From Tubulanus polymorphus (lineage: Eukaryota > Nemertea > Palaeonemertea > Tubulaniformes > Tubulanidae): a stretch of DNA of 64,000 nucleotides. Position numbers and translations under genes: made by a program. Positions 1 to 64,000 of the stretch are shown piece by piece (the stretch's first letter is position 1; every line of letters begins with the position of its first letter). The notes under the pieces were generated by a model that was given only the letters and a program-made list of their open reading frames with translations, did no database searches and had not been told where the DNA came from. The stretch spans positions 10,658,275-10,722,274 of the forward strand of contig NC_134032.1 in the NCBI RefSeq assembly GCF_964204645.1, given 5' to 3'.

Positions 1-341
1 TGATCGGGTACTTAAAATTTTGGATTATAAGTTCTTTTTGTCGATAGAATTTTGGGATTTCATTATTTCACAATCAGTGAGAATTCGTACAATCTGTCAG
101 CGTTTTCGATATGAATATTTTTCTACGAAAACGTGAATTTTTTGCGGTATTTATCGTTCGTAATAACCATAACGGACGAAATTTCATCGACATCGACCCG
201 ATTGTTATTGAATCGAAGACGAACCCGTTAGGCCTATCATTCATGATTATGAATTCACGCGCAGTAGGTGGGCGGGCAGGCGGTCGTCTATAGAACGAAA
301 TTCTACGTACGTATTACAGCCCGATAAAATTCAAGCGCGCG

Positions 342-740
342 GCTTTATTTATAAACATACCAGTACACTGACAGTACAAGCGGTGATTGTTGTTTTCAGC
401 GCGTCTGCTGCTAGGAAAATATGACTGTGCGATCTCATTATCAACGCGGCCACATTACACCCTGTATCTATTAATGCGTTAGACGACTGAGCTTCGCCTG
501 GCTGCGGCGAGTGAGTTCTCCATTCATTCAGACACGACGCGACGAGATCCATTCAGAACGTCGAACGTCTAAGCAGTAAGAGTCGACTCTCACTACTCTC
601 TCTCTCCGTCTGACGAAGAAGACTTGTTACTAGTTGATCGGACTATAGGACTAAATCGATTCATTTTAGATTACGTTTTAATTACGGTTATGGATTTCGG
701 TTGTGATAATTGCTGTCGACAACGTTGGCATCGGTTGAAG
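342..740 (+). promoter_or_regulatory. Probable promoter and 5' UTR exon of the EGF/CUB/TSP1 gene
   Basis: A TATA-like stretch (TTTATTTATAAAC) lies near 344-356. The sequence then runs to a good splice donor at 740/741 (TTGAAG followed by GTATGT). The first coding exon begins with ATG directly after an acceptor at 5447, so at least one non-coding upstream exon is required, and this donor is a reasonable candidate. The transcription start is not determined. Assigning this exon to the gene is inference from the donor and distance only. Confidence 0.35.
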
Positions 741-904
741 GTATGTTTACAATCACCCCAGTTTCAAAGGGGGAACATGTTTATAGTACGTTTGTTTTGA
801 ATCGATGAAAGTGAAATTTCAAAAAACTCATACCGATGGAATTAGGTTTAGGGCGAAGGGTTCGGAATTGTGGAATTTGGCCCAATAAACTCGCTCGATT
901 TGGA

Positions 905-1420
905 TCCGACTGTCAAATTTAATACATAAAACCGTGAAACATGATACGGAATTGGATTAAACCTATATAGGCCCAATTATGGAACTGGATCCAGAGTCAT
1001 TATAAAATCTGTAAAATCGTTAATCTGTAGTCAAGTTTAACTCATACATCTGTGGAACTGGAAAACCACATTACTGTAGAATCGGGTCCAAAGTCAAATT
1101 AAACCCACACAACTGTGGAACTGGGTCCTGTGTGATATTAAACCGACACTACTGTGGAACCGGGTCCTGTGTCAAATCAAAAACCACATAACTGTAGAAC
1201 TGAGTCCAGAGTCACATTAACCTGCTCAGAGTTATATTAACCTGCTCAATTTCAAAGCAGGGTCTCCGAGTCAAATTAAACCCACACTACTGTGGACCAG
1301 TAGTGATTCAAATTAAACCCTGGCAACTGTGTAGAACTGGGTCCAGGGTCGAATTAACCCGCTCAATTTCGAAAGAAAGTCGAATCGAACCCAACTGACT
1401 GCGGAACTACCTGTTGGCCC
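905..1420. repeat. Minisatellite, unit about 40 bp, GTTCCACAGTTGTG family (one orientation)
   Basis: Imperfect tandem copies carry the core ACTGTGGAACTGGGTCC followed by an AAATTAAACCCACA-like spacer. The same family in the opposite orientation forms the block at 20140-20600, and a lone degenerate copy lies near 35090-35190. Confidence 0.7.
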
Positions 1421-1552
1421 TCTAATTCAAATTAAAACCGCAAAACAGTGGGATTGGGTCCTGAAAAACTCGCCCACTCTTGTGATAAAACATTCTGTGG
1501 TTTTGCTGTTCACGATTTTTTCGAATAACATTGTACTATACAACAATGCTGT

Positions 1553-1555
<3 letters not shown>

Positions 1556-1609
<54 letters not shown>
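1556..1609. repeat. AT dinucleotide microsatellite
   Basis: An uninterrupted (TA)n run of about 50 bases. It produces a spurious poly-YI open frame on both strands. Confidence 0.95.
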
Positions 1610-1610
<1 letters not shown>

Positions 1611-3124
1611 GCACGATTAATTAGATTCCAGGATGAATTGACCACAATTTCATACATTTCTCGTAAACCGACATTTTTTCTAACTTCCTCAATAATCATA
1701 ATAAACCGGACACAAAGTTTAAACAGTTGGCTGCCACGCGTAAATTTAAATTCATTTGGATGAGAAAAAGCCGGTTTTACGTGAATTCGTATTTTAGTTC
1801 CCGGTACTGATACGGCGATCGTGGTCCCGTCACCGACAAAACAAACCATCATCTATTTTATACGACAACGGCGCGCGTTATTTTTTAAATTATTTCAATT
1901 TTCATCTATTCACGGAACTGATGATAATGGCTGACGTCAAAACAACTTATTATCCATGTTTTTTATAACGTGAATATTCAAATAGAGAATTGCGGTTATT
2001 AGAATTGCTGTGTCTGTCGAAACCCACGCAAATTTCGGATCGCGCGATTTTTCACCGCGAAAGTTACGGTCCATTTTCACAAAAAAGTTGAAATTTTCAC
2101 AAAATTTTCACGAGATTTCCACAAAAATAGTTGAAATTTTCGATCGATTTCTTTTGGTCACTTCACGCTTTCGACGAGGACAATGATTAAACCTTGACTG
2201 TTTTAAGCTCAAACTCATTCGATTCATGAAACTGGACCTAGAGTAATGAACTGAGACCGTTGAAATTGTCATTTTCTAGTTCTAGTTACAAATATCGACC
2301 ACCGAAATTAGTTTTTGAATTATCATTTAGTGCATTCCAAATTGTAATCTTTTTTCCCTGATTCGACCGCTTAATTCATTTGCAAATCTCATGATTTTAA
2401 GATAAAGGTTACCGATTTTCAATTGAGCTAAAAACAGCTCGTACCTTTGGACTACAATTTTTTGCGATAGCTTATCTTATCCTAAGTACACCGTCATAAA
2501 TCAGATTTTGAACTAGAATTGCTTGTTTTCGTGTAATCTAAATCAGTAACAATATTTATGATAATCTTATGAACATTGTTTTTTTCTCGAGTAGGTACGA
2601 ATACGCCGAGCTCTCGTTGCGAATATATTTGACATTTACGATATACAAATGCAGATTTTTTTCCGAGCTGAAATGCGCCGGAGGGTACGCGGGATTCCCC
2701 GCGCGGGAGAGTTCGGTTCGAAAAAATACCCACCAGACGTTTTCCGTCTAAGACGCGCAAAAAAAAACCAGACTCATTGTTTATAAGAAAAGTTTCGCTC
2801 GCGCGCGGCTTAGACTTCCAAGATGCGATGCGTTTAGAGGTACATTTTTAAGCGTAGGTCGACGCATGGAATCTCCGTTAAAAACTGTGAACTAGATATC
2901 GATTTTTTTTTGTCGAGGGCTCGAAAAATTATGATCTAATTTTTGCATCGAATAGTCCACCTCGTGACAGAGCTCAAAAACAATTTTGTCTCTATTCATT
3001 TACATCTATTCATCCCCAGACAGCCTGCCATAAAAACACCCAGCCAGTTACATAAGCTTATTTTTGGCTCAATAGCCTATTTAACAACTTACGTAAATTG
3101 TCAGTTTAAGCTGATTTTAGTTCT

Positions 3125-3620
3125 ATAACCAATCTAACAATTTGAATACCAGTCTAAGTTCATTTTGGTTCTGTAATCAATCCAACAACTTAAATAACCT
3201 GACTAAGTTCATTTTGGTGCTATAACCATTCTAACAACTTATGACCAGTCTAAGCTCATTTTGGTTCTATAACCAATCCAACAATTTGAATACCAGTCTA
3301 AGCTCATTTTGGTTCTATAACCATTCTAACAACTTAAGACCCGTCTAAGCTCATTTTGATTCTATAACCAATCCACTAACATAAATGACCAGGCTAAGCT
3401 CATTTTGGTTCTATACCCAATCTAACAACTAAAGACCGGTCTAAGCTCACTTTGATTCTATAACCAATCTAACAACTTAAATGACCAGGCTAAGCTCATT
3501 TTAGTTCTATAACCAATCCAACAACTTAAGACCAGTCCTAAGTTCATTTTGGTTCTATAACCAATCTTACAACTTAAAGACCCGTCTAAGTACATTTTGG
3601 TTCTAAGAACTTAAAACCAG
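3125..3620. repeat. Minisatellite, unit about 47-55 bp (CAGTCTAAGCTCATTTTGG family)
   Basis: Roughly ten imperfect copies of a unit containing ACCAGTCTAAGCTCATTT, GGTTCTATAACCAAT and CTAACAACTTAA. The same unit recurs at 13200-13330 and 18660-19045, so it is dispersed as well as tandem. Confidence 0.75.
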
Positions 3621-5447
3621 TCTAAATACGTCAGTCTAATTGCTAAAATGTGGTTTAGTAATGATATTGAAGAATTCAAACATTTCATAAAAGCACCAAG
3701 CTCCTTCAATCTCCGTTGAAAATATTTTTTTTAACGTAGAGATTCAGATATTTTTTGCGATGCAGCCGAGATTTGCAAGTGTTCCAGCAGCAGTCGGGTA
3801 CTTGAGCTCATTGTAATGCGATACAAAATGATTGATGATAACGAAAAAGAATTTTTTTTTATCTCCAGACATTTTTATCTGATGATTTCCACGCTGCTAT
3901 CTGGACAAATGTGAACGAGTGCGTCTTACCCTCTCAGCTCCGCGCAGTAACACTATACGCTGCTTTAGGCAAATCGGGGTTCCCGGCCTTGGCTCTAATA
4001 CGGGCCTGGCTTGGTTGAAACCACAATCACGCGGAGACAATTTGGTCCGGGCCAAATTGGCATGGAACAGGTTTGAGTCAAAATTTGACCTGTGCCTAAT
4101 GAGAGAGCGCGTTCACACATAAACCACTCACTCAATACTAAGCAAGTGAGTCACTTCCAGAACCAGTTGCAATTCATTTGTCCCATGCCAAAATTTGGCT
4201 CAGCCCTGGTCTTAAGTTTTTGGTTTGGCTGAACGGGTATGGGTCCATTTAGCACCTGTGTAAACGGTTGTTCCGTGCCAAAAATTCTTGCGCGATCACA
4301 GCTATAGTAATGAAAATTGGGTCCCATTTTAGATCGGTAACCAATGGAATATGAGGCAGGTTTCAATAAACATAATATTCAGTTAACAAATTCTGGTTTA
4401 AGAGTAGCGTATCCGGATTGTAAACTGTCTTCTATATCAGGCTTACAGATTTATGACTTTCCACTGGTAGAGCGTATTCTAGACAAAACTTGTCGGAAAA
4501 GAATTCCCGATTCGGTAGAAACCAATCGAAATCTCCCCTACAAATGGAAACAGACAGGGAGTGATTCGTCGAAGAAGTTGAAGCATAAAACGTATATTTT
4601 TGCTTGCCATGAATTTACCTATCTTGGATGTTCCCCAAAATGGGGGTCAGGCAGGGGTCTCAACGAGCCTCTTTTGTCCATTGTGAAATCAATATTTTTT
4701 TAAATGAAAAAAAAATACAAGTTTTCACTTGACAACAATTCAGATTTGAGATGATAAGATTTAAGAGTGGGATCACAACCTGCTGTCTGTGCATATAGGC
4801 CCACGGCCTTCTTTAATGGTAAATAACTTAGTTCCACCAGAATTGGGAAAAACTTGGGAATTTTGAAATATTTGTGAAATTTGTTTACATTTCGCGTATG
4901 ACATCTGCCAAGGGCAACTTTCTTCAGCAATTTCCCTTGAAAATCACCTTTATCAACCAATTACCTCTAAAATATTGACTGGATCATGATGGCGTCTGTT
5001 CATTTCCATTCGGGGAAATCGAAAAAAAAATCACCCAGATGAAATATTTGGGAAAAACCATGGAATTTTTAATTCATGTAACTGTGGGAACGATGAAATA
5101 ATGATTTATGATATGATATGATATTTAACCCCTATATACAAAACAAGTGTAATTTACATGTTGCATATAGTTGTTATGAAATGAAATAGTGAATCTGACC
5201 CTATAAAATTCAAACCGGCCCTTGAAAAATCCAGGGGGATGCCCATGCTTATGTACCTATTGGTAAATAAGAGAATAAGATTAGTAGGATTAAAAGTTCT
5301 ACTAATTTGTACTTTATTACCGCGGATTAATGGATCGAATGGATTAATGAGTTAATCCGGCGGTACCTCGTGTACTATAATATTCATACGCACATGGTTT
5401 CAATATTAAGCCTTTAATCATATTTCGTTTATATTTATTTATTACAG

Positions 5448-27975
<22,528 letters not shown>

Positions 27976-28241
27976 TCATCAGCGCCGGCGACAGACGGAC
28001 GATAGAATATCATAAACGAAACGAAAAAAAAAAAAATGACCGCGGCATCGGTCGGAATCGAGGAGAAAATGTTTTAGGAAAATTAAAGATAAAGCAATTT
28101 CTACTGTAAACAGAAGGTTTTCCGACCGCTAAATCGCGACATATCAACCCAGAAAAAAGGACGGCCGCTTTTTCCGTGTAAAAAGCTTCGCGCTGGCGGA
28201 TTGACAAGCTTTCTTCGAGCTGAAACTTCAATGGTGCTTTT

Positions 28242-28247
28242 AATAAA
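28242..28247 (+). terminator. Polyadenylation signal AATAAA for the EGF/CUB/TSP1 gene
   Basis: A canonical AATAAA lies 267 bases after the stop codon and is followed by a GT-rich stretch (TTGTGTC). It is the first AATAAA on the plus strand after the stop that I found, so the transcript probably ends near 28,265. Confidence 0.5.
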
Positions 28248-28491
28248 CTATACTTGTGTCTCATTCGATGTGCATTGACAAAAGACATTGACGATTATAT
28301 TTGTTGCCTCGCACTTGTAAATTATGCGATCCAGCCTCCCGGACTCGGAAGTAGAATAATCAACTGAGGCGCCATCCTTTGGCGATATTACCGATACCGA
28401 AATACGCGCCAGGCCTCTTGTTCTGAGAATAAATTCTCGGTGGACTGGGAAAAGTTATTCGCCTGTTACAGGATGTGTAGGATTAAGCCCA

Positions 28492-28785
28492 TCCTTCCTT
28501 GGCAGGGATTGGAACCTGATGGCATAGCTACACTCAGCCACGGCACGAAACCCTGCCACACTAGACCGGGTGCGCAGGTTTGCTGCAAATATCTTGTGGT
28601 ACCAATCAGATTGCCAGTTTTACAATCGCTGAGGCAATAAAGTAAACTATAAATGAAAAAGAAGGGCTAGAATAAAACGGGTTTTCTCATTGGCTCAAAT
28701 TACACTCGGTTTAGTGTGGCAGGGTTTCGCACTGTGGTCAGTCTCGACGCCATCAGGTTTGAATCCCTACCAGAGGGGGGATGGA
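28492..28785. mobile_element. MITE with tRNA B-box-like arms, copy 2
   Basis: The left arm begins CTTGGCAGGGATTGGAACCT, and the right arm contains CAGGTTTGAATCCCTACCAG. The arms pair as in 14272-14578, including CCTGCCACACTAGACCGGGT on the left and its complement on the right. Confidence 0.7.
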
Positions 28786-31485
28786 TTAAGCCAAGCGCAC
28801 AGTCGTGACAGTGTGTTGAATTTTGCGAGTAAAATTATGGATGGCTCTGCGAAAGACTTAGTGCGCTAAAAGTACTGGGTACATGTTCTTGCCGAAATAA
28901 CTGCAACCAGGTTGAAAACTTTGCGCGAAATCGGTATTTCAGAGATCAAATTGGTCTGTGCTAAAGCGCGTACGAGTTGCGCGAAGTGTAGCGTTGAAAG
29001 GTTTCAATTTTGAGAAATCGTTCAGATCCCATTGTTCGTATCTTCCACTGTAAACGTCTGCTTTAAACGTGAATATATTATGCTAATTAAGATCTCTCTC
29101 CGTGTGTGTACGTGTGCGTGTGTTACGCGATTAGAAATTTGGTCCGCGGCTAAAGAAAAATCTTCGAGAAAACGATAACGAAATGCGCTTTCATTCCAAA
29201 CTTTTCGTACGCGTGCGATCGCTGCGACTCCGTGAAAGGGTTGCGTGTGTGTCGAATTTCAGTTTGCTTAGACACAAGCTTAGAAATATATTGAAATATA
29301 TCGAATACGAACTAGAGCAGAAGGTACTTTCCAAGAAAGAAATTCTTTTTTATTAAATACTGCGATCATGACTTATGCTCGTGAACGTTGAATACTTGCC
29401 GTCAGTCGTACATAGAAGTTTCTACGACGTTTAAAAAGTGTGATGTTCTAATATTTCTAGTCAATTCGACTTTAATAATGTTTTTTGCCTCTTTAAAAAC
29501 CAGGACCCCGGCTTCTCAGGAAGTTTATAAGAATTCGGTAGAGTGGATTTTTACTCCGAACTCATGAAACGGATCCTGGTTAAACGGATCGTCGAAATTG
29601 TCATTTCCGCACCTGTAAAAATGCATTTCTCTTATGAACTATGTGTCAAATTTTTCTTTGAAATCGACTTTTTCAGAAAAGATTTCAGCTGCTATTAAAT
29701 CCCTAGATGACACCAAATCAAAATTAGCGTAGTCACTTTATGGCTACAAATGATAGACGGCACTTGATGATGTCATAGGGGGATCTATGGTGCTTTCATG
29801 ACGAATGTATGCATGGGGGTTGGGGGTTGACTGTGTGGCAAAAATTAGCCTCGATATTTGAATCCCTGCAGGGAAGGAATGTGTTTCTAACCATGACTTT
29901 AATGAGCTCAGGAAATCGATGTAGTTTGATTCGTGTAATATTGTTTGCTTGGCTTTTTCAATGTGACCGGCTATATTTTAGGCGTCTACGTCAATCCAGA
30001 GGTAATTTATCTGGCACAGCTTAATCAAGATAACCGACGAGTTCGAAGTCGGAACATACACAAAGTCGTGGAAGTCAAAACGCTTCGTCTGTTTTTCTCT
30101 AAAAAATCATGGATTCTCGAAAAATCGCTAGATTATGTTTTTGCTCTATATCTTGATGTACATGAAAAAGAAACCAAACATTTCTATCACATAAAAAGCA
30201 CCGAACGTTATCAGATCTCGGGGTAATGATTCTGAAAGGCTGCTACAGTCGTTAAAGAGTTGGACATTTTCGATCATAGAGTCGAAATTCCCAATATTGG
30301 TTTCAACTTTGCAGTCAAATTCACCTGGCAACTGTGAGTCAATAACTGTGAAGAAAATACTAACTAGTTCATCCCTACTGCGGTAATGATTGTAACCTTT
30401 ATAAGTCAAATCTAACTTGCAACAGGGGAACTGGGTCCCGACCCCTTGATATATATCTCCTATTAATATATTTATAATAATAATTATTATTATAATTATT
30501 ATCAATATCGTTATTCAAAGCTTTTATATGTAATTTTATAAGATGTTTGCTACATTAACCTCGCTGATTTTCAAACATACTGAGAATTCCGTGCCATTTT
30601 TTCGTTTCTATTGATGACGCAGCATTTTTTCGTACCCGAATTAGAACCGCCATGTTCGGCAATTTTTCTACGCAAAAAAAATAAATGAAACGTATTTCTG
30701 AATTTCGAGGTGATTAGAAAAAGCGATATTTCCTGACCGAGTGACTGCAGCAAAAATCTTTTTCTGTCCCCGAAAAAACTGAAGTTCCACTGTGAGATGA
30801 TATTTTGGGAAATCGTGATCAGAAATATATGGCTTACCTTTCATATGATCATCGTAGTTAGATTAGATTTTGATCAGAAAATGATTCCATTTTGTAAATG
30901 CGACAAGAGTCTTGTGTGATCGGGTGATGAATGTTTTGATGACGAATGTAAAGATCTTTTTCTTTATTGTATGTTTTTTCTTCTTTTTTTTATTATCATT
31001 GCATTTATGCATTTTTGTTGTTGTGATATTAGTGTGCGTAGATGTTATACCGCAGTGTACTGTTAAAGTTGCGGTTAGGTACAATTCTGAGATATTTCGT
31101 ACTTCTGATGCTATGCTAATAGGCACCATTTTGAGATATCTCTGATCTATGTAAGGCATCACTGTGAGAATATGTATAGTTTCAATGCTATGTCAGGTTT
31201 TGTTTTGATAAAAATAAACAAATGAATCCTTTAAATGGAAATCAATGTACACACAAAATGAATACATACCGTACTTAGGAGATGATTAGCAATAGATTCG
31301 TGTTGGGTACCGTTTTGAGGTATATAGAGCTGATATCTCATAGTTCTGATATATTGTACAAGCAATTGATGTTACATTGACTTATATGGTAACTAGCATA
31401 ACTAGAAGTATAGCCGCGATCGCACGGGCGTTTTTGGCCTCGAACAACTGTTCACACGGGTGCCAAATGTGCCCGTGCCTGTCTG

Positions 31486-31733
31486 CAGGGACCAATCTAA
31501 GCACTTGTCTGATTGCCCGGGACAAGTATATTCTCATTAGGGCGTGTAGGTTATCATTATCACTTGTCCACCGGGCTAGTGCAATCTAATGTCTCAAAGC
31601 TTTTTTCCCCAATCGATGATTGTGCCACCAATCCCATTGCCTGTGTAGGGCAAGTTTATTTTTGAGAGGGCAAGTGAAATTTCAGACATGCTTGCCTCCG
31701 GGCAAGTGGCTTTATTCCTTAGATCGGACCCTG
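31486..31733. mobile_element. Non-autonomous DNA element of 248 bp, hAT-like ends
   Basis: The ends are inverted: CAGGGACCAATCTAAG on the left and TTAGATCGGACCCTG on the right. Internal GGGCAAGT words repeat. The flanks TGTCTG / TGTTTG give at best an imperfect target duplication, so the superfamily is uncertain. Confidence 0.5.
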
Positions 31734-33102
31734 TGTTTGGCCCAGGCCAAATTTTGCAACTGATATAGCGCTTGAACTATGAGATAATCCAAAATGGCAA
31801 CTGGTAATAACACTGGAACTAGATATCTAGATAACTTGGACTGATAAATACATGATATAAGTTTGTGCAATAGAAAATCCACCCTATATATACATATAAT
31901 ATAGCCCTGAAATCTGCCATCTTTCAATTATATGTTTTGTATTGGTACTTGATGAATAAAATGCTTATTTGTATTGATAAAATGAATGATCCTGGAATGT
32001 GGTGAATGCAGATGATTAGTTATCTTGAATGTTATGAATTGTTATCGATATATAAAAGAAGTATTTTACACAGCGAAATAGCTGTCAATCATGTAAACTG
32101 TAATCAATTTAGCTTTTTGCTTGCTTATCGTTTTAAATAGTAAGATTGCGCAAGGAGCGAATCTTAATCATCTATCGGTGTAATCAGTTTTTAGATAATT
32201 TGATTCAAGAATTTGGATTGTTTAGTTTGCTTTCATTAAGCTGTTGATTGATTTCTCGAGAAAATAATGCAAATGAAGAAGCTGGGGACGCATGTGGCTC
32301 CCCCTCCCGATAGGTTGTTGAACAAATAATATCATTGTATTTTTCTCTTAGACATGAGAAACCCCTACGTCTCGGCACCCGCCCCCACACTGTGAACAAA
32401 ATGGTTTGATTAACTTCAGTTGATTTTTTAATTAAGCTGTGTGAGTAATTCTTGAATGCGTTTTCTTTTTTTTTAAAGTTATGTTATGTGTTTTATTGAT
32501 ACAGCTCTGTATAAAATGCAGGTTAATAAAGATAATAATTATCATTATGGTAATCGTCATACTGAATTTTGATTTAGGTTTTCTTCTATGTAGTTCTCAT
32601 ATATCAGGATCACTCATCAACACCGATACTGGACTTGAACCATTGACTTCCCTTGTTTAGCAGAATTTGAAAAATCATTATCAAATATAGCCACAAAGCA
32701 GCGAATGTGAGTTTTTTCCTGCACAGCCATGCATTGCACATTCAAAAAGATGGGTTTATAGAATTTGTACTGATGGGATTCGAACCTGATGTGGTGACTG
32801 GTCCAACTACGTCAACATATTATGTCCTCCTGAAAATAACTGGCTGTAAGCTGTTGCCGCAGTCGATCAAGAGTCCGAGTCGGCAGTATTCAAGTGGTTC
32901 TGACTGACGCGCGTAGTTGGCACTTCATTTCGGTCGGTTTTCACGGAAAACTGACGCATGCTAACGGTTGTTTTTGTCAGCGTTGAACATAAATTGGGAA
33001 CACTCCTAATTATTCTGGCTTAAAAAAGATTTACGATTTTGAATTTTTTGATATATTACAAAAAACATCGTTTAAATGAATATACACGTATTGATAACTT
33101 TC

Positions 33103-33420
33103 TAATGTCTATTTATTAATTGATGAGACCTGTTTTTCTGGGATATTTTGCTTACTTTTTGGGGTACATACCTCATTTATGTCTTAACAGAATGCCAAAA
33201 ATCGCGGACAACAACTGAATATCCGATATATTTCCAGTTCTGTACCAATTAGATGGATTGGCAAAAAGACTCCTTAAGTCCAATTGAATGAGAGAGAAAA
33301 TCCTCCATTTTGTGAAATTTCTTGAATTTTTACATTGTCACCATGCCTACGAAATGAAGTTATTTTTCTTGTGGGGTCTCAACAACTAAATCAGGGTGGC
33401 GTAGGCATGGTAACAATGTT
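33103..33420. mobile_element. Truncated copy of the 546-bp foldback element
   Basis: The sequence from TAATGTCTATTTATTAATTG to the GGCATGGTAACAATG loop matches the palindromic element at 51078-51623 almost exactly. Most of one arm is missing here. Confidence 0.7.
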
Positions 33421-33586
33421 CAAATCATTATTAGACATTTCATTAGTAAGTACATCATCTACGTTTAACTAACTTACCCAAGCCCTCGACTGCCAGATAA
33501 AGAATCCCTCGACTGCCACAGGAGCATTCTCAACTCACCATATTGATATATGGAAATCGAATTGAATTCTTTACTAAGGATCTAAT

Positions 33587-34049
33587 GATTTTAGTTCAGT
33601 GAAAATCCGCCAGAGGGGTAGAGCATTGAAATGCACTCTAGACCCCAGACATATCTACAAAAACCTTCAGAAATGAAAATACAAGTGTTTTGAAAACGAA
33701 AACATCTCTGAATCCAAAATCTGTACCAATTACTCTTGAATTAAGTAATTTGGCAACGTATAATCTAATCTATAGAGAAACGACTGTATTATCATCTGAT
33801 ACCAGTTTTACCGTTTTCTGGCGTAGAATTTCTATAATTCAGTCGTTTCTAAATAACTTCAAATACGTTACGAAAATAATTACGTTGCCTTAATGATAAA
33901 TTTACGAGTAATATGAATAAGTTTTGAATTCATCGATGCATTCAAAACACTGTTTATTTTCATTTCGGGGGTTTTTCCAATTTTCTCTTGGGTCTAAAGG
34001 GTATTTTGATGCTCTACCCCCTCTGTCGGATTTTCACTGAACTAAAATC
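33587..34049. mobile_element. Inverted-repeat element of 463 bp (GATTTTAGTTCAGTGAAAAT ends)
   Basis: Terminal inverted repeats of about 40 bases start GATTTTAGTTCAGTGAAAAT and include TAGAGCAT. The internal part (AATCTGT.CCAATTACTCTTG, TCATCTGATACCAGTTT) recurs near 63475-63720, so this is a dispersed family. Its internal open frame of about 67 codons shows no recognisable domain. Confidence 0.65.
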
Positions 34050-34654
34050 ACAATACATGCTTTGTGTAGATTCTATACGCAGTTTGATATACGCTATTGA
34101 TTGATCCGAGAGTCCATCCCATAAGCTGAAGAGGATAATCAGGGGTGTCTTGGGTTCAAATCCAGCCTATATATATTGATTCCATCTAGTCCTGATACTA
34201 AAAATGAAAAATGAGGATAGCCAAATGGCCAGGCACGGTCTCTCGCTACTAGATCACAGTTATTTGCTGTCAGAAAAAGTCCAAAATTAGTTAAGGTTCG
34301 AATCGTAATTATTACAGCTTAAAAGAAACCAATTCGATTTGTCTAGTTTATATAGCAGATAATGATAATTTGTTTATTTTCCTTTTTCAACTGATTACAA
34401 ATGATAATATGTATACATTTGTTATTTTCTAAAAGATGTCTTCATGCATAGGTAGAAAAATATACATTTACGTTAATCGAAGAAGTCCCGCAATTCGAAC
34501 GCAAAATAACGCAAAATAAAATATGAATAAATAAGCAAATAAATAAGCAAATATAAGTCGGTTTACCAACCCCGAATATCCATTTGATGTCTTCGCAGCG
34601 TATAGCTGTTTAACAATTCATTTGCGATTCAATGGGGTACTCGTGCCGCTACTG

Positions 34655-34945
34655 TGGCAATCGAGGTTCGCGAGCGGTTACTCGCGGTCTTCCGCATTCG
34701 ATTTCTTCTACATTTTAATTAAAACCGAATTAACTTTTCTTGAATCAATCAATTATTAATGAAAACTGTACCTATATCTTATTAGAGAAATGAATCCATT
34801 GTATATTTGGAGGGTGCTGTGATGATATACGGATTTGGAAGTCTAAAGATTCGGTTCAAAGTTAATTGAAATAGAACGAATTTTGACAACGTAAGGCCGA
34901 GTGCTATCTGGTGGGATAGCTGGTGTTGTGAGTTCCCCATTTACA
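34655..34945 (+). mobile_element. Dispersed element ending GGTGGGATAGCTGGTGTTGT, copy 1
   Basis: The sequence from ACTGTGGCAATCGAGG to GGTGGGATAGCTGGTGTTGT matches 37085-37690 (same orientation) and 39355-39637 (opposite orientation). No coding frame was found. Confidence 0.6.
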
Positions 34946-35446
34946 ACATTACCGTAGTCACAAACGATACTGTACGGCAGCAAGCGGGGGATAGGTTTTT
35001 TTTCATCGAGGATCAAATCTACTTATACACAATGCAAAATCAGAGAAATACCGAAGCGTCCTGGAGACATGAAAAAAGATCTAGATCCAATTCCACAGTT
35101 GTGAGTTAGAGTTAACTCTGAGCTAAAATTAGTTCATTTTCAATTAGTTAAAGTTAAATCTTAACTCACAGTTGTGAAACTGGGTCCTATAGTATTATCT
35201 ATGAATTGGAAAAACGAATTCAGTTTTTTTGATGAGATATAACTTGTAAGAAACTCGATTTTACACTTGAAGTACAGATCTTAAATATGATCATTTGGGC
35301 ACGATGAAAATTTTAGGGGCGGTTCGGTCGCTCTGTCTGCCATTGGGAAAAATATTATATACTGCAATTGCTTTATCGAGTTTCTGACGAGTTATATCTC
35401 ATTAAAAAATTAAAACATGAATTCGATTTTTTAAATTGATAACTCA

Positions 35447-35452
35447 TTTATT
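35447..35452 (-). terminator. Polyadenylation signal for the GPI-type gene
   Basis: AATAAA on the minus strand lies 81 bases beyond the stop codon of the C-terminal exon. Confidence 0.5.
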
Positions 35453-35532
35453 CATTTTTCTTTCCGCACGTCCCCAGGACGCATGCGTAGATGAATATAT
35501 TATCATCGAATGTGTTACCCAATAAGATTGGT

Positions 35533-38500
35533 TTACACGACGAACACGCCGATCAACAAGCTAATCATCACTGTGCTGCCACCAGCAGCCACCTTGCCAA
35601 CTAAAATGGAAAGAATATGTATAAATCAGTTTCTAAACAATATACCGTACGTACCGTTTGGTGGAAAATTACGCACGTAGCAATTTAGCCAGCAAAACCT
35701 TCAAAGTTTCGTTACAACGTGCAAATTCACACGTTAAAACAACGTACAAATTACTCGTAGTGGAATGGCGCCAACTACAACCGCGGCCATCCATATTCTA
35801 TAAATGGCGGCGCGTAGTCAGGTTATTAAACAAAGCCCGCATGCGATATGCCAGTAGATAAATTCGCACGCTTATATATAGCTAATGATTCGAAACGAAC
35901 ATTTGATAAATAATGTACAAACCTCAGCATTTATCCGCAATTCGTCCTGTAAAATCAATTTTCAACAAATTACATATTTTCGCCCATCTTATTCCAATTA
36001 AACCCATCGTGATGAAATAACGGCCGTAGTATCTTAAATGGCAAGATACGAGACCACGCAAAAATCAGCTTGTTTCCCATCAGTTTCATTTTCACGTGCG
36101 TCACTTAAAAGTGAAGATATAAACGCGCAACCCCGCACGCCAGAAATCTGTTCTCGTTTCCTCTTTGTTCAAGTACAACACTCTCGAGCGCATCCCGAAA
36201 AACAAACATGATCGTTGTTTTTCACGTTTTCTCTCGCGGTCGCTACTTTTGAATTGGTACTGTGGCAGGTGAGAATTTCGGCAACGAAGTGCTTTGGCTA
36301 TCCTGATTCGAGGTCGTTGACGCCTATATCCACATTTGAAAAATAAAAGATAGTCGCCCTTCGTCACTTTTGGAATTTAGAATGAGGCTTTTTATATTAT
36401 TATTTTTTTAATAAGGTAAAAGCAAAAACCTGTCTCCATCGTCACCTTTCTAAAAATGAGTGATGAGAAACAAGGATAATTTTTGCGTGGGCTTAGATGA
36501 AGAATGATGAATACAATGGTTTATGAGTAAAACTGTAAATTTTCTACTTACCCGAAAGGTACGCAGTGTTTGGGCATCCTTTCGCAAATTGCGAAATACC
36601 AGAGGAGATGCCATTCTTAATTTGTTCGATGTTTGTATCTTTCGGTACGGTTATTCCCAACACGGAAACGATACCGTTGAACAAACGGCAGCTACCTTTC
36701 TTCGCCGACAGAGTACACGGTATTATGTTCCCGATAAAAGGCGAGCGTCCTCTGAAAATTGAAAACAAAAGCATAAGCCCTAATTTCACCGTAGACTCTG
36801 AACACCACGCAATCTAAAGCATCGCACACACAGCGGAACACAAATTCAAACATGTTCTCTCGATATTTTTTGGCTGTGTGCGCGGTGCTCCTGAAACTAA
36901 CGATGTTGGTTTCGCGAAAAAAGAAACGTCATTTCAGGAAACGAAGTTTTTTCCCGAAACAATGTTTCTTGATTCGGGGTACCACGCACATAGTCGTTAA
37001 ACATGTGAAAAAGTTTCTTTTTCGTGTTTATATCGTGCTAGGCATCCAGTCCTCGTTGGCTTAAGAAGCCTTTTAGTCAATGTACCCACAGCCCTACTGT
37101 GGCAATAGAGGATTCTACTTATGGCAGGCGAGGATCCGAGGTGTCGCTAGTAGATAGTTGGACTTCAGCATTCTATTTTGTCTATTTCAATAAAAATTTA
37201 ATGAATTTTCTCTAAAATGAATCAATTATTCATGAAAACTTTACCGATATATTGAGCAGAAGAGAAAATTCATTTTATATTCGGTAGGTCCTGTGATGAT
37301 ACATGGATTCGGGAGTCTAGAAATTCAGTTCACAGTTCATTAAAAACTTCATTTCATGAACTAATCTTGACAGCGGAAGATTACGATTACGATTACGATT
37401 ACGATTTATTTACACTCCAACCATTTCCATGGTATATGGAGGAAAACTATTACACATGTATATATACACATATTTACAAAACAACACTGAAGTGATTAAA
37501 ATTTAGAGAATGAAAACGTAACAAAATATATATACATCAATAATTTACAATACTATATATACTATTGGAGGGATCTATATACATCTAAGCCGGTCTTAAT
37601 GAATTTGGCTAAGTTGACCGTTGGGTTTTTCAGAATATCAAGGAAGACCTACTGCTCGTCACGCCACCTGGTGGGATAGCTGGTGTTGTGGGTTCCCCCC
37701 ATTTTATTTCCTAGAAGGCAATCCACCCTTGGGGCGCTATTCAGCTGATCAAGGATCGCGTTTGATCCTGCATGCTTCATCTCTCTTGCTACGACCAACA
37801 TTTTTACTCACAGCTGTCTCATTACTGGGCACATCGTCGATGTAAGAGCTCGAGCGACCGAATCCTTTTGTTCTAGCGAGGTCGCTGTAGTCAAACGTTC
37901 TACCAATTGGACCAATTCGGGCATAACCTTCGCTAGTGCGTGCACCAGGTTATAAATATCATCGGGACCAGAGCTCTGAGGCAAAGCGCACTTCATTATT
38001 TTCGCGATTTCGTTTGCGAAACACATATCAAAATCTAAAATAGAGAATTCGATTGCAGAAGTTCATAAATTTTATTGAGAACGTATTTCTAGCTAGGGAA
38101 GTTCAATTCACATGTAATACCAGCGTCAGATCTCATTTCTAAGAAACGTTATTTTGTAATATGGGACTTATTTTGTTACCGCTGATGAAAAACTTTTTTG
38201 GGTGGAATACAAGTAACTATGGATCGAAATCACTATTTGATAACTGGTGTCTTCCTATTTTGCCCCATTCAATTTCACCCCAATCCATTGCCATTTGAAG
38301 GGGTGGATAAACCTTGGTAACTTACTGAGGTCCGAATTGCTGCACATATTGTTCGTTACCATTGAGTTGAAATTGAAAGTAGATGAAATCAGTTGACACT
38401 GACCACTGTTCATTTGTTTCATACACAAGTCAACCGCATCGTATATCGGTTTCATTTTTGCAGCCCTACATTAATAACGCTAAAACTTAGGCTCTGCATT

Positions 38501-41500
38501 TTCAAATATCAAATTATGCCATACCGATAAGTTATGCAGAAATATCTGAATGGGATAGTAATTCAATTTCTATAACGCCCATTTCACTGTGAAACATTAT
38601 ATTCAACGGCAATCAATTTTCAATTGGTAATATTACCCCCAGCCTGATAGTGAATTAAGCAGCAGGCATACAATCCTACTTAACTACCATCCCCCGGCAG
38701 GGATTCGAACCTGATTGGCATCGAGACTGCAACCAACAACACGAGACCCTGGCACTTAAGCCCGAGTGCGCATGTACAGCTCATACGATGTCACTATGAG
38801 CCAATCAGAAGTCGAGTTTTATTTCAGCCCGGGTTTTTACATCTACAGTTTTGCCGTGAAATTTGCCTCAGCCATTAGACAACGAGCAAACTGATTGGTG
38901 GCGCAAGTTAATGGGCGGCAAACCTGCGCATCTACATACGTGCGCCCCGGTCTAGCGTGGCAAGTTTCTCTCCGTGGCCGAGTCTAGTATGCCATCAGTT
39001 TCGAATCCATGTCGATGAGGGATGCAAAACTACTCAGGTGAGCCGCAGAATGAAAAAAAAAGAACCAAAACGTACTTGTTACAGAAAACCCCTTGGCTTG
39101 AACTCGGGTCTTTGATCATATTCCCGGCGACGCACGCAATGGTGTTCAGATTGGTCCCACTCATTACAGAAGTTGCCAAACACGACATCATTTTCATGCT
39201 TCCTTTCATTGCACAATTCGGATCTTGCACTAATTGATGAACTGAAAACATTTCCGGTAATCAATTTATTTCAATCTATTCTTAAATTCCGTGGAAATGA
39301 ACAATAAAATGACGAATTCCAAGTTGTTAATGCTCTTTCTCAACAATGGGGAACCCGAAACGCCGGCTATCCCACCAGGCGCGACGTCAAAATTATTTCA
39401 TTTTCAATTAACTTTGAACTGGAATTTTAGACTCACTAACCCATATATCATCACAGCACCCACCAACCATACAATACTTTCATTCTTCTACTGATATATA
39501 TCGGTATAGGTTTCATTGATAATTGATACATTTTAAGAGAAAAGTTCATTCAGTTTTGATCGAAATATAGAAGAAAATCGAACGCGGAAGACCCACTATC
39601 TACTAGCGACACCTGTTGGATCCTCGCCTGCCATACGGCAAAAGGTTGAAAGCCTGTTTTGGTCGATGGCGAGTGACGTCACTAGTACAAATTCCGAGCG
39701 GTTCGAATCCCACAATACGCCAAAATCACTACGGCCGCTCTGAGCGCACATCGCATTTCAACGTTGCCGTTTAATAATTGTAAAATAACTAATAATAGTT
39801 TAAGTTTTATAAGGGTTAGAAGTACATTGTATTTACTGCTAGTGTATGTATATATCATGTACGGTTGCGAGAAATCCCTGCCCTAGTTAAACAGTAAGTC
39901 CACTAAATCTTTAAATTTTAAGTTGTTTAATGAAACTATTATTGTTTTAAATTGTTAAAACTGCAAACTATGGTTGTCGAAGATGCACCTTCTTCACATC
40001 CTTTGAAATCCTGGATAGCATCGCTGTCGGCAAAGACCTTCAGGTCTGTCTTCAACGGCACATCGCTTTGGAACAAGCGACTACTGTGTTATCAAATCTG
40101 AACTAGGTAAAAAAATGTTCCCCAAAAATAAAGACAAGTAAACGGATTAATTTAAGGTTTGAATGTTTTTGTTTATTTGTTGGTTCAAATCGAACCCTCG
40201 TCATCCTGATCTCCATAAATCTAAGAAAAGTATTCGCACACTTAAAACAATAAAATACGAGCAATAAGCAATAACATCAGACTGGAGTAAGTAACTTTAC
40301 TTAATTCACAGATACAATCCTACACAAAACAATAGCTATTCAGTGGCGGATCCACCCCTCTATTTTTACCGATGTAGCCGCAAATCTATGCGTTACTGAG
40401 TAAAAACCGAATGAAATCTTTCTATTAAGTAATGCTCAGAATGCACCTGCTTGCATCTATTTTTCCAAAAAATTTTTAGGAAGGGTCTTCGCGTTATCGG
40501 TGCTTGCTCTGGAATGGCTTACAGCCATCTGTTGTTGCTTTCATTTGCCCCCCCCCCTTCAAAATGCTGGATCCGCCCCTGAGTGCAGACAAAATGATCG
40601 ACAAAGACATACAGAACTCTAAAACAACAGTTAACAATTTAAGCAACGATAGACAAAACAGATAGCTGATTACTTTACAAACCTGTTGTCAGAACCTTAA
40701 TTATTTTTACATGATATACAGAGGACTGTTAACAATTCAACCAATGAAATTGCGATAGAGATACAGAACATACAGCTTTAACAGTAAACAATGCAACCAA
40801 TGAAATTGCGATAGAGATACAGAACATACAGCTTTAACAGTAAACCATGCAACCAATGAATTGCGATTAACTAAGACCTACGAGCAATTATCAAGTTTGA
40901 TAATTGCTCGTAGCTAAGACATACAGGACAAACAGGACTAACTTAATTGCGATAGACATACAGGACATACAGGATTAACAGTAGACAATTCAACCAACGA
41001 ATTGCGATTAACTAAGACATACAGGACTAAACCACAGGACATACAGGACTAACAGTAGACAATTCAACAACCAATGAATTGCGATTAACTAAGACATACA
41101 GGACATACAGGACTAACTTAATTGCGATAGACATACAGGACTAACAGTAAACAATGCAACCAATGAATTGCGATCGCGATCACAAAGACATACAGGACAA
41201 AACCACAGGACATACAGGACTAACAGTAGACAATTCATTAACCAATGAATTGCGATTATTTAAGAAATACAGGACTAACTTAATTGCGATAGACATACAG
41301 GACATACAGGATTAACAGTAGACAATTCAACCAACGAATTGCGATTAACTAAGACATACAGGACTAAACCACAGGACATACAGGACTAACAGTAGACAAT
41401 TCAACAACCAATGAATTGCGATTAACTAAGACATACAGGACATACAGGACTAACTTAATTGCGATAGACATACAGGACTAACAGTAAACAATGCAACCAA

Positions 41501-44500
41501 TGAATTGCGATCGCGATCACAAAGACATACAGGACAAACAGGAATAAACCACAGTAAATTGCGATAAAAAAGACATACAGGACTAACTGCAGTAAATATA
41601 TAGGGCCTTAGGAATGCAAAATTCATTCATTTTGTCATTTGTAAACATTCCACAACTTATTTCATTATGTCATTTCCAGTTTTCAAAGGGAATTTTCTTA
41701 ACTTCAGATGCCTCGAGGACATAAACATATAGAAAGATCTGTCCCAAAAAAATGTCAAGTGTCTTTCATAGTGCAATGGGCCCTGGTTTCCACGTTTATA
41801 TATCACATATAAAATTCTACAGAAACAATCAATGAATAAGTGAAAATTTACGAATAACAAACAAGACATTCAAGCAGTTGAGTAAGTTAAAATGGGACCA
41901 ATCTATATATATTATATATGGATTATACAATTTAATCAGGGACAGCCTTGAACCGAGGTTGATGTGTCCATACACTCTCTTCATACACTCTCTGAACATG
42001 CATGTATGTATACTGCTGCCAATTGATGATAAGTCAAGGATGTTGAAGTTCTAGACATGGTCAGAATCATCCAGAGACATCGGCACGCATCACAATAACT
42101 GATGATTTTGCAGTAACCTGTAACATAAAAAATCAAGCGGTAATCTATTCACAAAATATATTTTCCTGAAAGAAAAAACCTGAAATAGAGCACTATAAAC
42201 ACCAGTGCATATACATCGCTTCTTAACCTTATATATAATCGAGTAAATATATAGGTGACTAAGTGACGGTCATTATAGGCTTCTACGTTCACCATGGGAA
42301 ATGAAAATATTTCTAACGTCAGGGATTCATTCGAAACCCGATCAATAATATTCTATACAAACTATTTAGGAAATCGGGTCACAATGAAAACAAAACCACC
42401 TGATATGTTCAGGAGGAGCCTCATTGATTGGAGCACATTTCCAATGATACCATCTATGGCAATTATCACATTCAATTGAGAATGTGGACTTTTTCTTAGG
42501 ATTAGCATTGCAGTTTTTGTGGCAGACAGGGCAGGTTTCAGCAACTAACCGAGAAGGGGTTTTTTCAACTTTTGATGACAAAAGATTATCTAGTTTCAAT
42601 TTTGCTAGGTTTTGGAGGCCTGCATTTCCAGGTTGATCTATAAGAATTTCTAATTCTTTTTCAGAATTGGAATTATTGATTTCTGTAATAGGAGAACTGT
42701 TGAGATAATCATCTCTATTATTATAATCGATTACAATAGATTTTTTCTTATGATGATTATGTTCAATACGAATGTGCTTTTGAAGGAATGTTTCACTTGC
42801 ATATGAATTAATAACCCCATCTGCCCAACAAATAGCACATGAGATAGGTTTCAAAGATGAATGAGAAGTGGATATGTGCCTATCTAGTTCCCTGCGACAT
42901 GAACAAAGATATGGAGGATTTATTTTGTCTTTAATACAAAAGGAACAGACAATACTTTTTTCAAATAAAACAGACTTCGAGTCATTTTTAACAACTGGTA
43001 TTGACTTAATATCTTTTGGTTTGGTATCTTTTGATTTTTTTGGTAAGGATGATTTATTCTGACTTAAAATATCTGCTGAAAATTCGATATCATTGCCAGG
43101 ATCTGGATCAGTGGAGTCTATGGTTTCAATTTCTGATATTTTAGCTTTTTTACCTAGTTTGATAGCAGCATTTTCAACCATAGCAGAAAAGGATACACCT
43201 CTGTTAGCAGGTCTAATTATCTTTCGCCCTCCGTGTCTTGCATTCTCAGCATCTTTAGGCATTGTAACCTTAGGACAGTAAGGGTCTATCACTTCAAGTT
43301 CAGGAAGGTTTATGGCAACCTGATTGTCCTTGATTGGACCCTCAGCACGCCTATGAGCCATATTGTGAGGTTGTCGTTTGGCAGGTCGTCCGCTTATTAA
43401 CTTAATTCCACAGTGGCTTTCATTATGTAAAATACTTAGAATGTGCCCTTTCCGAGCAGCATTGATATCATTCGAGCTAGCAATGTGGGAATGATCTTTT
43501 AACTTATCAATGAGGGTAGATGAAACAGAAATATTTTGTCGAGTAAAATTGTAAGTTGGCAGAGGCTCCACAATGTGGAATTTATATGCATCAATTAAAG
43601 CCTTCGTTGTGGTTATATTGTTTTTTTGGGCAAAACAGGCAAAAAGATGTTTGCAAAAATATGGTTGTCCAATCATTATAAAAGCTTCACAAGTACATAT
43701 ACCTAGTTTCAAATTGATTAAATGGCAATTACCATCTACGTATGAAAGACAATTTTCAGGAACGATTGTAATAACGTAATTGAATAAGATACGACTGGAT
43801 ATTGAATCTAAATTTCCTATGTACCTTCGGCATTTTTTTGAAATGTCATATGAATGTTCCTCGGATATTGATACTTTATCGGGGAATCTTTCTTCTAAAA
43901 CATCAAGCTGATTGAATGTATATTGAGTATCACCATTGAAAAAATTATCATTATCTTCTAACCTATTTAAGTTCTTTCGTGAAGAACTCTTCACAACAAA
44001 CCAATTAGTTTCTTCATCATATTTTAAAATCTCATTATTCTGTAATAAATCAAAGGCTCTTTTGCAACACTTTTCTATCTTTTCAAGGTGACGTATATTC
44101 TTAACTCGTTGGTCAAGTTGCTTAAATTGGAGATTGTTCATATTTGTCGCTTTGATCTCATCATTAAAAACATTTTCAAACAGTAATCGTACAAAAGATG
44201 ATATCAGTTTATTTAGGTGTCCACTTAAGTAGACATCATCTATTTGTTTGAATTTGCGCTCAGTAATATTATCAGTTAATAGCAAAGGGTTATTTCTGTT
44301 AGATTGGTCTGACTGATAAATTGATTCAGCATTGAATGCATCAGACCAAATTTGGGAATTAAACCAATTCTTCTTTAGGTAATCAATAAATAATGTTTTT
44401 GTATCTTGCGACATAAGGTCTAAAGAAATATCATTCTCAATAAAACTAATAAATGAATTGGCTATATCAGTTCTAGAGGAAGCATCCCATGATCTCATAA

Positions 44501-47500
44501 TGCATTTGAAACCAGTTTCTAGAGGCTTGCAAAATAAGCGAAGTTCTTGATTTTCATTCATGAAGCGACGAATACACTGCAGGACATGAAAATTACATAG
44601 TACTGATTTAAGATTATTGTCAGATGCTCCTTGCTTTAGACTTGCATCTTTATCATGTTGTACAAAAGGACAAAATCTAGATGTTGATGAACATGGCTTG
44701 ATTCTGAAAAAACCATTGCCATCATTAAATATATAGAATTCAGATGGATGATTACATTTTTCGTCTTTACATGGTGTATTGGCTAGAACTAACTGGATGG
44801 TAGTTGCATGAGTAGCCCCCCCTTCATCACTACTAATTGATGCAGCAGCAATACGTCCTTCATTTTTGTTGTCTGCAAAAGTTACAAATGAAGTTTTGAA
44901 TTTCCACGAATTGAAATCATGTTTCACGTCAATACCAATGACAGATTGTCCAAAGTTGGATAAATGTTCCAGAGAACGAGGATCAGAGAGAATAATGTGA
45001 TAATTACGTTTGAGTGTGGCATCCCCTCGTTGAAATAAAAGGACAGATTCATAGTTACCCTCTAATAATTTTTCAGTATTTCTCCAATCAGAACTTAGAA
45101 TAGGTATTTCGTCTTGAGATTTCATATGTAATTTTATCGAAGATTTATCAATATATTTCAATCTATTTGAAATTTGATCTAGGGTATGGTCATGACCGGC
45201 GCCATCATTTACATTTGATACATGAAGGTTATTGTGAGCATTGGTGGCAGAAAGAACCTTCATTGCTGTGGCTTTCATCATGACTCTATTTTCATCCCAT
45301 CTATCTCTAGTAGATAAATTAGGTCGCTTTTTAATTTGTAAAGGAATATTGTCATGATATTGACCATTAAGTGGTTTGCTGAAGATTCTCCACTTGGATA
45401 AATCAGTACTAAATAATACAAGTTTTGTTGCCCAATAACACATAAAATGAGGGTGAATTAATTTTTTTGGCTCAAACTGCTGCCTTAACTTCACAGGACG
45501 ATCACGTTTATTCTTCAGCTTATAGTTGTAACAGTTGGAACAAAGTGTTTCACCATCAGCATTTTTCCTCCATTTGTTAGACATGGTAATGGAGCAATGA
45601 ATACATTGTTTATCATTTAAAACAACGTCAATTTGACATGAGGGACAATTAGTGATGTTACTGGACATATTCAACTTTGAAAGATAATATCCACATGATG
45701 ATTTACAAACTGAAGACTTTGACGAACATTTTATGAGCATTTCTGCAGCCACAAATTGAGAAGTATCCTCAACAATTGGCTCAATAAATTCAAATTTATT
45801 ATCTAATCTATGGGTTTGCCAATTCTTTTTTAATGTTAAGGAAGCTTTCATCGTTGTCTGGTTACCAACAAATGAAGGCCGCACATTCTTATGCAGACGA
45901 ACTGTTTTTGTAAAATCAAAAGTGAATCTATCGAAATAATTTTTTGTGTCAGCACCAGTCATTACTTCCCCATTTTCAACCCATTCATCACTAAGTGGAT
46001 TCTGGTTGTTGAGGTATTTCTTGATAGTGTCAATGGCTACCTGGTCATTTGTACCTTGGTCTGTACAATGAAAACTTTTATACTTCGTCTTACTGCCAGT
46101 TGAATGAAAAGCAACTTCAAGATAATGCTTTCCTCTCCTGATGCGATGGGAGATAGTAGTTTTAGAACCATTAATATGGGAAGTTAATGGTTCAGCTGAA
46201 TTTAGAGTTAATGAGGATTGAGGATTCAAAATTGAGGATGTAGATTCAGGTGTAGATTCATTATTCGAAATTGGTGTAGATTCAGGTGTAGATTTAATAG
46301 TCAAAATTGGTGCAGATTCACTATTCGAAATTGGTGTAGATTCATTAGTCAAAATTGGTGCAGATTCACTATTCGAAATTGGTGTTGATTCAGGTGTTGA
46401 TTCATTAGTCAAAATTGGTGCAGATTCACTATTCGAAATTGGTGTTGATTCATTAGTCAAAATTGCTGCAGATTCATAATTCGAAATTGGTGTAGATTCA
46501 AGTGTTGATTCATTATTCAAAATTGGTGTAGATTTAGATTTGGCTGTAGTTAAGACTGATTTGCTTTTTTTAGGGGCAATATAAGAGTCTGACATCTTTA
46601 ATTCAGAACTAGCTAGTGTATTATTTGACTCAGTTGATCGTTTATGTCTCTGTCTGCGAGATAATCGTGATATCTTAGAGAAAGTAGTACTATTAGCAGT
46701 AGGTTGAGATGACTTTGAGAAGAGTTGAGTAATATCAATTAGATGTTTCATAAGCCAATTAATCAATATCAATCTAACAAAATCAGAATAGTTAGAAATG
46801 TTCTTAAGATAAGATAATTCATTGGGAGATGAAAATACACTTGAAATATCCTTTTCATAATAGGTTGCAATGCAAGCACCAATTAATGTAGCAGGGCCAC
46901 AGACAGATGAACATGATTGGAGTGGGTAATAACTAGTACAATTATTACTACATACATGCACTGAATTTTCAGTAACAAAATGAGGATCATGGAGGTGGAT
47001 ATAAACAGGATCAGGGCAATTCAAACCTTTCAAAACAGATCTTAAATGATTTTTAAATTCCCTTGGACAATCCCATGCTAGTGTATCAGCATAACACAGT
47101 TTGTTACTTTTTGGGTAAAAAACTGCTAGTGCATAATGATTGGCAACAACATGTCCATAAGAATTTAGAAATACGAAATCGTTTTGGGTGCCAACATGCA
47201 GGAAAAAAATTAGTTTATCACAACTTATGAGTGGATTAGGACCGAATCTTTTATATAAATTTGAAACATATTTCTTAGCATCAAATGTAAGTGGCATCAT
47301 AAATGCATGAATATTACAGTACTGTTCATTTATCATAGATGCAAAAGCATTTAACACAGATCCTTCAAACCATTTTTGATTAGTCATCGTCTGAAGTTCT
47401 GATACAGATACGCTATTATTATTACCAACTGGAAATTGTTGAGAGGGTTTTAAGGAAAAGAGCATATTTGAAAATGCTTGAATCTGTTCCCAATCGACTG

Positions 47501-50500
47501 AATCAGTGGGGCTTAAAGGCTTACTATTTACCCAAAGATTCATGGCAAAAAGATCTTGTTGTTTGGTTTTAGCATAATGTAAGAAAAGAAACCTATTAAT
47601 CTGATCAATAGAATAGCAGCCTGTATCGAGTCTCACATGGATATTAATGGAAGGGTCACGGACAATCCTTGACTGCATCTGTGCTTTTATGTCCTCCAAC
47701 TGATTTTTGTGGGGCATAGTGGGGGCATCATCAGCCAAATGACATGAATTAGACATGTCACAAATTCTGAATGACGTGACCTTTGATGGCATAACAGGAG
47801 GAATTTTCAAAAACTGATAGTCATTGAGGCACATTTCTGTTGGATTGTAACTAAAATTTCTTCTACATACATGTTCATCATCAGAATCATTCTCATCACT
47901 ATCATCAATTATGATTGGTTCGATACCTCCACCACCTGTGATACTTAGCTGTTTTTTGTTTTCCATCCAGCTATCTTCCTGCATCTTTAATCTTTCTATC
48001 CTTTCTTTCGAACTATCTTCCTGCATCTTTTCTGCTTCCTCTATCGTTCCTTCCGAGAAATTGTCACAAGCCGCGTCCTTTCCTTCTTCCTCCATTGTCC
48101 GCCTGAAATACACATTATCAACTCACTTTTTTTAGACATATGAATAGATAGAGTATGAAATTACCCATATAGGCCTAACATAAAACATGGGTATCTCTGA
48201 GTCATTTGCATTAAGTCATTTAGATTTGTAGGTACTAAATTAATTGAATTATGTTGTACTTACATTTCAGTATGGTTTAAACTAACATGGTCTAGAAGAT
48301 CTTTCCAATTGGTGAATTCAACTCCGCAAAAACATGTCGAGTCAGCAGGATCCGTCTGTGGATGAATAACCTAATGTGGAAGAGCACATTAATCTGTTTT
48401 TGCTTCAACATCTAAGCAAAAATAACAAAAATGAACCCGCATCTCGCAGAAAGGGCATCAAACTTACATGTTCCACTGACTTCCTTTTTCTGTTAAATCT
48501 TTTAGTATTGTGACAACTTCTATTGTAGCATCCCTGAATATGAAAACAAAGCTTTACAGCATAAATCATACCAATACCAATGAATTTCTATAATTTCATT
48601 TCGAGAAACATATTACTCACGTTCTTAGTCTGATAAAAAGGAGTAAATAATTGAGGCTTTAAACAAATAGCAACACCAGCCACATCAATTTTAGTCATGT
48701 ACTGGAAAAAAAAGACAGATTTGTGCATGCACAGCCTTTAGGTAATTGTGAAATAAAAGTGACCAAACTAATATTAAATCATAAGTTCTTGAGATGATAT
48801 GTACCTGGTCGAATGTGAAAAAGGCTCTTTGATCTTCACAACAGAATTGTTTCCTTGTATGATGCGCAACGTCAAAACTGCTATACTGGATTGAAGGATA
48901 CAAAAAACTGTTAAAATATATCTAACTTTATAAAGATAAATCACGTACAAATCACTTAGGAAAACAACTTTACCACTATTGTTGAATCATCCCATGCTCT
49001 TGCTTGATCATCCTTCAATTTGTTTTTTGCTATCAGCTATCAATATGATTCATTAATTCAATGCAAGGATTTTGAATAAAGTGGTTTCGTATTCAAGTTA
49101 TAAAAACTAATTGCAAATCATTCATTTTCTAGGATATCAATGCTAAATGATTACCTTTCGTCGATGGACTGCTCTACTTCTTTGCATCTTTTCAATCTCA
49201 TATGGAAAGTATTGAGGGCACCTGATTAAGAATCATTCATTATTTCCAGTACAATCATAAAATTTATGTAGTTTGCATACCTGGTAATTGGATAAAATAA
49301 TGCAATTCTACGTACATTTCATCTTCATTTTTCAATAGCAGTAGTTCCATTATCCTGTTATTTATGAACTGATTTCCCTTACGGCTGGGGTGTAACAAGT
49401 CAGTCCTAGATCACAAAATTTAGAAAAAAACAAGTTAGTTTAAATCGCGAAAAAATGCACATAACCTACTGGGCTTATTAAAATTAAACGATTACTTACG
49501 GTGAAAGGAGATCTCTTGAGAAGTGAAAATCAACGAACTTTACACCAAGTGTAAAGCATTCGCGGTGCAGCATTTCATTGTAATGAAATATTTTTGTGTC
49601 AGCATCGAAACTTTAAAAAAGAAAGAAATTTAAAAATCATTACATCGATCATAAATATAGTACTTCAAGAAAAATCTATTCTTGATACTTACTCATCACA
49701 TCGAGGAAAAAGAGCTGGTACAATGATGGTCCCAGTACATTTATAGAGCAACAATCGAATTAATTCAACGTGTCTTCGCAGAACAATCTCAAGCGGGACA
49801 TCACGCGTCATATCATTTGTTCCAACATGGACGATTAGTTGTTCCACATTCAGCATCTTCACCTTTTTCAATTCTGTAATATACAACTAATCAGTAACCC
49901 AATGAAAATGAACAATATAAATCAGTACTGAACCGAGAAATTACCTTCCATCAATGTTTCAATGGTTCCTCCGGGGCACACGATCCTTGTCCATTCAAAT
50001 AAGCCTACACCATCTAGCCCAGCATACTTTAAAATGCTGTCTGCTACGAGACCAATATGCTACAAAAAAGATTATTTGTCAGTCTCAGGCCAATATCACA
50101 GGGAGGTGTGAGAGAGCACACTGGTTACTGTAAGACCCTACTACATGCAAAAGAAGTGACACATATATGTATATCAATGTGATAGAATTGATTGAAAAAA
50201 TTGTGCATAATAGTAGCTAGTGCCCAAAAATAGAACACAGTGTTATTGAAGTGAAAATTTCTAAAATCCTCTGAAGCGGTGCTTATTTGGTAGCTACATG
50301 GGTATTCTAATTGAATAAGCATAAAGATAAGCGTGCACACACAGTAGCCTATGCATAAACAAGGGCCAGTTTCACCTTCACCTAAAAGTCCTGCAGTGTG
50401 AAGACTAACTTGTTCACCTAAACCACCTCTACCAGGCTGTGGAAGGCCTAACATCAGGCACTAAATTAAAAGATTCCTCTAAATCAAATTATCTATAAAC

Positions 50501-53500
50501 ATCCTCTTAATTGCAGGCAGACTGATTCAGGGAGGGGTGCAGCCCAAAATAGGGCATACATATCAGTATCATATATAATTAAAAATCAAAAGGGCACCAG
50601 ATCATCAGAAAACATAATACCTATATTTTGGAAGTAGGCCTACAGAGAACATGTTTTGGAATATAAGCTTTTTAAAAATACTTGTTGATATTTTTAATTT
50701 TTCCTTTAAATTTCATTGCGACTTAAAAGTTTTAAGGGGTCTACACCCCTGTATACTCTCCTGATCTGCCCCTGAATTGCCACTTAACAAAATTTCTCAG
50801 CTTAATTGTTGGCTAACTAGCTCAGTGAAACTGGGACCAGACCTAATGCATACACCCTCAGTGGCCAGGGCCAGGATTAAACAGTTAGGCTACGTATATA
50901 AATAAAGGAATGAAAAGTACTTATCCTGAAATTGGTTAGGCTATCTATCTGCAACAAGAAATACATTTTCATTGACTCTGAATACAGGGAACTACCATTC
51001 TTCTGTTTCGAGGCCTTAAAATTTATTGTTTATTTTTTGTTGCTGGATTTGGAATGGTTGTTGGAATATTTAAGGCCTAATGTCTATTTATTAATTGATG
51101 AGACCTGTTTTTCTGGGATATTTTGCTTACTTTTTGGGGTACATACCTCATTTATGTCTTAACAGAATGCCAAAAATCGCGGACAACAACTGAATATCTG
51201 ATATATTTCCAGTTCTGTACCAATTAGATGGATTGGCAAAAAGACTCCTTAAGTCCAGTTTAATGAGAGAGAAAATCCTCCATTTTGTCAAATTTCTTGG
51301 ATTTGAACATTGTTACCATGCCTACGCCACCCTGATTTAGTTGTTGAGACCCCACAAGAAAAATAACTTCATTTCGTAGGCATGGTGACAATGTAAAAAT
51401 TCAAGAAATTTCACAAAATGGAGGATTTTCTCTCTCATTCAATTGGACTTAAGGAGTCTTTTTGCCAATCCATCTAATTGGTACAGAACTGGAAATATAT
51501 CGGATATTCAGTTGTTGTCCGCGATTTTTGGCATTCTGTTAAGACATAAATGAGGTATGTACCCCAAAAAGTAAGCAAAATATCCAAGAAAAACAGGTCT
51601 CATCAATTAATAAATAGACATTAGTAGGTGGTAACTGTGTACGGGCAACATAGGCCTATACCCAGTGGCATGGCAATGGCATGCCACTGGGTACCCACTA
51701 CTGCACTATAGTATACTGCCTACGGCTACTGCGACTGGTGGTTCGGTTGGCAGAAATTACTTGTTAACATGGGGGGGGGGGGGAGGGGGGAAGTAAGCGT
51801 GGATGAAGACAAATTAATTTAGCCGAGTAAGTAGCAAGCAAGTAAAGTAGTGGCAGTACAGTAGGCCTAGCGACAATGTGAGTGTGGTGGTAACGTGGCC
51901 GTGGTGGCAATAACAAGACTCCAAAACTGGCAAAAGCCAAAATTAAAAAGCCCTGCCGCCGCGCGGTCGCGACGCCTCGCCTGCACCACCGTGTACGATC
52001 CTCGCGGCGTTCACCAGTGTTACCCAGTGAGTTTTTTATAATCTTGCAATCTACCTCTTTTTTCAAACCAATATTCCCACCAACTGGTCCGGAGACAAGC
52101 TTAACACGTTCGGAAAACATGATTCACAATCTTTTAATCAACAGCCAGCAAGAATACACTTGACAGAAAATTCAAATTCAGCGGTTAACCGTTAAAAGTG
52201 AGTTGTTTAGCTGTGGGAGTAACAAAAAGGCGATCTTGATGACGTCACTAGCCATCGACCAAAACAGGCTTTCAACCTTTTGCTGCCATACGTGTAAAGA
52301 TCGAGTACCCATTATATAATTCATTATTCGAGTACATATCGATGCTTAATGAAAAAAATTATCTTTTGAATCTATCGATTCCAAAATGATTTCTCACGTG
52401 GATCGATCGCCCTGAATTGTTTTGTTCCCAATCCCAATCGAAATGTACTTACGTTGGGCCACATCGGGTAACATTTTACAATTGACGTCGATGAGCGGCG
52501 GTAGGCTAGGCGCAAATTCACTCTCAATTGTCAAATATGGACGGATTGTGGGTTGGGATAATTGCCGTAAGAGGCAGTAAGCGTGCTCGTTTGAGCAGAC
52601 AGTCCGGTATCTTCGAAACCATGACCATCAGTTTATTCCTAAAGAACAGTTATCATCGAATGGAAATTACAAATACAAATGATAATGATGATGCGACGAT
52701 GACGATAATGAAAATGCTAATAATGATAATAACAATAATAATAACGAATAAAACGATAAAGAATATTGATGATAATGATGACGATGATGATAATGTCACT
52801 TATGATGATACATCCTCCCCCGGCAGGGATTCGAACCTTGCCACGGTAAGAAACCCTGCCACACTAGACCGAGTGCGCAGCTACATGCGCAGCTTAGATG
52901 ATGTCATTGTTATGCAATGTTCAAAGTTGTCTGACAATAGAAAAACTCTTCTTGAAGTATTATATAGAAATTTTCCGGAATGCAGGAGGTCCTCAAGTGA
53001 GTGTAAATTCAGAATCATTATGTCAACTGTACAGATGGCGTATAGCCTTGGGAAATTTATAAAGGCTTCTTGCTAGATTCAGCTATGTGTATGTATATGA
53101 CATGATATGACGTTGTTTACTGAATCAGATTTTTTACTTGTACATAGCCTACTCATATGAACCGTCTCGGACTATTGAATCCTAGTCATAGTATAGAGAA
53201 ACGAGTGTATCTGCCTATCTTATCATGTTTGTACATAGTGCTATAAATTTTATCTGGTTTTGATATATACTATACATGTATTCTTCTTTGTTTTCCTCTT
53301 TATTGTAAAAAGCCAATAATGTCATTTGTATATTACGGTGCAATAAAGATTAAATTGAATTGAATTGAATTGAATTATTAGCCAATCACATATCCCGTTT
53401 TATTAAAGCCCGGGTTTCCCATTTACAGTTCTTCTGTGAAATGAAATTCACCTCAGCGATTATACAACGAGCAATCTGATTGGTGTCGCAGGTTTTCGCG

Positions 53501-55866
53501 CGGCAAAGCTGCGCATGTACCTGCGCACCCGGTCTAGTGTGGCAGGGGTTCGTGCCGTGGCTGAGTGTAGCGATGCCATCTGGTTCGAATCGCTGTCGAG
53601 GGAGGATGATAGGCCTATAGATCGATTAATAGTTATGTAATAATATTTTCCTCAGTGGGAAGTGATAAGATTACTTTAAACTTTCTGATCGTCTACAACA
53701 CGCCTGGTTACCTCCAAATAGCATCGCAGAAGGATTTCACGAGGCCGAAAGTTTCTTTTATAGCCGTCTGCATGTGTTGGCTACCCGCTGCAAACTTATT
53801 CGCTAACGGCACACCTTTTGCAATCGCGAGGGCTAAACCGGCGTTTAAGGCGTCCAATCCTGATTGGTTCGCATCATCGGCGCATTTCAGAACACGAGGC
53901 ACTCCACTCCACATACACAGGAAACGTTCCTCGTGCGCTTGAGCTCCTCCTAATGGCAAAAAATAGAACACGAATTGGTACAATAAAAACAAGTCGAACG
54001 AATGCGGATCATTTTTGAGATTTCATATTAGGTCAGCTCTTGATTGTCGCGTGGGAAGTCGTACCATTCTACCTGGTTATGGTGCATCCATGTGATTATG
54101 GATACACCACCGTGAAAACCGGGTTAAAGCAATTCATTTTGGCTCTATCGGGAATTTCAAAAATACGTGGTTTCAGGTCTTCTTTTTCAGATAATGAGAG
54201 TGATATAAAAAAAGCTTTACGGGTTCCAAATTTTAAACAAATTTTAAAGGGATGATATTTTTGCCTTAATAGATACACACGATTTCCACGCAGGCGAAAA
54301 TTTTCGAAAGATCTTCTATTACGATCAAAGCTTTTACCCGCGCAGAATCCCTGCAATGTCGATATAATGGTTGTTTCTATGTTCGTAGCGTTGAAATCAG
54401 CTGAACACAATCATCCACACGCCACTCCTTTTTTGATGTCATCTTCCAGGGTTCGTCTGTCAAAAAAGATTTTGCGATGCAATGACTTATTGTTATTCGT
54501 CAATCAAATTCTGTTATTCAAATTACTCACCCGGGGTCGAACACAGGTCTCGTGCGTAGAAAGCAAGCGTGCTAGCCAGTAGACCAAAAAGCCCCGTCCA
54601 CTCGGCCAGTGGTTATATACAGCTGTTCATGCGTAACACTGTGATCATTTTATCACAGATTCAAAAGAATTTAGCCCAAACACAAAAATGGTGTTCATTT
54701 CAAGAAGCTAAGCAGCTATTATCAGAATCATGGCTTGTCAATAAGCGACAAATAGAGTTCTGTATCTTTTTTCTTTTCATACGTTTAGTATCAGCATCAG
54801 TATCAGTATCAGTATCTTTTTTCATACGTTCATTATGTTTAGATACAGATACATCGAATACATTTCAAGCATCAATCAATGAGACCAGATTCTAATGCAT
54901 TGATATTCTTTGTTTATAATATACCTGTGGTCGACACAAAGTGCTTTGCGTAGTTGAGCAGAATCATCAGCATTTGCCGATACCTTCTTCAGGGTATCGA
55001 TCCAACCGCTCAACTTATTACCGATACAAGGTATCAAACTATCCATGATGCACATAGCTGGAATAGACGCATATAAACGTACATGTAATAACATGTCTGA
55101 CTTGAGGAAATTGGATCTAAATTTACGAATCATACCCAAATAAGCACGACAAAATGGCAGCACGAAATAACATAGATAGCGCGGTAAATAAAATAAAAAT
55201 AATTGTCTTGTCGCCCAAAAAAGACGTGAAAAAATGTTTTATTTCGTTGCCCTCAGATTCAGAACCCTGTCGGGAAGGATGAGGTAAACTAATACTGCTA
55301 ATGCTGCCATTTTACCCTTCCAGTGCGTCTATTTAAGTCAGCACCGAAAGGGTTTATGTTTTTCACGAATATTGCGAAAAACAGAAATTTCCTGAAACAT
55401 GTTCTACTATCGTTGGAACTAAAAACTAAAATGGCTCGGTTTCACCCACAGGGCATTTTATAGTTTCGACAAGATTGATGATTCAGTTATTCATGAATCC
55501 TATGTGCGAGCCGGAACCGAAAGCTACGTTTTTCTATATCTAAAGTATAATTCGGTTGGGCTAATCTATCACTTTTGTTTCTCTATTTACCTTGCATTGC
55601 TGGGCTTTGAGTCGTCATCGATTCATTTTCTAGCAAAATAAGATATCCTCACGAAGTTTAAAAAGCAGGAATTAAGGCATGTTCTGTGTCGTTTTGAAAC
55701 GGGAAATGATATCGCTGCAAATTCAGCTTAGCAAAAAGAGCGAAAACCGAATAACGGCCATGACTAACCGCATTCCATGCATTCATTCAACGATTCAAAT
55801 CTTACCTCGAGCGAACAAAACCACCAGAATAAAGACGTAAACTTTGAATGGCTCGTGAAACTTCAT
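35533..55866 (-). CDS. Secreted, probably GPI-anchored protein with four two-exon Cys-rich modules (possibly a pseudogene)
   Basis: Minus-strand exons in transcript order are 55806-55866, 54925-55057, 54338-54456, 53712-53949, 52453-52610 (start uncertain), 39076-39241, 38326-38465, 37812-38034, 36552-36751 and 35533-35600. Every junction is GT/AG and the phases alternate 1,2,1,2 throughout, giving about 501 codons. Exon 1 is a signal peptide (MKFHEPFKVYVFILVVLFAR). Then come four pairs of exons, each pair holding about six cysteines: first members often show C-x10-C, second members C-x8-C. The last exon encodes a Ser/Gly spacer and a hydrophobic tail (STVMISLLIGVFVV) as in GPI-anchor signals. 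I do not recognise the family. Defects: an in-frame TGA at 54411-54413, and exon 5 needs a weak acceptor to stay in frame. A 12.6 kb MULE sits between exons 5 and 6. The 3' half alone has no defect. Confidence 0.7.
36780..37075. other. Intron of the GPI-type gene, no feature seen
   Basis: This is part of the intron 36752-37811. Open frames on the plus strand here are short and have no domain. Confidence 0.4.
37085..37690 (+). mobile_element. Dispersed element, copy 2, interrupted by a retroelement
   Basis: The 5' part (about 37085-37375) and 3' part (about 37660-37690, GGTGGGATAGCTGGTGTTGT) match the copy at 34655-34945. Between them lies the retroelement end described at 37378. Confidence 0.55.
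37378..37610 (-). mobile_element. Non-LTR retroelement fragment with TAATCG tail
   Basis: A (CGATTA)n run at about 37378-37405 abuts TTTATTTACACTCCAACCAT, the same 3' end as at 21871-21945 but with a different simple-repeat tail. It is read on the minus strand and inserted into the element at 37085. Confidence 0.55.
38691..39021. mobile_element. MITE with tRNA B-box-like arms, copy 3
   Basis: It begins CCCCCGGCAGGGATTCGAAC and ends in CAGTTTCGAATCCATGTCGA. It lies in the intron between exons 39076-39241 and 38326-38465 of the Cys-rich gene. Confidence 0.7.
39355..39637 (-). mobile_element. Dispersed element, copy 3, containing the MULE target site
   Basis: Reverse complement of the 34655-34945 family (GGCTATCCCACCAGGCGCGA at one end). 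Its other end contains CTAGCGACACCTGTTGGATC and CTCGCCTGCCATACG, where the MULE inserted. Confidence 0.6.
39629..39637. repeat. 9-bp target-site duplication, left copy (TGCCATACG)
   Basis: It is identical to 52284-52292 and directly abuts the inverted repeat starting at 39638. Target duplications of 8-11 bp are characteristic of the Mutator superfamily. Confidence 0.9.
39638..39681 (+). repeat. MULE left terminal inverted repeat with CRE palindrome
   Basis: Forty-four bases that match the right terminus (52240-52283, reverse complement) with one mismatch. The inner end at 39674-39681 is TGACGTCA, a perfect CRE/ATF site. Confidence 0.9.
40341..40581. mobile_element. MITE nested in the MULE (CAGTGGCGGATCCA ends)
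   Basis: The left end CAGTGGCGGATCCA and the right end TGGATCCGCCCCTG are inverted with one mismatch. There is no coding frame inside. The flanks show no clear target duplication. Confidence 0.55.
40590..41600. repeat. Subterminal tandem repeat array of the MULE
   Basis: Short words (AGACATACAGGAC, GACTAACAGTAGACAATTCA, CCAATGAATTGCGATTAAC) repeat throughout. On a larger scale 40933-41200 and 41270-41537 are near-identical copies offset by 337 bases. Subterminal repeat arrays are common in autonomous DNA transposons and often bind the transposase, but binding here is inference. Confidence 0.75.
41601..42365 (-). other. Presumed 3' UTR and downstream region of the MULE gene
   Basis: Between the repeat array and the transposase stop codon. 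No canonical AATAAA was found on the minus strand here, so the 3' end is not placed. Confidence 0.3.
42366..50059 (-). CDS. MULE multidomain transposase: SGNH hydrolase + Ulp1 + GATA + DDE + SWIM + C2H2-like + PHD
   Basis: Eleven minus-strand exons with GT/AG borders and matching phases: 49945-50059, 49693-49873, 49500-49610, 49316-49405, 49155-49221, 48974-49036, 48805-48885, 48621-48701, 48468-48533, 48264-48370 and 42366-48102; 2,232 codons plus a missing start. The SGNH part shows block I (VADSILKY, with Ala for the usual Gly), block III (VHVGTNDM) and block V (DLLHPSRKG). A C-x-C...H-x4-H finger follows. In the last exon, numbered from the Met codon at 48113: acidic SUMO-interaction-like motif PIIIDDSDEND at 66-76; Ulp1-like triad H326, D343, C405; GATA finger C837-C861 (C-x2-C-x17-C-x2-C); DDE residues D1062, D1154 or D1156, E1285 with CNFH at 1173-1176; SWIM C1473-x-C1475...C1487-x-H1489; two C2H2-like fingers 1723-1788; PHD C1861-C1911. 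Expected role: nuclear transposase. Confidence 0.85.
46225..46535 (-). repeat. Tandem Ser/Thr/Pro-rich peptide repeat in the MULE protein
   Basis: In-frame repeats of a short unit (SAPILTNESTPESTPISNSE-like, period about 30-54 bases) join the Ulp1-like and GATA regions. The unit is exact in several copies, which indicates recent expansion in a flexible linker. Confidence 0.8.
48264..50059 (-). CDS. Ten upstream exons encoding the SGNH hydrolase and first zinc-finger region of the MULE protein
   Basis: These exons encode 320 complete codons (962 nt) ending in phase 2, which joins the G at 48102 in the frame of the 5.7 kb exon. Catalytic candidates are the Ser in ADSI (exon 49945-50059), the GTND block (exon 49693-49873) and the D-x-x-H pair in DLLHPS (exon 49316-49405). 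The donor at 49316 must be the internal GTACGT, because the later GTATGC donor runs into a stop in the exon at 48974-49036. SGNH hydrolases cleave esters or thioesters; any substrate here is unknown. Codons are open across all ten exons, which would be unlikely for decayed sequence. Confidence 0.8.
50526..50776. mobile_element. Probable MITE nested in the MULE intron
   Basis: The left end TTCAGGGAGGGGTGCAG and right end CTGATCTGCCCCTGAA are imperfect inverted repeats. The termini resemble those of 40341-40581. Confidence 0.4.
51078..51623. mobile_element. Foldback element of 546 bp with arms of about 220 bp
   Basis: The two arms, starting TAATGTCTATTTATTAATTG and ending with the complement at 51623, are near-perfect inverted repeats around a loop of about 100 bases (CCTGATTTAGTTGTTGAGAC). 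A truncated copy lies at 33103-33420. It is nested in the first intron of the MULE gene. Confidence 0.8.
52055..52120 (-). CDS. Candidate first exon of the MULE gene
   Basis: ATG at 52120 opens 22 codons (MFSERVKLVSGPVGGNIGLK and two more) before a GTAGAT donor at 52054. Its phase 0 end fits the phase 0 start of exon 49945-50059. It lies 163 bases inside the right terminus, where a MULE promoter would be expected. No other start with the right phase was evident, but the 2 kb intron between is full of nested repeats, so this exon is tentative. Confidence 0.45.
52240..52283 (-). promoter_or_regulatory. MULE right terminal inverted repeat with CRE/ATF palindrome
   Basis: TGACGTCA at 52240-52247 lies about 120 bases upstream of the candidate start codon at 52120. 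A CRE/ATF site in this position could drive transcription of the transposase gene. The functional claim is inference. The mirror copy is at 39674-39681. Confidence 0.55.
52284..52292. repeat. 9-bp target-site duplication, right copy (TGCCATACG)
   Basis: Identical to 39629-39637 and directly abutting the right terminus. Confidence 0.9.
52453..52638 (-). CDS. Exon 5 of the Cys-rich gene, alternative starts
   Basis: The donor at 52452 is strong (GTAAGT), and the phase 1 end fits exon 39076-39241. With the weak acceptor before 52610 the frame is open and contains three cysteines. With the stronger acceptor before 52638 (CTTTAG) the first half reads a module-like peptide (VSKIPDCLLKRARLL), but the exon then needs a 1-base frameshift to join. 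Either the gene uses the weak site or the exon is frameshifted. Confidence 0.45.
52812..53611. mobile_element. MITE with tRNA B-box-like arms, copy 4, split by a retroelement
   Basis: The left arm (TCCTCCCCCGGCAGGGATTC) is at 52812 onward and the right arm (GGTTCGAATCGCTGTCGAGG) ends near 53611. About 470 bases of retroelement are inserted between them. Confidence 0.65.
52905..53378 (+). mobile_element. 5'-truncated non-LTR retroelement with (ATTGA)n tail
   Basis: The 3' end reads GGTGCAATAAAGATTAAATT followed by GAATT repeats. It interrupts the MITE at 52812-53611, so it is the younger insertion. No reverse transcriptase domain remains. Confidence 0.55.
54411..54413 (-). pseudogene. In-frame TGA inside exon 3 of the Cys-rich GPI-type gene
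   Basis: Exon 54338-54456 begins in the phase required by exon 2 and ends in the phase required by exon 4. Its reading frame contains one TGA between two cysteine codons. The peptide on both sides aligns with the second-member exon pattern of the other modules (TLEDDIKKGVAC before, LCSADFNATNIET after). This could be a real nonsense mutation, an allele or a sequence error. Using the TTCAG acceptor just downstream would avoid the TGA but break the phase. Confidence 0.6.
54529..54600 (-). repeat. tRNA-headed SINE remnant, reverse copy
   Basis: On the minus strand, GGTCTACTGGCTAGCACGC (A-box-like) is followed by CGAGACCTGTGTTCGACCCC (B-box-like). It is related to 24428-24505 and lies in an intron of the Cys-rich gene. 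Confidence 0.5.
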
Positions 55867-58100
55867 TCTTCCTAGATTTTTTATCTGGAATGTTAAGAAT
55901 GGGACTTCCTTAGAATATGAAAACAACTCTGCTAAACGTTTCGCGGTACCTGGTACTCGAATTATTTTATTTCGTTTCTTAAGTAAAAAACTGTCATTTT
56001 TGCGATACAAGACGCTGGAAATTCTAACGAACTGAGGAGTACTAGAAATGGCACCCATCGAGACGCAAAAGTGAAAAATCATAGGGCAAGAAATTTTTTC
56101 GTTTTTGTTCTGTATTTTTTTTTCGTGCGGTAGCGAAAACGAAAGTTGATTTTTTTAAAATCATGTCGTAAATATGGAAAGTCATAAAGCCAAAACAAAT
56201 ATTCTCGTTTTTACTCGGTAGAAAAAATGAAAGGATTCTGCGCCCAAGCAAAAACGTATTAGCATTGTAAGTTTCGTTTTGGTCAAAAGGAGCGAATGAA
56301 TCTACTAAATCTATTGAAAGAAAACGAAAGTGATGAGAAAAAGGAAAGAAAATCGAAAGATTATCATGAAAAAAAAGCTGGACGAAAAGGTTTTTTCGTT
56401 TAAATTAATTTTTCTCTGTTATGGTCCATTTATAAATGCATCGTTTATTAGTTAGGGAGGAATTCTAAAAAAGTGAAAAATCGAAAGCGAAAATGAAACG
56501 GAAAGAAATCGAAAAATTATCACGTATTACAATCATAGATATAATATGTATGCAATTTATCGATCAACAATGATCGTCTGCCATTCAAAACTAGCTGATC
56601 TCGAAGCTGTGCGTACATACCTTGCGCGCGATGATAGCTTCAAGGGAGTCCTTTCCTTCTACACTTTAGGAACGAAATTGTAAACAGGTTGCGCAGATTA
56701 TGAATCAATGTTGCAAAGCGCATTCATCAGAAAACCAGTTTTATTATTTCGTTTTATTATGTTAATGCTGAAATCCATTGCTTCTTTCATTGCAAATACA
56801 TTTGTTTGCGACTTAACGGTGAATATATCGTTACAATGCTGTTTATGTACATTGATTGATAGCCAGGGAGTAGCCCGTTGGATAACAATAATATTGAAAG
56901 GTTGTTTGTAACAAAGCAGTTGGTAGCAGTTTGTGTGTTTTTTTTGGCCAGCACACAGATCACATCGATCATTGTCAACAATCGAAGAAGTCCCACAATT
57001 CGAATTTTTCGTATCGATATAATTCATTGAAACGAAACCACAGCGTTTCGGTTGTTGACTAGCAGCCATCATCAGGTGGAATAACCAGAAACAGAAGAAA
57101 CAAGCAAAATAACTCACAGTAGGCCTACCTTGTTGCTTCTGATTGATATTTCAATGATATTCGGTATATGTATTCGATATTTCGAACGGCGCAACAGGTG
57201 GAACGGGCGATATGGGGAGCGTGTATTGACGAGGACCGTTGTGTTACTATACTATAAAATACTGCCACTACAGATTAGCCAACAATCTTACCACTTTCAC
57301 TGATACTACGATTCGTCGGTTATTTTCCAGACTGCATGAAATATTTCAAAATCAATTATGCCCCGAAACTTAAGTAATAACTCAAACTCGGTTGTGTCGG
57401 CTCGTTTGGGTGTCGAGGTGTCGACGCTGCCGCAAACTGTCGAACATCAGGTGGTCGACATTGCTGTCATCCGTCAACCATGCCCCGTTCCTCAATGGGT
57501 TTGATCCTGGACGATAAGGTAGAAAACGGCTTCCACCTTTTTGTTAAATTTGTTTCACGACTTAAACACGAGCGCACGCATAACCCCCTTATTCACTGGA
57601 GCACCACTCATGAGAGCACATGTTTAAATCTTATTTGCTTCTCAAATTCATTTCATTATTTTGTGAGTACTTTTTCTTACATTACGGACTGCACGTTTTT
57701 TTCCAGATCAATAGCCGGCACCGATTTTGAATTTTAAAGCATTCGCTACATTATTTTTGAATATTCTCCCTTTGAATATTTTTTTTTTCATTTCTAGTAA
57801 ATCTTGTCCTTTTTCTTTTCTTCAGAAAGGTAATTGCTCAGTGATGCTCGTACAATATCGCCGTCCACAATGGAGAAAGAGGCAATAACTCACCACAGCA
57901 GATTGAAACAAGAAAATTAATTTTAGAAAATTATTTGACGCCTGCGAAAAAAATGTAGAATTTCTGGGCTAAGCTAATGTGGAATTGCAAATTCGAAATC
58001 GAAGTTTTAAGAAATTTGGGGAATGATGAGATTTGGCGATTGGGTAGATGATACAGGTCTTCGACTCTAGTAGTGGTTTAAATTTTTTTATTGAAAATTC
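55867..58100. other. Upstream region of the Cys-rich gene; no firm gene
   Basis: The promoter of the minus-strand gene should lie here, but no TATA or initiator is obvious. One minus-strand open frame (56698-57117) is described separately. A short plus-strand frame from ATG at 57358 stops after about 50 codons and has no domain. Confidence 0.4.
56698..57117 (-). CDS. Open frame of about 130 codons, Cys-containing, doubtful
   Basis: The frame is open from a GTG at 57117; the first ATG follows about 15 codons later. It contains CDLCAGQKKHTNCYQLLC and further isolated cysteines. It lies about 830 bases upstream of the Cys-rich gene on the same strand. A 25-base block inside it (SNCGTSSI) also occurs near 34480-34505, which suggests shared repeat sequence. 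No domain was recognised, and it may be non-coding. Confidence 0.2.
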   Translation of the reverse strand: MSYFACFFCFWLFHLMMAASQQPKRCGFVSMNYIDTKNSNCGTSSIVDNDRCDLCAGQKKHTNCYQLLCYKQPFNIIVIQRATPWLSINVHKQHCNDIFTVKSQTNVFAMKEAMDFSINIIKRNNKTGFLMNALCNIDS

Positions 58101-58231
58101 TCAATAATTGATCGCGAACTTGCGACCGACTTCATTTACTAATGCCTCTAAGCTGGTCTGCAACTTCATTGCCTCCATGGTTGAAGAAAGAGCTCTTCTG
58201 ATGTCTGCTTCATCATGACTTCGAGCATATC
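58101..58231 (-). CDS. Orphan coding fragment, C-terminal exon-like
   Basis: About 42 codons ending in TGA at 58101 (RYARSHDEADIRRALSSTME onward), followed 15 bases later by AATAAA on the minus strand. The amphipathic, charged composition looks coding. Upstream it abuts a plus-strand retroelement end, so no partner exon could be found. It could be a last exon, a processed-pseudogene end or chance. Confidence 0.3.
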
Positions 58232-58245
58232 GTGTGGCCTAGCCA

Positions 58246-58480
58246 GCCGGCCCGGTCCTGGGGCCCGGTTTGGCTGTCACTCGATATCCTAGAGTGTTGA
58301 GGATGGGTGGGTTGAAGTAGACATTGTCATTTAAAATAACATGCTAATGTTGTTCTGTATGAATTACCCGTGTGTCATGTATATTGTATTAATTTATTTT
58401 AAAATTTGTATTTATTGAATTTGGGAATTTTATCCCGGAATTTCAATGTAATAAGGATCAATAAAGAATTTAATTGAATT
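58246..58480 (+). mobile_element. 3' end of a non-LTR-type retroelement
   Basis: It ends AATAAGGATCAATAAAGAATTTAATTGAATT. It contains no coding remnant but has the same style of 3' end as 53342-53378. Confidence 0.45.
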
Positions 58481-59082
58481 GTCACCTAATACACATGCCA
58501 TCAGAGGACGCGGAGCCGTATATGACAGCTATGCTATTATAAATTGCTAATCTCACGAAACCTGCATACTCCTAATATCAAACATATTTTCTAAAACGTT
58601 TTAATATTGAAATTATATGTTTACACATTTTCATATTGACCGCTTGTAGCCGCTGATGAAATTCACGCCGGCCCTACACACATCGTAGATAGCTTCGTCA
58701 TTCCACCGGCATGCCCACGTCAGGGTCTGACTTTTATATCAGACTTCCGCATCGTGTATACATCCGCCATTTAACCGAATAATCCGATTTACTTATCATT
58801 TCTATTTATGCCTGCCGCTTCTGATATAATCATACATCCTTTTCTATTACAATACGTCTTCTAATGAGATTTAATGCAATATAACATTTCGACGTTCAAA
58901 TATAGGTCATTATATAATCACAGGAAGCCATTCTACATCTATGTCAATAATATTTTGCCAGATAGCTTGTTTGTGTACACATAAACCTGTGACGTTTTGC
59001 ACATCGATTTACGGCTGTCGTTTGTAAAATGACGCTGTATGGTTAACATTGTTTAGGTTTCATAATGGTAACGTTTTATAAG

Positions 59083-59293
59083 GCGTCAAAAAACTCGAGA
59101 AAAAGATCTCAAACAAGGTTCGAATTCGCTGACCGATCCCGCCACCTCCGAGGACATGAACGAACTATTCGCTATTAAACCTAGCCTTACGAAAAAGAAG
59201 AAAAAGTCGTCAACGAGAAGCAAAGTGGAAAATCCGGAGATGTCAGTTTTCTCGATAACCGAGCCGAAAACGAAAGGTTCTTCTTATATGTAA
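59083..59293 (+). CDS. Orphan Lys/Ser-rich C-terminal coding fragment
   Basis: After a possible acceptor (TTTTATAAG) the frame is open for 69 codons to TAA at 59291, with a KKKKK run and the ending TEPKTKGSSYM. About 190 bases later comes AATAAA (59481-59486) and an (ATTC)n tail. It may be the last exon of an unseen gene or part of a retrotransposed unit. No domain was recognised. Confidence 0.3.
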
Positions 59294-59486
59294 AGGGGGA
59301 TCCTTGTAACGAATGTGCGTGTGTGTGTAAGTGATGAGTGCTTGTGAGTGTGATTGTTGACCGAGGGGTAAGGATTCGTATAAGTCAACTTTTGACTTCT
59401 CCTTACTCCTCGCACTATATATTGTTACTCTGAATATAATGTATATTGTGTTGATATTTTTTGTAACAATTTATTTTGCAAATAAA

Positions 59487-59530
59487 TTCATTCATTCATT
59501 CATTCATTCATTCATTCATTCATTCATTCA
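59487..59530. repeat. (ATTC)n microsatellite tail
   Basis: About ten ATTC units immediately after AATAAA, probably a retroelement tail. Confidence 0.85.
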
Positions 59531-59697
59531 CGCTATAAATCAAGCGAAAAACTCATTGACACCGGAAAGAAACGAGCGAATACCGTGAAACACCACCACC
59601 GGCCTCTACAGGCCAAAAACCACTGCAGCTTGCCTGACAACCGGGCGGCCGATTTATTACCACAACGGCGCTTTGAGCTCGTACGATAAAAACCGCG

Positions 59698-59837
59698 GGG
59701 GCTTGTCACGGTAGCTAGGGGTCCAAAATAAAAAATACGGCCCAGTATCCTATAAGGCACTACCTACAAAAAGAATCGCCGCCTAAGATACCAGGTAATT
59801 TTTTTTTATTTCGGACCCCAGCTATCGTGACAAGCCC
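59698..59837. mobile_element. MITE of about 140 bp (GGGCTTGTCAC ends)
   Basis: The left end GGGCTTGTCACGGTAGCTAG and the right end CTATCGTGACAAGCCC are inverted repeats over about 38 bases, including GGTCC(A/G)AAATAAAAAA. It lies in the intergenic stretch 3' of the multi-pass membrane gene. Confidence 0.65.
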
Positions 59838-60168
59838 TTGAAATAATTTTTTTGACATGATTTTCTTTTTAAGATAACATTGTTCGTTAAGACCCGACTT
59901 TTCAAACTGAATATAGATTTCACATACAAATTGACACTATTTAGTTTTAAATCTTTATCTTGGAATCTTCAAAACTACAATGACAAGCGTTTGGAAAGCG
60001 TTGGGTTCTAGTGGGCGCGGAGACTTGTGTCTGGGCTTGATATCGTCCTCGCCCAAGACACTTACATTTCGAAACGATATAAAACAACACAATCTTCGCT
60101 TTGAATACAAATGCATTTAATTTATTGACATTTAAAACGATTGTTTTAACTTGAATAAACAGGTAGAA

Positions 60169-60174
60169 TTTATT
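60169..60174 (-). terminator. Polyadenylation signal for the multi-pass membrane gene
   Basis: AATAAA on the minus strand, about 65 bases after the stop codon. A second AATAAA lies at 60121-60126. Confidence 0.55.
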
Positions 60175-60237
60175 TATATCATATTAAATCTGTTACGTGC
60201 ATTGAATAAACACATAAAACGAATGAAACGTTAAAAA

Positions 60238-62733
60238 TCAATCTATTCTCTGAAGGTCGCCGCTGTCTAAACTCAGTCTCATCATCAACGGATCGATTGG
60301 TTCGGGACTTTCTGCCATGAACGAAGTTGTATTTTCGGCGATCGAATCTAAAGCCGACCTTCTACGTTCTTCCTGTCGGTCGTGCACCGTCATTCGGAAA
60401 GTTTCCAATTCGAACGCGCCGCTGTGAGTGCACGTTTGATTGGCGCGTTCCGGTACGACTTCCGTTTCAGCAATACTCAAACTATCCAACACGTCCGATG
60501 CGCAGATCTTTTTCTGGGCGACTCTAAACTCCGAGCAGTAGTGGTTGAGTTTCTGATAAACTCGATGCCGTAGGCTCTCGCTTCTGAGCTGTTCGACTTG
60601 TTCGTTGTTGAAGATTTCGGCCAGTTGCGGCAGAAGGGCCGCGAACAGCGTCACCATCGACGTAACCATCGTATTGACCTCGTCCCTTTCCGGGCTGATT
60701 ATGATAATCGTCAACATGATCAGTACGATGAACAGCGTGTTGGCCATCTGGCGTATTAAAGCTCGCGCCATATTCTCCCTAAACGGATACAAAACTTTGC
60801 ACAGTTTCAGACAAATGTTACTATTGATATGCGGAATAGCGTCGTCGTAGTAGAATATCAATTTGTGTCGCCGTTCGATTTTCAACCATCTGTACGTGAA
60901 CTTTACGTTGTCGACGTCGGTCATCGTTTTCTTCGAGCGGTCGTGGTGAATGAGCTGCGAGGTGGTCACGTGATGCGCCCGGTACTGCCCGATTTCGCCG
61001 CCGGATAAGCAGTACTCGAAAACGTAGCGTTGTATTTCGGTGTATCGCTTCGACAATTTACCGAACGCTCGATGGGCGTAGTAGAAAAATATAGCGCTGC
61101 CGGTGAGATAGGGCGCTACGATATCGACGTTGATAACGATACCGCTAACCACGTAAACGGGTATGTGGAAAAGGGTGAAGACAATCGGGTACGTGCCGAT
61201 AACCACGACAACAAGCGCGAACACCAGTAGATTATGCAAAAACCGCTCGATAGATGGCAGTTTATGAACGACGTTTTCGTGTAGAAAAGCGTTTTTGATC
61301 CAACGCAAGGTGAATTTACGAATGGTCGAACTTTCGAAAAGCCACCAACAAATCAGCAACATCGTAGAAATAGCGACGAGCACGATCATCAACACGCCTA
61401 CTTTAAAGGGCCACAGGTCCGAACGAGTGTAGATCCAAGCTATCGGTATATTCAGCAAGTTGAAGACTATCTTTTCAGTCGTGTCCAGTTGTTTGGTCGT
61501 GTATCCGTAGGCCACCGAACCGGAATGATAAAGCACCACCGTCGTAATGATGAAAATATACTGACATAATATCAGCAAAGTTACTCTGAGTTTTTTCCGG
61601 TTAATATTCGGCAGCTGCATGAACATAGTCAACGATACGGGCGTAGAGTACGACATCAGCTCGTCCGGGTTGGTTAGTATGTAGGCGTCGGAAAGAAGGC
61701 CGCCAGTCGGCTCCGGCTCGACGCGAAAATGGTCGAATTTGATTCGTCGATTGGTGAACTCGGCGGTGAGAACCTCGGTGAATTTCCACGGATGGAAGCT
61801 CGGCCAGGCGATCGCCATGACGATGGCGAAAATGGGCAGAAGAACTCCGCAGAAAAAGAGCACCAATCGTTTGGCGCGATAACTGCGACTGGTCATGTGC
61901 GCCGGGCACAAGGATGAACTATCATCCAGCACTCCTTCTAAACAACAATCCAACCCGATCCCGACCGTTTCACCCGTTAACCACGTGTGTGTAAATGCGC
62001 TTCTGCAGATAAAATCGTCAGACCCGAGATCGAAAGTGACATTGGGCACGGTGTGAAACGTGTTCGGTTTCCTAGTAAACCGGCGTAGAAGGCGATGGAT
62101 CATCAAGTTGAAACATTTCGGGCCCAATTTCGACTCACACGAACTCGGTCGACTCGAGATGTTCAAAGTCTGTTCTTCGATGCGCAAACTGAGTAAACCG
62201 AGAGACAATAAGTGGTAATCAACGGGCATGTTCAGAACGAATTGACCAGCGCTCGAAACCCACGACCACCAGAACGGATTGAAAGTCGTTTTGTCGACTG
62301 CCGCCAACGACTCGATCGACACGTTCAAACCTGATAATCTGAATTTGACGACGTGCGAGTGGTCTTTCCGAAATCTGCGGAATTTAAGAACTTGGTTCTG
62401 TTTATCGTCGATCGTCAAGCGACATCGCATCAGTTCATCGCTACACGTGGATGCGTCTGGATAGGTTACCCTCAGTTTTCGCAGCACCGAATCAACGTTG
62501 ACTTTAGTTTTGGTAACCGGTGCGGCAGGCAGCGGCGTCGTCGGGACTGGAGTAGTAGCCGACGCATTCGCAGTAGTCCGGACGACGACCGGGCGTAGAG
62601 AGGAAACCGTGTCCGATGTGACCGGTCCGACAGTTGTCCGCGACTCGATTGTCGTAGTATTGTTAGTCCGGTTCGCGGTCATCGACACCGATTGGCAGAC
62701 GATCAAAATGCAAAATACGCCTCGCGTGAACAT
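60238..62733 (-). CDS. Uncharacterised multi-pass membrane protein, 831 residues
   Basis: A single uninterrupted coding exon. The N-terminal signal peptide (MFTRGVFCILIVCQSVSM) is followed by a Thr/Ser/Pro-rich stretch with many N-x-T sites (about 20-75). Then comes a soluble, cysteine-containing ectodomain to about residue 285. Hydrophobic segments lie at about 288-312, 380-405, 443-465, 496-520, 522-553, 661-680 and 688-707, so roughly six to eight membrane passes. A basic loop (about 560-650) separates the last two segments, and a polar tail of about 120 residues follows. Codon use is GC-rich relative to the flanks, as expected of a conserved gene. The ATG at 62733 lies just downstream of an acceptor (TAATTTTCAG), so a 5' UTR intron is likely. 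I do not recognise the family. It could be a receptor, channel or transporter, and the sequence does not decide which. Confidence 0.8.
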   Translation of the reverse strand: MFTRGVFCILIVCQSVSMTANRTNNTTTIESRTTVGPVTSDTVSSLRPVVVRTTANASATTPVPTTPLPAAPVTKTKVNVDSVLRKLRVTYPDASTCSDELMRCRLTIDDKQNQVLKFRRFRKDHSHVVKFRLSGLNVSIESLAAVDKTTFNPFWWSWVSSAGQFVLNMPVDYHLLSLGLLSLRIEEQTLNISSRPSSCESKLGPKCFNLMIHRLLRRFTRKPNTFHTVPNVTFDLGSDDFICRSAFTHTWLTGETVGIGLDCCLEGVLDDSSSLCPAHMTSRSYRAKRLVLFFCGVLLPIFAIVMAIAWPSFHPWKFTEVLTAEFTNRRIKFDHFRVEPEPTGGLLSDAYILTNPDELMSYSTPVSLTMFMQLPNINRKKLRVTLLILCQYIFIITTVVLYHSGSVAYGYTTKQLDTTEKIVFNLLNIPIAWIYTRSDLWPFKVGVLMIVLVAISTMLLICWWLFESSTIRKFTLRWIKNAFLHENVVHKLPSIERFLHNLLVFALVVVVIGTYPIVFTLFHIPVYVVSGIVINVDIVAPYLTGSAIFFYYAHRAFGKLSKRYTEIQRYVFEYCLSGGEIGQYRAHHVTTSQLIHHDRSKKTMTDVDNVKFTYRWLKIERRHKLIFYYDDAIPHINSNICLKLCKVLYPFRENMARALIRQMANTLFIVLIMLTIIIISPERDEVNTMVTSMVTLFAALLPQLAEIFNNEQVEQLRSESLRHRVYQKLNHYCSEFRVAQKKICASDVLDSLSIAETEVVPERANQTCTHSGAFELETFRMTVHDRQEERRRSALDSIAENTTSFMAESPEPIDPLMMRLSLDSGDLQRID

Positions 62734-62913
62734 CTCAGTCCGGTATAGATCTGAAAATTAGGAGAAATATTACGAATATACAAACAATGAAAGCAAATTT
62801 TTACTAATAATGCAACCTTGTTCCCTTTCATCGATAACTTGATTTTTAGTTTTATGAAAAAAGCGTCGTAGAGATCATTAAACAAAAGGTGGAAAAACAG
62901 CGAGTATACTCAC

Positions 62914-62995
62914 CGATCTTTGTGCTCAAATTCAACAAGTTGTCATTGATTGCGTACCACGCGCGCGAGTAAGGGACAGTTATCGATATTGACGT
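62914..62995 (-). other. Probable 5' UTR exon of the multi-pass membrane gene
   Basis: A strong minus-strand donor (GATCG followed by GTGAGT) ends this exon at 62914. The acceptor lies about 20 bases upstream of the ATG at 62733. The 5' boundary is not determined. Confidence 0.45.
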
Positions 62996-63469
62996 ATTTC
63001 ATCCTGTTCTGAATCCAGTCACTCGTCGACACAATGCAAACATCGTATTTACCCAAAACCCATACGAACAATTATCAACGAGTGAAATGCGGGATCATTT
63101 TAAACTATTTCAATAGGAAGTTGATATATTCTCTGCATTATACTTCATTTACTTCCTTTCTGTATTATGCGTATATGACATGGTTAAAAATATCAGACAC
63201 TCACAAGTTTGAGCATTTAGTTTAAAATAAAAGCTTTTATGTTTTTTTTTTTTTAATACTGCAGATACCCAGATGCGTGTTGGCCCACAAATTCCACGAC
63301 CCAGTCCTAAAACAGAGGTCAAGGTCAGACACGTGACAATGTCGGTTCAATTCCGCGCGAATTTTTAAGAATATTTACATATACAAATACTTTGGCAAAT
63401 ACTTTTTACATTACGAATACTTTTATGAATACAATTTTCATATGCCTTTACATGACACACCATTCATTG
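62996..63469. other. Intergenic, nothing firm
   Basis: Presumed promoter region of the multi-pass membrane gene. No TATA box or recognisable element was seen. A poly-T run lies near 63243-63254. Confidence 0.4.
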
Positions 63470-63960
63470 TGATTTTAGTTCAGTAGAAATGCAACTGAGG
63501 TGATTAGGAATCGATCTATCTTTTAGAGCCCAGAGAAAATTACAAAAACCTATCATGGATATACAAATATACAAAAAAAATGCATGAGAATAATCTTTCA
63601 ATTCGAAATCTGTTGCAATTACTCGTAAAGCAGTTAATGTGGCAACGTAATTATTTTCCTAATGATTTTAAACTAATTCAGAAACGGTTGTTACATTATC
63701 TGATACCAGTTTGTTTGATTACACGAAAAAATTATCATTACGAAAACAAATGATAATAATAATGTTTTATTTACGAATTAAATTACAATATAAAATGAAA
63801 TGTTATAATACCTACATACAAAATGTTTCAATGATAACTTCCTAGACATCTCATTAAACAGTGCATCACATAGATTAAAATACCTTTTTAAAATTGCCTG
63901 AAATACCTTTATAAAACGGCATCGACTGCAATAGAAAGAATCCCTTGACTGCCACAGTAG
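63470..63960. mobile_element. Second copy of the 33587-34049 inverted-repeat family (partial)
   Basis: It begins GTGATTTTAGTTCAGTAGAA and shares AATCTGTTGCAATTACTCGT and TTATCTGATACCAGTTTG with that element. The flanking TTGACTGCCACAGTAGCACT also occurs beside the first copy. Confidence 0.5.
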
Positions 63961-64000
63961 CACTCTCAGTTCACCTATATATAACCATATGAAAATATGA

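Follow-up and report, generated by a model that had tools for sequence, protein, structure and literature searches.

MULE transposases have an RNase H-like DDE core in which a CxxH motif lies between the second aspartate (D2) and the glutamate (E), and the terminal inverted repeats (TIRs) of the elements are commonly long and sometimes absent. In the sections of PMC6446971 and PMC10218199 drawn on here, the superfamily is given a target-site duplication (TSD) of 8-11 bp (PMC6446971), and Rehavkus, a Repbase group that includes the 9.5 kb Rehavkus-1_TC of Tribolium, is described with a 9-bp TSD, TIRs of 26-400 bp, a PHD finger and a minisatellite before the 3' TIR (PMC6446971; PMC10218199). Accessory domains are familiar on mobile elements: the relevant sections of PMC2836005 report Ulp1 in Mutator elements of hydra and lancelet and in plant MULEs, so that Ulp1 in animal MULEs is already published, and describe Ginger1, which has Ulp1 on its transposase, PHD too in one family, a Gypsy-integrase core, a zinc finger and a GPY/F motif. 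SGNH hydrolases are likewise described, in parts of two further papers, in the ORF1 esterase of CR1/ZfL2-1 (PMC3905857) and in texim, a gene carried by Helitron (PMC4021074).

We analysed a window of 64,000 nucleotides from the nemertean Tubulanus polymorphus, and the element that it contains (Table 1) is most probably a young, autonomous cut-and-paste transposon that belongs to the MULE/IS256 branch and there resembles the Rehavkus group most. Compared by published description, it shares with Rehavkus the 9-bp TSD, a TIR length within the range, the PHD finger and a minisatellite, and its layout is a better fit to the Rehavkus branch than to a typical MULE; it differs in its length of ~12.1 kb and in its SGNH, Ulp1-like and GATA-like domains, which are absent from the Rehavkus descriptions in the cited sections (PMC6446971; PMC10218199). 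The hydra and lancelet Mutator elements and plant MULEs, again compared by description, are MULE-type with Ulp1 like the window element, but the SGNH domain is absent from their description in the sections cited (PMC2836005). The protease of Ginger1 is C-terminal to the core, whereas that of the window element is N-terminal. CR1/ZfL2-1, whose ORF1 esterase we take to be PDB entry 4c1b, and texim share with the window element the presence of SGNH in a mobile element, but the former is a retrotransposon ORF1 and the latter a Helitron-associated gene, and neither is joined to a DDE transposase. In a search of open-licence papers we found no description of a cut-and-paste transposase to which an SGNH hydrolase is joined by splicing, nor of one predicted protein that combines transposase, Ulp1-like domain, SGNH domain and several zinc fingers.

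Table 1. Features of the element, in positions of the window.
Feature	Positions	Strand	Details
Left TSD TGCCATACG	39629..39637	.	from sequence
Left 44-bp TIR, inner end TGACGTCA	39638..39681	+	3' side of gene
Minisatellite-like array	40596..41596	.	between the gene's stop codon / 3' end and left TIR
Exon 12	42366..48102	-	Ulp1-like, GATA-like, DDE, SWIM, C2H2-like pair (by eye), PHD
PHD finger	42381..42533	-	PF00628 E 3.5e-5, 24.2 bits, cut-off 24; residues 1864-1914
SWIM-type CxC..CxH motif	43647..43697	-	cysteines and histidine invariant
DDE core	44259..44930	-	D1065 44928-44930, D1157 44652-44654, CNFH 44586-44597, E1288 44259-44261
GATA-like zinc finger	45525..45605	-	PF00320 E 0.0026, below cut-off
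Coding tandem repeat in linker	46249..46534	-	periods 24/48/60/108 bp
Ulp1/SENP-like protease (predicted)	46743..47435	-	H329 D346 Q402 C408
Exon 11, C2H2-like finger	48264..48370	-	junctions agree with P0001
Exon 10	48468..48533	-	junctions agree with P0001
Exon 9	48621..48701	-	P0001 starts at internal Met
Exon 8 (predicted)	48805..48885	-	
Exon 7 (predicted)	48974..49036	-	
Exon 6 (predicted)	49155..49221	-	
Exon 5 (predicted), SGNH block V (DLLH)	49316..49405	-	
Exon 4 (predicted), SGNH	49500..49610	-	
Exon 3 (predicted), SGNH block III (GTND)	49693..49873	-	
Exon 2 (predicted), SGNH block I (ADS, by eye)	49945..50059	-	
Palindromic MITE, 542 bp, in predicted intron 1	51080..51621	.	TA either side; separate insertion
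Exon 1 with start codon (predicted)	52055..52120	-	ATG and in-phase GT donor
Right 44-bp TIR, inner end TGACGTCA	52240..52283	-	5' side of gene
Right TSD TGCCATACG	52284..52292	.	from sequence; exact match to left copy

The boundaries claimed in a preliminary description, 44-bp TIRs with one mismatch inside a perfect 9-bp duplication, are exact, with 43 of 44 TIR bases pairing. Chance pairing of TIRs and TSD is rejected, because the left end has at least 32 genomic matches of at least 115 bp (40 of 66 candidates scored) and the right end at least 31 of at least 170 bp (40 of 70 scored), window included in both, and a perfect 9-bp TSD occurs at 19 of 27 further fetched loci; copies with the same termini number ~30 in this genome. 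Among the remaining loci, the TSD repeat is shifted by one base in C1_1591 and imperfect in C4_18602 (7/9), C2_12921 (6/9), C1_25465 (3/9) and C4_12474 (3/9, the right end being probably mis-paired), the fetched sequence of C13 starts 6 bp ahead of the element, too short for TSD comparison, and a boundary pair was sought in C1_25277 and C6_13251 and none was found. No clear target consensus emerges among 21 TSDs (window and offset TSD included). A paralogous repeat, L055, has a single TGCCATACG followed by TGGAA; the right flank of the window element reads TGTAA. The intact unit of 12.6 kb that had been proposed is a real element, but its length does not stand: the element proper is ~12.1 kb, because the longer span counts the nested MITE. 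At its exact position this MITE is absent from 15 of 27 loci and present in 4, the place lying outside the fetched sequence in 8, and its sequence is dispersed elsewhere in the genome (329 candidates, 40 scored); 250-bp inverted arms, considered as the element's own part, were rejected on the same grounds and are arms of the MITE. Within the window there are no Rfam matches at gathering scores. The text of the preliminary description is silent on the nested MITE, the SGNH exons and the minisatellite, and family context was beyond its means.

The predicted gene has 12 exons and starts just inside the right TIR; its 2254-aa product would carry, in order, an SGNH hydrolase, a C2H2 finger, an Ulp1-like protease, a GATA-like finger, the RNase H-like DDE core, SWIM, a C2H2-like pair and PHD, which bears out the earlier remark that size and domain content are unusual. 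The long transposase frame noted earlier is indeed stop-free (48122-42366, minus strand, 1918 aa) and forms the last exon, and the prediction agrees there with NCBI protein P0001 (LOC141914437 isoform X2), which matches at 1994 of 1995 residues. In a sister element, L049, a stretch similar to the exon 11 C2H2 finger lies upstream at the expected place (E 2.5 alone). We infer that the gene starts at exon 1, whose ATG and in-phase GT donor are retained in 8 of 8 other copies checked. The Ulp1-like domain has no Pfam match by sequence, but its predicted fold is assigned to Ulp1/SENP by Foldseek (prob 1.00), structure 1euv is matched at E 0.0034, and the His-Asp-Gln-Cys residues, as in the CE clan, are invariant in 4/4 and 8/8 aligned proteins. 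A profile of relatives matches GATA-1 and GATA-3 structures (E ~1e-11), the window's own finger being outside that alignment. For the SGNH domain, PF13472 matches residues 28-148 of the spliced protein above cut-off (E 3.3e-9), a match that contains GTND and DLLH, with block I, assigned by eye, ahead of it; with blocks I, III and V in place, the domain is a predicted SGNH enzyme.

In the mechanism that we propose, the zinc fingers would bind the element ends, the DDE core (D1065, D1157, E1288) would cut and join them at a 9-bp staggered target, and the PHD finger would steer target choice via chromatin. The Ulp1-like domain may strip SUMO or a similar mark in the vicinity of the transposition complex, or may cleave the element's own long polyprotein. 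In the least certain step, the SGNH domain might tether the protein to membranes or lipids or free it from them, a role already suggested for the esterases of LINEs. A bolder reading, which we consider quite improbable, is that the element has made an esterase acting on membranes or lipids, and with it a SUMO-type protease, part of its own transposase; if true, an animal DNA transposon would gain Gag-like or membrane-linked life-cycle steps, candidates being localisation, nuclear entry and perhaps cell-to-cell passage. Ulp1/OTU proteases and SGNH esterases recur on transposons, and here an Ulp1-like and an SGNH domain appear on one predicted transposase. If active, the element would count as a candidate for a live MULE-type transposon of animals, one that has long frames free of stops and exists in many near-identical copies, and it would offer a system for testing the roles of Ulp1, PHD and SGNH in transposition; relatives in limpet (Patella), mantis shrimp (Oratosquilla) and sea spider (Nymphon) point to a giant MULE-like group in marine invertebrates.

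The TSD, the predicted fold and the order of motifs (D..D..CxxH..E, followed by SWIM) speak for the MULE identity given earlier, which is thus supported in part, but profile evidence is weak. The residues then named (D1062, D1154/1156, CNFH, E1285) are present as D1065, D1157/1159, C1176-H1179 and E1288 (stop-to-stop numbering), and across nine aligned proteins D1, CxxH and E are invariant (9/9) and D2 nearly so (8/9, G in P0008); two relatives, P0003 and P0009, match the SWIM profile with scores under its cut-off. The MULE profile search suggested for the 42366-48102 translation gave weak results: PF10551 has no match in the protein or any of the seven intact copies, while 56 other places in the genome match, and hhalign against one ordinary MULE of the same genome gives E 0.05-0.09 (probability ~1%). 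Another DDE superfamily, such as hAT or the integrase-like Ginger group, merely resembling a MULE would accommodate the absence of PF10551, as it would the Ulp1 plus PHD of one Ginger1 family in the cited part of PMC2836005 and VIA-align on the core, where retroviral integrases and Hermes rank above ISCth4 with Z gaps near or below 1. The alternative is nevertheless very improbable given the many copies with 9-bp TSDs, CxxH between D2 and E, SWIM after E, weak ZSWIM1-3_RNaseH-like matches in 4 of 9 proteins (E 0.031-0.047, below cut-off), and Foldseek, in which the ISCth4 transposase takes the top five places (best E 4e-4, prob 0.99, for a low-confidence core model with pLDDT 46 and TM-scores of 0.19-0.23 by target). 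ISCth4, presumably of the IS256 family, has chains of ~350-400 residues without the accessory domains of the window element. No integrase family is among the Pfam hits of the protein, though integrase cores do occur among fold matches. That this is a DDE cut-and-paste element, recent and near-intact, is well supported.

A narrower doubt concerns the SGNH exons, which might be a separate gene or passenger (a captured host or LINE esterase) that contributes nothing to the transposase protein and plays no part in transposition. NCBI isoform X2 starts downstream of them, a protein database search with the SGNH part (proteins 0.55-1.75x query length) returned P0001 only, other proteins in that range lacking an SGNH match, the 3.8 kb upstream of L049 held no better-than-chance match, and C7:9334049 has diverged SGNH-like pieces without a nearby core match. 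Yet exons 2-12 join in a single frame, all junctions being GT-AG and the phases matching, both in the window and in 6/6 other intact copies, and the PF13472 match crosses exon junctions, so that we regard a passenger as unlikely. Selective constraint on exons 2-11 is weakly indicated: pN/pS is 0.42 and 0.53 against the diverged copies L050 and L052, on small counts, but exon and intron mismatch rates are 53/741 and 62/644 in L050 and 36/746 and 29/644 in L052, whose exons are thus kept no better than its introns. C4_18602, in the selection comparison (3/7 copies mapped), gives 0.57 for the SGNH exons and 0.72 for exon 12, also on small counts. As for mobility, the copies might be immobile now, after a burst that ended or was silenced, their similarity reflecting recency or gene conversion, and retention of the 1918-aa frame in only 6 of 27 further loci plus the window (seven intact copies) fits this somewhat doubtful reading. 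Over 5757 bases, however, the six other intact copies show 1-8 differences from the window, in keeping with the recent insertion and little decay described earlier, and two of them, C6_9940 and C13, show a single one; C6_9940 sits on a different contig of chromosome size and has a TSD of its own, AGTTTAAAG. The element appears young and possibly active, and internally deleted forms with common breakpoints occur in the family, which suggests that these members moved in trans.

Re-reading of the sequence found the 44-bp terminal inverted repeats (TIRs), the perfect 9-bp target-site duplication (TSD) and the long frame all as the preliminary description had claimed, and searches with the end sequences located further copies with the same termini across the 268 Mb of T. 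polymorphus genome searched. The left 163 bp gave at least 32 matches of at least 115 bp (40 of 66 candidates scored) and the right 184 bp at least 31 matches of at least 170 bp (40 of 70 scored), the window being included in both counts. Among 27 fetched loci, copy lengths are 2.1-12.4 kb, as against 12.6 kb in the window; 19 have a perfect 9-bp duplication, and one 17.3-kb copy has its right part split by ~5.5 kb. The 1918-aa frame is kept in the window and in 6 of the 27 loci, these six differing from the window at 1, 1, 7, 8, 8 and 8 of 5757 bases. Judged by these sequence comparisons, the family is multicopy and recent.

Two shortened forms recur with identical breakpoints: one of 6.86 kb, with an internal deletion, at three loci (and, further shortened, at a fourth), and a form of 4.77-4.79 kb at four loci, which contains ~2.3 kb without a match to the window element in the locus comparison. 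Since both are without most of the gene, they probably moved in trans. The 244-kb contig C13 of the same genome starts 6 bp before an element copy (C13:7), so that the assembly breaks at the element.

The size of 12.6 kb given in the preliminary description stands for the span as drawn, but counts in a nested MITE, without which the element measures ~12.1 kb, comparable to the C13 copy (12,103 bp). At its exact place the MITE is missing from 15 of the 27 loci, including all six other frame-intact copies, and present in 4, the place falling outside coverage in the remaining 8; its sequence has many matches elsewhere in the genome.

Features of the window (exons 1-8 are predicted from sequence)
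Feature	Position	Strand	Remarks
Left flank	39386-39637		dispersed repeat, by genome comparison
TGACGTCA	39674-39681; 52240-52247		perfect palindrome; inner end of both TIRs
Ten predicted exons	50059-48264	-	GT-AG junctions and matching phases into the long frame; 2232 codons with that frame
MITE palindrome	51080-51621		arms of 250 bp, TA each side; predicted intron 1
Predicted exon 1	52120-52055	-	start codon, phase fits; total 2254 aa
TA-type microsatellite	11942-12464	-	long; reads YIYIYI in two frames
839-aa frame	60238-62757	-	uninterrupted; by eye resembles a multi-pass membrane protein

The spliced frame of the window matches the NCBI model from this palaeonemertean ribbon worm (P0001, LOC141914437 isoform X2) at 1994 of 1995 residues, and the last three junctions of the predicted chain are those of P0001. 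The exon chain stays open in each of the six further copies with an intact frame and is interrupted in the two copies tested whose frame is broken; exon 2 begins with H in the window versus R in those eight copies. The TGACGTCA site of the right TIR, which we take to be cAMP-response-element-like, lies ~120 bp ahead of the predicted start codon; the motif occurs three times in the window against 0.93 expected, with at least three in 8 of 100 shuffles.

Two of three fetched paralogs of the left flank match through a single TGCCATACG (TGCCATAAG in the paralog L054) into TGGAA, at the position where the right flank of the window reads TGTAA; in the third, the match ends inside the TSD. Because only five bases extend past the joint, these paralogs lend modest support to an empty site. 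Among the matches listed (40 of 665 candidates scored), copies of this repeat lie at C6:0.66-1.74 Mb and C3:0.41-1.32 Mb, and those on C6 are often separated by 31-35 kb or roughly double that distance, a pattern suggestive of tandem duplication of large segments.

Protein database searches returned nine relatives besides P0001, namely two from Patella caerulea, one each from Oratosquilla oratoria and Nymphon striatum, and five further entries, of which four are in ENA and one in JGI. The Oratosquilla protein (P0008) has G at the D2 position of the DDE core and may be decayed. Older sister sequences within the T. polymorphus genome have a core identity of ~40-59%; one, at C6:15725042-15725998, has a 1787-aa open frame and a core 59% identical. 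The sister element L049 contains stops; it has Ulp1-like, DDE, SWIM-region and PHD parts and, upstream, a C2H2-like stretch. Because an SGNH domain was looked for upstream of L049 and not found, SGNH may be a later gain within the young family. Diverged SGNH-like pieces lie at C7:9333841-9334267 (48-59% identity), near which no transposase core match was found, and at C4:9937172-9937456 (32% identity), with a core match (44%) ~17 kb off on the same strand.

According to excerpts of the published accounts, Rehavkus elements leave a TSD of 9 bp, end in TIRs of 26-400 bp, encode a PHD finger and carry a minisatellite ahead of the 3' TIR (PMC6446971), four features all shared by the T. polymorphus element; Rehavkus-1_TC is 9.5 kb long (PMC10218199), and complete arthropod MULEs are reported up to 9,972 bp (PMC13359780). 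As the comparison is with Rehavkus descriptions rather than sequences, we call the element Rehavkus-like, not a proven member. Excerpts likewise record Ulp1 on animal Mutator elements (PMC2836005) and SGNH domains carried by CR1 elements (PMC3905857) and fish Helitrons (PMC4021074); no SGNH domain joined to a DDE transposase was found in the open-licence literature searched.

From the ends, the observed duplications and the DDE core we infer a cut-and-paste chemistry of transposition, with a stagger of 9 bp. The zinc fingers would bind the element ends and the PHD finger would read target chromatin, while the Ulp1-like protease could either process a polyprotein or act on SUMO near the complex, the latter in accord with a suggestion for Ulp1/OTU domains of transposons (PMC2836005). 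In the least certain step, the SGNH domain could act on membranes, as the excerpted source suggests for the LINE esterase (PMC3905857).

Elsewhere in the window, the 839-aa frame gave no Pfam match at E 0.1. Ordinary MULEs (PF10551) are common in the genome, at 56 places, several of them having identical scores at two places.
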